Shown piece after piece: positions 1-64,000 of a DNA stretch of 64,000 bases. How positions within the stretch are numbered: position 1 is the stretch's first letter; each line of letters starts with the position of its first letter. Under the pieces are notes generated by a model. The model was given only the letters and a program-made list of their open reading frames with translations. It was not told the origin of the DNA and did no database searches. This stretch comes from Lewinellaceae bacterium (GTDB lineage: Bacteria; Bacteroidota; Bacteroidia; Chitinophagales; Saprospiraceae), in assembly GCA_024644235.1 (NCBI GenBank), contig JAHELJ010000005.1, positions 1 through 64,000 on the forward strand. The letters run 5' to 3'. The position numbers were made by a program, and so were the translations under genes.

Positions 1-42
1 TGGACTAGTTTATTAGTCAGTTTGTAACCAAAACTTTACTGT

Positions 43-273
43 ATGACGCAAAACTGTACACAAAATGATTTAGTTCGTCTTTTGTACCGGGAGCTAGCCA
101 CGCTGGATAGATTGGCGCTGTTGGAAGAATTGGAATCCGACTGGGACCTGAAAGAAGACTATCTTGAACTGGTTTATGCTACAGAGCAATTACCGAAAGT
201 TCAGTTTTCTCCTTCCCGATCATGTGTTGAGAAGGTCCTTGATTACAGCCGAATCGAACATGCAGTGAGCTGA
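43..273 (+). CDS. Small conserved hypothetical protein upstream of recA
   Basis: A 76-residue acidic, largely alpha-helical protein of unknown function. It starts at an ATG and has no signal peptide, membrane segment or catalytic motif. Leucine-rich helices fill the first 50 residues, and the C-terminal part contains a PSRSCVEKVLDYS segment. I recall similar 65-80-residue proteins with a C-terminal PS..V...L.YS pattern in Cytophagales, where they are annotated as hypothetical. It is followed directly by a strong intrinsic terminator, so it is probably transcribed apart from recA. No function is assigned. Confidence 0.7.
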   Translation: MTQNCTQNDLVRLLYRELATLDRLALLEELESDWDLKEDYLELVYATEQLPKVQFSPSRSCVEKVLDYSRIEHAVS

Positions 274-299
274 GCACACTCGCAAAAGAATTAGATCAG

Positions 300-344
300 G
301 AACCCTTAGCAGTCGAAGCTACTGTTAAGGGTTCTTTCTTTTTT
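300..344 (+). terminator. Rho-independent terminator after the small ORF
   Basis: Arms at 300-313 and 321-334 pair over 14 positions (GAACCCTTAGCAGT with ACTGTTAAGGGTTC, one G-T pair) around a 7-nt loop, followed by a T-rich run at 335-344. It separates the small gene at 43-273 from recA. Confidence 0.85.
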
Positions 345-383
345 ACACCCACATCTAGCAGGATTTCAAATCGTTAAAAATCA

Positions 384-391
384 TATATTTG
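384..391 (+). promoter_or_regulatory. Bacteroidota-type -7 element for recA
   Basis: TATATTTG is an exact match to the Bacteroidota -7 consensus TAnnTTTG. A weak -33-like TTTC lies at 364-367, 16 nt upstream. Transcription would start near 397-399, downstream of the TTG at 389, which favours the later ATG start codons of recA. Confidence 0.5.
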
Positions 392-412
392 TCTGTTCTA
401 ATGCAAATAGAT

Positions 413-1465
413 ATGGCAAACGAAAAAGACGCAAAACTCAAAGCTCTACAACTCACAGTTGACCGGCTTGAAAAGACTTATGGGAAAGGGACCGTGATGA
501 AATTGGGAGACAAGCAGGTAGTAGAGGCTGAAACCATTCCCACCGGGTCATTGGGCTTGGACATCGCTCTCGGTGTAAATGGTTTGCCCAGGGGCAGGGT
601 AGTTGAGATATTCGGACCTGAGTCGTCAGGGAAAACCACTTTAGCTATCCATGCCATTGCTGAGTGTCAGAAGAAGGGAGGCATTGCTGCTTTTATCGAT
701 GCGGAACATGCCTTTGACCGGTTTTATGCAGAAGCCCTGGGTGTTGACACAGAAAATTTACTGATCTCTCAACCTGATAATGGTGAGCAAGCATTAGAAA
801 TTGCTGAGAACTTGATTCGATCGGGGGCGATTGACATCATTGTGATTGATTCGGTCGCAGCACTAGTTCCACGTGCCGAGATTGAAGGAGAGATGGGAGA
901 GTCAAAGGTTGGACTGCAGGCAAGATTGATGTCACAAGCCATGAGGAAGCTTACTGGTACAATCGGGCGCACTGGTTGCTGTTGCATCTTCATCAATCAG
1001 CTTCGGGAGAAGATTGGTGTCTTATTTGGAAATCCGGAGACCACCACCGGTGGAAATGCTCTAAAGTTTTATTCATCGATGCGGCTGGATATCAGACGTA
1101 GCGGACCTCCCATCAAAGACAGGGACGGGAACGTCATGGGCAACACAGTGAAAGTGAAAGTCGTAAAGAATAAGCTCGCTCCGCCCTTCAGAATTGCCCA
1201 ATTCGATATCATGTATGGCCATGGAATTAGCAAAGCTGGAGAAATTATTGATTTGGGTGTCGACATGGATATCGTACAAAAAAGCGGTTCCTGGTTTAGC
1301 TACGATGGCACCAAGATTGCGCAGGGCCGGGAGGCTGCTAAACAATTTATGATTGATAATCCCGAACTGGCAATTGAAATTGAGGCCAAAGTCAAGTCTA
1401 AAATAACCGGAGTTCCGTTAAAGGAAGAAGTTGCTGCAGCAGCTGAAGAGGTTGTAGCTGACTAG
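413..1465 (+). CDS. recA: RecA recombinase
   Basis: RecA is the ATP-dependent strand-exchange protein that also triggers LexA/UmuD self-cleavage. The N-terminal helix reads [19 protein letters not shown], the Walker A motif GPESSGKTT is at about residues 68-76, a Walker B-like [14 protein letters not shown] follows, and [12 protein letters not shown] forms the DNA-binding loop region. The length of 350 aa is normal. The frame is open from a TTG at 389, but the ATG at 413 (MANEKDAK) matches usual RecA N-termini, and the -7 element at 384-391 would put the TTG upstream of the transcript start. It is convergent with gldD, with 15 bp between the stops. Confidence 0.98.
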
Positions 1466-1480
1466 CCAATTACTAGCTTT

Positions 1481-2104
1481 TTACTCTTTCCACCGAAACG
1501 TATTGATCAAGTGGGCAAGATCCTGCTTTACAAAGTCATATACCGGTGCCAAAGAATCTGGTCTAACCTGAGTGTTAAAGTAGAGTGCTCCTCTAAAAAA
1601 ATGATTAGTGCTGTCTGATAGGAAAAACTGAAATGGCGTAGCAACCGGTCCTTGTAAATCAAAAACAAATCCGGCGACTCCGAATTCGTTGGCTACCTGG
1701 TGTTCGTCGATATAGGTAGCTTTTCTGTTGTGTTCCATTGCTAGCTTAAATGCGTCTGCATTGAGTTTTTCAAATGGTGCCTCATTTGAGATCGGATAAT
1801 AACTAAAGTGAATATCACAATTGAAATCTGGAAAATGTAGGTTGAACCAACATGGGTGGGCTGGTTCCTCATTAAAAAACAAGGTGTCTTTCTCAATCGT
1901 AGTGTATTCCGGCATTTCAAAAGTAAATCCGCAGTCATCATCCTGAAATGTTTTATAACTACGATCCGGATACTCAACTTTTGGAAAAGCCCTGGGTTTG
2001 GGAGTATAAGACGGGCCCTGACATCCTAATACGATTAGAAATACCAGACTAAGTCTTAACTGGCTTGGATACGGTAATCTGAATTTTTTCAATTCTTTTT
2101 TCAT
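1481..2104 (-). CDS. gldD: Gliding motility lipoprotein GldD
   Basis: A 207-aa lipoprotein related to GldD, which in Flavobacterium johnsoniae is required for gliding and for type IX secretion. A hydrophobic stretch ends in VLGC, a lipobox with Cys at residue 28, followed by a YTPKPRAFPKVEYPDRSY segment typical of GldD. The rest is a compact periplasmic domain with several Cys. It starts inside gldE (56-bp overlap), so translation is probably coupled. It is the last gene of mutY-ssb-gldE-gldD, an order also known from flavobacteria. Identification rests on the N-terminal signature together with gldE. Confidence 0.85.
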   Translation of the reverse strand: MKKELKKFRLPYPSQLRLSLVFLIVLGCQGPSYTPKPRAFPKVEYPDRSYKTFQDDDCGFTFEMPEYTTIEKDTLFFNEEPAHPCWFNLHFPDFNCDIHFSYYPISNEAPFEKLNADAFKLAMEHNRKATYIDEHQVANEFGVAGFVFDLQGPVATPFQFFLSDSTNHFFRGALYFNTQVRPDSLAPVYDFVKQDLAHLINTFRWKE

Positions 2105-3497
2105 TCACCGACAGTATTTTAAACCGGTAATTTTTAATTCTTATCTCTGAATTTCTCTTGGGAATTCGCCCAAGCAATTCCAGAAGAAGCCCTGCCAGAC
2201 TATCTGCATCGCCTTTGATAGTATCGAAAGTACTGGTATCGATACCCAAAACTCGGCACATGTCATTTAACAAAGTCTTACCCTCGAACACAAAATTCTG
2301 GCTATCTAGCCTCTCAAAATCTACCTCGGTTTCCTCGTCGAATTCATCACGTATATCACCTATCACTTCCTCCATTACATCCTCTAGCGTAACCAGACCG
2401 GCACTGCCTCCAAATTCGTCTACCACGATTGCCATGTGTGTTCTCTCCTGTTGAAATTCTTTGAGCAGTTCATTTATTTTCTTGGCTTCTGGCACAAACT
2501 TTACATCAGTTCGAATCAAATCCTGCCAGCGATAGTTCTCGCCCTCTTGCAAATGAACCAGTAGATCCTTTGCGTACAGAATGCCATTGATCTGATCAAA
2601 GTCTTCTTCGTAAACGGGAATCCTGGAATACCCGGAGTCTCTTACTGTGTGCAAAACTTCCGAGAAGTTGCTGTCAATGCTTAATGCGATTACATCCACT
2701 CTAGATCTCATGATCTGTTTAGCACTGACATCTCCAAATTTGACAATGCTTTTTAAGATGTCAATCTCTTTCTCGGAGTCCTTCTCATGACTCACTGTAA
2801 GCTCGATTGCTCGATCCAAATCGTCTTTGATGTTCCTGACCTGATCACCATCTTTGCCCAATTTAGTCTCAAACCATTTAGACCACCCAACCAAAATCCT
2901 GGACACCGGACCAAATAGAATCGTGAGCGCTGATAGAGGCCTAGCCATAAATCGAGCCATTGAACGATTGTTGACACTGGCGTAGATCTTTGGTGTCACT
3001 TCCCCAAATAAAACCAACAAGAAGGTGGCACCAACAACTGTGATGCAAAACTCCAACGCGGTAGCAATTCTTTCGATGCTTAGAGTGCCTGGTAGCGTTC
3101 TCTGCAGTGATTCGCCCCAGGCAAGCAAAGTGTCTGGAGGTAATAGCTCGCTTGTCAAAAAGTAGGAAAGGATGACAATAGCAATGTTTACAAAATTGTT
3201 GCAGATTAGAATGGTGGCAAGGAGGATGCGTGGTTTTTCCTTAAGGTGCAAGATTCTTTTACTGCTGTTGGTATCTTCCGATGCCAGCTCATGTAGGTCG
3301 GCCGGTGTAAGGGAAAAGTATGCTACCTCAGACCCGGAAATCAATGCGGACATAATGATCAACACCAGCAACAATGCAATGGTAAACCAGGCGCCAGTAG
3401 AACCGATCTGTAAAAAGAAAATTGCGAAAGAAGAGAGGTAGATTAGTCCCGAATCAGGGGGTTCACTGCTTTCCAAAATCCTTGTGTTAGTGCGCAA
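2049..3497 (-). CDS. gldE: Gliding motility-associated protein GldE (CNNM/CBS/CorC_HlyC domains)
   Basis: A 482-aa membrane protein. An N-terminal CNNM (DUF21) region of about four membrane segments (residues 35-230, with SALISGSEVAYFSL) is followed by two CBS modules (about 260-385) and a C-terminal CorC_HlyC domain (about 395-475, GGLVTLEDVMEEVIGDI before it). The family includes Mg/Co exporters; GldE works genetically with GldD in gliding. No ATG precedes the first membrane segment. A stop lies upstream in frame, leaving TTG at 3497 or TTG at 3476, so the exact start is uncertain. It lies 12 bp after ssb. Confidence 0.88.
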   Translation of the reverse strand: MRTNTRILESSEPPDSGLIYLSSFAIFFLQIGSTGAWFTIALLLVLIIMSALISGSEVAYFSLTPADLHELASEDTNSSKRILHLKEKPRILLATILICNNFVNIAIVILSYFLTSELLPPDTLLAWGESLQRTLPGTLSIERIATALEFCITVVGATFLLVLFGEVTPKIYASVNNRSMARFMARPLSALTILFGPVSRILVGWSKWFETKLGKDGDQVRNIKDDLDRAIELTVSHEKDSEKEIDILKSIVKFGDVSAKQIMRSRVDVIALSIDSNFSEVLHTVRDSGYSRIPVYEEDFDQINGILYAKDLLVHLQEGENYRWQDLIRTDVKFVPEAKKINELLKEFQQERTHMAIVVDEFGGSAGLVTLEDVMEEVIGDIRDEFDEETEVDFERLDSQNFVFEGKTLLNDMCRVLGIDTSTFDTIKGDADSLAGLLLELLGRIPKRNSEIRIKNYRFKILSVNEKRIEKIQITVSKPVKT

Positions 3498-3509
3498 ATG
3501 TGGATACGA

Positions 3510-3977
3510 TCAGAAGGGCAAATCGTCATCCATTTGTTCGTCTGAGCCACTGTTGCTAACTTCTGAAGTTGTCTCCGACTTAAGTTCATAACTGCTCCCC
3601 GTGTTTGATTGCTCATCTCCAGGAAAACTACCACCATAACCAGAACCTCCTTCCCTGCGCTCAAGTAGGCGGAAAGTATTTGCTACCACTTCTGTTACGT
3701 AACGGTCTATTCCATCCTTATCCTGATACTTTCTATGAGTGAGCTTCCCTTCAACGTATACAAGACTACCTTTCTTAAGCATTTTCTCAGCGCGTTCAGC
3801 CTGGTTTCGCCAAACGACGACATCGTGCCATTCGGTGATTGTCTGCCACTCACCACCTTTGTCGCGATAGTTTTCGTTTGTTGCCATAGGGAACTTGCCA
3901 ACAACACTACCACTTTCCAGATGCCTTATTTCCGGATCTCTACCCAGATTACCAATCAAAATAACCTTGTTAATCAT
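3510..3977 (-). CDS. ssb: Single-stranded DNA-binding protein
   Basis: A 155-aa SSB. The OB fold occupies residues 1-110 (MINKVILIGNLGRDPE, then WHDVVVWRNQAERAEKMLKKG). A Gly/Ser-rich disordered linker leads to the acidic tip DDDLPF, which recruits RecA/RecO/PriA-type partners. It starts with ATG 13 bp after mutY, making a repair pair at the head of the gldE-gldD operon. Confidence 0.97.
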   Translation of the reverse strand: MINKVILIGNLGRDPEIRHLESGSVVGKFPMATNENYRDKGGEWQTITEWHDVVVWRNQAERAEKMLKKGSLVYVEGKLTHRKYQDKDGIDRYVTEVVANTFRLLERREGGSGYGGSFPGDEQSNTGSSYELKSETTSEVSNSGSDEQMDDDLPF

Positions 3978-3990
3978 GCTTTATATATTA

Positions 3991-5040
3991 TCAAGAAGAT
4001 GAATTTAAATTTAAAGCTTTATCTCCTAAGTAACAATCAATGATCTTTGGGTAAGCAAAGGTCCGTAATTTTTTTTGATTCACCTTGATAAAGCCCTGCT
4101 CAAATAAGAGCTCCTCAGCTGAATGCAATGTAGCCTCGGCGAATCGGGCCGTAATTTTTTGATGTGAAAGGGCTTGAGTGTAAATATCTGAATATGTCAC
4201 CACGTCAATTTTAAGATTAGTGCTATGAAGCACATCCTTCCAGCTCTGTTTTCCCCGGCCCTCCACCAGATAGAATTCATATAGGTTCTGCCAAATATCA
4301 GCTTTGCTCCGTCGGCGGATATAAGTCTGATTGCCTTTATTGATCTTTAAATAAAAAAAGTAACGCTCCTTCTTTTGTTTAGACTTTCTTTTGACTGGAA
4401 AGCTATTAACCGTATCGTTTTGATTTGCTGAACAATAAGTGGACAAAGGACAGTTTTTACAGACAGGACTTCTGGGTCTACATATCATTGCCCCAAAATC
4501 CATGATGGCTTGATTGAATTGCCCAGGTTTATCATGATCGAGCAATTGCTCTGCTCGTTGCATCAAATGGCTCCTCCCCTCACTGGAATCCACTGGCAGA
4601 TCTACACAAAATAATCTGCTGATAACTCTCATAACGTTGCCATCCAGGACGGGATATGGTAAGTGAAATGCAAAGGAGGATATAGCTGCTGCTGTATATG
4701 GCCCAATGCCCTTCAACCGTATAATTTCGTCATGGGTTTGTGGAAACTTGCCCTCATGCTCACTCATCAGATATTTAGCCGTCTCATGCATATGAAATGC
4801 GCGTCGATAGTATCCCAGACCTTCCCAGGCTTTCATCACCTGATCTAAATCTGCCTCTGCAAGCGCTTTTATACTAGGGAACGTTTCCAGAAATCGAAAA
4901 TAATATTCAGTACCCTGGTCCACTCGTGTCTGCTGTAGAATGATCTCAGACACCCATATTTCATAGGGCTCTTCTGTCTTCTTCCATGGCAAGTTTCTCG
5001 GATTTTGAGCTGACCATTCCAAAAGACCTCTCCTGATCAT
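3991..5040 (-). CDS. mutY: A/G-specific adenine glycosylase MutY
   Basis: MutY removes adenine mispaired with 8-oxoguanine or G. The HhH motif is LKGIGPYTAAAI, with the catalytic Asp in VLDGNVMRV and the Glu in VSEIILQQTRV. The iron-sulfur cysteines follow CRPRSPVCKNCPLSTYC (C-x6-C-x2-C-x5-C). The NUDIX-like C-terminal domain is shortish. The frame is open to 5232, but the upstream residues are not MutY-like; ATG at 5040 (MIRRGLLEWSAQNPRNLPW) fits the family, with ATG at 5094 as alternative. It is divergent from comF and first in mutY-ssb-gldE-gldD. Confidence 0.95.
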   Translation of the reverse strand: MIRRGLLEWSAQNPRNLPWKKTEEPYEIWVSEIILQQTRVDQGTEYYFRFLETFPSIKALAEADLDQVMKAWEGLGYYRRAFHMHETAKYLMSEHEGKFPQTHDEIIRLKGIGPYTAAAISSFAFHLPYPVLDGNVMRVISRLFCVDLPVDSSEGRSHLMQRAEQLLDHDKPGQFNQAIMDFGAMICRPRSPVCKNCPLSTYCSANQNDTVNSFPVKRKSKQKKERYFFYLKINKGNQTYIRRRSKADIWQNLYEFYLVEGRGKQSWKDVLHSTNLKIDVVTYSDIYTQALSHQKITARFAEATLHSAEELLFEQGFIKVNQKKLRTFAYPKIIDCYLGDKALNLNSSS

Positions 5041-5104
5041 GACAATGGATTGGCGTTCTTCAATTGCAGATTTAACTCTTGTTTGTACCTTCATTTTACT
5101 AGAT

Positions 5105-5800
5105 ATGGTCTTACAACTCCTCGACGATTTCTTACAACTGGTGTTTCCCAGGCTCTGTGCATCCTGCCAGAAATATGCTGTGTCTGCAAAGGCAATCCTC
5201 TGCCCATATTGTGAAATAGAAATAACAATCACAAAATATCATTTGCAGATCGAAAATGACTGTACGATGCGGTTGGAAGGTCGAACATCTTTACATAGTG
5301 GGACAAGCATGTACAGATTTTATCCCCAAGGGAGGGTTCAGCAAATGATTCACAGGATCAAGTATCAAAGGCAGTGGGATATTGCTCGCCGTTTGGGACT
5401 TCGATACGGATCATTGTTGCATAGCTCGCCAATCTATCATCAGGTTGATTTTGTGGTGCCAGTACCATTACATCTCCATAAGCTTCGTAAGCGCGGCTAC
5501 AATCAAAGTTCTGCTTTTGCCCAGGGACTAGCTAAGGCCATGGGTGTTGATTGGTCTGATCAGCTATTAAGGCGAGTAAGAAACACTGCCACCCAAACAC
5601 ACAAAACAAGATTGGAACGACTCGAAAATGTAGCTGGAGCATTTGCACTCAAAAAATCAACGCTACTGGAGGGACGGAATGTTCTTTTAGTAGATGATGT
5701 ACTAACCACCGGCGCTACTTTGGAGGCTTGTATCGAAGAAGTGCAGAAAGCTAATCCTAGATCGGTTTCCTTTGCGACGATTGCTTTAGCAGAAAAATAA
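5105..5800 (+). CDS. comF: ComF-family phosphoribosyltransferase-like protein
   Basis: ComF/GntX family protein of 231 aa, linked to DNA uptake during competence in bacteria where it has been studied. An N-terminal four-Cys zinc-binding module (CASCQ and CPYC) is followed by a type I phosphoribosyltransferase fold with FVVPVPLHLHKLRKRGYNQS and the PRPP loop LLVDDVLTTGAT. The frame is open from 5039, but the ATG at 5105 (MVLQLLDDFLQLVFPRLC) matches usual ComF starts. Its stop abuts the stop of the convergent aminotransferase with no spacer. Confidence 0.92.
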   Translation: MVLQLLDDFLQLVFPRLCASCQKYAVSAKAILCPYCEIEITITKYHLQIENDCTMRLEGRTSLHSGTSMYRFYPQGRVQQMIHRIKYQRQWDIARRLGLRYGSLLHSSPIYHQVDFVVPVPLHLHKLRKRGYNQSSAFAQGLAKAMGVDWSDQLLRRVRNTATQTHKTRLERLENVAGAFALKKSTLLEGRNVLLVDDVLTTGATLEACIEEVQKANPRSVSFATIALAEK

Positions 5801-6949
5801 TCAGATCACCGAAAGCTTTTTTGCAGCCAAAGAAAGAGTAGACTCCTTTTTTGCAAAACATAAGCGAATGATTGGATCGTTTGGGGGCGTATGATAAAAC
5901 ACGCTTATTGGAATCGCAGCTACCCCATATTTGGTGGTTAATAGCTTAGCAAATTCGGTGTCTGGCAAGTCAGATATTTCACTGTAATCGTAAAGTTGGA
6001 AATAAGTTCCTTCGCTTTCGATTGGTTGAAGCCTTGAATTAACCAAGGCTTGTTGTAAGTAATCTCTTTTAGCCTGAAAAAATGCAGGTAGTGAAATATA
6101 TTTTTCTTTTTTGCCCAGATACTTTGCCAGGCCATGTTGCATTGGCGTATTAACAGTAAAGACATTGAACTGATGAACTTTTCGAAATTCATTGGTTAGG
6201 TTCGGTGGCGATACACAGTAGCCAATTTTCCACCCGGTATTGTGAAAGGTCTTCCCAAAGGAGTAGACAGCGAATCCATTAGCGAAGATCTTATCATACT
6301 TCAAAATGCTTTCATGCGGCTGCTCGTCAAAAATGATGTGTTCATAAACTTCGTCACTCAACACCATGAAACCATATCTTTCTACGAGATCAGCTAGTGC
6401 CTCCAAGTCATGACTTTTAAATGTTCTTCCAATAGGATTCTGAGGAGTGTTCATGATGAGCAGCACAGTCTTATCTGTTATCAAGCTTTCCAGTTCGTCC
6501 CAATCAATCTTAAAATGAGGGGCGCGCAGTTGATACATTACCGGGATTCCGCCATTCACCCGGATCGAAGGTCGATAGGAATCATATGCCGGATCAATGA
6601 CAATAACCTCATCACCAGGGTGGACCACAGCTGAAATCACTGTATATATAGCTTGAGTGGCTCCGGCGGTGATAGTGATCTCACTTTCCGGATCCAGTTT
6701 CAGGTCGTAGAGAAACTCGATCTTCTTTGCTATTTCATCAAGTAGCTCCGGGATTCCACGCATCGGTGGATATTGATTATATCCCTCCCGCATGCTTTGG
6801 GCTACCAGTTCTTTAAGTTCTTCGTCACAATCGAAATCAGGGAACCCTTGTGACAGATTGATAGCGCCGTGCTCGTTAGCAAGAGCCGACATCACGGTAA
6901 AAATCGTGGTGCCAACATCAGGTAATTTACTTTTCAAATACTTGCTCAT
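5801..6949 (-). CDS. PLP-dependent aminotransferase (methionine/kynurenine type, YbdL-like)
   Basis: A 382-aa class I/II aminotransferase. INLSQGFPDFDCDEEL near the N-terminus is characteristic of YbdL/kynurenine aminotransferases, which use methionine, phenylalanine or other large amino acids. The PLP lysine lies in YSFGKTFHNTGWK and the phosphate region in ITAGATQAIY. It overlaps the preceding pterin dehydratase gene by 4 bp, so the two are co-transcribed and probably act in amino-acid turnover. The substrate cannot be fixed from sequence. Confidence 0.9.
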   Translation of the reverse strand: MSKYLKSKLPDVGTTIFTVMSALANEHGAINLSQGFPDFDCDEELKELVAQSMREGYNQYPPMRGIPELLDEIAKKIEFLYDLKLDPESEITITAGATQAIYTVISAVVHPGDEVIVIDPAYDSYRPSIRVNGGIPVMYQLRAPHFKIDWDELESLITDKTVLLIMNTPQNPIGRTFKSHDLEALADLVERYGFMVLSDEVYEHIIFDEQPHESILKYDKIFANGFAVYSFGKTFHNTGWKIGYCVSPPNLTNEFRKVHQFNVFTVNTPMQHGLAKYLGKKEKYISLPAFFQAKRDYLQQALVNSRLQPIESEGTYFQLYDYSEISDLPDTEFAKLLTTKYGVAAIPISVFYHTPPNDPIIRLCFAKKESTLSLAAKKLSVI

Positions 6950-7191
6950 CGCGAGTATTTCAGGTAAATGTTGTTTATGGCTTCTGCCAGCTTATGATCC
7001 CGTTCGGTAACAATGTCACCCGCATCATGAGTTGATAATTCAAAGGTGACCTTGTTCCACACATTTGTCCAAAATGGGTGGTGATTTTGTTTTTCAGCCG
7101 CAATCGCCACTGAGGTCATGAAAGAAAAAGCATCTGCAAAATCCTTGAATTCGAATGATGCTTTAAGTTTGTTGTCTTCTTCAATCCACAT
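6946..7191 (-). CDS. 4a-hydroxytetrahydrobiopterin dehydratase (PCD/DCoH)
   Basis: An 81-aa pterin-4a-carbinolamine dehydratase, which regenerates tetrahydropterin after aromatic amino-acid hydroxylation. The active-site signature EKQNHHPFW is followed by NKVTFELSTHDAGDIVTERD, and the length is slightly short but normal. Its ATG-TGA junction overlaps the aminotransferase start, so the pair is translationally coupled. No phenylalanine hydroxylase is present in this window. Confidence 0.93.
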   Translation of the reverse strand: MWIEEDNKLKASFEFKDFADAFSFMTSVAIAAEKQNHHPFWTNVWNKVTFELSTHDAGDIVTERDHKLAEAINNIYLKYSR

Positions 7192-7212
7192 GGTTGTAGA
7201 ATTTTGGCATTT

Positions 7213-8259
7213 TTAAATTTCCCAGTTATGGTTATGAAGATTTTCCAGGGCTGTAGTTAAAAGCTTGATAGTGTTTTCGATATCGTCCCTATTAGCCATT
7301 TCAATAACCTGGTGGATGTGTCTGAGGGGTATCGAAATTGCTCCAGCTATCGATCCGTCCCTGCCAAATCGCTGAATTCCAGCTGTGTCGGTTCCCCCTG
7401 CAGGCAACACCTCTGGTTGCCAGGTAATTTCGTTTTCATCTGCTTGTTTCTTTAAGAAATCCACCATCCGAAAATCACAGATCGTTGCGCCATCCATAAT
7501 TTTAATGGCAGTGCCCTTACCCAGTTTGGAGACCATCTCATGAGGCTGTGCACCAGGAACATCAAAGGCAATGGTGACATCTAGTCCCAAGCCAAAATCC
7601 GGGTTAATATGCCCAGCTGAATTTATTGCACCTCGCAATCCTACCTCTTCCTGCACAGTAAAAACTGCATAAATGTCGTAAGGTACTTCGCGGTCAGCCA
7701 GAGCCTGCAATGTTTCAATAAGGACGTAAACCGATACCCGGTTGTCCAACGATTTTCCGTTCACACATTCTCCCATTTCTACCAGACTCCTCTCCCTAGT
7801 GATAGGGTCTCCAACATTTACCCGCTTTTTAACTTCATCCGAGGACAGTCCGGTATCAATGAAATAGTCACTGATTTGAGGTGCTTTGGTTTTCTCCTCT
7901 GGTTTCATCAAATGGATGGGCTTGGAGCCCATTACACCTAGTAGGTCTTCTTTTCCGTGAATGATTACCCGCTGGGCTGTCAATGTCTTAGGATCGAAGC
8001 CCCCAAGGGTATGAAAGCGCACAAAACCATCATCATCAATATAGGTCACAATGAAACTGATTTCATCCATATGGGCTGCAATCATTACTCTTTTGTCTTC
8101 CTTTCCTTTTTTGACAGCAACAATACTTCCCATGGAATCGAGATAGAGCTCGTCGACAAGGGGTGTAACTATTCGCTGGATCAGCTTCCGAATTCTGTGT
8201 TCGTGCCCGGGGGCGCCTGGCGTTTCGCATATCTCTTTTAGCAGGTCAAAGCGTAACAT
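7213..8259 (-). CDS. M42-family metallopeptidase (glutamyl aminopeptidase-like)
   Basis: A cytoplasmic 348-aa M42 aminopeptidase, a family of dinuclear zinc or cobalt enzymes forming large tetrahedral assemblies that trim peptides. Visible signatures are ETPGAPGHEHRIR, the metal-binding IAAHMDEISFIV, the catalytic FTVQEEVGLRGA and LPAGGTDTAGIQ near the end with RHIHQVIEM. It starts at ATG 8259, divergent from the flippase gene. The upstream neighbour pair PCD/aminotransferase lies 21 bp downstream in the same direction and may be co-transcribed. Confidence 0.93.
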   Translation of the reverse strand: MLRFDLLKEICETPGAPGHEHRIRKLIQRIVTPLVDELYLDSMGSIVAVKKGKEDKRVMIAAHMDEISFIVTYIDDDGFVRFHTLGGFDPKTLTAQRVIIHGKEDLLGVMGSKPIHLMKPEEKTKAPQISDYFIDTGLSSDEVKKRVNVGDPITRERSLVEMGECVNGKSLDNRVSVYVLIETLQALADREVPYDIYAVFTVQEEVGLRGAINSAGHINPDFGLGLDVTIAFDVPGAQPHEMVSKLGKGTAIKIMDGATICDFRMVDFLKKQADENEITWQPEVLPAGGTDTAGIQRFGRDGSIAGAISIPLRHIHQVIEMANRDDIENTIKLLTTALENLHNHNWEI

Positions 8260-8379
8260 TCTGTTGTGTTCTTTTCAATTGTGAGGTTGGCTTAATATAA
8301 ACATACTTTAGAATCTGATGACATAATAATTTGTCTTAATTTGCGATTACTCTCATGTTCATGATGATGTATTTCCCTA

Positions 8380-9873
8380 ATGTCTTTGGTTAAACAGCTC
8401 GCTGGTGAAACAGCCATTTATGGCATAAGCAGCATTCTGAGTCGTGTGTTGCATTATGTGGTTTTCACCGTGTATTTGACCAACCGTGTTTTTGCAACAG
8501 AACCTGCACTTTATGGTATATACATTGATATGTATGCCTATGCTGCTATGCTTCTCATCCTTTTTACCTATCGAATGGAAACAGCATATTTCAGATTTGG
8601 TAGTGAGGAGGGAAAAGAAAAGGTGGCCTTTTCAACATCTTCAATCTCAATTTTCTTCTCGACTATTTTTTTAGTCATTCTGCTTTTGTTCGCCAGGGCC
8701 CCAATTGCAGATATGCTCAAGTATCCTGGTCAAACCCAATTTGTAACCTATTTCGCATTGATAATTGGCTTGGACGCCTTGGCGGCTATTCCCTTTGCCC
8801 AGCTAAGATTAAAAAACCGACCGTATCGCTTTGCCTTTATTAAAGTGTTCAACGTAGTGCTCACACTCCTCTTGGTGTTCTTTTTTCTTGAAGTGTGCCC
8901 TTGGCTAATTGATCGGGGCTATACTTCGCTTAGGTCAATATACAGTTACGATCGGCGTCTCGATCTGGTATTTATTTCAAACCTTATTGCAAGCGCCGGA
9001 GTTTTGTTTCTCTTGTTGCCCCAATTGAAAGGAATGCAATTAAAGCTTTCGGCAAGATTGTGGCGGAAAATGATCATATACGCAGTACCTCTGATTATCG
9101 TAGGGCTCGCTGGAGTATTCAATCAATCCTTTGCGGTTCCGCTGTTGAAATATCTGTTACCGGGTACATCAATCGAAAACCTTGAGGAAGCCGGGTTATA
9201 TGGAGCGGCGGCTAAACTTGCCATTTTAATGAATTTGTTCACCCAGGCTTTTAACTACGCTGCAGAGCCATTCTTCTTCAAGCAAGCAAAAAAAAGTGCG
9301 GCCAGACAAACGTATGCAGAGGTGGCGCAAGCATTCACATTGGCGGCAAGTCTGGTATTCCTCATGATCTTATTATATATGGATGGAGTACAGCTCCTCA
9401 TCGGGATCAATTACCGGGAAAGCATTTACAGTATTGTGCCCGTTCTGCTTCTTGCTTACATCCTGCTGGGTATCTACTATAATATCTCGATTTGGTACAA
9501 GATCACCGATAAAACTTCATATGGAGCATTTATATCCATAGGTGGTACTCTTGTGACGATCATTACTGCCCTTCTACTGATCGGGCCTTTGGGTAAAGTG
9601 GCATTAGCCTGGTCTGCTCTCGCTTGTTATTCATTTATGGTTCTGGCAGGATATCTCACAGGGCGCATAAATTATCCGATCCCCTATAGACTGCAGCAGA
9701 TGATGACTTACATTCTACTGGCCGTATTGATATTCTTGGTGAGTATCGGCGTGAGGCAGCAATTTGATGGTTTGCCGGTAAGGCTCATGATCAACACTGT
9801 ACTATTGATTGTTTACTGTGGTATGGTCTACTACCTGGATAAGGAATCCATTCGGCGCTGGTTAGGCATTTAA
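8380..9873 (+). CDS. Polysaccharide/lipid-linked oligosaccharide flippase (Wzx/MOP type)
   Basis: A 497-aa protein with about 12-14 hydrophobic membrane segments, beginning MSLVKQLAGETAIYGISSILSRVL, the usual start of Bacteroidota oligosaccharide flippases of the MOP superfamily. Such proteins move undecaprenyl-linked sugars across the inner membrane for O-antigen or capsule assembly. No glycan-synthesis cluster surrounds it; it stands alone between M42 peptidase and phzF. Its stop overlaps the stop of the convergent 53-aa peptide gene by 4 bp. Confidence 0.88.
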   Translation: MSLVKQLAGETAIYGISSILSRVLHYVVFTVYLTNRVFATEPALYGIYIDMYAYAAMLLILFTYRMETAYFRFGSEEGKEKVAFSTSSISIFFSTIFLVILLLFARAPIADMLKYPGQTQFVTYFALIIGLDALAAIPFAQLRLKNRPYRFAFIKVFNVVLTLLLVFFFLEVCPWLIDRGYTSLRSIYSYDRRLDLVFISNLIASAGVLFLLLPQLKGMQLKLSARLWRKMIIYAVPLIIVGLAGVFNQSFAVPLLKYLLPGTSIENLEEAGLYGAAAKLAILMNLFTQAFNYAAEPFFFKQAKKSAARQTYAEVAQAFTLAASLVFLMILLYMDGVQLLIGINYRESIYSIVPVLLLAYILLGIYYNISIWYKITDKTSYGAFISIGGTLVTIITALLLIGPLGKVALAWSALACYSFMVLAGYLTGRINYPIPYRLQQMMTYILLAVLIFLVSIGVRQQFDGLPVRLMINTVLLIVYCGMVYYLDKESIRRWLGI

Positions 9874-10031
9874 AAGCCAAATTTTATGAGATCCCATAGG
9901 TAAATACGGTTTTTATATATCAATATCAATGATGCTATCAGGGCAAATATCAGGATGAGCTTGGTATTGCGTTTTACTCTTCGGTATCGCTCAGATCTGC
10001 TGGTATATCGCTGTTTTGTCGTATAAGCCAT
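9870..10031 (-). CDS. 53-residue single-pass membrane peptide downstream of phzF
   Basis: An ATG one base after the phzF stop opens 53 codons ending in TAA. The product has a strongly basic N-terminal half (MAYTTKQRYTSRSERYRRVKR) and one hydrophobic helix at about residues 24-39 (KLILIFALIASLILIY), then a short basic tail. The tight coupling with phzF, the clean TM design and the lack of any other gene in this 160-bp gap support it as real. Function unknown. The orientation predicted by the positive-inside rule is N-terminus in the cytoplasm. Confidence 0.6.
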   Translation of the reverse strand: MAYTTKQRYTSRSERYRRVKRNTKLILIFALIASLILIYKNRIYLWDLIKFGF

Positions 10032-10032
10032 C

Positions 10033-10818
10033 CTAAATCATGATTTCACCCTGAAGAAAGGTCTTGGCTTCGCCTGATATTTCTACCCGATCACCTACCA
10101 GTTCACAAAAAAGTTCGCCTCCTCTCGCGGATATCTGTCGGGCAGATAACATGTTTTTTCCAAGCCTTCCTGCCCAATAAGGAGTGAGCAAAGTATGTGC
10201 CGATCCTGTAACCGGATCTTCATTTATGCCAAATGCTGGAAAAAAGGCTCGACTTACAAAGTCTACATCCTTACCTTTTGCTGTTACAAGAACACCTCGG
10301 GCACGTAGTTTTTCGATAATGTTGAAATCCGGTTTGATCGTACTTACATCCTCTTGATCCGCCAATACCACCATGTAATCATCCGTACCCAAGTAACACT
10401 CACTGACATCGATCTTCAAGCCCTGGGAAAGAAGGTTGTGGGGATCATTTGTTTTCACAAATGAATCCGCCGGAAAATTCATCTTATAGCCCTGGGAACT
10501 GGGTTGTACAATGAGATCTCCCTTTCGGCTTATAAAGACAATTTCCTCCTTATGGTATCCGCGATGGTGGTACAGACAATGTGCCGCAGCAAGGGTAGCG
10601 TGGCCACACAAATCTACTTCAGCAACGGGTGTAAACCACCGAATATGGAAGGATCCATTTTCTTCCACGAAAAAAGCGGTCTCTGATAAGTTGTTTTCCT
10701 GAGCAATGGCTTGCATCAAGTTGTCTGACAACCATTGATCGAGTGGTACCACCGCTGCCGGATTTCCACAAAAAACAGCTTTGGCAAAAGCATCGATCTG
10801 GTAGATTGACAATTTCAT
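10033..10818 (-). CDS. PhzF-family isomerase/epimerase
   Basis: A 261-aa member of the PhzF/YddE family with two diaminopimelate-epimerase-like halves. The N-terminal half shows QIDAFAKAVFCGNPAAV, the conserved Glu in NLSETAFFV and GHATLAAAHCL; the C-terminal half has NEDPVTGSAHTLL. PhzF itself isomerises a phenazine precursor, but no phenazine genes are near and most homologues have unknown substrates. It lies 8 bp downstream of the giant propeller/barrel gene and 1 bp upstream of the 53-aa peptide. Confidence 0.92.
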   Translation of the reverse strand: MKLSIYQIDAFAKAVFCGNPAAVVPLDQWLSDNLMQAIAQENNLSETAFFVEENGSFHIRWFTPVAEVDLCGHATLAAAHCLYHHRGYHKEEIVFISRKGDLIVQPSSQGYKMNFPADSFVKTNDPHNLLSQGLKIDVSECYLGTDDYMVVLADQEDVSTIKPDFNIIEKLRARGVLVTAKGKDVDFVSRAFFPAFGINEDPVTGSAHTLLTPYWAGRLGKNMLSARQISARGGELFCELVGDRVEISGEAKTFLQGEIMI

Positions 10819-10826
10819 GCTGACAT

Positions 10827-13800
10827 TTAGAAATCCAGGCCAAGGGCGAAGTGTAGTTTCGGTTTCTGCACGATCCGGGTCTCAAGGCCCCAGGCATAAT
10901 CCAGGCGGAGGAAATAACCAAAAAGCATCGTGCGGACACCAACACCATATCCCACTACCAATGGGTCACGGTAATAATTTACTTTAAGTCGTACAGTGGG
11001 AGGGTTTTCGAGATGGAGGATATTGATCGGATTGTCTTCATCAAAGGGAGACACGCCCTCCCATGCCGCCCCCACATCGGCAAAACCCACCACTTGGAGG
11101 TGGCGAAGGAATGAAATTTTGATGGGTCGGCGAGAAATGTATTTGAGAAATGGTATACGAAGCTCGGCATTGAGCAAGGCAAATGTGGATCCATTTCTGA
11201 TATTATAATCGAAACCTCTCAAATTGGGACTAATTGTCCGGTAAGCGAAATTACCGGTGCTTGGCTGAGGAATCTCCTGATTAAACATTGGAATTAGCCA
11301 ATTGTCGAGTCCTCCAAGGAAATATAGTATTCGTTCCGACCCGAATGATGTGGAAGCAGCAAATCTTCCAGCTAGAACGCTATGCTTGGCAAAGTTCAAA
11401 TAGTGGCGGGCATCAGTTCCTACCACCGTCATGAATCCCTTCGAAAAACTGAAATCCAGTGGATCAAGAGAGAGGTCAAATTTTTTCAACACTTCTGTAT
11501 AGACCTTGAAACGAGTGCCTGATCTGATATTAATATCGATGTCCAGTGAGTTGTCAAAAACATACTCGACTCGCAATCCGACTCTTTGGTCTTCCAGGTC
11601 AGGATTGTTGAGGGATGTCTGATCAGACGCTAGAAAAGTGATCTTATCCTGACGAAGGGTTGCCGTGGCTCGAATGCTGTTGTATACGTCCAAGGGATAC
11701 CTTACCCCATATTGACCAAGTAGTACCGTGGTTCTAGATCGTTGGCCTTCGAAGCCGTTGCTGGATTGGTTCTCAAGAAGTGACTTCCGGTATATCGCAT
11801 AACGCCTGTCCAGGCGATTCTTTTTATCATCAAAGACCAAGAAGAACTCCGCTCCATTGAAACTGGTGGGGATGCGTACTCCTCCTTCAAAAACATAGTC
11901 CTCAAACAAATCTTTGAAATTTGCCTTGATAAGAATGCCCAGGGGAGTTGGTTCAAATTCTCTTTTAAATCCAGCATAACTGTCCAATCCACCAAACAAC
12001 TGGCTATTGTCCATATTGGTACTAAGCGAATGCATTCTAAACTTTAATTGGTAGGGAACAATTCGTAGTCTGTTTATTGGTACAGTTTCTTGATTTGCGC
12101 TTGGCTGATTCTCCACCACTTCTGTGGTAGCCAGTTTTGCTTTCGACAATACATCCAAGATCTCTGTGACTGCCTCTGTCTCCATATCGTCAAACTCGGA
12201 CTGGAACCTATATTCTCTGTCATCACCACTGGAACGAATCACTTCCTCAGCAGGCCTATTCTCCTCCGGTCGATTTCTGGTTGGGGGCCTATTCGGACTC
12301 TTGGTTTCATCAAGCATTTGGGCATGCACGCTACTACCAGTTGTAGAACTGGAAAGAGGGAAAAGAGATCGCTCAAAAAGATGATAGTCATCCTTTATCT
12401 GGTGGCCCTCCACAGCCGTACCCCTTGGTATGTTGATGTCATATAGCAAAATATTCTGCAACAGATTCGTCTCAGACGTGGTGGCTGCCCGATATTTCTT
12501 CTCACTTAATTGTTCTGTCGCAGCTATCAGACTATCGGGCAAATCAGCTAAAGATTCACGATCAATAACTTCTTCTGTGCTGTCGCTGAATGTCACCTTC
12601 ACTTTTGATTCATCGACATAAGAAGAGATTTGGCTAATCACCCGGTTTGTAATGCCTCGGTGTCCGGAGAGATAGGTGATTTGATTTTCGCCGATACTTA
12701 CCGGTGATCGCAGGTTGTGCTCTTCATCTGTAAGTTGATACAGTTGCAGTGCTTCGTCTTCCAGCGCCAGGAAAAAGATGTTGAAGTTTTCAAACGGTAG
12801 TACAGTATCAACTGAATTAATTGACTGCTTGGCGTCGGGTCTATTGGAACTAAAAAGGATTCCCGGTACATTGTCTATCATTCCCATTCTAATGTCGAGA
12901 TCATCATAGATGTCATCAGTGAGTTGGGTTGATTGTCTAGTGTTTGTTGTATAATAAAAGAGATTTACCGCACCTTCGGATAATGCTGAAAAAATGAGTT
13001 CCTGCTCACTCATCACCTCCATGGAATATATTCGATCATAGCGCTCAGGCAAAATTTGCTCTTGGATTTGTCCTGTGTTCAGATCTTCGATTCGCAGAGT
13101 GATTTTATCTCTGTATTCATATAAAGCATAGAGCACATCATCGGAAGGGTGCCATGCCACCATCGGATAGTTGTAATCGGTCTGCTGTACGTTGTTTCGA
13201 AAGCCATGTTTGAATAATTTCAGGCTCTTGCCTGACTGTTGATCTCGGATTATGATCCGTGTTTTACTGATTTGGTTGTCGACAATAGCGAGAAGGCTAC
13301 CGGAGGCATTATATCTTACTTGACTCATCGGCACCCGCTTCTTTCTTCGATAGGTTAATTGCTCACCGTCGTCTGCTGCTGCAAATAGTTCCTGTTCTTT
13401 AGCATAGCGGGCAGAGAAATAGTTCTCCCATTTCTCGGTGATGTCCTCAAACTCAACTCCGAATACATACAAGAATGCATCTTCGATACTTCGATTAATT
13501 CGGGTGAGATAAAGTAAATTTGATATCTCTGATCGTCCGTAGGTAAGTCCGATATAATACCAAAGGGATTGCCCAACAATATCAGGGTAGATGTTGTGCA
13601 TTCGTTTGAAGCTGGTCTTTTTTTCAGTGAGGAATAGATTACGTAGTTCGTTATCATTTTGAATGTTCCAAAATGATCCAACGTAGTTTACTAAACCTGT
13701 TTGAAACCAACTGGGGACATTTCCTGATACTGAGTTCTGAACGATCTCTTGAAGATTGGAACCAAAAAACATGCTGTTTAGAAACACCTCCGCTATACCC

Positions 13801-14234
13801 TTGCGAATCTGTCTGCGTAACTGCTCATGGTCTCCATCAAAATATACAAATATGCGATTGCCTTCGATTTTGGTTTTACCGACTCGGCTGATAAAAGTTT
13901 CGTCGTTTCCTATGTTGCTTTGCTTCAGGTCTGCCAGATCTGAAAAGACAATAATTTCAATCTTGTCATTGATCCGGTGCTCAATGATATCCAGGATCTC
14001 ATCATGATCTTGTTCTGCAAGTTTGACGGTAGAGACACCGTGATTTCTGGCTTTACCATACCAGTATGTGATAAAGTTTTGACTTTCATAGAGAAGCCAC
14101 TGATCAAAATCATCGTGATACTGTATGCGATTTTTCCCGTATTCAACCTCAGAGACCTGCGCCGTACCCAATAGCCCGATCAGGAGGAAGAAAACGAAAA
14201 AAGAATATTTTATGATCTTGTGAGTGATAATCAT
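10827..14234 (-). CDS. Large outer-membrane protein: peptidase-like N-domain, TolB-like propeller, C-terminal beta-barrel
   Basis: A 1135-aa exported protein with a signal peptide in residues 1-26 (ends GTAQ). Residues about 30-290 resemble a gluzincin MA-like domain (NVPSWFQTGLVNYVGSFW corresponds to the usual P.W..EGLAEY), but the HExxH helix is absent. About 300-530 carries PD40/TolB-type blades (FSSNRPD, ITYLSGHRG). A low-complexity linker follows, and 700-1135 looks like a surface-antigen (BamA/TamA-like) barrel ending in Phe. It heads a leftward phzF unit. Role unknown; possibly an outer-membrane translocation or assembly factor. Confidence 0.72.
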   Translation of the reverse strand: MIITHKIIKYSFFVFFLLIGLLGTAQVSEVEYGKNRIQYHDDFDQWLLYESQNFITYWYGKARNHGVSTVKLAEQDHDEILDIIEHRINDKIEIIVFSDLADLKQSNIGNDETFISRVGKTKIEGNRIFVYFDGDHEQLRRQIRKGIAEVFLNSMFFGSNLQEIVQNSVSGNVPSWFQTGLVNYVGSFWNIQNDNELRNLFLTEKKTSFKRMHNIYPDIVGQSLWYYIGLTYGRSEISNLLYLTRINRSIEDAFLYVFGVEFEDITEKWENYFSARYAKEQELFAAADDGEQLTYRRKKRVPMSQVRYNASGSLLAIVDNQISKTRIIIRDQQSGKSLKLFKHGFRNNVQQTDYNYPMVAWHPSDDVLYALYEYRDKITLRIEDLNTGQIQEQILPERYDRIYSMEVMSEQELIFSALSEGAVNLFYYTTNTRQSTQLTDDIYDDLDIRMGMIDNVPGILFSSNRPDAKQSINSVDTVLPFENFNIFFLALEDEALQLYQLTDEEHNLRSPVSIGENQITYLSGHRGITNRVISQISSYVDESKVKVTFSDSTEEVIDRESLADLPDSLIAATEQLSEKKYRAATTSETNLLQNILLYDINIPRGTAVEGHQIKDDYHLFERSLFPLSSSTTGSSVHAQMLDETKSPNRPPTRNRPEENRPAEEVIRSSGDDREYRFQSEFDDMETEAVTEILDVLSKAKLATTEVVENQPSANQETVPINRLRIVPYQLKFRMHSLSTNMDNSQLFGGLDSYAGFKREFEPTPLGILIKANFKDLFEDYVFEGGVRIPTSFNGAEFFLVFDDKKNRLDRRYAIYRKSLLENQSSNGFEGQRSRTTVLLGQYGVRYPLDVYNSIRATATLRQDKITFLASDQTSLNNPDLEDQRVGLRVEYVFDNSLDIDINIRSGTRFKVYTEVLKKFDLSLDPLDFSFSKGFMTVVGTDARHYLNFAKHSVLAGRFAASTSFGSERILYFLGGLDNWLIPMFNQEIPQPSTGNFAYRTISPNLRGFDYNIRNGSTFALLNAELRIPFLKYISRRPIKISFLRHLQVVGFADVGAAWEGVSPFDEDNPINILHLENPPTVRLKVNYYRDPLVVGYGVGVRTMLFGYFLRLDYAWGLETRIVQKPKLHFALGLDF

Positions 14235-14311
14235 CTGAATTTTCCCCGGTTCCGGAAACCTAACAAATTACACAATTACAAACTTAATTGCATACACATA
14301 ACGCAAAAACG

Positions 14312-14956
14312 ATGTCTACCGTTACCTGCTTTACTTTTAATCCGTTTCAGGAAAATACTTATATCGTTCAAGATTCCTCATTGCAGTGCATTGTAATTGA
14401 TCCTGGGTGTATTGATAGTGAGGAGCAAGGCCGGCTGGATGAATTCATTTCACAAAATCGGCTAACGGTACACTCGGTCTTAAACACTCATTGCCACGTA
14501 GACCATGTTTTTGGAAATCGATATATCTGTGAGAAGTACAATTGCGAATTATTGATTCACAAAGATGAGATGCCCTTGCTCAAAGCGTTTCCTCAAATCT
14601 GCCAAATGTATGGCTTGCGTGGTGAAGAATCTCCTGAACCTAGTGCTTATCTGATTCCTGGAAAGGACTTTACTTTTGGAGAGACAAGTTTTGAAGTTCG
14701 CTTTACCCCCGGGCATTCCCCTGCAAGCATATGCTTGGTGAACCATGCTGAAAAATATGTCATTGCCGGAGATGTATTATTCCAGGGAAGTATAGGCCGC
14801 ACAGACCTTCCGGGTGGCAACTATCATACTCTAATTGAAAGCATCGAGACCCAGCTCATGACCCTGGATGAGGACTACCTAGTGTACTCTGGGCATGGTC
14901 CAAGTACCTCTATCGGTGCCGAACGGGCAAGAAATCCCTTTCTTCAAGAAAACTAG
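14312..14956 (+). CDS. Metallo-beta-lactamase-fold hydrolase (glyoxalase II-like)
   Basis: A 214-aa hydroxyacylglutathione hydrolase-type enzyme. The zinc motif is NTHCHVDHVFG (HxHxDH), followed by the third His in TPGHSPAS, the bridging Asp in IAGDVLFQGSIGRTD and the last His in YSGHGPSTS. The frame is open from TTG 14288, but ATG 14312 (MSTVTCFTFNPFQENTY) is the standard family start. Substrates may be thioesters; glutathione is often absent in Bacteroidota, so the true substrate is open. Its stop overlaps the convergent rnhB stop by 4 bp. Confidence 0.92.
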   Translation: MSTVTCFTFNPFQENTYIVQDSSLQCIVIDPGCIDSEEQGRLDEFISQNRLTVHSVLNTHCHVDHVFGNRYICEKYNCELLIHKDEMPLLKAFPQICQMYGLRGEESPEPSAYLIPGKDFTFGETSFEVRFTPGHSPASICLVNHAEKYVIAGDVLFQGSIGRTDLPGGNYHTLIESIETQLMTLDEDYLVYSGHGPSTSIGAERARNPFLQEN

Positions 14957-15555
14957 AATAGCGTGCCTTGCACAGGCAATGGATATTGCCGGAATGATCT
15001 GCGGTGGAGTGGAGTAAGGCCGTATTCCAAGATTGCCTGTCGGTGTTCTTCGGTAGGATATCCTTTATTGGTGTGCCAAGCATATTCGGGAAATCGATTG
15101 TGCTGACGCCGCATGTATCTGTCCCTGCTTGTTTTAGCTAGTATCGATGCAGCTGCTATCGATCCCAGCCGGGAATCGCCTTTTACCAGACACTCAAATG
15201 GAACTTCGCGATATGGCTTAAATCGATTGCCATCGATCATCAGTTTTTCCGGCTTAGGGTCTAGTTTGTTTACGGCCAGATGCATCGCCTCAAAACTGGC
15301 ATTTAGTATGTTGATTCGGTCGATCGTAACTGGTTGGCAAAATGAAATTCCATATGAAATTGCTTCCTCTTGAATAACGGAACGTAGCTCTTCTCTTTCT
15401 TCTTCGGTCAGCATTTTGGAATCGTTAAGAAGCGGGTGGCTGAACAGGGGTGGCAGTATCACGGCTGCCGCAAACACCGGGCCTGCCAGGCATCCCCTGC
15501 CTGCTTCATCACAACCCGCTTCAAGAATATCCCTGTCCAATCTGCTAGGTAACAC
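14953..15555 (-). CDS. rnhB: Ribonuclease HII
   Basis: RNase HII removes ribonucleotides from DNA. The active-site carboxylates lie in AGCDEAGRGCLAGPV (Asp, Glu), MIDGN and ILAKTSRDRYM. The frame is open to 15711, but those extra residues overlap the OmpA gene and are unlike RNase HII. A GTG at 15555 (VLPSRLDRDILEAGCDEAG) gives 200 aa, the normal length, and a 31-bp gap to the OmpA gene, so it is the preferred start. Confidence 0.94.
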   Translation of the reverse strand: MLPSRLDRDILEAGCDEAGRGCLAGPVFAAAVILPPLFSHPLLNDSKMLTEEEREELRSVIQEEAISYGISFCQPVTIDRINILNASFEAMHLAVNKLDPKPEKLMIDGNRFKPYREVPFECLVKGDSRLGSIAAASILAKTSRDRYMRRQHNRFPEYAWHTNKGYPTEEHRQAILEYGLTPLHRRSFRQYPLPVQGTLF

Positions 15556-15586
15556 ATGACGAATATAGTTAATGTGGAAATGCCGC

Positions 15587-16705
15587 CTATACCCGGCGTA
15601 TACGAAATTCCACTCTGCGGTTTTTTTGTCTTCCGCTTTCCGTCTCATTGGTGGCAATAGGTCTGGTATTTCCATACCCAAGATATGAGAGTCGGTCGGC
15701 TTCGATACCATTGTCGATCAAATATTGGACAATGGCCCGAGCGCGTCTTGTCGACAACCGCATATTGTATTCAAATCCTCCTGTGTTGTCAGTGTGGCCT
15801 GTGACTTCAATTTCCATTGTAGGATACTCTGACAAAAACTTCAATAGTTTTTTCAGTTCTCTTTCTGCATCCAACCTTATGGATGATTTGTCGTAATCAA
15901 AAAGTACTTCGTTAAGCCTGATCGTCTTGTCTTCTTCTATGGGATACCAATCAGCCAATTCATCCTCGGGTGCCTCGATGATTGGTGGTCGTTTTTGCAC
16001 GGAGATATCATCAATGTAATAGTAGCCAAATGGCTGAGTTCTATCTTCACCTTGGATCACCATGGTGTTTTCATCTGTGTCGAAGTTGCCAATTGTGAGA
16101 TAACGATAGGGAAATGTGGCGGTGAATTCTCCTGTAATTCTTGTCCACCCCGACTGCTCATTTCCAACAACATTGGTGGCCAGCACCTGCGGTAATTTTC
16201 TCACTTCTCTGTCCGTGCGCTCTCGCATCCTCTCTACCGAAAAATAGACTCCGATGTTGTTAACTAACAGTCCAGTCTCAAGTGGCATTGCCCAAAATTC
16301 CACGTAGTAGGCCTGACCTTCAACCATTGGTTCACCTAAATTTACATGAATGTATTCCCGGCAATGTGGTTTTCCTTCGTTGCATCCAAATACTGTGATT
16401 CCTGCCATTGTTCGACCTGATCTGGGATATTGGTTGCCAAAACCTTTTTGCTTCCAGGTCGGGGGAACGTTAATCAAACCATTATAGAGGTCGGGTGAAG
16501 CTTCCGTTGGAGAACTCCAATCCTTGATCAATGCTGTAAAGTCCTCTCCTTTGTAGAACCAGCCGCTGGGAAGAATACTAAACTCCTCAAAACCCGAGTT
16601 GGGTACTAAGTTTACCTCACTGCTCTTGTCCTGACCAAAAAGGACGGTCGTAAAACCTGAAAGACAAAGTATAGATAGTTTATATATTATTGAATTACAA
16701 TGCAT
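15587..16705 (-). CDS. OmpA-family peptidoglycan-binding protein with N-terminal jelly-roll-like domain
   Basis: A 372-aa exported protein. The signal peptide ends at about residue 25 (FGQ). Residues 30-230 look like a carbohydrate-binding or galactose-binding fold (LVPNSGFEEF, then YYIDDISV). The C-terminal OmpA domain has FDYDKSSIRLD, the diaminopimelate-binding GHTDNTGG and NRRVEFRI. ATG 16705 is preferred over a TTG at 16717. It would link the outer membrane or surface to peptidoglycan. rnhB follows by 31 bp. Confidence 0.9.
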   Translation of the reverse strand: MHCNSIIYKLSILCLSGFTTVLFGQDKSSEVNLVPNSGFEEFSILPSGWFYKGEDFTALIKDWSSPTEASPDLYNGLINVPPTWKQKGFGNQYPRSGRTMAGITVFGCNEGKPHCREYIHVNLGEPMVEGQAYYVEFWAMPLETGLLVNNIGVYFSVERMRERTDREVRKLPQVLATNVVGNEQSGWTRITGEFTATFPYRYLTIGNFDTDENTMVIQGEDRTQPFGYYYIDDISVQKRPPIIEAPEDELADWYPIEEDKTIRLNEVLFDYDKSSIRLDAERELKKLLKFLSEYPTMEIEVTGHTDNTGGFEYNMRLSTRRARAIVQYLIDNGIEADRLSYLGYGNTRPIATNETESGRQKNRRVEFRIRRV

Positions 16706-16737
16706 TGTGAAGCACAAAGGATCTCATCCCATATAGG

Positions 16738-16745
16738 TAAATTTG
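16738..16745 (+). promoter_or_regulatory. Candidate -7 element for the ALDH7-type gene
   Basis: TAAATTTG matches TAnnTTTG exactly and lies 70 bp before the aldehyde dehydrogenase ATG, in the divergent 109-bp gap with the OmpA gene. I see no convincing -33 element at the usual spacing. Confidence 0.35.
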
Positions 16746-16814
16746 CGGTCATAAATTATTAACCTCAATCAGCATTCATACGATTAAAACCGACTATAAA
16801 AATATTAAAGCGAA

Positions 16815-18341
16815 ATGGATACCACTTTTTTGACGGCCCTTAATCTTGCAGAAACAAATGCTGGCACCATGATAGGAGCTAGTAGATTGGACAGTAGGCA
16901 ATATATTGAATCTTTCTCACCTGTTGATGGTCGATCTCTAGGGAAAGTTAGTGTTACAACCCCTGAAGAGTATGAAGAGGTGATTCGAGCTGCTCAGGAA
17001 GCATTTGTAACGTGGCGCCTTTGGCCTGCCCCCCGAAGGGGAGAAGTTATCCGTCAATATGGAGACCTACTCCGAAAAAACAAGGATGCTCTTGGCCATC
17101 TGGTCTCTTATGAGATGGGAAAGAGTTTGCAGGAGGGGCTGGGCGAGGTTCAGGAAATGATTGACATCTGTGATTTTGCAGTGGGGTTGTCCCGACAGCT
17201 TTATGGTCTTACAATGCACTCGGAAAGACCAGGTCATCGTATGTACGAACAGTGGCACCCACTTGGTATAGTCGGGGTTATCTCGGCTTTCAACTTTCCG
17301 GTAGCGGTTTGGTCTTGGAACGCCATGATCGCAATGGTTTGTGGCGATTCTGTAGTCTGGAAGCCCTCCGAGAAAGCACCACTCTGCTCAGTAGCTTGCC
17401 AAAATCTTCTGGCGACGGTGCTGCAGCAGAATAATTGCCCTAAAGGTGTTTCGTGCTTGATCAATGGCGATTACACCGTCGGTAAAATGCTTACTTCAGA
17501 TCGAAGAGTTCCTCTAATATCTGCAACTGGTAGTTGCCGAATGGGTAGAGCCGTGGGGACTACAGTGGCGGAAAGATTAGGTCGGACATTACTGGAATTA
17601 GGTGGAAATAATGCTATGATTATTACGCCAGATGCTGACTTAAAACTTGTATTGACGGCTGCTTTGTTTGGAGCAATCGGTACCACTGGACAAAGATGTA
17701 CGTCCACGCGCAGGTTAATCGTTCATGAGGATCTGATCCAAACCGTCTCAGAATCTCTAAAGCAAGCATACGGACAGCTTAGAATCGGCAATCCTCTGGA
17801 TGAACAAAATCATGTAGGCCCTTTGATTGATGAACAATCGGTGCAGACATATTTAGATGCTTTAGAGAAGGTCGAGGAACATGGGGGAAGATTTATCATA
17901 AAAGGTAGCTCTCTAAGTGGCGGAGGATATGAAAGTGGTTGTTATGTATCTCCCTCGATAGCTCTCGTAACTCGAGATACCCCAATAGTTAGAGAAGAAA
18001 CTTTTGCCCCGTTATTGTATATAATAGCCTACAAGACCATTGAAGAAGCTATTTCCATCCAAAATGATGTGCCTCAGGGATTGTCTTCAGCAATTATGAC
18101 CAACAACCTGCGCGAAGCGGAGTTGTTCCTCTCGTCAGCGGGGTCTGATTGTGGCATAGCAAATGTAAATATTGGCACAAGTGGTGCCGAAATCGGTGGT
18201 GCATTTGGTGGTGAAAAAGAAACCGGGGGTGGGCGTGAAAGTGGATCTGATTCTTGGAAAGCCTATATGCGGCGTCAGACCAACACGATTAATTACAGCA
18301 AAGATCTACCACTTGCTCAGGGCATTCAGTTCGATTTATAG
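16815..18341 (+). CDS. Aldehyde dehydrogenase, ALDH7/antiquitin type (aminoadipate-semialdehyde dehydrogenase)
   Basis: A 508-aa NAD(P)-dependent aldehyde dehydrogenase. Family signatures include WHPLGIVGVISAFNFPVAVW, the general base Glu in LLELGGNNAMI and the catalytic Cys in GTTGQRCTSTRRL, plus ANVNIGTSGAEIGGAFGGEKETGGGRESG near the end. The GGNNA and GQRCTSTRR wording is typical of ALDH7, which oxidises piperideine-6-carboxylate/aminoadipate semialdehyde in lysine breakdown. No other lysine catabolism gene is adjacent. The 3' end overlaps the convergent GH13 gene by 16 bp. Confidence 0.92.
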   Translation: MDTTFLTALNLAETNAGTMIGASRLDSRQYIESFSPVDGRSLGKVSVTTPEEYEEVIRAAQEAFVTWRLWPAPRRGEVIRQYGDLLRKNKDALGHLVSYEMGKSLQEGLGEVQEMIDICDFAVGLSRQLYGLTMHSERPGHRMYEQWHPLGIVGVISAFNFPVAVWSWNAMIAMVCGDSVVWKPSEKAPLCSVACQNLLATVLQQNNCPKGVSCLINGDYTVGKMLTSDRRVPLISATGSCRMGRAVGTTVAERLGRTLLELGGNNAMIITPDADLKLVLTAALFGAIGTTGQRCTSTRRLIVHEDLIQTVSESLKQAYGQLRIGNPLDEQNHVGPLIDEQSVQTYLDALEKVEEHGGRFIIKGSSLSGGGYESGCYVSPSIALVTRDTPIVREETFAPLLYIIAYKTIEEAISIQNDVPQGLSSAIMTNNLREAELFLSSAGSDCGIANVNIGTSGAEIGGAFGGEKETGGGRESGSDSWKAYMRRQTNTINYSKDLPLAQGIQFDL

Positions 18342-19825
18342 TCCATTTTAAGAATGGCTGATTTAAATGGTGCCATGATCACATCAATAGCAGAACTGTC
18401 TTGAGCATTATGCGTAATCCAATCTGTCGGTTGGTTATTTAGGATATCTCTAAACCTAATCTGTCCGGATTTCAGAACAATACTCGGAACAGTCGCTTTT
18501 ATCAGCTCGTAAGAATAATTTACTAAGATCAAGACAGTCTCACCTTTCCAGCTCATCTGCCATGCTAATAACTCCGGCGAAGTTGCAGATAGCCAGTGCC
18601 AGTGTCCTTCCTTGATTATTTCATCATTTAAAGCTGTGTTTAATCTTCTATAGAAGAAACTTTGGCAAGTACAACCTACTGCTGGCTCATTTGTCAGGTC
18701 TTGAGTTAAGGGACAGAGGCAATGGTGTTCCTCAGGTGGTAGAGTAAGCTGAACGGGTGACTTTTTTCTTAATCCGGACCACTGTCCATCATGCACCAAT
18801 TTCATTCCCGGTAGTGTTGAAACAATTGTTGCGGCTGCCCGGCTACGAGTTTCACCCAAAGAGGTCAACGATCGTTGCTCATCATGGTTTTCAATGAAGC
18901 GCACAAGTTTCTCTTGATAGGAAAGATCTGCCTGAAGATGTTGCGACAGTGTTCCGATGTCATCGGATGTGAGATGATCTAATGTTGCTTTATCGTATGC
19001 GTAATCAAATCCGAGTTGTTGTAGTTCATATTGTTTTCCCCAATACGCTTCTGCTATAAAGAGAAAGTTGGGACTTATGTCTTTGACCTCTTTTACGGAT
19101 GTGCTCCAGAAGTTTTTCGGATCTGATCGAAAGAGGTAACCCCATGTTTGTTTCAAGACATCAGGTAAAAGCAACATTGCCATATCGCATCGAACTCCGT
19201 CGCACACCTTCGTCAGCTGTCGCAATTTTTCAAGCATGAATTGATGTGCATTTTCATCAAAGTAGTTGAGCTGTACTGTGTCTGTCCAGGCCGGAAAATA
19301 GGGGTCCTTACCATGTGCAAAGTAGTGGTCACTGCGCTCATAAAATGTATATGGATCTTGCGAGTACTTGCTTTTGTCAACTCTGATGAACAGTTCAGGC
19401 TGCTTTTCTACCAGGCTAGTGTGTGCGTTGAAATGATTGGGGATAAAATCTAATATCAGACCAATATTGTGTTTTGAAAGTTCAGTACGTAACTCTTGAA
19501 GTTCCTCAATGGTGCCAATACTATCGTCGACTATGTAGTCTTCGATCGCATAGGGAGACCCGCCTACGTCCTCCGGCTTCCAGTCTGGGTTGGTGTATGT
19601 ATAGGCTTTCTGAAGGTCAGGGTGAAAACAGTATTCTGCGATCGAAGATTGGGTCGTTTTCCATATTCCCATCAACCAAACGTAATCAACGCCTTCCTTT
19701 CTTAATTTACCCCAATATTCTGCAGGAACATCAGATAGCCCGGTTGGCTTTCCGTGTCCCAGCTTTCTCAGCCATACTCGAGTATTAATCTGATAGACCG
19801 TAGGGTGTTTTACGGATGAGCTCAT
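18326..19825 (-). CDS. GH13 alpha-amylase family protein with Cys-rich insert
   Basis: A 499-aa glycoside hydrolase family 13 protein without signal peptide. The (beta/alpha)8 barrel shows GLILDFIPNHF, the nucleophile Asp in GVRCDMAMLL, the acid/base Glu in FIAEAYWGK and the transition-state Asp in FIENHDEQRS, so it should be active. Relatives act on trehalose, maltosyl units or alpha-glucans. Residues 369-387 hold C-L-C and C-T-C separated by 13 residues, an insertion I do not recognise in GH13. A beta-sandwich C-terminal domain closes the protein. Confidence 0.88.
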   Translation of the reverse strand: MSSSVKHPTVYQINTRVWLRKLGHGKPTGLSDVPAEYWGKLRKEGVDYVWLMGIWKTTQSSIAEYCFHPDLQKAYTYTNPDWKPEDVGGSPYAIEDYIVDDSIGTIEELQELRTELSKHNIGLILDFIPNHFNAHTSLVEKQPELFIRVDKSKYSQDPYTFYERSDHYFAHGKDPYFPAWTDTVQLNYFDENAHQFMLEKLRQLTKVCDGVRCDMAMLLLPDVLKQTWGYLFRSDPKNFWSTSVKEVKDISPNFLFIAEAYWGKQYELQQLGFDYAYDKATLDHLTSDDIGTLSQHLQADLSYQEKLVRFIENHDEQRSLTSLGETRSRAAATIVSTLPGMKLVHDGQWSGLRKKSPVQLTLPPEEHHCLCPLTQDLTNEPAVGCTCQSFFYRRLNTALNDEIIKEGHWHWLSATSPELLAWQMSWKGETVLILVNYSYELIKATVPSIVLKSGQIRFRDILNNQPTDWITHNAQDSSAIDVIMAPFKSAILKMDYKSN

Positions 19826-19872
19826 GTGTGATTTGAATTGCGGTGTTCCGTCTTACGATTACCTGGCTTTAA

Positions 19873-20991
19873 TTATCGAAGCTGCATAGCTCGCAGGATC
19901 TTGTCATGAATCTCTGTGTTATCATAAAAGCCAGCGAATATTTCAGCTCCCGGACCATAAGCAAAAACCGGAACAGCTGTAGCGGTGTGAGTCTTGGTGT
20001 TAAAGCCAATGATTAGATCTCCTTTGGTGTCTTCTTGCACAATTGAGAATCCTCCTGTCTCATGATCAGCAGTGACGATCACAAGGGTTTCTCCATCTCT
20101 TTCCGCAAAATCCAACATGCGGCCTACCGCCTGATCAAATTCAAGAGTTTCGTCTATCACCATCGGTCCAATGTTGGAATGCCCACCCCAATCAATCTGT
20201 GAGCCCTCAATTACAAAGACAAAACCCTCTTTCCGTAGATTCTTTAAAAATTGGGCTCCAAACTCACAAGCGTATATGAAGTAATCTCTCCCGGCATTGT
20301 GTGTGATCGGTTCGCCATCAGCCGTGAAGTAGGCAAAGCGCCTGCTTCGATCTATTGCGAGATCTGACATGTCCCCGTCCAAATAAGTCTTTACCTGATA
20401 ACCCTTTGTCTGCATTTCAGAGATCAGATTTCGTTCGTCATTATTTCTGCGGTCAAAATACTTCTTGCCGCCGCCGACCAGATAGTCAATATTTAGTAAA
20501 AGGTAATCCGTCGCTATGTTCTCATGCATGGTACGATAAGGCTGATAAGTCACGAAGGCAGCTGGGGTGGCATGTGTGATCGAAGATGTCACCGTAATAC
20601 CCGTGGCGTATTCGCTTTCTTCCGCAATTTCGAGAATAGACTTTGGCGCTTTTTGCTCAAGAGTAGATCCAAATGTTGCATTGTCAGCTTTCACCCCTCT
20701 TGCCATCGCTGTGGCGCTTGCAGACGAGTCTGTAATAAGATTGTCCTTTGAATGCGTTTTTTGCAAGCCGATTATCCTGAATCTCTCAATGTTCATCGGC
20801 CTCTTGTTGGTGTAAATCCCTGCACTGATCTGCGATAGTCCCATGCCGTCACCGATCATTAGGATTACATTCTTGGCTTTTCGGATCTCACCTGTTGGTG
20901 AGTAGATAACCTGTTGTGGAGTCGAGCACGCCAACAACAGAGTTAGGAGGAACAATATTAATTTTTGGTTGGTAAAAAGGTGCATTTGCAT
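19873..20991 (-). CDS. Alkaline phosphatase, PhoA-family lipoprotein
   Basis: A 372-aa PhoA-superfamily phosphomonoesterase. The signal sequence has a lipobox LLLAC (Cys about residue 22). Metal ligands and the phosphorylated Ser appear in VILMIGDGMG and TDSSASATAMARGVK; further ligands are in IEGSQIDWGGH and VIVTADHETGGF. ATG at 20991 or 20985 could start it. It is expected at the periplasmic face, releasing phosphate from organic esters. No Pho regulator site was recognised. It is divergent from the CotH-like gene. Confidence 0.95.
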   Translation of the reverse strand: MQMHLFTNQKLILFLLTLLLACSTPQQVIYSPTGEIRKAKNVILMIGDGMGLSQISAGIYTNKRPMNIERFRIIGLQKTHSKDNLITDSSASATAMARGVKADNATFGSTLEQKAPKSILEIAEESEYATGITVTSSITHATPAAFVTYQPYRTMHENIATDYLLLNIDYLVGGGKKYFDRRNNDERNLISEMQTKGYQVKTYLDGDMSDLAIDRSRRFAYFTADGEPITHNAGRDYFIYACEFGAQFLKNLRKEGFVFVIEGSQIDWGGHSNIGPMVIDETLEFDQAVGRMLDFAERDGETLVIVTADHETGGFSIVQEDTKGDLIIGFNTKTHTATAVPVFAYGPGAEIFAGFYDNTEIHDKILRAMQLR

Positions 20992-21045
20992 GTTGCGCTA
21001 CCTATCTTTAAGAAATAGCAAAATAGTAATCTCCTCATAGAACCA

Positions 21046-22104
21046 ATGGATTCCAATAAATCCTGTCTTTCGAAATGGTACGTTTTCTTTGTTGTCTGGG
21101 CCCTCATAATACCCAATTCTATTGGGGCACAATCAACTGTAAACACACCAGATCCGGTTAACACAGATAATGTAGCGACATTTTTTGACTTTGTCTCACA
21201 AGAAGCTTCGAAGATTATATTTAAGCTTTCTATTGATTCCATTCTGAACTCTAGGAACAATGACAGCACCTTTGCAGGATCAATGGTGGTGATAAAACCT
21301 GGTGGTGATAGTGTTTCCTTCAAAACGAACTTCTCTACTCGTGGTAAGTTTCGAAGGACAAATTGTGATTTCCCCCCCCTCAAACTCGATTTAAGTAAGA
21401 ATCAGCTTGCCAGCTTTGGATTATTATCTGAATACGATGAATATAAACTAGTCACTCATTGCCTGGATGATCATAGCCAACGGGATCTTGTCCTTAAAGA
21501 ATTCCTTCTCTATGAATTATTCCACAATCTTACTAATCACAGTTTTAAAGCGACTCTTTTTCCGGTAACCTATTCAGATACCTCTTCCCAGATTCACACG
21601 ACATCCTATGCGTTTATTATTGAGAGTAACAAGGAACTTGCAGATCGATTAGGTGGTAATTACTGTGATTGTCCTGATTTAGAAATCGGTGATTTAGATG
21701 CATTTCATTTCGAATTAATGTGTCTATTTCACTACATGGTCGGCAACAGAGATATGCATGTGGGGCGACAGCATAATCTCAAACTGCTCAGATCGCAAAA
21801 GACCGAGAAGCTAATTTCGATTCCTTATGATTTTGATTTTTCTGCTTTTGTTGGGGCTCCTTACATCTATCCAACTTATGAAAATAAATTGCTGGTAGAT
21901 AGATTCTATCTTGGATCTAGTGAAAATCAAGAAGTAATGAATTCAGTTTATCAAGTTTTTCTGGAAAAGAAAGATTCTTTATTGAATACCATTGAGGAAT
22001 TTGATCTACTCCCAAAATTTGAGCGTCGCTTGTTGATAAAATATCTTAAGCGCTTTTATCGCGACCTGGAAAAAGGTTCTTACCAGCTAGAATACCAATA
22101 CTAA
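21046..22104 (+). CDS. Secreted CotH-kinase-like hypothetical protein
   Basis: A 352-aa exported protein: signal peptide through about residue 28 (SIGAQ). The middle shows STRGKFRRTNCDFPPLKLDL, then YKLVTHCLDDHSQRD, and later MVGNRDMHVGRQHNLKLL and ISIPYDFDFSAF. The order of a basic N-lobe segment, an NRD...HN element and a YDFDFS metal-binding-like motif parallels CotH/FAM20-type atypical secretory kinases. Membership in that superfamily is my inference; the family is otherwise annotated hypothetical in Bacteroidota. It stands alone between alkaline phosphatase and mazG. Confidence 0.6.
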   Translation: MDSNKSCLSKWYVFFVVWALIIPNSIGAQSTVNTPDPVNTDNVATFFDFVSQEASKIIFKLSIDSILNSRNNDSTFAGSMVVIKPGGDSVSFKTNFSTRGKFRRTNCDFPPLKLDLSKNQLASFGLLSEYDEYKLVTHCLDDHSQRDLVLKEFLLYELFHNLTNHSFKATLFPVTYSDTSSQIHTTSYAFIIESNKELADRLGGNYCDCPDLEIGDLDAFHFELMCLFHYMVGNRDMHVGRQHNLKLLRSQKTEKLISIPYDFDFSAFVGAPYIYPTYENKLLVDRFYLGSSENQEVMNSVYQVFLEKKDSLLNTIEEFDLLPKFERRLLIKYLKRFYRDLEKGSYQLEYQY

Positions 22105-22111
22105 TCTTAGG

Positions 22112-22447
22112 TTACTTCAATTTAGGGTTGTTCTTGTGCCGAAGATGGTCTCTTGTATGCTTTTTTTTCAGGTTCTTCTCTATCGCTGTTGTTAGATCGA
22201 TTTCTGTTTGATTAGCAAGGCATACGATTACAAATATTACGTCAGCAAGTTCTTCTGCCAGGTCGCTCTGGTCTTTTCTATTAACAGCTTCCTTATAAGA
22301 CTGTTCACCATACATACGTGCCATTACACGGGCCACTTCCCCAACTTCTTCCATTAGTATTGCTGTGTTGGTCAGCTCCGAAAAGTATCGTACCCCAAAA
22401 TCTCTAATCCATTGATCTACGGTCGATTGCAGCTCCTTTATGGTCAT
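22112..22447 (-). CDS. MazG-like nucleotide pyrophosphohydrolase
   Basis: A 111-aa single MazG/dUTPase-alpha-NTP-PPase domain. The divalent-metal Glu/Asp residues are in LMEEVGEVARV and LAEELADVIFVIV. Such enzymes hydrolyse (d)NTPs, often non-canonical ones, to monophosphate and pyrophosphate. It overlaps dtd by 4 bp and ends the SRAP-like/dtd/mazG unit. A separate larger MazG could exist elsewhere in the genome. Confidence 0.9.
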   Translation of the reverse strand: MTIKELQSTVDQWIRDFGVRYFSELTNTAILMEEVGEVARVMARMYGEQSYKEAVNRKDQSDLAEELADVIFVIVCLANQTEIDLTTAIEKNLKKKHTRDHLRHKNNPKLK

Positions 22448-22896
22448 TCTCTATATTTTGAATCGATCAAAATAGTAACTGGACCATCATTTGTCAACTG
22501 TACTTTCATATCAGCACCAAATTGTCCAACTGAAATCTCTCGACCAATGGCTGCTGCCAATGACCTTATCATTTCATTATAGAGAGGAATTGCTTGCTCA
22601 GGTTTTGCGGCTTTTATGAAAGATGGCCTATTCCCTTTTTTAGTGCTGGCATAAAGTGTGAACTGTGAAATCAGAAGTATATGTCCATTGATGTCGGTAA
22701 TAGATCTATTCATACGGTTTTCGTCATCAGGAAAAATTCTTAGTTGTCCGATTTTCCTTGTCAGCCATTCGATATCGTTTGGTGTATCTGAGTGCTCAAT
22801 ACCCAATAGAATCAACATGCCTGGCCCGATCTCAGCAATTACACGATTTCCAACCTTAACTCTAGATTCTGATACCCTTTGGACGAGTGCTCTCAT
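22444..22896 (-). CDS. dtd: D-aminoacyl-tRNA deacylase
   Basis: A 150-aa DTD, which hydrolyses D-aminoacyl-tRNA and glycyl-tRNA(Ala). It starts MRALVQRVSESRVKV and carries the two chiral-proofreading motifs SQFTLYA and NDGPVTI (family NxPVT with an extra Gly at x). The length is normal. It overlaps the SRAP-like gene by one base and mazG by 4 bp, so the three are translated from one message. Confidence 0.97.
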   Translation of the reverse strand: MRALVQRVSESRVKVGNRVIAEIGPGMLILLGIEHSDTPNDIEWLTRKIGQLRIFPDDENRMNRSITDINGHILLISQFTLYASTKKGNRPSFIKAAKPEQAIPLYNEMIRSLAAAIGREISVGQFGADMKVQLTNDGPVTILIDSKYRE

Positions 22897-23564
22897 CAGA
22901 ATAGCGAAGGCATTATAGTAGTGGGTTGATGAAGAATAGCCTTATTAAAGCCTCGAATCAAGAGTTTATTTGTAACTCTGTATTTCTCCAAAGGTTGCAG
23001 GCTGGTTTTGTTCAGAATTTCAATCAGATTCTCTACTTTTTCCTCAACGATCCATTCGCTCCATCTATTATACTCCATGCAGACCGGTTCAACCGATGAA
23101 AATTTCTCAATAGTGTGGCGAGATTTTCTTACGATAGCGCAACAATTAAATTCATTTGATACCTCATCGTAATCATAGACACCAGGTATCATTAAAAATG
23201 AGTCTTTCACTGGCAAGAACCTGTATGGTATCTTATCCTGATCTTGTAGGTAAAAGCTATCCACTAGTATCAAACACCTTCTAGTCCTGAAAGACATTCG
23301 GAAAGTAGGTTTGGTATGAACATTCGTCTGTTCTACCACCGGAATATCTAACGCTCTGGTTCCACTTCTTCTGAAGCCCCAAGTTGATCTTTCAATAGTC
23401 CCTTTTCCTGAGGTAAGCATGGATATGGATTCTCCTGGCTGGATATTATAGCTGCGGACCAGCGAAGCATTGAGTTCAATTCCACCAAGAACCTTTACAA
23501 GATCTTCTCTTTGCAAAATCGACGATAACCTCATTAGATTTTTGATCATTACTCTTCCTGTCAC
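22896..23564 (-). CDS. SRAP (YedK/HMCES)-like protein lacking catalytic residues
   Basis: A 222-aa protein with the SRAP layout: MTGR at the start, SYNIQPGESISML (family RYNIAPTQ), STWGFRRSG (family WGL.P.W), NVHTKPTFR (family NARAET..), RRCLILVDSFYL (family RRCL.PADGFYEW), FLMIPGVYDY and a final VCMEYNRWSEW. The abasic-site nucleophile Cys2 is Thr, the FYEW Glu is Leu, and the H of HDRMP is missing. It may be a pseudo-enzyme or DNA-binding remnant. GTG 23564 is chosen for the MxGR start; ATG 23549 is possible, since a -7-like TATATTTG lies at 23564-23571. Confidence 0.7.
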   Translation of the reverse strand: MTGRVMIKNLMRLSSILQREDLVKVLGGIELNASLVRSYNIQPGESISMLTSGKGTIERSTWGFRRSGTRALDIPVVEQTNVHTKPTFRMSFRTRRCLILVDSFYLQDQDKIPYRFLPVKDSFLMIPGVYDYDEVSNEFNCCAIVRKSRHTIEKFSSVEPVCMEYNRWSEWIVEEKVENLIEILNKTSLQPLEKYRVTNKLLIRGFNKAILHQPTTIMPSLF

Positions 23565-23576
23565 AAATATAAACAT

Positions 23577-24005
23577 ATAAAATATGTATAATTTGTAACT
23601 AATTCTATTCGTACGATATATATATAAATAATATATATTTTATTTGTTAATAAGATTCATCAATATTAACATAGAGTTCAAATTGCCAACATTGATGGAT
23701 CACTTTGCTTCAGATATTGTTTAGAAAGCATAACTAGTAACCATTGTATACATGCATCTTGACATCCATTCTACTTTTTCATTCGATAATATTATACACA
23801 CTAAGGCAAATCTATCCGTAAAAATGAGATTGTTAATTAGCAGAGATCCAGTTGATTGAAGATCTATCGTATGTAGATAAAGAGATCAGAAATGTTAAGA
23901 ACTGGATTTGATGAATTTGAATAAGACATTTATTGAACAAATTAACAGGACTGATGATGATGAAGAATTCATGAATACTTTGTTTTTCACTTATTATTAT
24001 CAAGA
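23577..24005. other. AT-rich intergenic gap between SRAP-like gene and ctaA
   Basis: About 430 bp without a confident gene. The first 70 bp are almost pure A/T with runs of TA steps. One relaxed DnaA-box match (TTATACACA, 23792-23800) is present. A 32-codon ORF at 23911-24009 (MNLNKTFIEQINRTDDDEEF...) ends in an ATGA overlap with ctaA and could be a leader peptide or a short gene, but support is weak. Divergent promoters for both flanking genes must lie here. Confidence 0.5.
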
Positions 24006-25082
24006 ATGAGGAAAGTGGAAAAAACAAATAGAGCGGTCTTGGTTTGGATGAAGCTGGGCCTACTACTCATATTTCTTCAAATTATCATAGGAGGAGTTAC
24101 ACGCTTGACGGGCTCGGGACTTTCCATTACCAAATGGGAGGTGGTAACTGGCGCTATTCCTCCTCTGTCAGATAGTGCTTGGGATAAAGAATTTGAAGCA
24201 TATCAGCAAACTCCTCAATTCCAAAAGATCAATAGAGACTTTACATTATCTGAGTTCAAGTTTATTTACTTCTGGGAATACTTTCACCGTCTTTGGGCTC
24301 GTATGATGGGGTTCGTGTTTGTGTTCCCACTAATGGTATTTCTTTGGAAGGGATGGATCCCACGTAATGTATTGAAACGACTAATAGTGGTATTCGTGTT
24401 GGCTGGACTAGCGGCGATTTTCGGATGGATTATGGTAGCTAGTGGACTAAGTGAAAGACCTTGGGTGAATGCGTATAAGTTGAGTATTCATTTGGCACTG
24501 GCTCTGCTGGTGCTAGGATATTTGTTGTGGACATATCTACTGACGAGATTTCCTCTGTCAGGAATTGTTAGGAAAAGAAGTACATACATACTGCTTGTTA
24601 TGATATCAGCACAAATCTTTCTTGGAGCATTGATGTCAGGAATGAAAGCCGCTTTAATTTACCCAACTTTTCCAGACTATGATGGAAAATGGATACCTGC
24701 GGTTTTAACCAGCTTGAGCAACTGGAGTGTGGATAACTTGGTGTACTATGATAAATCAGCTTTTGCGCCAGCTCTGGTTCAGTTCGCTCACCGGAATTTA
24801 GCTTATGTATTGATTTTCAGTTTATTATATGTAATTTTTCGGGAAAAATGGGTTTGGAAAAGAAAGGGAATGGGCTGGCCTTTAGCAATGTTAATAATTT
24901 TGTTGATAATACAAATTATACTAGGTGTAAGCATTTTAGTAAACAGTATAGGCAGTATACCGGTTGCCAGTGGTGTATTACATCAAGCGGTGGGAATATT
25001 GATTTTATGTAGCGCACTCTACTTGCATTACTTCAACATAGATAGTACTGATGCCCTTGTTGGAGATCAGGTCACGAGATAA
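24006..25082 (+). CDS. ctaA: Heme A synthase (COX15/CtaA)
   Basis: A 358-aa polytopic membrane protein with eight hydrophobic segments. It oxidises the C8 methyl of heme O to make heme A for cytochrome oxidase. The N-terminal IIIGGVTRLTGSGLSITKWEVVTGAIPP is a strong COX15 signature. Histidines predicted to bind heme occur in EYFHRLWAR, LSIHLALA, QFAHRNLAY and VLHQAVGI. It starts ATG 24006 and precedes the alpha/beta hydrolase by 32 bp. No ctaB or oxidase subunit gene is in the window. Confidence 0.95.
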   Translation: MRKVEKTNRAVLVWMKLGLLLIFLQIIIGGVTRLTGSGLSITKWEVVTGAIPPLSDSAWDKEFEAYQQTPQFQKINRDFTLSEFKFIYFWEYFHRLWARMMGFVFVFPLMVFLWKGWIPRNVLKRLIVVFVLAGLAAIFGWIMVASGLSERPWVNAYKLSIHLALALLVLGYLLWTYLLTRFPLSGIVRKRSTYILLVMISAQIFLGALMSGMKAALIYPTFPDYDGKWIPAVLTSLSNWSVDNLVYYDKSAFAPALVQFAHRNLAYVLIFSLLYVIFREKWVWKRKGMGWPLAMLIILLIIQIILGVSILVNSIGSIPVASGVLHQAVGILILCSALYLHYFNIDSTDALVGDQVTR

Positions 25083-25114
25083 ATGATTTATTTTAGATGC
25101 AAGAAATCTGATAA

Positions 25115-25921
25115 ATGACTGACTACCCAATAACAGAGGAATCTGGATTTAAGTACATTGAATTAGGGCCAGAATCGGACACACCATTGGTCCTGTTACA
25201 TGGACTATTCGGAACAGCTTCGAACTTCGATGAGGTAATGAAGTATTTTTCGAAAAGACGAAGGGTGTACTTGCCCTTGCTACCTATATTTGAAATGTCA
25301 TTGAGAAAGCTTTCAGTGATGGGACTGGTCGAGTATGTCAGTTCTTTTATTGATTTTAAAGGGATGGATCGAATTGATGTATTGGGCAATTCATTGGGTG
25401 GCCACCTGGCTTTGTTGTACACTCTCCATCATCAGCAAAAAGTGAGATCAATGATTTTATCGGGTAGTTCGGGTTTGTACGAAAGCGCATTTGGAACTAC
25501 GTTTCCCCGACGAGAGGATTATGAATACATTAGAAAGAAGGTGCAGTTGACATTTTATGATCCGGAGATTACTACGAAGGACATGGTTGATGAGATTTTT
25601 AATGTAGTAAATAACCGTGCTAAGGCTATCCGTATAGTAAAAACAGCAAAGTCAGCCATTCATCATAACGTAGCAGATCAGCTATATAAAATACAAGTGC
25701 CTACCCTTTTGGTATGGGGTATTCAGGATACCATAACACCAATTTTCGTGGGTGAGAAGTTCAACGAATTAATTAAGGGTTCATTTTTGAAAACGATTGA
25801 CAAATGCGGACACGCTCCGATGCTAGAGACACCCGGTGAGTTTAATCAGATCTTAGAGGAGTTCTTGGAGAATCTGGAGTTAGAAAGTGCGAATTCAGAG
25901 AAAGGAATCGAGCAAAAATGA
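25115..25921 (+). CDS. Alpha/beta-fold hydrolase
   Basis: A 268-aa cytoplasmic alpha/beta hydrolase. The oxyanion region is LVLLHGLFG, the nucleophile Ser is in GNSLGGHLAL, the acid Asp in VWGIQDTITP and the His in CGHAPMLETP, so the triad is complete. Substrate is unknown; relatives include esterases and C-C bond hydrolases. It follows ctaA closely. The last 27 bp overlap the convergent thrC. Confidence 0.9.
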   Translation: MTDYPITEESGFKYIELGPESDTPLVLLHGLFGTASNFDEVMKYFSKRRRVYLPLLPIFEMSLRKLSVMGLVEYVSSFIDFKGMDRIDVLGNSLGGHLALLYTLHHQQKVRSMILSGSSGLYESAFGTTFPRREDYEYIRKKVQLTFYDPEITTKDMVDEIFNVVNNRAKAIRIVKTAKSAIHHNVADQLYKIQVPTLLVWGIQDTITPIFVGEKFNELIKGSFLKTIDKCGHAPMLETPGEFNQILEEFLENLELESANSEKGIEQK

Positions 25922-27193
25922 TCTTAAACCTGAGAAGTCTTTTTCAAGGCTAGTGTAAGTTTCTTGCTTATCCGAAAGTTTTTGTAGCGTTGGATGTAGA
26001 TCCCATTCTTTCCCAGTGGCTTTGTTGACCGTTTCTAAGAATTTTGATGGATGAGCAGTTTCAAGGAAGATTACTGAAGCATCGTTTTCTCGCGAGAACT
26101 CTTGTGACGCGAGATATCCGACAGCGCCATGAGGATCCAGCAGATATGAATATTTTTGATATACTTCCCTGATCGCATCAATAGTTTGCTGATCATCAAA
26201 GGAGTATCCTTGAATATCTTTACGAATATCGTTCCACGTGGAACCATATAGATGCAACATACGGTCAAAATTAGATGGATTGCCAACATCCATCGCATTC
26301 GAAAGGGTTGGTATAGATGATCTTGGATGATATCTTGAGCTCTTGAGATATTGAGGTACTACATCATTTACATTAGTGGCGGCGATAAATTGGAGAACGG
26401 GCAAACCGATCCGTTTGGCAATGAGTCCAGCAGTGAGGTTTCCGAAGTTTCCTGAAGGAACACTGAAACACACTGAATTGGTGAGTGTAGAAAGCTGCCT
26501 ATAACCTTCGAAGTAGTAAAAGGACTGAGGAATTAATCTGGCAATATTGATAGAATTAGCAGAAGTTAGTCTAAGACGGTCAGATAGGGGGTGGTCTTGA
26601 AAGGCTTCTTTAACCAGAAGCTGGCAGTCATCAAAAGTCCCGTTTATTTCCAAGGCTTGGATATTATGGCCGAGCGTGGTCAATTGCTTTTGTTGAATTG
26701 CACTGACCTTGTTTTTTGGAAATAGAATAACTACCTCAATACCTGGAACTTTGTGAAATCCCGAAGCAACAGCCCCACCAGTGTCTCCGCTTGTAGCAAC
26801 CAGAATTATAAGCTTTTGAGACTCGGCACGATTGTAATACGACATTAACTGAGCCATAAATCTGGCCCCAAAATCTTTAAAAGCAAGGGTTGGACCATGA
26901 AAAAGTTCAAGAACTGATAAGGACTCTGTCAGCTGGACAACAGGAGCAGGAAATGTTATCGATTGCGTAATTATCTCTTCGATTACTTTATTTGACAAGG
27001 AAGGAAAAAGATGATTACAGATTGCTATTGATATCTCAGGTAGAGAAAGAGAAGGCAGTCGATCAAAGAAATGCTTAGGTAGCGGATCAAGTGATTTTGG
27101 AACAAATAAACTTCCATCAGGAGCAAGGCCCCGGAGGACAGCATCGCGGAGCGAAAAGGCAGATTTGGGATCGTATGTTGTACAAAGTTTCAC
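25895..27193 (-). CDS. thrC: Threonine synthase
   Basis: A 432-aa PLP enzyme making threonine from O-phosphohomoserine. The PLP lysine lies in HGPTLAFKDFGARFM, followed by ATSGDTGGAVASGF and SVPSGNFGNLTAGL. The only in-frame start near the family N-terminus is GTG 27193, because a TAA in frame lies just upstream; that GTG sits in a parS-like palindrome. It lies 9 bp after thrB and ends the thrABC operon. Confidence 0.97.
   Translation of the reverse strand: MKLCTTYDPKSAFSLRDAVLRGLAPDGSLFVPKSLDPLPKHFFDRLPSLSLPEISIAICNHLFPSLSNKVIEEIITQSITFPAPVVQLTESLSVLELFHGPTLAFKDFGARFMAQLMSYYNRAESQKLIILVATSGDTGGAVASGFHKVPGIEVVILFPKNKVSAIQQKQLTTLGHNIQALEINGTFDDCQLLVKEAFQDHPLSDRLRLTSANSINIARLIPQSFYYFEGYRQLSTLTNSVCFSVPSGNFGNLTAGLIAKRIGLPVLQFIAATNVNDVVPQYLKSSRYHPRSSIPTLSNAMDVGNPSNFDRMLHLYGSTWNDIRKDIQGYSFDDQQTIDAIREVYQKYSYLLDPHGAVGYLASQEFSRENDASVIFLETAHPSKFLETVNKATGKEWDLHPTLQKLSDKQETYTSLEKDFSGLRSFLLDSFL
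26231..26244. promoter_or_regulatory. parS: Candidate ParB-binding site parS (perfect palindrome), inside thrC
   Basis: GTTCCACGTGGAAC is a perfect 14-bp palindrome matching the core of the conserved ParB/Spo0J site TGTTNCACGTGNAACA at all 12 specified core bases. The outer T and A are C and C here. A second match lies 956 bp away. Known biology: parS loads ParB clamps for chromosome segregation and usually lies near the origin. Confidence 0.7.
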
Positions 27194-27200
27194 GTGGAAC
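27187..27200. promoter_or_regulatory. parS: Candidate parS overlapping the thrC start codon
   Basis: GTTTCACGTGGAAC matches GTTNCACGTGNAAC at every specified position. It covers the thrC GTG start codon (27191-27193) and most of the 9-bp spacer from thrB, so ParB binding, if it occurs, could touch the thrB-thrC message region only at DNA level. Confidence 0.7.
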
Positions 27201-27202
27201 CA

Positions 27203-28135
27203 TTAGTACACAAATGTACCTTTAAGATTGATTGCAGAAATAAACATTTGGGACTCAATCGCCTGATTTTCTAACAATTGAGTGATTTGCTTTCCACCTG
27301 ACTCAGCCTGTACAGAGTTGCTATAAAGTGCAAAGATAGATGGTCCCGCGCCAGAAATACTGCAGCCAAGCGCTCCTGTTGAAATAGCAAGCTGTTGCAT
27401 TTCTTCGAAATAAGGAATGAGTCTTGCTCGTTGTGGCTCAATGATGACGTCCTTTAGAGATTTTCTGATCATCTCAAAATTTGATTGAGCAAGCCCTAGG
27501 ATTAAGGTCGCCAGATTCCCGGATTGCTCAGTATGCTGCTGTAAGGAAACAGTATCCCGAATGATTTCCCTGGCATCTTTTGTCAGAATTGTGATCTCAG
27601 GGTGTACGACCAATGCAATCAAGCCCCGAGGTATGGGAACCCTATACCAATCCAATAGAAGATTATCACGAATTAAGATCATTCCTCCCAGCAGGGCAGG
27701 AGCAACATTATCTGCATGATATGCACCATCTGCTGCCTGTTCACCAGTCACCGCAAACGGAAGGAGTTCTTGTCGACTCAGGGGTCTGCCCAAAAGCTCA
27801 TTTACTGCAACTACTGCAGCAGCGGCACTTGCTGCTGACGACCCCAAACCACTTCCGAACGGCATTTTCTTAATGATCTCCAATTCAATACCGGTCTCCT
27901 CCTGACCTAGGTGATGGACTAGAGCCGAAGCCGCAACACCAGCGGTGTTCTTACCTATTTCTTTAGGTAGACACCCATTATCACCTGATATTCTGGAGAT
28001 TACCAGACCGGGCTGTTCAGACTCTCTAGCTATAATCTCATCTCCTGGGCCGTCTATCGCAAAGCCCAATAGATCAAACCCACAAGCAACATTCGCCACC
28101 GAAGCCGGTGCAAATACTCTGACACCTTTCCTCAT
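27203..28135 (-). CDS. thrB: Homoserine kinase
   Basis: A 310-aa GHMP kinase phosphorylating homoserine. It opens with VRVFAPASVANVACGFDLLGFAIDGPGDE, the family start. The ATP loop is MPFGSGLGSSAASAAAA and the C-terminal motif GCSISGAGPSIFAL. It overlaps thrA by 4 bp (ATGA) and is followed by thrC, so stoichiometric translation of the threonine pathway is likely. Confidence 0.97.
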   Translation of the reverse strand: MRKGVRVFAPASVANVACGFDLLGFAIDGPGDEIIARESEQPGLVISRISGDNGCLPKEIGKNTAGVAASALVHHLGQEETGIELEIIKKMPFGSGLGSSAASAAAAVVAVNELLGRPLSRQELLPFAVTGEQAADGAYHADNVAPALLGGMILIRDNLLLDWYRVPIPRGLIALVVHPEITILTKDAREIIRDTVSLQQHTEQSGNLATLILGLAQSNFEMIRKSLKDVIIEPQRARLIPYFEEMQQLAISTGALGCSISGAGPSIFALYSNSVQAESGGKQITQLLENQAIESQMFISAINLKGTFVY

Positions 28136-30594
28136 ATCAAAGATCCAATATGTACAATTTCTGCAAACACACCTGCGGCGGTGACTTCTGCACCAGCACC
28201 AGGACCTTGAACCACAAGTGGCCTTTCCCTATAGCGATCAGTAGTAAAAACAATCATGTTGTCGCTGCCACTCAAGAAGTAGAAAGGGCTCGAAGGAGCC
28301 ACCGCTTCTAAACGTATGGTAGCTTTGCCCTTAGCAAGTTTGGCAATGACACGCAGACGCCGGCCCTTCTTTTCGGTGGCGATTCTCGTCTCTTCGAAAT
28401 AACTATCAGCCTTCTTTAGCGCCGTTTTCAACTCCCCTAGATTTTTGGCTTTTTGACAATAATCCGGAAGAATGTTTTCGACATCAACGTCTCTAGCCTC
28501 CAGGGGAAACCCAGCTTCCCTAGCTAGAATTAGCAATTTTCGTTTAACATCTAGCCCATTCAGGTCAATTCTCGGGTCCGGTTCGGTATAGCCGCGTTTT
28601 CCAGCCAGAGCAACAGCCTCACTAAAGGTGGTGTCCTTTCCAAACTGGTTGAAAATAAATGATAGAGACCCGGATAACACACCCTCAATCTTCAGGATGC
28701 GGTCGCCACTGACGATGAGATTACGTAGTGTTGAAATAACCGGCAATCCGGCACCAACATTGGTTTCAAACCCAAAGTAGACGTTTTTCTGCTCAGCAAG
28801 ATTCTGGAGTTGCAAATATTGGCGAAAGTCAGAAGAAGTGGCGATTTTATTCGGTGTAGAAATGCTTATAGACGATTGCAACACCTTCTCATATTGATCC
28901 GGAATAAGCAGATCTGCTGTATTGTCAACGAAAACACTATTAGATAGATTAAATTGAATCATAGTAGCAACAAACTCGTCCATATTGCTCTTTCTTGGAG
29001 ATCGGGATAAACGAGACCTCCAGGTAGTGAGTTTAATTCCCCGAGGGTCAAAAACCATCTTCTTCGTATTGGCCAGGCCCACTACTCGAATTTCGAGGGA
29101 TCGTTTCTTTTTCAGATACGGTGCTTGTACCCGGAGCTGTCTTAGAAGTGTGCCTCCGATTAAACCAACTCCAACCATGAACAAGTGAATGACCTTAGTG
29201 TCTGACAGGAAAAAAGCTTCATGTAGTACATTCAGTGCTTTAGCCTCATTTTCCTGATTTATCACAACAGAAATATTAAGTTCGGAGGACCCTTGAGCTA
29301 TTGCTACCGCGTTAATTCCGTTGTTACCCAGCGCTGTAAGCATTTTCCCTGCAATCCCCGGTGTGAAGCGCATATTCTCTCCGATGATAGCGATGATGGA
29401 CAAATTTTCTTCCACTTTCACCATTGATACTGTGCCACGGCTCATTTCCAATTCAAACTCTCTGTCGATCTGTTTACGTGCTTTGCGAATATAATCAGGG
29501 AAAATCGCAAAACTAATGGAGTGCTCTGATGAGCCTTGTGTTATCAGGATGATATTAATTCCAGCCGAGGCCAGAGAGTTGAACAACCTTCCTGCAATTC
29601 CAGGCACCCCAAACAGCCCACTGCCTTCGAGTGTCAACAAAGCAATATTGGACATCGAAGAAATACCTTTCACAGCCCGCTCGTCTGTTACTGATTTCTC
29701 TTCACTTATACGGGTGCCATTGGCAGTAGGATCGAAAGTGTTTTTAATGAATATGGGGATCTTAGACTTCAGTGCCGGCTGCATGGTCGGCGGATAGATC
29801 ACCTTGGCTCCGAAATGTGACATTTCAACAGCTTCTGCATAGGTCATTTTCGGTATAGTGAAGGCACTGGACACACGAGAAGGGTCCGCTGTTAACACTC
29901 CCGTTACGTCGGTCCATATCTCAATGCCATCTGCACCAATGGCAGATCCAACTAAAGCAGCAGTATAATCAGATCCACCCCTTCCCAAGGTTGTGGTGAG
30001 GCCACCTTTCGCCGAACTTATGAAACCGGTTATGACCTGTAGGTTCTTATTTGTTTTGAAATGCTGTTGAATATTCTTGTTGGTGGCATCTATATCTACC
30101 TGGGCTCTGCCAAAGTCTTTATTAGTCTTGATCAGTTCCCTGGCATCTACATAATTCACGGCAACCTCTAATTCCTGATTGAGGTACGCACTGATCAACA
30201 TTGCACTGCTTCTTTCGCCAAAACTCAACGCGTAATCAACAGTCCGGGGCGTAGCCTCTCTTACTAAATATACTCCTTGCAAAAGCTGCTCTAGGGTGTC
30301 ATGAAGTTCTCTCATCAATCTTCGGATCTTCGCCTGGGACCTCTTCTGAAAAAGCTCGACGATGACTTTGTCATGGTTGGCACGGAACTTTTCTAACACT
30401 CTCTTATATCGATGGTCTCCCTTTGATGCCTTTCGACAGGCATCTGCAAGGTGGTCGGTTGAATGACCAATTGCTGACACGACCACTGCACGGCAGCGAT
30501 GATGTCCTTTCAGCCGAGTCTCTAGAATCCCGGCTACCATTTTTATTCTTTTGGCATTCGCCAAGCTCGAGCCCCCAAACTTCAAAATACGCAT
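28132..30594 (-). CDS. thrA: Bifunctional aspartokinase/homoserine dehydrogenase
   Basis: An 820-aa fusion enzyme catalysing the first and third steps of threonine/methionine synthesis. The kinase domain begins MRILKFGGSSLANAKRI (residues 1-about 295, with TTLGRGGSDYTAAL). Two ACT-type regulatory segments follow (about 315-460). The dehydrogenase domain starts near 465 with the NAD(P) loop VGVGLIGGTLL and includes FETNVGAGLPVI and KIEGVLSGSLSFIF. The ACT pair suggests threonine feedback. It heads thrABC. Confidence 0.97.
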   Translation of the reverse strand: MRILKFGGSSLANAKRIKMVAGILETRLKGHHRCRAVVVSAIGHSTDHLADACRKASKGDHRYKRVLEKFRANHDKVIVELFQKRSQAKIRRLMRELHDTLEQLLQGVYLVREATPRTVDYALSFGERSSAMLISAYLNQELEVAVNYVDARELIKTNKDFGRAQVDIDATNKNIQQHFKTNKNLQVITGFISSAKGGLTTTLGRGGSDYTAALVGSAIGADGIEIWTDVTGVLTADPSRVSSAFTIPKMTYAEAVEMSHFGAKVIYPPTMQPALKSKIPIFIKNTFDPTANGTRISEEKSVTDERAVKGISSMSNIALLTLEGSGLFGVPGIAGRLFNSLASAGINIILITQGSSEHSISFAIFPDYIRKARKQIDREFELEMSRGTVSMVKVEENLSIIAIIGENMRFTPGIAGKMLTALGNNGINAVAIAQGSSELNISVVINQENEAKALNVLHEAFFLSDTKVIHLFMVGVGLIGGTLLRQLRVQAPYLKKKRSLEIRVVGLANTKKMVFDPRGIKLTTWRSRLSRSPRKSNMDEFVATMIQFNLSNSVFVDNTADLLIPDQYEKVLQSSISISTPNKIATSSDFRQYLQLQNLAEQKNVYFGFETNVGAGLPVISTLRNLIVSGDRILKIEGVLSGSLSFIFNQFGKDTTFSEAVALAGKRGYTEPDPRIDLNGLDVKRKLLILAREAGFPLEARDVDVENILPDYCQKAKNLGELKTALKKADSYFEETRIATEKKGRRLRVIAKLAKGKATIRLEAVAPSSPFYFLSGSDNMIVFTTDRYRERPLVVQGPGAGAEVTAAGVFAEIVHIGSLI

Positions 30595-30623
30595 CTTAGT
30601 AATTGATAAACAGCCACTAATAC

Positions 30624-30640
30624 ATTATGAAAATCATAAT
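30624..30640. repeat. Perfect inverted repeat in the thrA leader
   Basis: ATTATGA-AAA-TCATAAT forms a perfect 7-bp inverted repeat lying between the candidate -7 element and the thrA ATG. It could be an operator or a weak leader hairpin. The same stretch contains a six-codon ORF on the minus strand (30617-30637, MIFIMY). Confidence 0.35.
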
Positions 30641-30659
30641 AGATAAATAGAATCGTTGG

Positions 30660-30667
30660 CAAAGATA
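30660..30667 (-). promoter_or_regulatory. Candidate -7 element for thrABC
   Basis: On the minus strand the sequence reads TATCTTTG, an exact TAnnTTTG match, 65 bp before the thrA start. No -33 element is evident at the expected distance, so this is moderate support only. Confidence 0.4.
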
Positions 30668-30735
30668 ATAAGACTATAGAATTGACTGAAACTTTGAGAA
30701 ATCAGCAAAGGATCAGTAGAGAATTTGTCAGGATT

Positions 30736-31197
30736 CTAAGAAAGAATGGATATCTTTTGAAGATACAGATCTTCTTGTTTCGTCATCTGTTGCCTATCGG
30801 CATCCTCTTTATCCTCGTAACCACATAGGTGCAAGACTCCATGAATCAAGACCCGATACAATTCTTGCTTTACCTCCCCGTTTCCATACTCACGCGCATT
30901 TTCAATAACACGATCTATACTTACGAAAAGATCTCCTTCGATAGGATTATTCTGGTATGGAAACGAGATGATGTCTGTATAACATTCTTTGTCAAGGTAC
31001 CTAGAATTGATCTCCTGCAGATAGGGATCGGAACAGAAGACCACCGTAATAGAAAGCACAGCTCTGGACTCGGCATGACAGGAATCAAGCAACCACTGAG
31101 ATACAATATCTTCAGCCAGGCTAAAGGGAAGAGGTTTTAGATATTCAAAATGGATTGTTTTCCCACCATCAGGTTGATAGTTGGGAAACTCTGTCAT
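30736..31197 (-). CDS. ybeY: Endoribonuclease YbeY (rRNA maturation factor)
   Basis: A 153-aa YbeY/UPF0054 metallo-RNase acting in 16S rRNA 3'-end maturation and ribosome quality control. The metal motif reads HGVLHLCGYED: the first two His of the family HGxLHLxGYDH are kept, while the third ligand position holds Asp. I recall K/E-D at this position as usual in Bacteroidota. It overlaps the upstream HATPase gene by 4 bp. Confidence 0.93.
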   Translation of the reverse strand: MTEFPNYQPDGGKTIHFEYLKPLPFSLAEDIVSQWLLDSCHAESRAVLSITVVFCSDPYLQEINSRYLDKECYTDIISFPYQNNPIEGDLFVSIDRVIENAREYGNGEVKQELYRVLIHGVLHLCGYEDKEDADRQQMTKQEDLYLQKISILS

Positions 31198-31583
31198 ACG
31201 TCAAAGTTGATAATTACCGTGCGGCCATTGTTGGCAAAACGTATGCGATCTGATAGTTGCCGCATTAGGAAAACACCTCTGCCTCCTGTGTTTTCCAAGT
31301 TTTCGACTCGTGTTGGGTCAGGAATACTCTTGTAATCAAAACCAGTTCCTTCATCTGAAATCTTTAAAGTCAGACCAATCTTCTTCTCGTAAGTATGGTC
31401 AATAACCACGTTTTTGGTTCGATTTTGACCATTTCCATGTATGATGGCATTGTTCACTGCCTCCGTGAGGCTAATCAAAATATCAGGATACCGCTCAGCA
31501 CAAATGTCATACTTACGAGCCAATCTCTCTACAAAAATCTCCAACTCACCAATACTATCAGGACACGACGCCAATTTCAACAT
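31194..31583 (-). CDS. RsbW-like ATP-binding protein (HATPase_c)
   Basis: A 129-aa stand-alone GHKL ATPase domain of the anti-sigma/serine kinase (RsbW/SpoIIAB) type. The N box is SLTEAVNNAIIHGNG, G1 is ISDEGTGFD and G2 is GGRGVFLMRQL. It lies between DUF4175 and ybeY with spacings of 2 bp and -4 bp. No partner anti-sigma antagonist is in the window, so its target is unknown. Confidence 0.88.
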   Translation of the reverse strand: MLKLASCPDSIGELEIFVERLARKYDICAERYPDILISLTEAVNNAIIHGNGQNRTKNVVIDHTYEKKIGLTLKISDEGTGFDYKSIPDPTRVENLENTGGRGVFLMRQLSDRIRFANNGRTVIINFDV

Positions 31584-31585
31584 AA

Positions 31586-34500
31586 TCAGTTCGCTTTTAG
31601 TGATTTATAGTATTCTTCAACAAGCTGCTTGTAGTAGGGTTTTAGAGAGGGTGATATGGTCTTGAAGGGCTCAATTTGGGACTCTCTTTCCTTTATATAT
31701 TTTTCTATTGAAGGAGGCAAAGGTCGATCTTCCACAACTCCTGTCTCAGATTCACGTTTATTTTCGAATTCCCGTTCCCGCTCCGCTCTTTCAGACTCCA
31801 GAAGACGAGTTAAAATCTCTTGTTGCCTCTTCAACATCTCATTGGTTAACCGTTTATTGACCAATTGAGTTTCAATATTGTCCATTTCTTGCAAAATTTC
31901 TTCTAATTCTTTAGATCCTTGACCAAGTTGTTGCTTGGCATTTTGAATCTCCCTAAGTGCTTTTCTCAATGCAGCCTGCTTAGCAGCCATCTTGGCGAAT
32001 TCTTCGCTCGAACCTTCCCTGATTCCCTCTTTCATGCCGTCTTTCATCTCTTTCATCTCTCCATTGAGATTTTTTTGACCCTCGCTGATTTTATCCATTG
32101 GCACCCCGGCACCATCCTTTGGATTTGAATTGCTTCCGGGCTTTGTACACATTTGCTGCCCTGACATCATTGAGGCCATCTGCTGCTGCATTTGATTCAT
32201 CGATTCGCTAAACATCAGAGCAAGATCATTGACATTTTTCATCGTACGCTGCTGGTGCTCTGTGGCTTGTGCTTTCTTTCTGTCCTCCAACTGCCTCAAG
32301 CTCTTGCTCATGTGACTATTCACATCAGCCACCTTTTCCAATACGAACGACTCAATCTGAAACACACGCTGACTTAGCGCCTTCAAGCTGTCTTCGATCA
32401 GTAAAAAATCATCCTTTAACTTGTTTTGTTGCTGAACCAGTTCAATATATCTGGGGGTACTTGTATTTGTCTTGTTAATCTCCTCGATCAAATCTTCCTG
32501 ATCAAAAGAAAGACCCACCAGATTCTCTAATAGTTGTCGCATGGCTTTCATGTCTTCAGCCATTTGTTGCATATCACTCTGCTCCATCTGCTGCTGCATC
32601 TGCTGAGCGAGGTCCTGCATTTTTTGGCCAGCATCTTTTTGTGATTCGCTTGCCTTGTTGTTTTGGTTTTGTTGAAGTTGTTCCAGGCTCTCATTCAATT
32701 TTTGCTGAATATCCTGCATTTCTTGTTGTGGAGATTCTATGTTTTTAGGAGTCCCAAGTTCCTCATTCCTTTTCATGAGTTCCTCCATCTCCTTCTTGAT
32801 ATCTTCAAAAGCCTTGTTGATCTCTTCTTGTTTCTTTTCTAATTCTTGATTCGAGCTTTCTTCATTGGAATCACTCTCGTTTTCTTGCTCTTCGGATTGT
32901 TTGGTCTCTTCAGAAAGCGCCTCTTCTTTCTTACCCAACTCTTCGAGTTTTTCCAACTGTTGGCCTAGATCGCGCTCTAGTTCCAATTGCTTGAATAACT
33001 CCATTAGTCGCTCCAGTTCCATACTTAGCTCTTCATCGTTCATCTCCATCTCCTCCATCATCTGTAGAGCATCATCCTTGTTTAGTTCCTCCATCAACTC
33101 ACGAATTTTATCCATCAATTCCTGAGTCTCGTCATCAAGCAACTCTTCAAATAGTTCCTGCATCTTTTCCTGCTTCTCCATCTCGTCCTCCTCTAGCTGA
33201 TCAAATTCCTCCTGGTTCTCGAGGTTTTCGTCATATTTCTGTTTGGCATCTTCTAGCTCTTCCTCTAGACTTTTCTGTCGATCAAGCAGATCTTCCAACT
33301 CTTTCTTCATCTGCCAATCCAAAGATTTTTCCTGAAGCATTTTTTCCCGCAATGACTGAAAGTCCTTCTTGATTTTCTCAGATTCCGTCTTTGCTTTTTC
33401 AAGGGATCGTTTAATATCCTCCTCGTTTGCATCTTCCTGCTTTTCAAATTCCTCTACAGTAGGTTTGGCAAAGGTCAGCATTGCTGACTTACTGCTTTTG
33501 CTGCCGTTTACGCCGTCATTGTCAAACACTTCGAAATAGTAGTGTACTTCATCACCCGGAGCCAAATCCAAGCCATTCAGGTCAAACACTCTATCAAAGT
33601 TTATTCGCTTTCCATCTGGCTCATTCATGTCCTCTACAAAAGGATCACCTTTTGGTGCTCCGCTGTTGAAAACTTGATAATTGAAAGTGAGTCTTCGAAG
33701 CCCATAGTCATCAGAAGCATCGCCAACTAAATAAACCAACCTCGATTCAGTGCTGTCTAAAAATGGTTTGACAGAAATACTGGGATATAGATCCGGCACG
33801 ACGGAAATAGAATACCCAACAGAATCACTTTTTGGTAATAGGTCATTCCCAACGACAATTCGATAGTCAGAATTACGAAATACCCGGGCACCAAATGTAA
33901 AGAGGCCCTCACCTAGTCGCTTAGCTGGGCTATTTGCTTCGTCGGCCATCACAAACGCCAATTCATCGGTGTTGACGGCATTGACCAACCAATCAATCTG
34001 AGTGCCCTGAGGGACGACCAAATCCCCAATATTATTGAGTGATTCATCAGGCCTTCCGATATAAGCAGGATAATCAAGGGTTGTCTGAAAGTCCAGGATA
34101 TTAGGTTTTTTCAGAACATGCAGATTGTAAGGCTTCGACTCAACCCCATCAGCGGAAAAATTGAATTCCTGATCCTTCTGCACATTGTTGAATACGTATC
34201 CAAACGAACCCGCTGATATCTTCTTCAGTCTATATTGAAACCCATTGATTACAATAAATGCATCATCCGGAACGTAGTCCCCCTCAACCATGACGTTGAG
34301 TGCAAAGTCTTCATATTGCGGCACATCGAGACTTGGATTGGAAATGTGAAACGAAAAAGGAGCCGCTTTCTCAAAAACTTGATTATTTCTGATAATACGA
34401 TTAGTAGGATCTTTGATTAAACTAGGTGCAGCAATCAATAAACCTAATAATAGTAACAGTGGAGGCAAAGCATAGCGTAGATACTTGCGATTGTCAGATA

Positions 34501-34957
34501 GATCAATAGCTGTCTGGAAAGGGATCGGACGGATCTGCTGGGTCTTCTGTTCAATACTGGCAAGTATGAGGTCTCTCGAGGCTTGGGTGTCTGCCTGTTT
34601 CTTCAGTTGAAGAATATTTATAAGCTTATCCTTGACATCAGTAAAATGGTTTCCAATTATCTCTGCAGCTTGTTCATGGCTTATGATTTCTCCTAATCTG
34701 AAATAATGAATTAGAGGAGATACAACCCAACGGCCAAGTGATACTCCGGCGATCGCAAGAAAGCCGAAAAGCAGAATCTTGCGTACGGTGGTATCGAAGT
34801 AGAAAAAATGCTCCGCAAGGGCAAAGAGGAGAAAACATAACACAATTGCACCAACACTATATAAAGCTCCCCGGATCAGCTTATTAATGTAATACTTGCG
34901 AATAAACTGATCGAGCTTTTCGATAAGCAACAGGTAACTACTCTTATTCTGATTCAT
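31586..34957 (-). CDS. DUF4175-type large membrane-anchored coiled-coil protein
   Basis: A 1123-aa Bacteroidota protein of the DUF4175 type. Membrane segments lie at about residues 30-50, 55-78 and 160-178. A beta-rich extracytoplasmic region (about 190-520) follows, then a very long Glu/Lys/Gln/Met-rich coiled coil (about 540-1060) with runs such as LMEEMEMNDEEL and QMQQQMASMMSGQQM. The C-terminus is basic-acidic helical. Function is unknown; architecture suggests an envelope scaffold. It starts the operon with the HATPase and ybeY. Confidence 0.8.
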   Translation of the reverse strand: MNQNKSSYLLLIEKLDQFIRKYYINKLIRGALYSVGAIVLCFLLFALAEHFFYFDTTVRKILLFGFLAIAGVSLGRWVVSPLIHYFRLGEIISHEQAAEIIGNHFTDVKDKLINILQLKKQADTQASRDLILASIEQKTQQIRPIPFQTAIDLSDNRKYLRYALPPLLLLLGLLIAAPSLIKDPTNRIIRNNQVFEKAAPFSFHISNPSLDVPQYEDFALNVMVEGDYVPDDAFIVINGFQYRLKKISAGSFGYVFNNVQKDQEFNFSADGVESKPYNLHVLKKPNILDFQTTLDYPAYIGRPDESLNNIGDLVVPQGTQIDWLVNAVNTDELAFVMADEANSPAKRLGEGLFTFGARVFRNSDYRIVVGNDLLPKSDSVGYSISVVPDLYPSISVKPFLDSTESRLVYLVGDASDDYGLRRLTFNYQVFNSGAPKGDPFVEDMNEPDGKRINFDRVFDLNGLDLAPGDEVHYYFEVFDNDGVNGSKSSKSAMLTFAKPTVEEFEKQEDANEEDIKRSLEKAKTESEKIKKDFQSLREKMLQEKSLDWQMKKELEDLLDRQKSLEEELEDAKQKYDENLENQEEFDQLEEDEMEKQEKMQELFEELLDDETQELMDKIRELMEELNKDDALQMMEEMEMNDEELSMELERLMELFKQLELERDLGQQLEKLEELGKKEEALSEETKQSEEQENESDSNEESSNQELEKKQEEINKAFEDIKKEMEELMKRNEELGTPKNIESPQQEMQDIQQKLNESLEQLQQNQNNKASESQKDAGQKMQDLAQQMQQQMEQSDMQQMAEDMKAMRQLLENLVGLSFDQEDLIEEINKTNTSTPRYIELVQQQNKLKDDFLLIEDSLKALSQRVFQIESFVLEKVADVNSHMSKSLRQLEDRKKAQATEHQQRTMKNVNDLALMFSESMNQMQQQMASMMSGQQMCTKPGSNSNPKDGAGVPMDKISEGQKNLNGEMKEMKDGMKEGIREGSSEEFAKMAAKQAALRKALREIQNAKQQLGQGSKELEEILQEMDNIETQLVNKRLTNEMLKRQQEILTRLLESERAEREREFENKRESETGVVEDRPLPPSIEKYIKERESQIEPFKTISPSLKPYYKQLVEEYYKSLKAN

Positions 34958-35166
34958 AAGTTAGCTTTCTCCAAAATGACTATAAATTAAAAACGCTCCA
35001 TGCTTTGCCAAATCTCCAATTCAAACAAATTAATTCACACCTTATTGCCTTTTCAAATAATTGAAAGATTGGTTAGTTGCCTTGCAAAGCTCTTATCAAA
35101 ATTAGACAAATAAGTTAAACCCTTTCAAGCAATGACGCAATAGCATCATCAATCTACTAATTAACG
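34958..35166. other. Intergenic gap, nothing recognised
   Basis: About 209 bp between the start of the DUF4175 gene and the end of the polytopic protein gene. It is AT-rich, has no ORF of note and no clear terminator. The DUF4175 promoter presumably lies here but no TAnnTTTG match stands out. Confidence 0.4.
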
Positions 35167-37467
35167 TCAATCCCCTCTTTTTTGAGGCGCTTGGGTCAAA
35201 ATAAAGTTGTCGTAGAGCAAACAGTCTCCCAATGTGTGGTATGCTGTGCTCTCGGTGGGTTTGATCAACAAAGAGCTTGCAGCTGTTTTCATGCCTTCCA
35301 CGAGCACCTGGTGTATGGTCCAACCTGGGCTTGCCTCGAACAAGAACGAGCACCTAACCCATCCATCCATCACATCAGGTTCACTTCCCGACTGCAGCTT
35401 TTCCTCTTTTATCAACGTGCCGATATCGTCAAAGGCCTGGTAATGGATCTGGGGCATTCCCGAATAGACGGGATCTATAAACAACCAAAAGCTGAGCTCC
35501 ATTTGAGTGAGCTGAGGCACGGTGATCTGTCCGCTGAACAGGGTGTCGCCACGTGAAAACGTATACGATTCAATGCCGCAGAACCGGGGAGATTGCTCTG
35601 TTCGATCCAAAGAGGGAGCCAGTACCGGGCCAGCACCCTGGACGACGCAAATTTCACGCTGGCAATCCAAACTGTCTCGCAGCATATGATATTGAGAAAC
35701 CAAAGAGTCGTTGCTGTTTTCGAACGCTTTCAAATCAAGATGACCTAATGTGATATAATCATCAGACCATAGTAGCCGAGACCGGTCAACCCATTTTTTT
35801 TCTTCTGGCAAGAGTGCGCTTTTGTTCGAAACCAGAAGCAATATCGGACTGTCGTTCATATCTTTTAGCCGGCTCTTCGTAATACGATCGTCACTGATCA
35901 TTTGGATGCTTGAGAGTGATTGGCTCAAAGACGGCCGGGAAGCAGTGGATTGAAGCAACGGAATGCCCGTGTGATAGGCACACTTAAGTGCTTCTTGATA
36001 CCCAGTAAGATCACGCTCGAAGGTCAACTTATCTGTTCTTATAGCGACCAAGGGCAATGAGAATATCGCCTGATAGTCAGCCGGATCTATATTGGCTTCT
36101 TTGAATCTTGCCAGATAGTCGTCGTCAGTTCTCTCCAGTTTATCGTTTTGATGTACCAGATTCTCAGTAGTGTTTACAAAGAATGATGTGCCATCAAACC
36201 ACCAGGATAGTAAAGCAAAGCCAATGAGCATCGCAGCAGGGTAAGGAAACTGTTTATGCCTTAATTTCTTGTAACTCATATAAACAGTGACCGCTGCCAT
36301 CACATTTATGACATAGTAAAAGACCCAGGAAAAACGACCTAAAGCACGAAGCTGTTTAAGGGGTGCAATCAAGTCTGGTATGAATTGTAATCCCCATTTA
36401 AAAGGGATACACATTGAAAACAGGAGAAGAAGAACCGACGCCCAGAGGTAAAATTTTTGGTTTTCACGCATTTGGTATATGGGAGCAATTTTGAGGGAAC
36501 GATTCAGAATATTGTGGAGATATCGAACGGCTGCAACCACGCATACGAACAGAGGAACAAATCCAATGTATGATCGACCCTCCCATTCGATCCTTATGTC
36601 GAATAGGTTTCCAATAACCTGATTAACCACTGAGTAATGGGGCAAGAAAACACTCCAGAAATTGGCGTGATAGGTGTAAAAGCCATAGGGTGAAACAGGA
36701 CGGTCAATAACCCCATCTGAGATTCCCATCCAAGCTTGGAAGAATACCAGAGGAGCGAGAGCCAGGACGGGCAACGCCCAACGCTTCTTAATGAATGCTA
36801 TCGGCTCCCTACGCTGATTTATGGCTTTACTCATCCAATATGCCAATAGAAATAAAGTGAATGTGGCAAGAAAATACATGTGCAGGCCGCCAACGAATAC
36901 ACCAGTAAGAAAAAGAAGGATGCTACGGGGTAATCCTGGCCTATCCTCGTATAAAATCAGGATATACCAGATCAGAGGAATCACAAAGAGGTGGGACAGG
37001 CTGATGTGTCCGTGCATTCTTGACCATTGGGGAGAAAGAAGGATAATCGCCAGAGCGATCATTGCAGAATACCAAGAGGGCATTTCAAATCTTCTTAGAA
37101 TCTGATATAGCAACAGAACAGCCAAAACAACCCCTGCCAGAACACTGAGATTGATCAGTGCAATAGAGTGACTGGCCAATGGAAACAAGTGATCATCAAC
37201 CCAATTGAGCAACAAAGCATATAATGGATGACTGTCCGTGTACAATAGGTTTTCTCCGTATGGATAGTTAAATCCAGAAAACCTCAGTCCTTGATCATAC
37301 TTTAAATAAAACGCAAAAAGAAAATAGTTTTTCAAGCCATCACCCGACTTTGAATAAAGTACTCCATTCGGATGTTGGAACACCTGCGAAAACCGCATGA
37401 CCAGAATGGCCAGAGTAGCAATGACCAGAATAATTTGGGGAAAAACTTTAGAGCGGATCACATTCAT
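35167..37467 (-). CDS. Polytopic membrane protein, glycosyltransferase-C-like, with C-terminal sandwich domain
   Basis: A 766-aa protein with about 11 membrane segments in the first 460 residues, with SGDGLKNYF after the first segment, resembling GT-C/YfhO-like lipid-linked sugar transferases or uncharacterised Bacteroidota membrane proteins. The C-terminal 300 residues are soluble, ending in a beta-sandwich-like region (GWVRCSFLFEASPG, YDNFILTQ). ATG 37467 (MNVIRSKVFPQIIL) is preferred to TTG 37506. Substrate and activity unknown. Confidence 0.7.
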   Translation of the reverse strand: MNVIRSKVFPQIILVIATLAILVMRFSQVFQHPNGVLYSKSGDGLKNYFLFAFYLKYDQGLRFSGFNYPYGENLLYTDSHPLYALLLNWVDDHLFPLASHSIALINLSVLAGVVLAVLLLYQILRRFEMPSWYSAMIALAIILLSPQWSRMHGHISLSHLFVIPLIWYILILYEDRPGLPRSILLFLTGVFVGGLHMYFLATFTLFLLAYWMSKAINQRREPIAFIKKRWALPVLALAPLVFFQAWMGISDGVIDRPVSPYGFYTYHANFWSVFLPHYSVVNQVIGNLFDIRIEWEGRSYIGFVPLFVCVVAAVRYLHNILNRSLKIAPIYQMRENQKFYLWASVLLLLFSMCIPFKWGLQFIPDLIAPLKQLRALGRFSWVFYYVINVMAAVTVYMSYKKLRHKQFPYPAAMLIGFALLSWWFDGTSFFVNTTENLVHQNDKLERTDDDYLARFKEANIDPADYQAIFSLPLVAIRTDKLTFERDLTGYQEALKCAYHTGIPLLQSTASRPSLSQSLSSIQMISDDRITKSRLKDMNDSPILLLVSNKSALLPEEKKWVDRSRLLWSDDYITLGHLDLKAFENSNDSLVSQYHMLRDSLDCQREICVVQGAGPVLAPSLDRTEQSPRFCGIESYTFSRGDTLFSGQITVPQLTQMELSFWLFIDPVYSGMPQIHYQAFDDIGTLIKEEKLQSGSEPDVMDGWVRCSFLFEASPGWTIHQVLVEGMKTAASSLLIKPTESTAYHTLGDCLLYDNFILTQAPQKRGD

Positions 37468-37514
37468 TTTCAGGGGAGCCTCCCGATCTAAATGTAAGCC
37501 TTTCAAGAGATATA

Positions 37515-40139
37515 CTACAGGTCAAGCATTGTTCTATAGATCGACCTGATCTGTGCATTGGGTTCTTTGTTGATGATCTCCTCGATCAAAGAGTTGGTCT
37601 TTGACCTGAATGTAGAAGATTCCTCTGAGCCCGACCTACCTGCTTCAACTCCCTTAAGTGAAGAAATGATCGTTCGTGTCGCTGCCATTCGGGTATAGGG
37701 ATCTAAGTTGGTTTTCACAGCCACTTCTGCCAGCATCTCCATCCATCCCAGTTTGTCAACAAATGGCAACTCACTTAATAGCACTTCAAGCTGACCATAA
37801 AAACCCATAGCCGACAAACCACTTACATCTTCAAGGTGTGTGGCAAAGTATGACAAATTTGATGTGTCCCCAGCGAGAGCATAAATCACAGAAATTGCAG
37901 CAATAATGTCGGTGTTTTTATCAGCCCTTATGACGGTGATTTTTTCAGCACACAAATCTGGATCCATTTGATGTAGGGCAACAATAGCTGCTGCTACTAC
38001 CGGATAGGGATCGTGATTATTGATGGCAGTGGATACAATGTCTTTATACGAATCAAGACCCAATTCACCCAATAACTCAAGTGCTCTAGCCCTAACAAAA
38101 CTGTGCGAATCATGTTTTGCCATATCAGCTAACTGCTGGACCCAGGCCGTGTCGAGACCCTGCCAAGAAATACCATCAAGGGCATTCAGGCGAATAGACC
38201 AAAAAGGATCATTCAATATTGACATAATCTTGGCATCCATTTTTGTGCTTGTAGCCAATAAATAATCTGCGGCGGCTGACCTTACCCCCAAACTATGTCC
38301 ATGCTGGTAGAGAATGGTTTGCTCGGAATCGTTGTAATCAGATTGAATCAGGGCAAGTTGGATACGAGAGGGATCCAGAACGATCGCTGCTGGCTCCTCA
38401 ACCAATGGAAATTGTAAACGTTCGATTCGTTCGTCAATGCTCACTTGTTTCCACTCCCGTGTTCCATCTGGATAAATTATTTCTATCTCCGTGGGAATGA
38501 TAAAGATGGGATGATTTTGAGTCACATCCTGCCTTTGCTCTACTATTACAGTTAGCATACTTGAGGAGTCGGACCAATCATCGGAGACTTCTAGCAACGG
38601 ATGACCGCTTGCCAAAAACCATTGATTAAAGAACCAATTTAGGTCTTCGCCGAGTACCTCCTCACAGGCCAGTCGCAGATCATGCACCTCTACAGCCGAC
38701 AAAGCATTTTCTTGTAGGTACAACTTCAAGGCTCGAAAGAATGCATCATCTCCCATATAATGCCGTAACATGTGCAATACCAACCCACCCTTGTTGTAGC
38801 TATGTTGATCAAACATATCTTCCTTGTCGTCGTAGCTAAAATGGATCAATGGGTGCACTTCCTGTTGAGCTTGAAACAAATAACCACTAAGCTCTTGCTG
38901 ACGATGATAGTCCGCAGCATCGCGACCATACTTGTACTCCGACCACAAATACTCACTATAGTTCGCGAAGCCCTCATTCATCGTCAAGTTGGCCCAACTC
39001 TCGCAGGTCACATAGTCCCCAAACCAATGGTGGAACAATTCATGTGCTACGATCATATCGTTGGATTGATCAATCAATTCCCTTTTGGTACGCTGAACAA
39101 ATTCTCCGTAGATTACACTCGTAGTGTTTTCCATAGCACCAGAAACGTAGTCCCTTACTACGATTTGGGCATATTTGTCCCATGGATATTGAATTCCCGT
39201 TAGATCTGAGAAGAAAGTCAACATTTCCGGAGTATGGGCAAAAATACTGCGTGCATCATTCTCAAATTCTGGTTCAACATAATAAGTCACCTCTATGTCA
39301 TTCCATTTATCTTTTACCACAGCGTACTCACCCACCGCTACCATAAACAAGTAGGGTGCATGCGGCTGATTCATACTCCAATGGTCGGTTCTGGTCCCGT
39401 CTCCATTATTCGTCGAGCTTTGGAGCAATCCATTTGAAAGAGTAGTATATTTTTCGTCTACTGTGAGATAGGTTTCCTGGGTGCATCGTTCGTTTGGTTT
39501 GTCTACGGTAGGAAACCAACGACTGTTGAATTCTGTCTCGCCCTGAGTCCAGATTTGCGATGGCTTGTTTCCATCCGTACCCCTTGGATTGATAAAGAAA
39601 AGTCCTTGATCAGAAGAGATGGCCCTACCATCATGCCCTGCACTTTTAGAAGGAGCGGCAATGTAGTCTATTTGAATGTCCAAAGTATCCTCTCTAGGGC
39701 AGGATCGACCCAGGTCGATGCTAAGTTGTTCACCATCGTAATCAAAGTCTAGTGCCTGACCAGTCTTTAGATTACGAACTTCATTTATCTCAAATCCCTT
39801 AGCATCAAGAATCGCCTTTTCGATGGGATGCCAGTAAGCATGAAATTTCAGCTTGGCGATGCCAATCACTTTCTCCGACTGCCAGTCGAAACTCAAATCC
39901 AGGGACGTATGTAGTAAATCAATCAGCCGGGTTGGAGTAGCACGATAAACTGGAATTTCTGCAGGAGTTGCTTGGCCATCCGATTCCATCGCTGGAGCAG
40001 AGATCACCAAAGTGTCAAGGTTCCTTATTTCGACATCCGAGAAAGCTGGGTCAGGATCTTCGGTGAGCACCTTTGACTGACCACACGAAAACAATATGAA
40101 GGTTGCCAAACAGAATGCAAAGGTTGTATAGAGATTCAT
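37515..40139 (-). CDS. M1-family aminopeptidase lipoprotein with HEAT-like C-terminus
   Basis: An 874-aa gluzincin aminopeptidase. Lipobox LFSC puts the lipidated Cys at 19. The exopeptidase motif SGAMENTTS lies near residue 335 and the zinc motif HELFHHWFGD near 364, with the third ligand Glu in NEGFANYSEY. After the catalytic and beta domains, about 640-870 consists of HEAT-like helical repeats (DHPFWSIRLNALDGI-like units). It probably trims peptides at the periplasmic face. It is in the leftward run dapD-M1-polytopic protein. Confidence 0.93.
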   Translation of the reverse strand: MNLYTTFAFCLATFILFSCGQSKVLTEDPDPAFSDVEIRNLDTLVISAPAMESDGQATPAEIPVYRATPTRLIDLLHTSLDLSFDWQSEKVIGIAKLKFHAYWHPIEKAILDAKGFEINEVRNLKTGQALDFDYDGEQLSIDLGRSCPREDTLDIQIDYIAAPSKSAGHDGRAISSDQGLFFINPRGTDGNKPSQIWTQGETEFNSRWFPTVDKPNERCTQETYLTVDEKYTTLSNGLLQSSTNNGDGTRTDHWSMNQPHAPYLFMVAVGEYAVVKDKWNDIEVTYYVEPEFENDARSIFAHTPEMLTFFSDLTGIQYPWDKYAQIVVRDYVSGAMENTTSVIYGEFVQRTKRELIDQSNDMIVAHELFHHWFGDYVTCESWANLTMNEGFANYSEYLWSEYKYGRDAADYHRQQELSGYLFQAQQEVHPLIHFSYDDKEDMFDQHSYNKGGLVLHMLRHYMGDDAFFRALKLYLQENALSAVEVHDLRLACEEVLGEDLNWFFNQWFLASGHPLLEVSDDWSDSSSMLTVIVEQRQDVTQNHPIFIIPTEIEIIYPDGTREWKQVSIDERIERLQFPLVEEPAAIVLDPSRIQLALIQSDYNDSEQTILYQHGHSLGVRSAAADYLLATSTKMDAKIMSILNDPFWSIRLNALDGISWQGLDTAWVQQLADMAKHDSHSFVRARALELLGELGLDSYKDIVSTAINNHDPYPVVAAAIVALHQMDPDLCAEKITVIRADKNTDIIAAISVIYALAGDTSNLSYFATHLEDVSGLSAMGFYGQLEVLLSELPFVDKLGWMEMLAEVAVKTNLDPYTRMAATRTIISSLKGVEAGRSGSEESSTFRSKTNSLIEEIINKEPNAQIRSIYRTMLDL

Positions 40140-40157
40140 TTTGATTTTGAAATAGTG

Positions 40158-40985
40158 TCAAACTGAGACATTGTAATCCCGTAATGCCTCGTTTAATGAT
40201 ACTTTCTTGTCAGTACTTTCCTTTCTTTCGCCGATAATCAATGCACAGGGAACCTGGTAGTCTCCGGCAGGAAAAGACTTGGAATAGCTACCGGGTATCA
40301 CCACACTCCTTGGGGGAACAAATCCACGATAGGTTTTAGCATCGTCGGTAGTCACATCAATGATCCTGGTGGATTTAGTGATCACTACATTTGCTCCTAG
40401 CACTGCTTCTCTTCCGATTCTGACTCCCTCCACTAGGATGCAGCGCGACCCAATAAAACTGTTGTCTTCGACAATTGTGGGGGCTGCCTGAGGAGGTTCA
40501 AGCACACCTCCTATACCAACACCCCCGCTAAGATGCACATTGCTGCCGATTTGTGCACAGGAGCCCACCGTGGCCCAGGTGTCAACCATCGTTCCGGTTC
40601 CCACCCAAGCACCGATATTGACATAACTAGGCATCATGATAACTCCTTTTTCAAGATATGAACCGTATCTGGCAATAGCGTGAGGCACTACGCGCACACT
40701 TTGCTGAGCGAAATTCTTTTTCAAGGGTATTTTATCGTGAAACTCAAATGGACCAACCTCAACGGTCTTCATTTCCTGAATGGGAAAATAAAGTAGCACT
40801 GCTTTTTTTACCCAATCATTAACTGTCCATTCTCCACCAAACTCCTCAGGAGGATCGGCAACCCGGATCATACCACGGTCTAAAAAGTTGATGATCTGCC
40901 GAATTGCCTCTTGTGTTTCAGTTTCTTTCAACAGACTCCGATCTTCCCATGCCCGGGAAATCCGGTCCTTGAGATCTCTAGTCAT
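40158..40985 (-). CDS. dapD: 2,3,4,5-tetrahydropyridine-2,6-dicarboxylate N-succinyltransferase
   Basis: A 275-aa DapD, the succinyl branch of lysine/diaminopimelate synthesis. A left-handed beta-helix of hexapeptide repeats (MPSYVNIGAWVGTGTMVDTW, GSCAQIGSNVHLSGGVGIGG) precedes the C-terminal PPRSVVIPGSYSK. Length and motif order are those of the family. It complements the thr operon as an aspartate-family gene nearby. It starts at ATG 40985 and precedes the M1 peptidase by 18 bp. Confidence 0.97.
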   Translation of the reverse strand: MTRDLKDRISRAWEDRSLLKETETQEAIRQIINFLDRGMIRVADPPEEFGGEWTVNDWVKKAVLLYFPIQEMKTVEVGPFEFHDKIPLKKNFAQQSVRVVPHAIARYGSYLEKGVIMMPSYVNIGAWVGTGTMVDTWATVGSCAQIGSNVHLSGGVGIGGVLEPPQAAPTIVEDNSFIGSRCILVEGVRIGREAVLGANVVITKSTRIIDVTTDDAKTYRGFVPPRSVVIPGSYSKSFPAGDYQVPCALIIGERKESTDKKVSLNEALRDYNVSV

Positions 40986-41021
40986 TATTTTGCGAACAAT
41001 TTTTCAAATAATCGCCTGAAA

Positions 41022-41678
41022 TTATAATAAATATCGCATTGCTATGAATAGAGAAATTGTACCTATCAAAAAACCTGAGTATATTTCAATTCTGCGATGC
41101 ACGCCTAAAAAAATCCTGACTGATGTTACAAGCCCGGCCATCAGAAGAATAACTGCCAGTATGACCAACATATGGATTCCAAACCCACCCAGATATACGT
41201 AGTCAATACCGTACTTCCAGCCCATCAGCAGCACCATCACGGTCAAGCCGCCCATTCCAACTGCATGCAAAGAAACTTTGATAAACACATTGGCAAAGAA
41301 TGCTAAACCCAATGCTATACACACACCCAAAACAAACACATCAAACTCCTTTGGTATGTTGGGGTTGTCCAGCATATTCATCAAAAACCAGGTATAGAAA
41401 ACCAAAGCAGCAATCAGAGGCCCAATCCGCTCTTCCTTGCTCGGCATAGACAAACTTTTTACCATGCCCAAAAGGCTCATCAGCAAGGTTGTCAACAATG
41501 GCAGGACAAAAGTGTAAGAGAAGCACTTTACCAAAAGCACTCCTGCTGAGCCTCGGAGCGACGATTGACCAAACAAGAAAGGATTGGCAAACGCGAGCAA
41601 AAGAAGTCCATAAGTAAGAACCAGGAGAGGATGGAAGAAAACGGATAAGCCAATAGCCGTAAATCTCAACGCCCTCAC
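41022..41678 (-). CDS. PAP2-like polytopic membrane protein
   Basis: A 218-aa protein with about six membrane helices. Remnants of the three PAP2 phosphatase motifs are visible: SMPSKEERIGP (motif 1 K..R.P), KVSLHAVGMGG (motif 2 PSGH becomes VSLH) and SVRIFLGVHRRIEI (motif 3 R.....H...D with Glu for Asp). This arrangement suggests a divergent lipid-phosphatase fold whose activity is uncertain. It starts at GTG 41678, overlapping the OmpA/PD40 stop by 4 bp (GTGA). Confidence 0.65.
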   Translation of the reverse strand: MRALRFTAIGLSVFFHPLLVLTYGLLLLAFANPFLFGQSSLRGSAGVLLVKCFSYTFVLPLLTTLLMSLLGMVKSLSMPSKEERIGPLIAALVFYTWFLMNMLDNPNIPKEFDVFVLGVCIALGLAFFANVFIKVSLHAVGMGGLTVMVLLMGWKYGIDYVYLGGFGIHMLVILAVILLMAGLVTSVRIFLGVHRRIEIYSGFLIGTISLFIAMRYLL

Positions 41679-43300
41679 ACTTTGGTAATGATCACTTCGA
41701 CTCTTCGATTTTGTGCTTTCATTGCTTCACTGCTATTGTCAGTCAAAGGTCGGCTGGGGCCGTATCCTTTCGTCTTTATTCGTGCAGCATTGACACCTTT
41801 CTTCACTAAATAAGCCTTGACCGCACTTGATCTCTTCTCACTGAGCTGATAAAGCGCCCATTTATCACCAAAATTGTCTGAATGTCCATCGATTTGGATG
41901 TGCAGATTTGGATGTGCAGATAGTATATCAGCAAGACGGTCAAGCTCCTGGTATGATGATGAAAGAATTCGGTCTTTTCCACGCATGAAATAAATTGGAT
42001 TAAGAGAGATCTTGCCATGAACTACCAGCGGATCAAGAGTAAGGTTGATGGTTTTGTCCTCTGATAACATGATCGGATCCAGGCGAACCTCACGACTTAT
42101 ATAGCCCTCTTTTTCCGGCAAGAATTTCATTATACTATTGTATTTCAACTCGATTAATCCACCGTTTTCTCCAAGTTCCATTTCTGTGAGGTGAAAATCT
42201 TCGTGCACCGGCCCAAAAGTAACCTTCCCGCTTACTGGTTGCCCACTGTGTGAATCAAAAATGGTGCAAGTTACCAGCCTTCTCTCCACTGGAGGAGCCA
42301 ACTCCGCCTTAGTTTCGGTGAAGCGAGTGCGGAAAATATCGCTGGAACCATCTCGGGTCGAGGTAAAATATAGGTACCCGGAATGTTGGTTTAGAAACGG
42401 CTGGGCATCATCGTCCGTCGAATTAATAGGAGCGGGGAGCTGAACTGGCATGGACCAGTTGGTCCAACTATCGTCGAGCCTTTCAGATATGAAAATGTCG
42501 CTGCCACCAAAGCCTCCAGTCCGGTTAGAAGCAAAAAATAAATGGCGTTTGTCATCACTAATAAATGGAGTAGTCTCTCGAAAGGCTGTATTGACTACCG
42601 GGCCCATATGAACCGGAGAGCTCCATAGGTTTGTGTGAATTCGAAATGACACATAAAGATCTTGTTGACCATGAGAATCTTTCCGATTGAGTGACAATAT
42701 CATTACTTCATTGTCTTTACTCAGAGTGAGATTCACATCTGGTTCTACATTGTCATAATCGTAGATATACAAAGGCTCGGGAAAGTGCCATCCATGGCCA
42801 TTGCGTTTTGCAAACGAAAATCCCTTATACATACTTCCATCCTTGAAGAACTGATTTAGTATCACCACAGTATTTGGATCGGTAGTGACAGCACAGATGC
42901 TATTGGGCAGGGCACTATTCAGAGGATAATTTGGATGTTCGATAAGTTCAAATTCACCCGAAGTAGCAGTGGCGATCCAGATATCTTGGTTGAAGGTGGA
43001 TTCCACTGGATTCTGGTCTTGGGAATCACCCAATTGCCAATAGATTTCCTGTAGTTGTTTGCGATAATCCTGGTAGTTCAGAACCTTTGAATAGTCCTGA
43101 TCAAGCACCTGGAGGGTTTTGTTAAACGCAGGATGACCCACTCTGGTGAAATAGATTGTTTTGCCGTCCAGACTTACCACAGGATTAATCTCATCATAGG
43201 GCGAGTTGATGCGATCGTTCATCTTTTCCACTTTGAACTCCGTAGAGGGAAAGGCATTCAGAAGGCTAGCTAACAAGATCGCAAGGTAAGGGTACCACAT
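41675..43300 (-). CDS. OmpA-family protein with PD40 propeller repeats
   Basis: A 541-aa exported protein with a short signal sequence (about 1-19). PD40/TolB-like blades span residues 30-340 (KTIYFTRVGHP, HLFFASNRTGGFGGSDIF, GYLYFTSTRDGSSDIF). A CarboxypepD_reg-like segment follows, and an OmpA C-terminal domain ends the protein (IDGHSDNFGDKW, GYGPSRPL, QNRRVEVII). It would anchor a propeller to peptidoglycan near the outer membrane. It leads an operon with the PAP2-like gene. Confidence 0.9.
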   Translation of the reverse strand: MWYPYLAILLASLLNAFPSTEFKVEKMNDRINSPYDEINPVVSLDGKTIYFTRVGHPAFNKTLQVLDQDYSKVLNYQDYRKQLQEIYWQLGDSQDQNPVESTFNQDIWIATATSGEFELIEHPNYPLNSALPNSICAVTTDPNTVVILNQFFKDGSMYKGFSFAKRNGHGWHFPEPLYIYDYDNVEPDVNLTLSKDNEVMILSLNRKDSHGQQDLYVSFRIHTNLWSSPVHMGPVVNTAFRETTPFISDDKRHLFFASNRTGGFGGSDIFISERLDDSWTNWSMPVQLPAPINSTDDDAQPFLNQHSGYLYFTSTRDGSSDIFRTRFTETKAELAPPVERRLVTCTIFDSHSGQPVSGKVTFGPVHEDFHLTEMELGENGGLIELKYNSIMKFLPEKEGYISREVRLDPIMLSEDKTINLTLDPLVVHGKISLNPIYFMRGKDRILSSSYQELDRLADILSAHPNLHIQIDGHSDNFGDKWALYQLSEKRSSAVKAYLVKKGVNAARIKTKGYGPSRPLTDNSSEAMKAQNRRVEVIITKV

Positions 43301-43560
43301 ACAGTCACAATTTTCACATTAAAACAAATGCAAATATATAAACGCAATTTAACCAACATGTTATATTGGTCAAAAGAAATTTTTATAAACTTTAATGGGA
43401 ACCCGTAGCAATATCAAAATTAACAATCAATTCTGATCTTTCCAATCAAGACGGGTCTGAATTGAAAATGACATCAAAAAGCTACGTTAAATTCAGGTTG
43501 TCAGGCGATTAATTCACGGCTCTTAGCGTTAATGTGTTTAAATAGCGACTTTTGCCGGGA
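43301..43560. promoter_or_regulatory. Divergent control region of OmpA/PD40 and DUF4294 genes
   Basis: A 260-bp gap. On the minus strand TATATTTG (43331-43338) is an exact -7 element for the OmpA gene. ACCAACAT and ATATTGGT at 43352-43359 and 43363-43370 form an inverted repeat with one mismatch, placed just upstream of that element like an operator. Nothing clear was found for the rightward gene. Confidence 0.45.
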
Positions 43561-44169
43561 ATGAGAACCTATATAGTAACAGCCTTTTTCGTACTGGGCA
43601 CATTTTTGTGTAAAGCTCAGAATGGACCGCGTAAAATTCCGGATCGAATTGAAATAGACGGAGAGATCGTGACAGCGGTCATTACTGAAGACGACACACT
43701 CTATATCGCAGACCTGGCGCATGTCAGCGTAACTTCTCCCAGGAAGTTTATCAACAGGCAAGAATATCTCACTTATCTACGATATCGCAGCTACGCAAAC
43801 AGAGTTTATCCTTACGCAGTAGATGCAATCAGAATCTTTAGAGAATTGGAAACGATCAGAGAAGAACTGAATAAGCGCAAAGCAAAGAAGCATATTCGCC
43901 GATTGCAAAGAGAGCTGAAGGATGAATTTGAAGATCCGTTGAAGTCTCTGACCAAAACCCAGGGCAGAATTCTGATTCACATGATTGAAAAAGAACTCGA
44001 TACCCCAATGTACTACCTCATAAAGGACTTGCGCGGAGGGATCACTGCAAATTATTGGACCGCAGCAGGAAAACTATTTGGCTATCAACTTAGAGACGGA
44101 TATATAGTGGGAGATGACCCAATTATGGATGTAGTACTGGAAGATTTCGACATTTCCCATTCAAAATAA
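43561..44169 (+). CDS. DUF4294-domain exported protein
   Basis: A 202-aa protein with a signal peptide (about 1-18, MRTYIVTAFFVLGTFLCKAQ). The conserved core is KFINRQEYLTYLRYRSYANRVYPYAVDAIRIFRE followed by basic helices, matching the Bacteroidota DUF4294 family of unknown function. Start ATG 43561 gives the signal peptide; TTG 43552 is less likely. It is followed by mvaD after 32 bp and rhodanese, possibly one transcript. Confidence 0.85.
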   Translation: MRTYIVTAFFVLGTFLCKAQNGPRKIPDRIEIDGEIVTAVITEDDTLYIADLAHVSVTSPRKFINRQEYLTYLRYRSYANRVYPYAVDAIRIFRELETIREELNKRKAKKHIRRLQRELKDEFEDPLKSLTKTQGRILIHMIEKELDTPMYYLIKDLRGGITANYWTAAGKLFGYQLRDGYIVGDDPIMDVVLEDFDISHSK

Positions 44170-44201
44170 TCAGTACATTCCCAACTGTTAAAATAGTTTC
44201 A

Positions 44202-45290
44202 ATGCTTTACACACAAGAAGCGAGCAAACTTGTCGTGAAAGGAGATTTGCCGGCTGGATCGGTCACCTGGCAAAGTCCCTCCAACATTGCCTTGATCAAG
44301 TACTGGGGAAAACATGGTGATCAATTACCAAATAATCCTTCTTTGAGTTTGACCCTGAAAAACGCTTACACCCAGTCTACGCTTATTTATGCACCTCGAG
44401 ATGCTCCAACTGGAGGAGTAGCTATGAGTTTTTTATTTGATGGGCAACCCATGCCAGCCTTTCAAGAACGAATAGAACAATATTTAAACCGGCTCACCCC
44501 GATCTTTCCATTTATCGAGCAATACCAACTAGACATAAGAAGCCGTAACAGCTTTCCGCATTCAAGTGGAATTGCTTCATCTGCATCCGCCATGAGTGCC
44601 CTTGCACTATGTCTCTGTAGTATGGAACATGAGCTCTTCAATACACTGGAAGAAAATAATAGCTTTCGTCGCAAAGCTTCCCACGTAGCCAGGTTAGGGT
44701 CAGGTAGCGCCTGTCGCAGCATTTATTCCAAGGCAGCTTTGTGGGGTAAGACGGGGTTGGTGGAGAACAGTTCGGATGAATATGCCGTACCCATGGGAGA
44801 AGGTATACGCATCACTCTGGATGATTTTAGAGATGCCATTCTAATTATTTCATCGAGGCCGAAAGCTACCTCCAGTAGTCTTGGCCACCAAATGATGGAC
44901 ACTCATCCCTTTGCAGCAGCAAGATATGAGGCTGCACGTAAAAACCTTCTCCACCTTATAGAAGCATTGAGAAAGGGAGATCTCGACCACATGGCGATGA
45001 TTTGCGAGCATGAAGCACTTTCCCTTCACGCCCTTCTGATTAGCTCACAACCAGATATACTCTTATTGCAACCCAACACGATCAAGGTTATCCAGTTGGT
45101 AAGGGAATTCCGAAGGACTACCGGTAATCCGGTCTTCTTCAGCATCGATGCAGGGCCTAATCTTCATTTGCTTTATCCAGGGAGTGCAGCTGAAGAAGTC
45201 GAAAACTTTGTTACTGGTGTTCTTGCCGAATACTGTGAAGAGGGGGCTTGGATAAATGATGGCGTTGGTCCTGGACCCGTTCAACTGTGA
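44202..45290 (+). CDS. mvaD: Diphosphomevalonate decarboxylase
   Basis: A 362-aa GHMP-superfamily enzyme forming isopentenyl diphosphate from diphosphomevalonate. The N-terminal SPSNIALIKYWGKHGDQLPNNPS, the phosphate loop FPHSSGIASSASAMSAL and LGSGSACRSIY are diagnostic, and FFSIDAGPNLHLL lies near the end. It shows this organism uses the mevalonate route, as some Bacteroidota do. Other pathway genes are not in the window. Confidence 0.97.
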   Translation: MLYTQEASKLVVKGDLPAGSVTWQSPSNIALIKYWGKHGDQLPNNPSLSLTLKNAYTQSTLIYAPRDAPTGGVAMSFLFDGQPMPAFQERIEQYLNRLTPIFPFIEQYQLDIRSRNSFPHSSGIASSASAMSALALCLCSMEHELFNTLEENNSFRRKASHVARLGSGSACRSIYSKAALWGKTGLVENSSDEYAVPMGEGIRITLDDFRDAILIISSRPKATSSSLGHQMMDTHPFAAARYEAARKNLLHLIEALRKGDLDHMAMICEHEALSLHALLISSQPDILLLQPNTIKVIQLVREFRRTTGNPVFFSIDAGPNLHLLYPGSAAEEVENFVTGVLAEYCEEGAWINDGVGPGPVQL

Positions 45291-45309
45291 TAAACTGTGA
45301 ATTGATAAA

Positions 45310-45831
45310 ATGACATTTAGGACTCTATTGTTAATATTGATCCTGGCCGCCAGTCAGGCTGGAGCCCAGGAGCCCACGGATCAACTTGTTGGGGATCTGT
45401 CCTTCGACCGTACAATCAGATCATATCTCAAACTTGATGTACCGGTGATCACAGTTGACGAACTAGCTGACAAGAAAGACTCCTTCATCATACTCGATGC
45501 AAGGTCGAAGGCTGAATTCGAAATAAGCCATCTCAAGAACGCCCGATTTATAGGATTCAAAGAATTTTCACCCGACCACCTGAAAGGCATCTCTAAAGAA
45601 AGCAAAGTTGCCATCTATTGTTCTATTGGTTATCGCAGCGAGAAAATCGGGAACAAGCTGAAAAAACTTGGCTTTATTGACGTCAATAATGTCTACGGAA
45701 GCATCTTTGAGTGGGTTAACCAGGGCTATCAGATTGTAGATCAGAACGGACAGGCCACTAATAGACTGCACACGTACAACCGATCATGGAGCAAGTGGAT
45801 CACCAATGATTCGATTTCAAAACACTGGTAA
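45310..45831 (+). CDS. Exported rhodanese-domain protein
   Basis: A 173-aa protein with a signal peptide (about 1-20, ending AGAQ) and one rhodanese domain. The active-site loop is YCSIGYRS with the persulfide Cys; the entry motif is LDARSKAEFEISHL. Location is therefore periplasmic, and sulfur or thiol chemistry is likely, with unknown substrate. It lies 19 bp after mvaD and faces the Skp/OmpH pair across a terminator-like hairpin. Confidence 0.9.
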   Translation: MTFRTLLLILILAASQAGAQEPTDQLVGDLSFDRTIRSYLKLDVPVITVDELADKKDSFIILDARSKAEFEISHLKNARFIGFKEFSPDHLKGISKESKVAIYCSIGYRSEKIGNKLKKLGFIDVNNVYGSIFEWVNQGYQIVDQNGQATNRLHTYNRSWSKWITNDSISKHW

Positions 45832-45834
45832 ATA

Positions 45835-45863
45835 CAAAAAAGCCTCATCCCAAGGACAAGGCT
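45835..45863 (-). terminator. Terminator of the Skp/OmpH pair
   Basis: On the minus strand AGCCT and AGGCT arms (45859-45863, 45841-45845) flank a loop with additional TCC/GGA pairing, followed by six T. The same structure may serve the convergent rhodanese gene. Confidence 0.6.
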
Positions 45864-45890
45864 CTCTTTGGTTTTCTATTGAATCTGGTT

Positions 45891-46409
45891 CTAATTGGTC
45901 ATTCCCAATTTAGCTTTCACCAAGGCGGTTACGTCGTGAGCGTCGTCAGCAAAAAGAATAAATCCTGAGCTGGAGTCAAGAATGTAAGTGAAGCCATTTT
46001 CATCGGCCACCTCCTTGATCAATCCATTTACCCGGTCCAGAATAGGTTGCAGCAATGTCTGCTGTTTTTCAGCAAGTTGTTTCTGCATATCCTGTTCATA
46101 CTGGGTGATTTTCAATTCTTCGCCTTTTAATCCTTGAGCCTCTTCTTCCAGCTGCTTAGGAGATAGCTCGCCTTGTTGCTCCTTTCGTTGCAAATCCTGA
46201 TATTTCTTCTGAAACTCTTCGAGCATCCCTTGTCCTTTCTTTTGCAACTGTTTTTGTAATGCCTCGAGATTGGCATTGGCTTGTTTCACCTCCGGAATTT
46301 CTTGGAGGAGTGTGACGGAATTGAGGTAACCAATCTTTTGTGCTGAGGCAAAAACAGCAAAGCTCAATACAAAAGCAGGAACCAACAAATATTTTAGTAA
46401 TGGACTCAT
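45891..46409 (-). CDS. Skp/OmpH-family periplasmic chaperone (second copy)
   Basis: A 172-aa exported OmpH/Skp chaperone for outer-membrane proteins. A signal peptide ends AVFASAQ; the family start KIGYLNSVTLLQEIPEVKQA follows, then a long Lys/Gln/Glu coiled coil and the C-terminal GFTYILDSSSGFILFADD strand. ATG 46409 has a purine-rich AAAGGG at good spacing; ATG 46415 is the alternative. It follows its paralogue by 59 bp. Confidence 0.9.
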   Translation of the reverse strand: MSPLLKYLLVPAFVLSFAVFASAQKIGYLNSVTLLQEIPEVKQANANLEALQKQLQKKGQGMLEEFQKKYQDLQRKEQQGELSPKQLEEEAQGLKGEELKITQYEQDMQKQLAEKQQTLLQPILDRVNGLIKEVADENGFTYILDSSSGFILFADDAHDVTALVKAKLGMTN

Positions 46410-46468
46410 TTTCATCCCTTTTAGCTTTAAAAAATGGTGCACAAAAATAGAATTTTTATCGAAGTAAT

Positions 46469-46978
46469 CTAGTTCTTAAGCATTCGCAGTACATCTTCGG
46501 TTTTGTCATATCTATCGTTGGAAAAAATAACGCCAGCATTACCAGCCTTATCCAGAATAATGTCATAGCCCCTTTCATTGGCATAATCCTGAATGGTAGC
46601 GTAGACTTTGTCCTGTACAGGAGCCACCAATGATTGTCTTTTCTGAAACAATTCGCCTTCCGGTCCGAATTTCTGACGCTGGAGTTCGCGTACTTCTTTC
46701 TCCTTCGTCATGATCTCTTCTTCCTTCTGACGTTTCATATCATCGCTGAGCAGCACCAATTCTGCCTGGTATTTGTTGTACATGCTTTTGATCTTGTCAT
46801 GCTCTACAGCTATCTCTTGTTGCCACACTTGAGCTACATCATCAAGCTCCTCCTGGGCTTTCTTATATGCATCCATATTATCGAGGATGTAGGCTATGTC
46901 TACTACCGCAATTTTTTGGGCCTGTGAGAGGCCAAAAGCTAAGAATGCAAAAGCAATAGTTAGGAAAAATGATTTCAT
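46469..46978 (-). CDS. Skp/OmpH-family periplasmic chaperone (first copy)
   Basis: A 169-aa paralogue of the next gene. Signal peptide MKSFFLTIAFAFLAFGLSQAQ, then KIAVVDIAYILDNMDAYKKAQEEL, a coiled-coil arm, and DIILDKAGNAGVIFSNDRYDKT at the end. Start ATG 46978 is chosen over 47002 because it begins the signal peptide. Tandem skp genes, often next to bamA, are common in Bacteroidota; bamA is not in this window. Confidence 0.92.
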   Translation of the reverse strand: MKSFFLTIAFAFLAFGLSQAQKIAVVDIAYILDNMDAYKKAQEELDDVAQVWQQEIAVEHDKIKSMYNKYQAELVLLSDDMKRQKEEEIMTKEKEVRELQRQKFGPEGELFQKRQSLVAPVQDKVYATIQDYANERGYDIILDKAGNAGVIFSNDRYDKTEDVLRMLKN

Positions 46979-47025
46979 TATACTTGGTTTATTATCAATC
47001 AATTAAATCCAGAAAAATCGAAATT

Positions 47026-47079
47026 CAAAATTACAATTTTATGTTTTGGTTTCGTTCTAATGACTTGAGATCTATCTCA
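47026..47079. promoter_or_regulatory. Candidate -7 element (skp pair) and palindrome before adenine deaminase
   Basis: TAATTTTG (minus strand, 47026-47033) matches TAnnTTTG for the skp/ompH pair. TGAGAT-CT-ATCTCA at 47066-47079 is a palindrome that might be an operator in this 260-bp divergent gap. The rest of the gap (to 47262) shows nothing clear. Confidence 0.3.
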
Positions 47080-47262
47080 TTTGTTACAGGCAGTTTTGTG
47101 AATACGATCACCTCAAAAATCACTTATACTTACACTATCAAGACGTTACACTTGGCAAATCTGCTTATACATGGTTTTCTTTAACTCATGTTTAACGAAA
47201 AACTTAATGAAATTAACGAGTAGGACTTGCCGAAATAATCATCCTAAATTTTTGCCATTGCC

Positions 47263-48897
47263 ATGATAAAGAAAGTCCGTGGAAACATCGTTGATATTCA
47301 TTCGCGATCGATATTCTCAGGTGAAATACACATTGATGGAGACACCATCAAAGAGGTGATTCATCAAGATCACGACGTGAACACATTTCTACTACCAGGG
47401 TTCATCGATGCTCACGTGCATATTGAGAGCTCGATGTTGGTACCATCTGAATTCTCAAGACTTTCTTTACCACACGGCACGGTAGCCACCGTTTCCGATC
47501 CTCATGAAATCGCAAATGTCTTAGGAGTCAAAGGGGTTGAATACATGATTCAAGATGCATCTTCCGTACCCCTGAAGATATATTTCGGCGCACCCTCTTG
47601 CGTACCAGCCACTCCATTTGAACAAGCAGGAGCAGCAATTGGAGTGGACGACATCGAAAGGCTTCTGCAAAACCCGGCTATAAAATACCTGGCTGAAATG
47701 ATGAACTATCCTGGTGTGCTGCATAAGGACAGTGAAGTGATTGAAAAAATCAGAAAAGCCCAGAATGTTGGTAAACCGATCGATGGTCATGCCCCCGGAC
47801 TTAGAGGTGATATGATGCGAGATTATTTCAATAGCGGAATCAGTACTGACCACGAATGCTTTACCTTGGAAGAGGGTTTGGAAAAAGCACAAGCAGGCGT
47901 GCACATCCTGATTCGCGAGGGTAGCGCTGCAAAGAACTTCAATGCCCTGATCCCGATCTTGAAATCCCATCCAGAACAGGTCATGTTCTGCTCTGATGAT
48001 AAGCATCCGGATGATTTAGTAGAAGGGCACATAAATCAGATCGTCACCAGAGCCCTAGAGCTTGGTTATGATCTATTTGATGTATTGCGGGCAGCTTGCT
48101 TGAATCCCATACTTCACTACGGACTTGAAGTCGGCACCCTGTGCCAGGGTGACAAGGCAGATTTTATTAGAATCACTGATCTTGAATCATTCCACGTGGA
48201 GGAAGTTGTCATTGATGGGGAAAAAGTGGTGGAAGAGGGACAGGTGCTATTTTCCAGCTCCAAACCATTGATGATAAATAACTTCAGGGCTCAGAGATGC
48301 AATGAGGCAGATTTCAGAATAACCAGGCGGAAAGGTGCTTGTAAGGTGATTAGGGCAATTGATGGAGAATTGATAACGGAATCATACAAGGTGGATCCGC
48401 CAGGAGAAGTGCCGTATATTCTGGCAGACCCCCAAGCTGACGTGCTTAAGCTAGTAGTATTGAATCGGTATTACCCGGCCTCTCCGGCCCTAGCTTTGAT
48501 AAACGGTTTTGGACTGAAGACGGGTGCAATTGCTTCGTCGGTGGCGCATGATTCGCACAACATTATCGCCGTGGGCACTGATGATAGCATGATAGCTGAA
48601 TGTGTCAATCTCATTGTCATCAGCACAGGAGGAATTGCTGCTGTATCAGGTGACGAAAAACATATTCTTCCCTTACCGGTAGCCGGAATTATGACTATCG
48701 AAGATGGTCACAAGGTAGCCAGAAACTATGCAAGGATCGATCATTTTGTAAAATCCGGATTAGGCAGTAAGCTGACTGCTCCATTCATGACTTTATCTTT
48801 CATGGCTTTGCTTGTAATTCCACAATTAAAACTTAGTGATCAGGGCTTGTTTGACGGATCAGCTTTTAAGTTCACTACACTGTTTGATTCTGATTAA
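47263..48897 (+). CDS. ade: Adenine deaminase
   Basis: A 544-aa amidohydrolase of the bacterial Ade type converting adenine to hypoxanthine and ammonia. Metal ligands appear in LLPGFIDAHVHIESSM and DGHAPGLRG, and further signatures are GISTDHECF and FCSDDKHPDDL. A YNPHH-type C-terminal domain is present (VAHDSHNIIAVGTDD). It differs from Add-type adenosine deaminases. The 3' end overlaps convergent rsmG by 23 bp. Confidence 0.96.
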   Translation: MIKKVRGNIVDIHSRSIFSGEIHIDGDTIKEVIHQDHDVNTFLLPGFIDAHVHIESSMLVPSEFSRLSLPHGTVATVSDPHEIANVLGVKGVEYMIQDASSVPLKIYFGAPSCVPATPFEQAGAAIGVDDIERLLQNPAIKYLAEMMNYPGVLHKDSEVIEKIRKAQNVGKPIDGHAPGLRGDMMRDYFNSGISTDHECFTLEEGLEKAQAGVHILIREGSAAKNFNALIPILKSHPEQVMFCSDDKHPDDLVEGHINQIVTRALELGYDLFDVLRAACLNPILHYGLEVGTLCQGDKADFIRITDLESFHVEEVVIDGEKVVEEGQVLFSSSKPLMINNFRAQRCNEADFRITRRKGACKVIRAIDGELITESYKVDPPGEVPYILADPQADVLKLVVLNRYYPASPALALINGFGLKTGAIASSVAHDSHNIIAVGTDDSMIAECVNLIVISTGGIAAVSGDEKHILPLPVAGIMTIEDGHKVARNYARIDHFVKSGLGSKLTAPFMTLSFMALLVIPQLKLSDQGLFDGSAFKFTTLFDSD

Positions 48898-49507
48898 TGA
48901 TCAGAAGATACTTTTGGTCGTAGTAGTGTTCCTCAAAATAACTGGTAAGGGAAATCTGCTCAATTGTAAAATCGTGGGTGTGAGCTTGTAATTCTTTTCT
49001 CAGGTCACCTCCCTTGAGTAATACAATCTTTGATTTTGGCGATAGAAGGAGTGGCCTGCACCACCTGATCAATTTGGAAAGATCTGCTACAGCACGAACA
49101 ATAATATGGTCAAATTTGTCGGAAAGGCTTTCGGCCCTGGCATGTTGCGCAGCGACATTGCCCAGCTTTAGCTCGGCCACTATAGCATTTACGGCTTCAA
49201 TTTTTTTTCGCGTCCCATCGATCAATGTAAAATTGATTTCAGGATAGTATACTGCCAGAGGAATACCAGGAAAGCCGCCCCCTGTACCAAGATCCAACAC
49301 GTGATCTCCAGGTTTGAGCCCACCCCATTTGGCAATAGCCAGGCTGTGCAGTACATGATGTGTATATAAGCCTTCGATGTCCTTTCTGGAGATGAGATTT
49401 ACTCTTTCGTTCCAATAGCGGTAAAGAGGGCCCATGGCGGCAAACTGATCAATCTGATCATTCGTCAGGTCGGGAAAATATTTTTGGATACTGCAGTCTA
49501 TCGCCAT
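48875..49507 (-). CDS. rsmG: 16S rRNA (guanine527-N7)-methyltransferase
   Basis: A 210-aa RsmG (GidB). The SAM loop is HVLDLGTGGGFPGIPLAV, with RYWNERVNLISRKD before it and IIVRAVADLSKLI downstream. It methylates G527 of 16S rRNA; loss gives low-level streptomycin resistance in other bacteria. It overlaps the GT2 gene by 10 bp, ending the MtfA-like/GT2/rsmG unit. Confidence 0.97.
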   Translation of the reverse strand: MAIDCSIQKYFPDLTNDQIDQFAAMGPLYRYWNERVNLISRKDIEGLYTHHVLHSLAIAKWGGLKPGDHVLDLGTGGGFPGIPLAVYYPEINFTLIDGTRKKIEAVNAIVAELKLGNVAAQHARAESLSDKFDHIIVRAVADLSKLIRWCRPLLLSPKSKIVLLKGGDLRKELQAHTHDFTIEQISLTSYFEEHYYDQKYLLIINQNQTV

Positions 49508-50580
49508 TGATAACCCGGTCTTCGTATCATTAGGAGAAATGTAAGTGGATAATATAGTAAATACATTAAATCAAAAATCGGCATCAATAATGGTAGTGGT
49601 TGGGATATCTGACGAAAAGCGTGGAGCGTTTTAAAGTAGATGATGAAAATACGCAGAACATAGAGGGTTAGAACGATCCAAATCCATGGAGTAAAGACCA
49701 GCAAGATGGCGGTGGCAAGGAATAGCCAATGACTTAAGGCAATCAAAGTCAATAGTATCTTGTGTGCGATCTTATAATGATAAGAGACGGAGAAGTGTCG
49801 AATCTTTTGCTGTAAAAAGGTTTTCCAATTCGACACTGCCGGTGAAGTGGTCATAGCCGAGGGACAAGCTGCTGTGGTTGTGTTTTCACGTGTGGCTGCA
49901 TGATTGACCAATAGATCATCATCCCCGCTTGATTCTTCGAAATAATGTCCCGGAAGACAGTCAAATATTTCTTTTCGGTAGGCGATATTTCTACCAACGC
50001 CCATGTAGGGCATTCCTTTTGATGCCATGGACATGTATAAAACAGTGATATAGATGACATCAAAAGCATGAAAATGAGAGGCAAAACCGGCCGCAGGAAT
50101 CACCGGAGATGCTCCCAGCACCATTTTCTTCCTTTCAGTTAAGGAGGCAGTCATACTAGCGATCCAGTGCGAAGTCAGGGGACGGCAGTCTGCGTCTGTT
50201 AGCAACAAATCCTGAAATCTCGAAGCAGCCAATCCAGCCTGTATGGCCATTTTTTTCCCATGAGTGCCTTCGGGGAGCGATAACACAACCAATTGGCCAC
50301 TAAATTTTTTCATAAATGCACTCAAAACCTTCGGGGTTTGATCGGTGGAATGATCATCCACGACTATGACTTCAAACTCATGATACTCCTGATCCAGGAC
50401 TAATGGCAGATTTTGGGCGAGAGCCGAGGCCTCATTCTTGGCGGCTATGATCACCGAGACTCCCGAGTTCTTCGTGGTTAATTGGTCCTGAGATTTCACC
50501 ACAGGTGCAATCAGAAAGATCCAGACAATTCCTTGAGCAATTGCACAGAGAATAAAAATCAGCGTAAGCACAATGGTCAC
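49498..50580 (-). CDS. Membrane-associated family 2 glycosyltransferase
   Basis: A 360-aa GT-A glycosyltransferase with an N-terminal membrane anchor and C-terminal hydrophobic segments. Donor-binding motifs are VIVVDDHSTDQT, LLTDADCRPL (DxD) and SGDDDLLV. It would transfer a sugar to a lipid or polysaccharide at the inner face of the membrane. Start codon is GTG 50580, overlapping the stop of the MtfA-like gene (TAGTG). Confidence 0.9.
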   Translation of the reverse strand: MTIVLTLIFILCAIAQGIVWIFLIAPVVKSQDQLTTKNSGVSVIIAAKNEASALAQNLPLVLDQEYHEFEVIVVDDHSTDQTPKVLSAFMKKFSGQLVVLSLPEGTHGKKMAIQAGLAASRFQDLLLTDADCRPLTSHWIASMTASLTERKKMVLGASPVIPAAGFASHFHAFDVIYITVLYMSMASKGMPYMGVGRNIAYRKEIFDCLPGHYFEESSGDDDLLVNHAATRENTTTAACPSAMTTSPAVSNWKTFLQQKIRHFSVSYHYKIAHKILLTLIALSHWLFLATAILLVFTPWIWIVLTLYVLRIFIIYFKTLHAFRQISQPLPLLMPIFDLMYLLYYPLTFLLMIRRPGYQWR

Positions 50581-51449
50581 TATACCTCAAGAGATTGTTG
50601 CTGGTCAGCAGCGCTGAGTGCGGTCATCGGATCTATTCCAAAGTACTCAGCCATGGCATCATATGAGGTACTGGAATACATCTTATATCTCACTGGAAAA
50701 ATAAAGAAATAGGTTATGGCCACTGCATCCCAATTAATGTAGGATTCAGGTAGACCAATGTACTCCACGACATCTTCATTCTTAAAGCCACTGATTTCAG
50801 CGAGTTTATCTATCTCTACTTTGAGTTCTGGCATGTCTTTAAGCATCACGACTTTAGACCACTCATACATTGCTGAATTAAAATACTCTTGTGGGTATCT
50901 GAATGCCTTCATGAAATGATCACCGCTGAATATCAACACATGATCTTGGACGTAAAGTTCTGAAGTGTGAAGGTCGTTAGGAAATTGCGGAGTGGGAAAA
51001 GGGTGTCGATAAATCACAATGTTTTGAAAATCATCGAACCGGCTATGCCAGTCGGTTCTAAAAGCAGTAAGCATAAACGCCGAAATTGCGACCACGGCCT
51101 TTAAGTCCTCGGGTACTTTATCAAATCCCTGGGGCATGAAGTTGGCGGTTTTCATGTAGGTACTTACCCGGCTGTCGAAAGCGCTTCGTTGTTCAGGACT
51201 AAGGCAGGCATAAAGTGGCATATGATCATTGATGAACCGCACCATGCCTTTAGGAAGTTTTTGTGGGTAGCGATTCAGATACCAGCGGTCAATCTCAGGA
51301 TGTATTACATAGACGACGGCCACGGCAATGATAAGTGGGATTAATAGGTAGGAATATTCGGGATAGCCAAAAACATAACACACGAGCAAAACTATACCCA
51401 CCAAGGCAAGTAATGGAATAATTATCAACTTCGATAGATGCATGTTCAT
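50580..51449 (-). CDS. MtfA-like membrane protein lacking the zinc-peptidase motif
   Basis: A 289-aa protein with two N-terminal membrane segments (about 8-48). The soluble part follows the MtfA (DUF980) pattern: LSPEQRSAFDSRVSTYM, VAISAFMLTAF, DFQNIVIYRHPF and VLIFSGDH. Where MtfA has HEFAH, this protein has NSAMYEWSKVV, so no zinc site is visible. MtfA in E. coli is a zinc peptidase that inactivates Mlc. This looks like a pseudo-peptidase. It leads the GT2-rsmG unit. Confidence 0.7.
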   Translation of the reverse strand: MNMHLSKLIIIPLLALVGIVLLVCYVFGYPEYSYLLIPLIIAVAVVYVIHPEIDRWYLNRYPQKLPKGMVRFINDHMPLYACLSPEQRSAFDSRVSTYMKTANFMPQGFDKVPEDLKAVVAISAFMLTAFRTDWHSRFDDFQNIVIYRHPFPTPQFPNDLHTSELYVQDHVLIFSGDHFMKAFRYPQEYFNSAMYEWSKVVMLKDMPELKVEIDKLAEISGFKNEDVVEYIGLPESYINWDAVAITYFFIFPVRYKMYSSTSYDAMAEYFGIDPMTALSAADQQQSLEV

Positions 51450-51534
51450 AGCTCAACTAAAATTCAATCTGTTTGTTTGGCCTGTGCAAAAAGAATTCTA
51501 AATTTGCAATCCCTTCAAAATCAGGGGCGTCGTT

Positions 51535-51607
51535 GGTACCTTAGCTCAGTTGGTAGAGCACAGGACTGAAAATCCTGGTGTCCCCAGTTCGATTCTGGGA
51601 GGTACCA
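51535..51607 (+). tRNA. tRNA-Phe (GAA)
   Basis: A 73-nt cloverleaf: acceptor GGTACCT/AGGTACC, D arm GCTC/GAGC, anticodon stem CAGGA/TCCTG with loop CTGAAAA (anticodon GAA), T arm CCCAG-TTCGATT-CTGGG and discriminator A. The 3' CCA is not encoded. It is the only RNA gene I find in the window. Confidence 0.97.
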
Positions 51608-51631
51608 CAAAAATAAACCAAAAAACACTTC

Positions 51632-51679
51632 AATCAGGTTGCTTGTGTACTTACAGGCAACCTGATTCTTTTTTCTTTC
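51632..51679 (+). terminator. Terminator after tRNA-Phe
   Basis: Perfect 11-bp arms AATCAGGTTGC (51632-51642) and GCAACCTGATT (51657-51667) with a 14-nt loop, followed by a T-rich tail. Confidence 0.9.
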
Positions 51680-51736
51680 AACAGATGTGCCAAACTTGGC
51701 AACACATGATAATTATATCTTATATTTAAAGCCACC

Positions 51737-52240
51737 ATGAACTTCAGTACGACCTACCCTTCTCCTATTGGCAAAATACTTATTGAAGCCTCCGAAACTG
51801 GCATAAGGAAAGTGACTTTTGTCGATGACAGTTGGCCGGATTCAGAACATCCGGAAGAGCTGCTCAATTGTATTGATCAACTTGATGAGTACTTTTCCGG
51901 ATCCAGAGTTTCTTTTGATCTCAATGTTGATTTGTCGACGCTACCACCTTTTCACCAAGAAGTGCTGCGTCTCGTGAAGACTATCCCATATGGAAAAACA
52001 AGGTCGTATGAGCAGATTGCATGCTTTCTGGGCAATCCCAAGTTGGCCAGGGCAGTGGGGCAGGCAAACGGGAACAATCCAATTGCAATAATTATTCCCT
52101 GTCACCGAGTGCTTGGTAAGAAGGGGGACCTCACCGGCTATGCTCATGGGTTGTCGATCAAAATGAAATTGCTACAACTGGAAAACCCGAAAAATTACCT
52201 ACCCCAAATCAAGCTGTTTCAAGAAGTCTCAGCAGGCTAA
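51737..52240 (+). CDS. ogt: Methylated-DNA--protein-cysteine S-methyltransferase
   Basis: A 167-aa Ogt/Ada-C suicide enzyme that removes O6-alkyl groups from guanine. The acceptor Cys lies in IIIPCHRVLG, with VGQANGNNPIA upstream and the helix-turn-helix IPYGKTRSYEQIA. An N-terminal RNase-H-like subdomain is present. It starts ATG 51737 after the tRNA terminator. Its stop (TAA) shares bases with the convergent apaG stop (CTAA). Confidence 0.96.
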   Translation: MNFSTTYPSPIGKILIEASETGIRKVTFVDDSWPDSEHPEELLNCIDQLDEYFSGSRVSFDLNVDLSTLPPFHQEVLRLVKTIPYGKTRSYEQIACFLGNPKLARAVGQANGNNPIAIIIPCHRVLGKKGDLTGYAHGLSIKMKLLQLENPKNYLPQIKLFQEVSAG

Positions 52241-52623
52241 TTTAGTTTGAAGGGAGCGATCAATTCAAAAGCAGGAATATCTACTTGAAACAACGAACGA
52301 TCGTCAAGCCTCATCATGGTGTAATATCCATGCATCTTTCCCACAGCTGTAGATAGCGGACACCACGAGCTGTAGTCATGGAGCTGTCCCGGTTCGAGAA
52401 TTGGCTGTTTGCCAATGACTCCATCTCCTTCGACTTCCTTGACCATTCCTGAAGAATCGAAAATAAACCAGTGTCTTCTCAGGAGCTGGACGGTGTGCTC
52501 GCTCAGATTTTCGATCGCGATCTGATATGAATAGAGGTAGCGGCTATCCACTGGATTAGAATGCACTGGCTCATAATGAGCCACCACACTGATTTTTATT
52601 CCGTTGGTGATAAGGGCATCCAT
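52237..52623 (-). CDS. apaG: ApaG-domain protein
   Basis: A 128-aa ApaG family protein with an immunoglobulin-like fold. Family signatures are YLYSYQIAIENLSEHTVQLLRRHWFI, VKEVEGDGVIGKQPILEPG and GKMHGYYTM. ApaG is tied to Co/Mg resistance and Ap4A metabolism in enterobacteria, but its molecular role is unclear. It lies 6 bp after gmk, last in yicC-gmk-apaG. Confidence 0.95.
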   Translation of the reverse strand: MDALITNGIKISVVAHYEPVHSNPVDSRYLYSYQIAIENLSEHTVQLLRRHWFIFDSSGMVKEVEGDGVIGKQPILEPGQLHDYSSWCPLSTAVGKMHGYYTMMRLDDRSLFQVDIPAFELIAPFKLN

Positions 52624-52629
52624 ATTACA

Positions 52630-53223
52630 TCATTCCTCTTCATCTCTTTCAAATATAAATTCTTCTGTGATCAGTTCCGCTTCTTTTAGTGCAACATCCA
52701 GCAAATCATTCACAAGTATCTTGTCAAAAGTAGTCTCATAAGAGAGTTCTTTTTTAATTCTAGTGATACGTTTGCGGAAACTGGCACTGGTCTCAGTCTG
52801 TCTGCCCCTCAATCTTCTGACCAGCTCCTGGAAGGAGGGAGGCTTAATAAAAACAGTAAGACAACTTGGGCCATAGACCTTTTTAATATTAGTTGCACCC
52901 CGCACATCAATATCAAAGATGATATGCTTTTCAAGTTGCCACAGACGTTCTACCTCTGATCGAAGAGTCCCATAGAATTGTCCATCGTATACTTCCTCCC
53001 ACTCCAGGAAGGCATCAGATGATATCTTTTGCTTGAATTCCTCAGTTGACATGAAGTAATAATCGATTCCTTCCTTTTCTTTGGGGCGAGCAGGTCGATT
53101 TGTTGCCGAGACCGAAAAAGCCAGCTCTGGATAAGTTTTGATAAGATGTTTGACAATTGTCGTTTTTCCAGCTCCGGATGGTGCCGTGATGACCAATAAT
53201 TTGCCAGAAAATGTGGAAGTCAT
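52630..53223 (-). CDS. gmk: Guanylate kinase
   Basis: A 197-aa GMP kinase. The P-loop is ITAPSGAGKTTIVKHL near residue 12, followed by the GMP-binding SVSATNRPARPKEKEGIDYYF, IFDIDVRGATNIK and the lid RGRQTETSASFRKR. It phosphorylates GMP to GDP. It starts directly beside the yicC stop, so both are on one message, as is common in bacteria. Confidence 0.97.
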   Translation of the reverse strand: MTSTFSGKLLVITAPSGAGKTTIVKHLIKTYPELAFSVSATNRPARPKEKEGIDYYFMSTEEFKQKISSDAFLEWEEVYDGQFYGTLRSEVERLWQLEKHIIFDIDVRGATNIKKVYGPSCLTVFIKPPSFQELVRRLRGRQTETSASFRKRITRIKKELSYETTFDKILVNDLLDVALKEAELITEEFIFERDEEE

Positions 53224-54099
53224 CTATAGGACGTTGGCGACCTGCTCTTTGATTTTTTCTAACTCGTCTTTCATTAGAACAACAAGCCGCTGGATATCTG
53301 AAGAATATGCTTTGGCACCGAGAGTATTGATCTCACGGCCAATCTCTTGGCTTATGAAATTGAGTTTTTTGCCTTTTGCGGGATGCTCCAAAGCCATCTC
53401 CAGAAGAAAGTAGTCACAATGCTGAGCCAACCGAACCTTTTCTTCACTAATGTCTATCTTCTCAAGATAGAATAGGACCTCCTGCTCGAATCGATTCTCA
53501 TCGATGTTTTCTTTCTGCATGTATTCCTCCATATTGTTCGACATTCGATTTCTTATTCGTTCCACACGATGGGTCTCGAAAGGATCTACCTGTTCGAGAT
53601 GTGATTGAATGTTTTCAATATGTTGAGTTAAGGCTGCTTTTATGCTTTCACCTTCAGCTTTTCGATGCGCTATGATTTTTTCAAGAGCACTGTTTAAACA
53701 TGCCTTTACTACTTCCCAGTCTTCGTCATTAAGCGGATCCTCTGGAGTCGAGACCACCTCGGGCAATTTGAGTATAGCACTTAGCAGATCGCCCTCCTGC
53801 ATCTCGAGTTCATCGGTAATTTTCCTAAGCTGATTATGATAGTCTTTGAATAGGGCTCGATTTATGTTGTAAACTTCTCCACCTTCTTCATTTTGATAAG
53901 TAAATGTGGCTTCCACCTTTCCCCTCAGCAGTTTATCATGGATATGTTTTCTTATCCACATCTCCTTCTCATAAAAATTGGAGGGTAAGCGAAGTCGTAA
54001 ATCAACAAACTTACTATTGAGTGTTTTCAGTTCTACCACGATGCTCTTATCTCGAAGTGGCGCAGCCACTCTGCCATAACTTGTCATTGAAAGGAGCAT
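53224..54099 (-). CDS. yicC: YicC-family endoribonuclease
   Basis: A 291-aa YicC/YloC protein; YicC-family proteins act as endoribonucleases on small RNAs or messages in studied species. The start MLLSMTSYGRVAAP matches the family MIxSMTGYG, so ATG 54099 is chosen over 54138. The middle is helical and EEKVRLAQHCDYF and GKKLNFISQEIGREINTLGAKA mark the conserved C-terminus. Operon with gmk and apaG. Confidence 0.94.
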   Translation of the reverse strand: MLLSMTSYGRVAAPLRDKSIVVELKTLNSKFVDLRLRLPSNFYEKEMWIRKHIHDKLLRGKVEATFTYQNEEGGEVYNINRALFKDYHNQLRKITDELEMQEGDLLSAILKLPEVVSTPEDPLNDEDWEVVKACLNSALEKIIAHRKAEGESIKAALTQHIENIQSHLEQVDPFETHRVERIRNRMSNNMEEYMQKENIDENRFEQEVLFYLEKIDISEEKVRLAQHCDYFLLEMALEHPAKGKKLNFISQEIGREINTLGAKAYSSDIQRLVVLMKDELEKIKEQVANVL

Positions 54100-54231
54100 A
54101 AAGTCAATTTTGCTGTCAAAGATAGCTTTTGTATCCATCCAGCCGGTTCGCGGGACATCACGTAATCAATGTGTTAGTAACTGGCCGGGTGCAAGGTGAT
54201 TCACAAAAATCTGATTATCAACCGTCTGAAA

Positions 54232-54312
54232 GCCTGTAAAACAGGCAATTAGCCCTAAAAAATGATCGGCTTTATTTTTTTTTCTCAAATAAATTGCGAG
54301 CTTTGCCCTCGC
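54232..54312. promoter_or_regulatory. Hairpin-rich control region before HU
   Basis: In the divergent yicC/HU gap, GCCTGT-AAA-ACAGGC (54232-54246) is a perfect inverted repeat, AGCC...GGCT (54251-54271) is followed by a run of T, and GCGAG...CTCGC (54296-54312) is a third small hairpin. The middle one resembles a rightward terminator with no gene before it, so this may be an attenuating leader or a short RNA. Confidence 0.35.
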
Positions 54313-54360
54313 TCAAAAAGAGACAGTTTTCATTCATAAGTTGCTATAAACCAAATCATA

Positions 54361-54675
54361 ATGAGAAAAGCTGACCTCGTAACAGCCATATCGGAAAAAA
54401 CGGGTGTGCCTAAAGTGGATGTCCTGGTGACATTGGAATATTTTTTTACAGAGGTGAAGAATGCACTCGCCGAAGGTGAGAATGTTTACATACGTGGATT
54501 TGGATCGTTCGTAATTAAGAAGAGGGCAAAGAAGATCGGTCGGCATATTAAGAAGAATATTGCTATCGAAATTCCAGAACACTATATACCTTCTTTTAAA
54601 CCAGCAAAGATTTTCGTTGATCAGGTTAAGGAAAATGTACATTCTATGCCTGATGAAGGGGATAGTAGTGAATGA
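54361..54675 (+). CDS. HU/IHF-family DNA-binding protein
   Basis: A 104-aa nucleoid protein. The N-terminal helices MRKADLVTAISEKTGVPKVDV and the arm region VYIRGFGSFVIKKRAKKIGRH are typical of HU/IHF. The short acidic C-terminal tail (MPDEGDSSE) extends beyond standard HU. It overlaps the TPR gene by 4 bp (ATGA). The order HU-TPR-small basic-rng recurs in Bacteroidota to my knowledge. Confidence 0.94.
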   Translation: MRKADLVTAISEKTGVPKVDVLVTLEYFFTEVKNALAEGENVYIRGFGSFVIKKRAKKIGRHIKKNIAIEIPEHYIPSFKPAKIFVDQVKENVHSMPDEGDSSE

Positions 54676-55457
54676 CAATGCCACAGGCTGTTGCTGTAGT
54701 CGGTGCAATCCTTCTTACCCTATTGCTTTATTTTGGATTTGATACCCGCTCACCAAAGCAGCAAAAAGAGATTGAACGAAGGGAGTTAGCTGGTAGCCAG
54801 ATAGATATCAAACCCTTCGTGATTACTGCAAAGGGAAGCCTTGCAGATGTAGATTTGAGAGAAATAGAACAGCTAGAAGCAGAACTAGCACGTTCTGATT
54901 CAGATTCTGTGCGTTCCGAGACACTTAAAAAGATTAGTGGAGCTTGGTACAAGCATCAGCATTATTTAGTGGCTGGCCATTTTGCGGAGCAAGTTGCAGA
55001 GATTGATTCCACTGAACTTGCCTGGAGTATCGCCGGGACAACTTATTTTCCCGGAATTAGCAATGCTGACCAAGTGATCAGTAATGCCTGCTTCGAGAAA
55101 GCCGTAGAATGCTTGGAATATGCCATTAGTCTGAATCCAGACGAAATCAGTCACCGGGTTAATTTGGCAATGGTTTATGTAAGAAAGCCGACACAAGACA
55201 ATCCGATGCAGGGAATTCAGATGTTGATTGGCCTCAACGAGAACTTTCCCGACAATCTACTTGTTCTATCCACTTTAGGGCAGTTGGCTTTAGAAACTGG
55301 ACAGTGGGAGCGAGCAAAGGAACGTTTGGAACGGGCTTTGCAGCTTGATCAGAACAATTCCAAAGTTATCTGTATGCTGGCAGATGCTTATCGGCAGATC
55401 GGCGATGTAAGAGCCAGTGAGATGCAAACAAAATGTGAATTATTAACCGTCAAATAG
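54672..55457 (+). CDS. TPR-repeat protein with N-terminal membrane anchor
   Basis: A 261-aa protein with an N-terminal hydrophobic helix (about 5-22, VAVVGAILLTLLLYFGF) and at least three TPR units from about 90 onward (AVECLEYAISLNPDEISHRVNLAMVY; LLVLSTLGQLALETGQWERAKERLERALQLDQNN). It would act as a membrane-attached protein scaffold; partner unknown. Coupled to HU by a 4-bp overlap. Confidence 0.88.
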   Translation: MTMPQAVAVVGAILLTLLLYFGFDTRSPKQQKEIERRELAGSQIDIKPFVITAKGSLADVDLREIEQLEAELARSDSDSVRSETLKKISGAWYKHQHYLVAGHFAEQVAEIDSTELAWSIAGTTYFPGISNADQVISNACFEKAVECLEYAISLNPDEISHRVNLAMVYVRKPTQDNPMQGIQMLIGLNENFPDNLLVLSTLGQLALETGQWERAKERLERALQLDQNNSKVICMLADAYRQIGDVRASEMQTKCELLTVK

Positions 55458-55463
55458 TATTAT

Positions 55464-55559
55464 ATGCCTTGCGGTAAAAAGAGAAAAAGACATAAAATTG
55501 CAACCCATAAAAGGAAAAAGAGGTTGCGTAAAAACAGACATAAGAAAAAGAATAGATAA
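55464..55559 (+). CDS. 31-residue basic AURKAIP1/COX24-like protein
   Basis: An ATG 6 bp after the TPR gene opens 31 codons: MPCGKKRKRHKIATHKRKKR, then LRKNRHKKKNR. Eighteen residues are Lys or Arg, and the sequence matches the Bacteroidota AURKAIP1/COX24-domain mini-proteins. The related mitochondrial protein mS38 is a ribosomal protein; I infer a ribosome- or RNA-bound role here. It is too short for usual gene callers. Its location before rng is shared by relatives. Confidence 0.88.
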   Translation: MPCGKKRKRHKIATHKRKKRLRKNRHKKKNR

Positions 55560-55757
55560 GTTTTGGTGGCTACGTAGAGATGTGACCGCTCATTGGATCA
55601 CCTAAAAGATATGTTGAGTCACTTTAATCTACCCACGCACAATAAGGTAGATGAAAGTGTCTTCTTGCACGAGAGACCATACTATCTAAACATTGCATAA
55701 AAACTGAATCTCACCTCGTCTTCTGCCGTAGCCACTGCTTAAATTTTAAGAAGACTA
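55560..55757 (+). ncRNA. Structured leader RNA upstream of rng (candidate)
   Basis: The 198-bp gap can fold strongly. GTGGCTACG (55566-55574) pairs with CGTAGCCAC (55727-55735), a perfect 9-bp closing helix. Inside, CACTTTAATCTACC (55620-55633) pairs with GGTAGATGAAAGTG (55646-55659): 13 of 14 pairs around a 12-nt loop. A smaller GTGACC/GGATCAC hairpin lies at 55582-55601. No T tract follows, so it is not a terminator. An RNase G autoregulatory leader is the leading idea. Confidence 0.5.
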
Positions 55758-57308
55758 GTGGAAAAAGAATTAATTATTAACTCAACTCCAACGGAGGTGG
55801 AGATTGCGTTATCTGAAGATTCCCGCTTGGTGGAACTTCACCGACAGAAAACCAATTCAAAGTTTACGGTCGGCGATATTTTCTTGGGCAGAATCAAAAA
55901 GCTAATGCCCGGCCTCAATGCCGCATTTGTTGATATTGGTCATAGTAAGGACGCATTCCTTCACTATACCGACCTTGGGCCCAAATTACCCTCACTGCTT
56001 AAATTCACTAATCGAGCGATACATGGCGATAGCAAGTCCCATCGCTTGGACGAATTTGATCTCAATGATGAGATAATCAAAACCGGGAAAATTGATAAAG
56101 TTCTTAACAAAAGGCATCCTATTCTGGTGCAGATCTTGAAAGAACCAATATCTACCAAAGGCCCCCGCTTAAGTTGTGAGATCACTTTACCTGGCCGGTT
56201 TCTCGTCCTAACTCCCTTTTCAAATGCAGTTGCGGTTTCGAAAAAAATCAAAACAGCAGAAGAGCGTAAACGCCTGCAGGTCCTAATCGAAAGTATCAAA
56301 CCCAAAAACTTTGGCGTAATTGTCCGCACCGCATCTGAAGGCAAGAAAGTCGCCAATCTGCATGAAGAGCTACGTGACCTCGAAGAGAAGTGGAAGCGTA
56401 TTCACAGTCAATTGAATAAAGCACGTGCACCCCTCAAGTTGCTGAGCGAATTGGACAAGACATCCAGTATGCTGCGGGATGTTCTTACTTCGGATTTCAA
56501 CAATATTGTGGTTAACGACAAAGATCTCTATGATTCTATCCGGAGCTATTTGGTAAGCAATGTTCCGGAAAAAGAAAAGATTGTGCATTTGCACCGCTCT
56601 CGAAAGCCACTTTTTGATTCACACGGGATCACGCGACAGATAAAAGCCTCTTTTGGTAAAACCTATACCTTGCCCAGCGGTGCCTATATCGTCATCGAGC
56701 ACACCGAAGCCATGCATGTGATCGATGTAAATAGTGGGCCGAAAATGGCTCGAAAAAATCAAGAAGAGGCTGTCCTTAACGTGAATCTTGAATCTGCCAA
56801 AGAAATTGCCAGACAACTGAGATTGAGAGATATCGGTGGATTGATTATCATCGACTTCATCGATATGCGCAACAATGAACATAAGAAACGCCTTGTGAAG
56901 AAGATGCGTGAGTTCATGCGAAATGACCGGGCGCAGCATACTGTCCTTCCACTGAGCCGGTTCGGTCTGATGCAGATAACTCGCCAACGGGTGCGACCGG
57001 AGGTGAAAATCGATACTTCTGAAGTGTGCCCAACCTGCATGGGTTCGGGGCAGAGCAATGCTTCTATTCTCACGATTGATGACATAGAAAGAGATCTCAA
57101 CTATATCATTCGCAACCGCCCGAAATCAAAATTGCGCCTTGAGGTCCATCCCTTTATCTATGCTTATTTGAAAAAGGGAATCCCAAACATTCAGATGCGT
57201 TGGTTTATGAGCCACAACCGATGGATCAAGGTACAGGAAAACTCAGACTTCCACCTCAATGAATATCGATTTTACGATGGACGCGATGACGAAATCAGAC
57301 TGAATTGA
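55758..57308 (+). CDS. rng: Ribonuclease G (Rne/Rng family)
   Basis: A 516-aa Rne/Rng endoribonuclease. The S1 domain starts near residue 36 (VGDIFLGRIKKLMPGLNAAFVDIG). Catalytic Mg ligands fit HVIDVNSGP and GGLIIIDFIDMRN, with the Zn-link CPTCMGSGQ near residue 419. The C-terminal arm of RNase E is absent, so RNase G is the better name. The start is GTG 55758 after a structured leader. It probably matures rRNA and degrades mRNA. Confidence 0.96.
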   Translation: MEKELIINSTPTEVEIALSEDSRLVELHRQKTNSKFTVGDIFLGRIKKLMPGLNAAFVDIGHSKDAFLHYTDLGPKLPSLLKFTNRAIHGDSKSHRLDEFDLNDEIIKTGKIDKVLNKRHPILVQILKEPISTKGPRLSCEITLPGRFLVLTPFSNAVAVSKKIKTAEERKRLQVLIESIKPKNFGVIVRTASEGKKVANLHEELRDLEEKWKRIHSQLNKARAPLKLLSELDKTSSMLRDVLTSDFNNIVVNDKDLYDSIRSYLVSNVPEKEKIVHLHRSRKPLFDSHGITRQIKASFGKTYTLPSGAYIVIEHTEAMHVIDVNSGPKMARKNQEEAVLNVNLESAKEIARQLRLRDIGGLIIIDFIDMRNNEHKKRLVKKMREFMRNDRAQHTVLPLSRFGLMQITRQRVRPEVKIDTSEVCPTCMGSGQSNASILTIDDIERDLNYIIRNRPKSKLRLEVHPFIYAYLKKGIPNIQMRWFMSHNRWIKVQENSDFHLNEYRFYDGRDDEIRLN

Positions 57309-58348
57309 CATTAAAAAGGGTTCTGGTAGCTCCGCTGAACTGGGGCCTGGGACACGCCACTCGCTGTATACCGATAATCAGGTCTTTACTCAAGCAAAAA
57401 CACGATGTTGTTCTGGCATCGGATGGTAGAGCACGCACTCTTTTGAGAGCTGAATTTCCATCTCTTGTTTGTGAACCTCTACCCTCATACAATGTATTGT
57501 ACCCGCTGAAGCAGCCCTTCCTTCATTGGCTCAAGGAAGGGCCTCGAATCCTTGATATAGTGAAAGATGAACACACTTATACTCAGGAATTGGTCTTAAG
57601 ACACAACTTTACTCACATATTTTCCGATAATCGATATGGAGTCTATCACCCTAAATGTAAGAGCATATTTATAACCCATCAGCTTTCTCTACCGCTTCCT
57701 GTTATTCTTGCGTGGATTGCCAACAAAGTAGTGAGGAAGCTGATCAATAAATTCGACGAATGCTGGATTCCTGATATTTATGGAGAGGAATCCCTTTCTG
57801 GTGAAATGAGTCAGGGATTCCTAAAAATACCTCTGGTATATATTGGCCCACTTAGCCGATTTGAAAAACCTGCGACTCCAAAGGGTGAAGGTATCTTGGC
57901 GATCGTGTCAGGACCGGAACCCAATCGTTCCCTGATTGAAGAAAAAATTCTAGATCAACTTGCAAAGTCTTGTCAACATTATGAAGTGATTAGAGGACGG
58001 CCCGAAAAATTAGGGGTAACGATTACCACTGGTATTCAAACTCAAGAAGCAGCAACTTCGCAAGTACTTCAACAAAAACTGGCTTCAGCGGCATTTGTTG
58101 TAAGTCGCAGTGGATATTCATCGATCATGGACCTGTACCGGGTGCAAAGCAAAGCTCTGCTGATTCCTACCCCCAACCAACCAGAACAGCAAGCTCTCGC
58201 TGAAAGACACCGCAAAAATCAAAATTTCGTGTTCCAGACTGAAGACACACTCGACATATCGTCAGCCATTGAACACCTCAAAAAACAGCAACCTACCTGG
58301 CCTAATATTAATTTTGCTAACCCTGACGAATTAGTCCGGATGATCTGA
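57305..58348 (+). CDS. GT28/MurG-like glycosyltransferase
   Basis: A 347-aa GT-B fold protein. LVAPLNWGLGHATRCIPIIRSLL at the start resembles MurG/UDP-sugar transferases, and the C-terminal half has AAFVVSRSGYSSIMDLY plus ALLIPTPNQPEQQALAERH, the donor-binding region. Start codon is TTG 57305, which overlaps the rng stop TGA, so it is coupled to rng. The acceptor is unknown. Its 3' end overlaps convergent pth by 18 bp. Confidence 0.85.
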   Translation: MTLKRVLVAPLNWGLGHATRCIPIIRSLLKQKHDVVLASDGRARTLLRAEFPSLVCEPLPSYNVLYPLKQPFLHWLKEGPRILDIVKDEHTYTQELVLRHNFTHIFSDNRYGVYHPKCKSIFITHQLSLPLPVILAWIANKVVRKLINKFDECWIPDIYGEESLSGEMSQGFLKIPLVYIGPLSRFEKPATPKGEGILAIVSGPEPNRSLIEEKILDQLAKSCQHYEVIRGRPEKLGVTITTGIQTQEAATSQVLQQKLASAAFVVSRSGYSSIMDLYRVQSKALLIPTPNQPEQQALAERHRKNQNFVFQTEDTLDISSAIEHLKKQQPTWPNINFANPDELVRMI

Positions 58349-58984
58349 TTTGATTACGTCGGCTTTCTTGTTGAATTCGGTCATAGTGTGTTGTACTCCG
58401 ATGGACACAAACGACTTAATCACTTCCTTACTTCTGGTTATGATCGAAGGCAAATGTTCTTTTTCCTCGACACTCCATTTCCCCAATACGTAATCCACCT
58501 GACCTCCTTTGCCAAATTGATCACCGATTCCGACTCGAAGTCGACTGTATTGATTGGTTTGCATAAAGTCTTGGATACTTTTCAGTCCGTTGTGTCCACC
58601 AGGGCCTCCCTTCTTGTGCAATCTGACAGTACCGAACGGGAACTGAAGATCATCTACAACAATAAGTAAGTTGTTAGGATCGAGCTTAAGCTTTTGCAGC
58701 CAATACCTCACCGACTTTCCGCTTCGATTCATGAATGTAGATGGTTTCAGCAGGTATACTTCACGTGAACGATATCGAAAGCGAGTCAGGTCTCCCAGCA
58801 TTTCATTTTTGAATTGACAACCAAACTCCTCAGCTAAACTATCTACGACATCAAAGCCAATGTTATGGCGAGTTTGGTCATAATCCGCACCCATATTCCC
58901 GAGCCCAACGATTAAGTACTTCATCTCGTTTGCGATTTTTGATCGCTTACCAAATAACCATTGAAAAATTGATAACTGCACCAT
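58331..58984 (-). CDS. pth: Peptidyl-tRNA hydrolase
   Basis: A Pth enzyme that frees tRNA from stalled peptidyl-tRNA. The core MKYLIVGLGNMGADYDQTRHNIGFDVVDSL carries the catalytic His, followed by VDDLQFPFGTVRLHKKGGPGGHNGL. The core begins at ATG 58924 (197 aa). An ATG at 58984 adds a 20-residue extension (MVQLSIFQWLFGKRSK...) of the sort I recall in other Bacteroidota Pth proteins, so the longer form is given; either start could be used. Confidence 0.96.
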   Translation of the reverse strand: MVQLSIFQWLFGKRSKIANEMKYLIVGLGNMGADYDQTRHNIGFDVVDSLAEEFGCQFKNEMLGDLTRFRYRSREVYLLKPSTFMNRSGKSVRYWLQKLKLDPNNLLIVVDDLQFPFGTVRLHKKGGPGGHNGLKSIQDFMQTNQYSRLRVGIGDQFGKGGQVDYVLGKWSVEEKEHLPSIITRSKEVIKSFVSIGVQHTMTEFNKKADVIKSDHPD

Positions 58985-59048
58985 GCTTTAAAATGGTTCA
59001 TTTTCAAAACGGAGAAAAACACTCTATGGCTTTACTTATTTTTAGTTG

Positions 59049-60077
59049 ATGATCACTTCCCGTCGAGCCGACACACTAAATTTTCTTAGGAAGCTTACCT
59101 GGCGAAAAAGCTATAATGCCGCTAAGATACTTGCTTCTTATCATTTTAGTCGACTTCATAGGAGGCCTGTTCATTGGGGTAATCCACTCAGCATATCTAT
59201 CGAACCCACCACGGCCTGCAACCTGCGTTGCCCCGAATGTCCAAGTGGACTCCGAAGTTTCAACAGAGATACTGGAAATGCGAAGATGGATTTCTTCAAA
59301 TCATGCTTAGACCAACTGTCCCGTGATTTGATTTATCTGATCCTGTATTTTCAAGGTGAACCATATATACATCCCAGATTTCTGGAAATGGTGAAATATG
59401 CCTCATCCAGAGACCTTTATACGATCACTTCTACCAACGGACATTTCTTGGATTCTGAAAGGGCCAGGCAAACTGTTGAAAGTGGATTGGATCGTTTAAT
59501 TATATCGGTTGACGGAAGCACCCAGGATACTTATGAACAATATCGTCGGGGTGGCGATCTGGACAAAGTGCTGGATGGTGCCAGAAACCTGGTTCATTGG
59601 AAGAAGCAACTTAGATCTTCAAAGCCATATCTAATCTTTCAGTTCCTGGTGGTTCGACCTAATGAACATCAGATCGGAGAAATCAAAAGTCTAGCGAAAG
59701 AGATCGGTGTTGATGAAGTTAAACTCAAATCGGCGCAGGTTTACGAATATGTCAATGGCAATCCATTGATTCCCACCATCGAGAAATACTCCAGATATGC
59801 AAAACAAGCAGATGGGTCCTACAAATTGAAACATAGGGTAATCAATCAATGCTGGAAAATGTGGCACTCCTGTGTTGTGACATGGGATGGTCATGTCGTT
59901 CCGTGCTGCTTTGACAAGGACGCTGATCATCAATTGGGCACGCTATCCAAATCCAACTTCAAAGAGATCTGGGAGAGTGAAAACTATCGGAGTTTTCGTT
60001 CGAGAATTCTGACGGGACGAGATAACATAGATATTTGTCAGAACTGCACCGAAGGATGTAAAGTATGGGTACAGTAA
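59049..60077 (+). CDS. Radical SAM/SPASM-domain protein
   Basis: A 342-aa radical SAM enzyme. The [4Fe-4S] triad is CNLRCPECPSG (CxxxCxxC) near residue 57. Later cysteines in NQCWKMWHSCVVTWDGHVVPCCFDKD and DICQNCTEGC form the SPASM auxiliary cluster region. Relatives modify peptides or sugars. TTG 59046 immediately before ATG 59049 is ignored as start. A TPR protein follows by 26 bp, but no precursor-peptide gene was recognised. Confidence 0.9.
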   Translation: MITSRRADTLNFLRKLTWRKSYNAAKILASYHFSRLHRRPVHWGNPLSISIEPTTACNLRCPECPSGLRSFNRDTGNAKMDFFKSCLDQLSRDLIYLILYFQGEPYIHPRFLEMVKYASSRDLYTITSTNGHFLDSERARQTVESGLDRLIISVDGSTQDTYEQYRRGGDLDKVLDGARNLVHWKKQLRSSKPYLIFQFLVVRPNEHQIGEIKSLAKEIGVDEVKLKSAQVYEYVNGNPLIPTIEKYSRYAKQADGSYKLKHRVINQCWKMWHSCVVTWDGHVVPCCFDKDADHQLGTLSKSNFKEIWESENYRSFRSRILTGRDNIDICQNCTEGCKVWVQ

Positions 60078-60103
60078 GTTAATTCTTTGATTTGTAGTGA
60101 AAT

Positions 60104-61159
60104 ATGTCGATCTTAGTAGTTCGCACTGGATCTATCAGCATGTATTTTAAGAGTATTTTTCAGGGGAATCTCCATTTTGGTAATGCAAAAACGTATGACA
60201 AAGTGGTGAAGATGTACGAACATCGCCTGGAAAATTATTACAAAATGGATGTGGCATTCGACCTTGCGGAGATCTTCAATACAGAGACCTTTTCTCTGCA
60301 GATTCCTCGATTCGTAGGAAATTTGTCAGATAAGACATGGAAGAATACCGTCGACCTGTTGAACTATGTTTCTCAATTTGCTATAGCCGGTAATGTCGGA
60401 GCGTGGATGACCGAAGAGGGCAAGATCTTGCGATACTCATGGATAGAACCAGTTGGAGACAAGGCAGCTGTTCAAACATTTCTTAAGGGGCGTCAGCTTA
60501 TCGAAAAAGAAGGAAAGGAAAAGGAAGCGGAGAAAGCCCTCACTAAGGCCATTGAGATCTACAACAAGCATGCCCAGGCCTATGAGCGAAGAGGCTATGT
60601 CAACTACCTGCTAAAGAAGTATCACGATGCCGATCGCGACTTCACCAAATCCATCAATCTGGACAAAAGCAATGCACCCGCTTACCACGGCCGGGCCCGC
60701 ATAAAGATGTTGAGAGAAGACTGGGAAGCTGCCATTGATGACCTTGCAATGGCGATCAAAACCTCGTTAGCCCTGCAGGATATTCATTGGATAGCTCGAA
60801 GACTCAAGGCGGATTGTCATATGAAACTGCAGCAATGGCCAGAAGCGGAATTTGAACTGAAGTTCTTTACTCGCAGGAAATTCAAAAAAGACAGCCCTAA
60901 TTACAGCTGGCAACGGATGGCTCAGTTTAATTATGGAAAAGTGCTGCTCGAGCAGGAGAAGTTTCTGAATGCTCTCGAAGCGTTTGAGAAGGTGTTGGGC
61001 ATGACAGAAGGAGCGGACAATATCTCGGAAGCTGAAAAATTGCTGTTTCGTGGTATTGCCAGAAAGCACGCTGGAAAACACGGCTACCTGTCGGATTGGA
61101 GTGAAGCCAGTAAGCTTGGTTCGACTCAAGCGGTTGAACTACTTGATGCCGCTAAATAA
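60104..61159 (+). CDS. TPR-repeat protein
   Basis: A 351-aa protein without a signal peptide. Residues about 1-125 are of a distinct type (MYFKSIFQGNLHFGNAKTYDK...), and at least four TPR units fill 125-345 (AEKALTKAIEIYNKHAQAYERRGYVNYLLKKY; DADRDFTKSINLDKSNAPAYHGRARI). ATG 60140 is another plausible start. It follows the radical SAM gene closely and may be its partner. Function unknown. Confidence 0.85.
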   Translation: MSILVVRTGSISMYFKSIFQGNLHFGNAKTYDKVVKMYEHRLENYYKMDVAFDLAEIFNTETFSLQIPRFVGNLSDKTWKNTVDLLNYVSQFAIAGNVGAWMTEEGKILRYSWIEPVGDKAAVQTFLKGRQLIEKEGKEKEAEKALTKAIEIYNKHAQAYERRGYVNYLLKKYHDADRDFTKSINLDKSNAPAYHGRARIKMLREDWEAAIDDLAMAIKTSLALQDIHWIARRLKADCHMKLQQWPEAEFELKFFTRRKFKKDSPNYSWQRMAQFNYGKVLLEQEKFLNALEAFEKVLGMTEGADNISEAEKLLFRGIARKHAGKHGYLSDWSEASKLGSTQAVELLDAAK

Positions 61160-61251
61160 ATCTTTCACATTTGCCCACTGATTTGAATTTCTTACAAAGA
61201 TTATACTGCCGCCCGGTCGACTTCAGTTTATGAGGTGGTGATTATATTTTT

Positions 61252-63150
61252 ATGAAACTGATCAGGCGGGCATTTCCCATTTTTATTCTGTTTCTGTTGA
61301 TTGGCTGCAAGGTATTGAGCCAACCCAATCTGTCTATGAACAAACGGGCTCAGAAACTATATGAAAAGGGACTTCAATCAATGCAGACGGGAGACTCAGA
61401 CCAAGCGTTAGAGGCCTTTGAAAAAGCATTGGAATACGATCAGAATTTCAGAGAGGCTCATATTCAAATTGGCTCGATAGCTTTCAACCAGAACGAATTT
61501 GAAACCAGTAAGTTTCACCTGGAACAAGCATTAGATCTTTCAAGTGGAAGAGTAGGGACCATTCCTTTAACCCTGGCCCGAATAGCATGGATGGAAGACC
61601 GGTATGGTGATGTGGCGCCCTGGATAGAAATGTTCTTAGAGCAATCTCGAATCAATCCAGCCTTAGAGAGCGAAGCCATAAAACTGGCCCGCGATGCTGA
61701 ATATATGATAAGTGCACCTACACCAGTTGATGTTCAGATTACATCTTTGTCAGGTCAAATTAATACGGAGCTTCCTGAGTATTTGCCTTCTCTTTCAGCA
61801 GAGGAAAATTTTATGGTTTTCACTCGACGAGTCAATGGTCAGGAGGACTTCTACATTACCTACCGGCAAGACAGCACCTGGTCATTTGCATCACCCATGA
61901 TTGAACTAAACACCAGGGAAAACGAAGGAGCCCACTGTTTATCAGCAGATGGCAAACTCCTCGTCTTCACTGCTTGCAACCGTCGTGATGGTTATGGCAG
62001 TTGTGATTTGTACTTTTCCAATCTTAGAAATGGCAGCTGGACCACGCCTCGCAACATGGGTGCTGATATAAATAGCTCATCCTGGGATGCACAGCCATCC
62101 CTTTCCGCAAATGGAAGGGAATTGATCTTCTCCAGCCAAAGACCTGGAGGTAAAGGCGGCAGAGACCTTTGGCTTTCCCGTCGAACCGCATCTGGATGGG
62201 CTCCTCCTCTGAATCTAGCAGAAATCAATTCAGAGGGGAATGATGAATCTCCTTTTCTGCATGCCGACAACCAGTCTTTATATTTTATGTCCGATGGGCA
62301 TCCGGGATATGGTGGAAGTGATTTATTCCTGAGTCGGAGAGAAGACCCAAACTGGACCAGGCCAGACAACCTCGGTGCTCCAATCAACACAAAACAAGAC
62401 GAGGGTGCTCTTCACATTGCTCTGTCCGGAGAAATTGGATACTTTGCCCGGGCTCAGATCGCTGACATAGATATTTATGAATTTGATCTCCCAACCGGCA
62501 TTAGGCCCCTTCCTGCTACCTATGCTCTCATCGAAGCCATTGATGGAACCACAAAGCAAGCATTGAATGCCACCATCAAAGTCAACAATCTCACAACAGG
62601 ATCTTTGTTTGAATATGCACAGGCTGATGATGAGGGTAAACTGCTCTTATGTATGACTTTAGGGGTTGACTATGGTGTTCAGGTGAATTACGAGGGATAT
62701 ACATTTTTCTCTGCCAACATTAACTTGGAAGAAAGAAAGCAGGTGGGTGATCCTCATAGAATCTTGGCAGAGTTGTGGCCTTTAAAGAGCACAGAGGACA
62801 AAGAGGAATTCGATCCAATTGTGCTCCGTAATGTGTTCTTCGAATCTGGTGAATCGGCTTTATTGGAGAAGTCATTTCCTGAGCTCAACAGACTCCATGA
62901 ATTCCTTCAAGAGCAACCTCAGATCAGAATAGAAATCCGAGGCCACACAGACAATGTAGGATCAGATGAGGAAAACCTCAAATTGTCCGAGACCAGAGCA
63001 TTGAGTGTTCGCCAGTTCTTAGTTAGTAAAGGAATCTCTGAAGACCGGCTGCAGGTGAAGGGTTTTGGAGAACTCCAACCAGTTTCTACCAATGAAACAC
63101 CAGAAGGAAGAGCATTAAACCGGCGCACTGAATTCGTAATTCTGCAATAA
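61252..63150 (+). CDS. OmpA-family lipoprotein with TPR and PD40 repeats
   Basis: A 632-aa protein. The signal peptide has a lipobox LLIGC (Cys about 19). TPR-like helices at about 28-130 are followed by PD40 blades at 165-410 (LVFTACNRRDGYGSCDLYF, LIFSSQRPGGKGGRDLWLS, LYFMSDGHPGYGGSDLFLS), a CarboxypepD_reg-like module and the OmpA domain (IRGHTDNVGSDEENLKLS, NRRTEFVI). This architecture resembles type IX secretion-associated PorE-type proteins; function is not proved. Confidence 0.9.
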   Translation: MKLIRRAFPIFILFLLIGCKVLSQPNLSMNKRAQKLYEKGLQSMQTGDSDQALEAFEKALEYDQNFREAHIQIGSIAFNQNEFETSKFHLEQALDLSSGRVGTIPLTLARIAWMEDRYGDVAPWIEMFLEQSRINPALESEAIKLARDAEYMISAPTPVDVQITSLSGQINTELPEYLPSLSAEENFMVFTRRVNGQEDFYITYRQDSTWSFASPMIELNTRENEGAHCLSADGKLLVFTACNRRDGYGSCDLYFSNLRNGSWTTPRNMGADINSSSWDAQPSLSANGRELIFSSQRPGGKGGRDLWLSRRTASGWAPPLNLAEINSEGNDESPFLHADNQSLYFMSDGHPGYGGSDLFLSRREDPNWTRPDNLGAPINTKQDEGALHIALSGEIGYFARAQIADIDIYEFDLPTGIRPLPATYALIEAIDGTTKQALNATIKVNNLTTGSLFEYAQADDEGKLLLCMTLGVDYGVQVNYEGYTFFSANINLEERKQVGDPHRILAELWPLKSTEDKEEFDPIVLRNVFFESGESALLEKSFPELNRLHEFLQEQPQIRIEIRGHTDNVGSDEENLKLSETRALSVRQFLVSKGISEDRLQVKGFGELQPVSTNETPEGRALNRRTEFVILQ

Positions 63151-63154
63151 TTAC

Positions 63155-64000
63155 ATGGGAAAGCAGAAAGTTTTAGAAGGCGTTGAAGTTATTGGGTTAG
63201 CCCACAAAGGACTGGCAATTGGAAAATGCAACACTGGGCAGGTTGTCTTCATGTCAGAGGCTGTGCCTGGAGATCGGGTAGATGTAAGACTGGTCAGAAA
63301 GAAGAAAGGAGTATGGACGGGAGTACCAATTCATTATCATAAGTACTCACCTTTTCGCAAGGATCCAAAATGCAAACATTTCTATGATTGTGGTGGTTGT
63401 AAATGGCAGCATTTTGAATACAGTGAACAACTACTCCATAAGGAAATCATCGTGCGAGATGCCCTACAAAGAATTGCCAAAATTGACGTAAAAACTTTAT
63501 TACCCATCTTAGGAGCTCCGGATCCTTACTTTTATCGAAATAAGATGGAATATTCTTTTTCGCGGCTCCGGTGGAAGACCCAAGCAGAAATTCAATCGGG
63601 GAGAAAACTAGAACGGGCTCCTGCGTTGGGATTCCATCCTCCAGGATTCTTTGACAAGGTGGTAGATATTGAGAATTGCTGGTTACAAAATTCTCATGCC
63701 GATGCAATCCGAAATTTCGTACGTACCTATGCTTTGGAAAACAACTACAGTTTCTTTAATCCTCAAACACATGAGGGTTTCTTGAGAAATTTGATTATCC
63801 GAAACAGTTCCATCGGCGAGTGGATGGTAAGCCTTGTTTTTCATCATGATGATCCCCCGAAAATCGATGCCATCCTAGCTGGGCTAACCAATGAGTTTGA
63901 AGATCTTAACAGTGTCCAATATGTCATCAATACCAAGAAGAATGATTCACTCTTTGATCAAAAGTTCCATTTGTATCATGGTAAGGATCACATTGTTGAG
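63155..64000 (+). CDS. 23S rRNA (uracil-5-)-methyltransferase RlmD/TrmA-family protein, partial
   Basis: The 5' 282 codons of a class I SAM-dependent RNA methyltransferase, running off the window edge. A TRAM-like N-terminal domain (KVLEGVEVIGLAHKGLAIGK) precedes the iron-sulfur cysteines CKHFYDCGGCKWQHF, then the central FYRNKMEYSF and VSLVFHHD sections. The SAM domain lies beyond the window. Start ATG 63155 is four bases after the OmpA gene's stop. RlmD (m5U1939) is likely, but RlmCD-like specificity is possible. Confidence 0.9.
   Translation, partial: MGKQKVLEGVEVIGLAHKGLAIGKCNTGQVVFMSEAVPGDRVDVRLVRKKKGVWTGVPIHYHKYSPFRKDPKCKHFYDCGGCKWQHFEYSEQLLHKEIIVRDALQRIAKIDVKTLLPILGAPDPYFYRNKMEYSFSRLRWKTQAEIQSGRKLERAPALGFHPPGFFDKVVDIENCWLQNSHADAIRNFVRTYALENNYSFFNPQTHEGFLRNLIIRNSSIGEWMVSLVFHHDDPPKIDAILAGLTNEFEDLNSVQYVINTKKNDSLFDQKFHLYHGKDHIVE

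Follow-up and report, generated by a model that had tools for sequence, protein, structure and literature searches.

Among proteins of the SRAP family, the closest described systems are YedK of E. coli (structures 6nua, 6kcq and 8d2m) and the SRAP domain of HMCES (5ko9, 6oeb). In the accessible sections of Aravind et al. 2013 (PMC3765255), the SRAP Cys is called absolutely conserved and the Asn, Glu and His conserved. According to the accessible sections of a mutational study of YedK (PMC9436759), the protein forms no crosslink without Cys2, the E105A and E105Q variants are the most severe of the mutants, H160A or H160Q slows crosslinking about 10-fold, and N75A has a modest effect. Listings of the mostly open-access literature on SRAP, HMCES and DUF159, and on SRAP in Saprospiraceae, showed no description of a catalysis-free SRAP. 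The inactive RecA- and UmuC-like SOS proteins ImuA and ImuB (PMC3765255, accessible sections) are an earlier case of paralogues that lack catalysis yet are retained in DNA repair, but they belong to other protein families and no link between them and the gene described here was found.

The window, by which we mean the whole stretch of 64,000 nucleotides analysed, contains an SRAP-family ORF on the minus strand at 22896-23576. Its product shares with YedK the predicted fold, the order of the motifs and the Arg4, WG, Asp101 and Tyr/Phe104 columns, but it lacks Cys2, Asn75, Arg77, Glu105, His160 and Arg162 and is only 12% identical. The predicted fold is also like that of the HMCES SRAP domain, again without the catalytic residues of the family. 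Canonical Saprospiraceae SRAPs such as L016 and L020 occupy the same genomic place and are about 23-32% identical to the window protein, but they keep MCGR, NAR, FYEW and H.RMP; the canonical SRAP of this COX15-SRAP-dtd-MazG locus is the likely evolutionary source of the window gene. In the following, codes beginning with g (g1, g134) denote genera, those with G denote genomes (G000 being that of the window), and those with L denote loci or sequence rows.

SRAP membership and the start of the gene

The ORF encodes a true SRAP-family protein. Its match to Pfam PF02586 (SRAP) has an E of 3e-18 and a score of 66.6 bits, the cut-off being 27.1, well outside what chance would give. All six members of the subfamily described below hit this family (best 1.8e-21), and profile-profile comparison with four canonical SRAPs by hhalign gave an E of 1.6e-21. 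NCBIfam returned no match for the window protein, and phmmer with this protein alone against the PDB gave weak matches, among which the SRAP structure 2f20 (E 0.26) stood below rows for CREB-binding protein. AlphaFold2, supplied with an alignment of 41 sequences that includes canonical SRAPs (the window's protein, three further subfamily members and 37 SRAPs from viral contigs), produced a model with a pLDDT of 89.4 and a pTM of 0.86. The model aligns with YedK 6kcq over 198 residues (Z 23.5, rmsd 2.4, at the 12% identity given above) and with HMCES 5ko9 at Z 22.8 and 20% identity. All 21 Foldseek matches in the PDB at E<=0.001 are SRAP structures (Z 20.2-23.5), the unnamed ones being assigned to SRAP in the accessible part of PMC3765255. 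When the alignment held just four subfamily sequences the prediction failed (pLDDT 32). The fold thus depends on homology that the larger alignment brings in, and the hhalign and Pfam results support that homology. The earlier note had recognised an SRAP-like layout; homology searching keeps the protein inside the family, and the Pfam match and the structural comparison with YedK bear that assignment out.

The longest ORF and the coding sequence proposed here differ at the 5' end, with the following features:

22896..23534, minus strand: coding sequence of the pseudo-SRAP from the proposed start, giving 212 aa (MRLSS...LF), with its stop codon at 22896-22898
23535..23576, minus strand: in-frame extra stretch MFIFVTGRVMIKNL of the longest ORF, with VTGR within it at 23553-23564
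23564..23571, minus strand: TATATTTG, within the over-long ORF, resembling a Bacteroidota -7 promoter element

Orthologues from g134, a second genus of Saprospiraceae, begin with the pattern M[KRQ]R[LF]S (L034 MKRLSS, L035 MRRFSC, L036 MQRLSS, L037 MRRLST), while L033 is truncated at its 5' end and its N-terminus is out of view. A stop codon lies immediately 5' of the initiator Met in L034 and L037 and one codon earlier in L035 and L036. Because these ATGs sit right after, or one codon after, a stop, the window start was placed at their counterpart, Met15 of the longest ORF (MRLSS, base 23534); Met10 is a possible alternative. The 212-aa version from the proposed start matches Pfam SRAP at E=2.7e-18. 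The stretch MFIFVTGRVMIKNL has no counterpart in L034-L037 and probably lies outside the homologous domain, and TATATTTG within the over-long ORF resembles the consensus of the Bacteroidota -7 box, as a candidate promoter element. Residues 5-8 of the longest ORF are VTGR (GTG ACA GGA AGA), upstream of the homologous N-terminus, and residue 1 of the AlphaFold2 model pairs with YedK residue 3. From the orthologue starts and this alignment it follows that the Cys2 slot is absent and that no Thr replaces Cys2. The change of MCGR to MTGR proposed in the earlier note is therefore dismissed, having rested on a wrong start.

A conserved subfamily at the ancestral SRAP locus

The genes surrounding the pseudo-SRAP gene are as follows:

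24006..25082, plus strand: COX15/CtaA (Pfam PF02628, E=6.4e-82), the divergently oriented neighbour by which the ancestral SRAP locus is recognised
22444..22896, minus strand: dtd, D-aminoacyl-tRNA deacylase (Pfam PF02580, E=7.6e-58)
22112..22447, minus strand: MazG-type nucleotide pyrophosphohydrolase (Pfam PF03819, E=4.2e-15), overlapping dtd
21046..22104, plus strand: function-unassigned protein of 352 aa, convergent to MazG, matching neither Pfam nor NCBIfam

Many Saprospiraceae have the order COX15 - intact SRAP - dtd-MazG. At that site, all six subfamily members are accompanied by dtd and MazG, and three (window, L034, L036) by COX15 in the fetched flank. Since the subfamily occupies the same COX15-SRAP-dtd-MazG place, the window gene is the positional orthologue of the intact locus SRAP. 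The eight neighbouring ORFs include dtd, MazG and COX15, and no SOS-linked context (LexA, DinB, ImuB, DnaE2) was found among them. ORFs resembling the 21046..22104 product were seen by eye at the g134 loci L033-L037. Elsewhere in the window, two long minus-strand ORFs (10827-14234, 1135 aa; 35167-37506, 779 aa) have no Pfam match at E<=0.001, and a tRNA-Phe(GAA) gene at 51535-51608 on the plus strand is the sole tRNA gene found by ARAGORN.

With the window protein as query, five g134 genomes scored 94-109 bits, and the next best of the 398 sampled family genomes scored 73.5. The profile A1, built from these six genes and thus matching them by construction, places the gene in five of the six g134 genomes; the sixth, in which no gene was found, is 85% complete in about 910 contigs. 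The window's own genus is represented in the set by its own genome only. Searches of an order sample (396 genomes) and a phylum sample (395 genomes) at E<=1e-30 yielded no further subfamily member, returning besides the window's own gene just G089 and G124, whose genes are canonical. The five g134 proteins are 29-31% identical to that of the window, and L033 and L035 are 74% identical to each other; the next nearest relatives, at about 23-32%, are mostly intact SRAPs. The reading frame is open in all six members over the part seen (L033 being cut at the 5' end). The earlier note had left room for a lone odd gene, or for close relatives with an intact Cys2; the occurrence in g134 establishes a conserved subfamily instead, and none of the four g134 genes (out of five) with a visible N-terminus has Cys2. 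A sequencing error or single oddity is ruled out by the open-frame orthologues in another genus.

The subfamily comes out as a single clade with an SH-aLRT of 99. The second SRAPs of g1 and g134, each represented by one row, are likewise sisters (SH-aLRT 99). The tree is a quick one with long branches; the five checked columns were excluded from it, and the join of the subfamily clade with the g66 pair carries a long-branch warning. Because the subfamily clade and the sister second SRAPs both fit it, a single loss probably preceded the split between the window's genus and g134.

In the window (TGATG) and in L036 (TAATG), the SRAP stop codon and the dtd start codon share one base; in the remaining four members the distance between them is 2-12 bases. 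Joint expression with Dtd and MazG is therefore likely, and the pseudo-SRAP would likely be made together with them. The same arrangement would suit a decaying gene retained merely as a leader cistron of dtd-MazG by translational coupling. However, we consider this improbable, given that 26 columns are invariant across the six sequences, that the frame has stayed open in all of them, and that in the pair L033/L035 pN (0.157) lies far below pS (0.75), the synonymous sites being saturated so that no ratio is stated. In that pair the SRAP protein is also more conserved (74% identity) than dtd (61%) and MazG (64%); in the older pair L034/L036 it is less conserved than its neighbours (40% vs 55% and 61%). 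In g134 the subfamily gene is under purifying selection and not decaying, which rules out a recent pseudogene. For the window's own lineage, the open frame and the shared invariant residues suggest selective maintenance.

Residues lost, kept and newly invariant

The active-site motifs of canonical SRAPs are replaced in the window protein as follows:

23331..23339, minus strand: VVE, replacing the NAR motif (Asn75-Ala76-Arg77 of YedK)
23316..23318, minus strand: His73, invariant in the six subfamily members and not conserved in canonical SRAPs
23244..23255, minus strand: FYLQ, replacing FYEW (Glu105 lost)
23085..23099, minus strand: SSVEP, replacing H[DN]RMP (His160 and Arg162 lost), with a new Glu149 that is invariant in all six members

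In the alignment with YedK, Cys2 faces a gap, Asn75 and Arg77 correspond to Val66 and Glu68, Glu105 to Leu96, and His160 and Arg162 to Ser146 and Val148. The window protein thus has neither a Cys as second residue nor the active-site Asn, Glu and His (V66, L96, S146). The three losses listed in the earlier note (Cys2, the FYEW Glu and the HDRMP His) all stand, FYEW having become FYLQ and the His a Ser, but its list was too short, as Asn75, Arg77 and Arg162 are gone as well. A shortening of H.RMP by deletion was dropped as an explanation, the alignment having no gap there.

For the whole subfamily, comparison was made at 31 reference columns with at least 97% conservation in 68 canonical rows, L033 being left out for N-terminal columns. 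Every subfamily member counted lacks the canonical residue at 12 of these (C2, G3, A39, W67, I74, N75, R77, E79, E105, W132, H160, R162). At another 13 (M1, R4, W61, G62, K84, F87, R95, D101, Y104, W106, P115, P164, W175) no more than one member deviates. The chance that C2, N75, E105 and H160 all land among the 12 lost columns is 0.016, a modest value. Newly invariant in the six, and not conserved in the canonical rows, are P65, H73, P117, R136 and E149, with R139 present in five of six. By mean net charge the subfamily (+2.7 over five proteins, of which one is at -7.5) cannot be told apart from the canonical proteins (+1.9, n=53).

The reading that we favour, with some reserve, is that the resident locus SRAP has lost its chemistry and kept its fold, and is now maintained by selection as a protein that does not crosslink and whose pocket has been remodelled. 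Most likely it binds nucleic acid or a nucleotide-like ligand non-covalently; the window protein has probably acquired a different job. The Cys2 nucleophile, Asn75, Glu105 and His160, and alongside them the two conserved arginines 77 and 162, would have been lost before the window's genus and g134 diverged, while the fold was retained and an intact second SRAP stood elsewhere in the genome. With the N-terminal Cys absent a thiazolidine crosslink would be impossible, and a covalent thiazolidine adduct with AP-ssDNA is predicted to be absent. Pro65, His73, Pro117, Arg136 and Glu149, with Arg139 in five of six, would have remodelled what is putatively the pocket, and the product may be made jointly with Dtd and MazG.

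Methionine aminopeptidase leaves the initiator Met in place when Arg, Lys or Gln comes next, and since one of these is the second residue here, a retained initiator Met is expected. An AP-site lyase or crosslinking activity through the N-terminal amine might nevertheless persist, as YedK C2A makes a Schiff base and cuts AP-DNA in the accessible sections of PMC9436759. The same sections give C2A E105Q a lyase rate 25-fold below that of C2A, and with Glu105 lost in all six members such a Schiff-base fallback is expected to be weak; we regard its persistence as very improbable. A new catalytic activity in the old pocket, acting through His73, Arg136, Arg139 and Glu149, would explain why these residues are invariant (Arg139 in five of six) among proteins only 29-31% identical to the window's and not conserved canonically. 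However, their positions come from the alignment, and they are drawn from six sequences of which two are 74% identical; new catalysis appears unlikely.

A further alternative is that the dead enzyme still uses the SRAP groove to bind DNA, abasic or single-stranded, without a covalent link, thereby shielding such sites or regulating the intact second SRAP. The predicted SRAP fold, the columns of the Arg4 equivalent, WG, Lys84, Arg88, Arg92 and Arg95 (kept in all or all but one), the intact SRAP available for regulation in the window genome and the DNA binding still reported for blocked YedK E105Q and H160Q (PMC9436759, accessible sections) are all consistent with such a role. However, the Arg77, Arg162 and Trp67 columns are lost in all six members, net charge is not raised, and the g80 and g22 genomes searched have a degraded SRAP with no intact partner found; the role is conceivable, if doubtful. 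The loss of both Arg77 and Arg162 speaks against DNA binding in the ordinary SRAP manner, as judged from the alignment, while the loss of Asn75 alone would say little by analogy with YedK, in which the effect of N75A is modest.

Graded loss and second SRAP copies in Saprospiraceae

Among 163 distinct family SRAPs of both types from 65 genera, collected by similarity searches rather than as a random sample, 32 (15 genera) lack at least one of Cys2, Asn75, Glu105 and His160. His160 is lost in all 32, Glu105 in 20, Cys2 in 16 (with the N-terminus of L033 additionally out of view) and Asn75 in 14. All four are missing from nine sequences, and the three that are visible are missing from L033. COX15, dtd or MazG lies near 28 of these 32 degraded SRAPs, and parsimony on the tree gives five changes for Cys2, four for Asn75, six for Glu105 and five for His160. 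The nesting of the losses, which are not dated events, suggests that His160 went first; because in YedK the E105A and E105Q changes are the most severe and H160A or H160Q slows crosslinking about 10-fold, this would have been a mild first step. Seven sequences flagged as degraded by a text pattern (L031, L119, L189, L198, L201, L202 and L204) were reinstated, the alignment showing Cys2, Asn75, Glu105 and His160 in them.

Several other variants were seen. In the near-complete g80 genomes carrying L174, L184 and L185, the sole SRAP found keeps Cys2 without Asn75, Glu105 and His160. In g22 (L179, L181, L296, L297) the sole SRAP found starts MPTRFSF, with Pro replacing Cys2, and in L179 and L181 the alignment shows Glu105 present and His160 lost. 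L295, L299, L300 and L302 belong to neither of the two main types; they are further divergent ORFs that resemble SRAP, and some of them have no canonical motifs.

The second canonical SRAP gene that the earlier note had thought worth looking for is present in the window genome (G000, 97% complete), where it lies on another contig (E=1.9e-74) with MCGR, NARxE, YYEW and HDRMP intact. All six g134 genomes likewise have a second SRAP with C2, N75, R77, E105 and H160 intact. Second copies were surveyed in 33 genomes, or 32 once G322, which has no degraded copy, was set aside. A second SRAP of the intact type accompanies the degraded copy in 20 of the 32 (19 checked at five residues, the G275 copy ending at a contig edge before the His); no intact second SRAP was found in 12, including G068, in which the second match belongs to another, divergent type. 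Two further g22 genomes also lack an intact second copy, their sole SRAP being the degraded Pro2 type. By comparison, 37 genomes whose main SRAP retains all four residues (linkage to the locus genes was shown for 31) include none with a further intact SRAP; one of the 37, G089, has a divergent SRAP-like second ORF. With genera taken as independent, catalytic loss is associated with a second intact SRAP (10/15 vs 0/35, Fisher 3e-7; g68 was entered as 0 and the mixed genera g36 and g102 as 1, with the single rows L013, L075 and L141 set to 0), while a tree-based test of that link, with five independent pairs (one on supported branches), is not significant. In three g80 genomes, which are 99% complete and in 2-5 contigs, the only SRAP is a degraded one, and a second copy is therefore not a precondition for loss.

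More tentatively, a covalent trap for DNA lesions may have been converted repeatedly and by degrees at a fixed locus (His160 first, next Glu105 and Cys2, and Asn75 last), often with a second intact SRAP, ending in the rebuilt invariant pocket of the window protein with a new ligand or activity tied to house-cleaning of the Dtd/MazG type; this broader scenario is one that we hold as a possibility rather than an expectation.

Collectively, an SRAP annotation need not imply AP-site capture, as there is a selected subfamily without the N-terminal Cys, with intermediates in related genera. The subfamily and these intermediates offer separation-of-function variants, arisen in nature, for the YedK/HMCES active site, and with them the order of steps by which an enzyme is stripped of its chemistry becomes directly testable.
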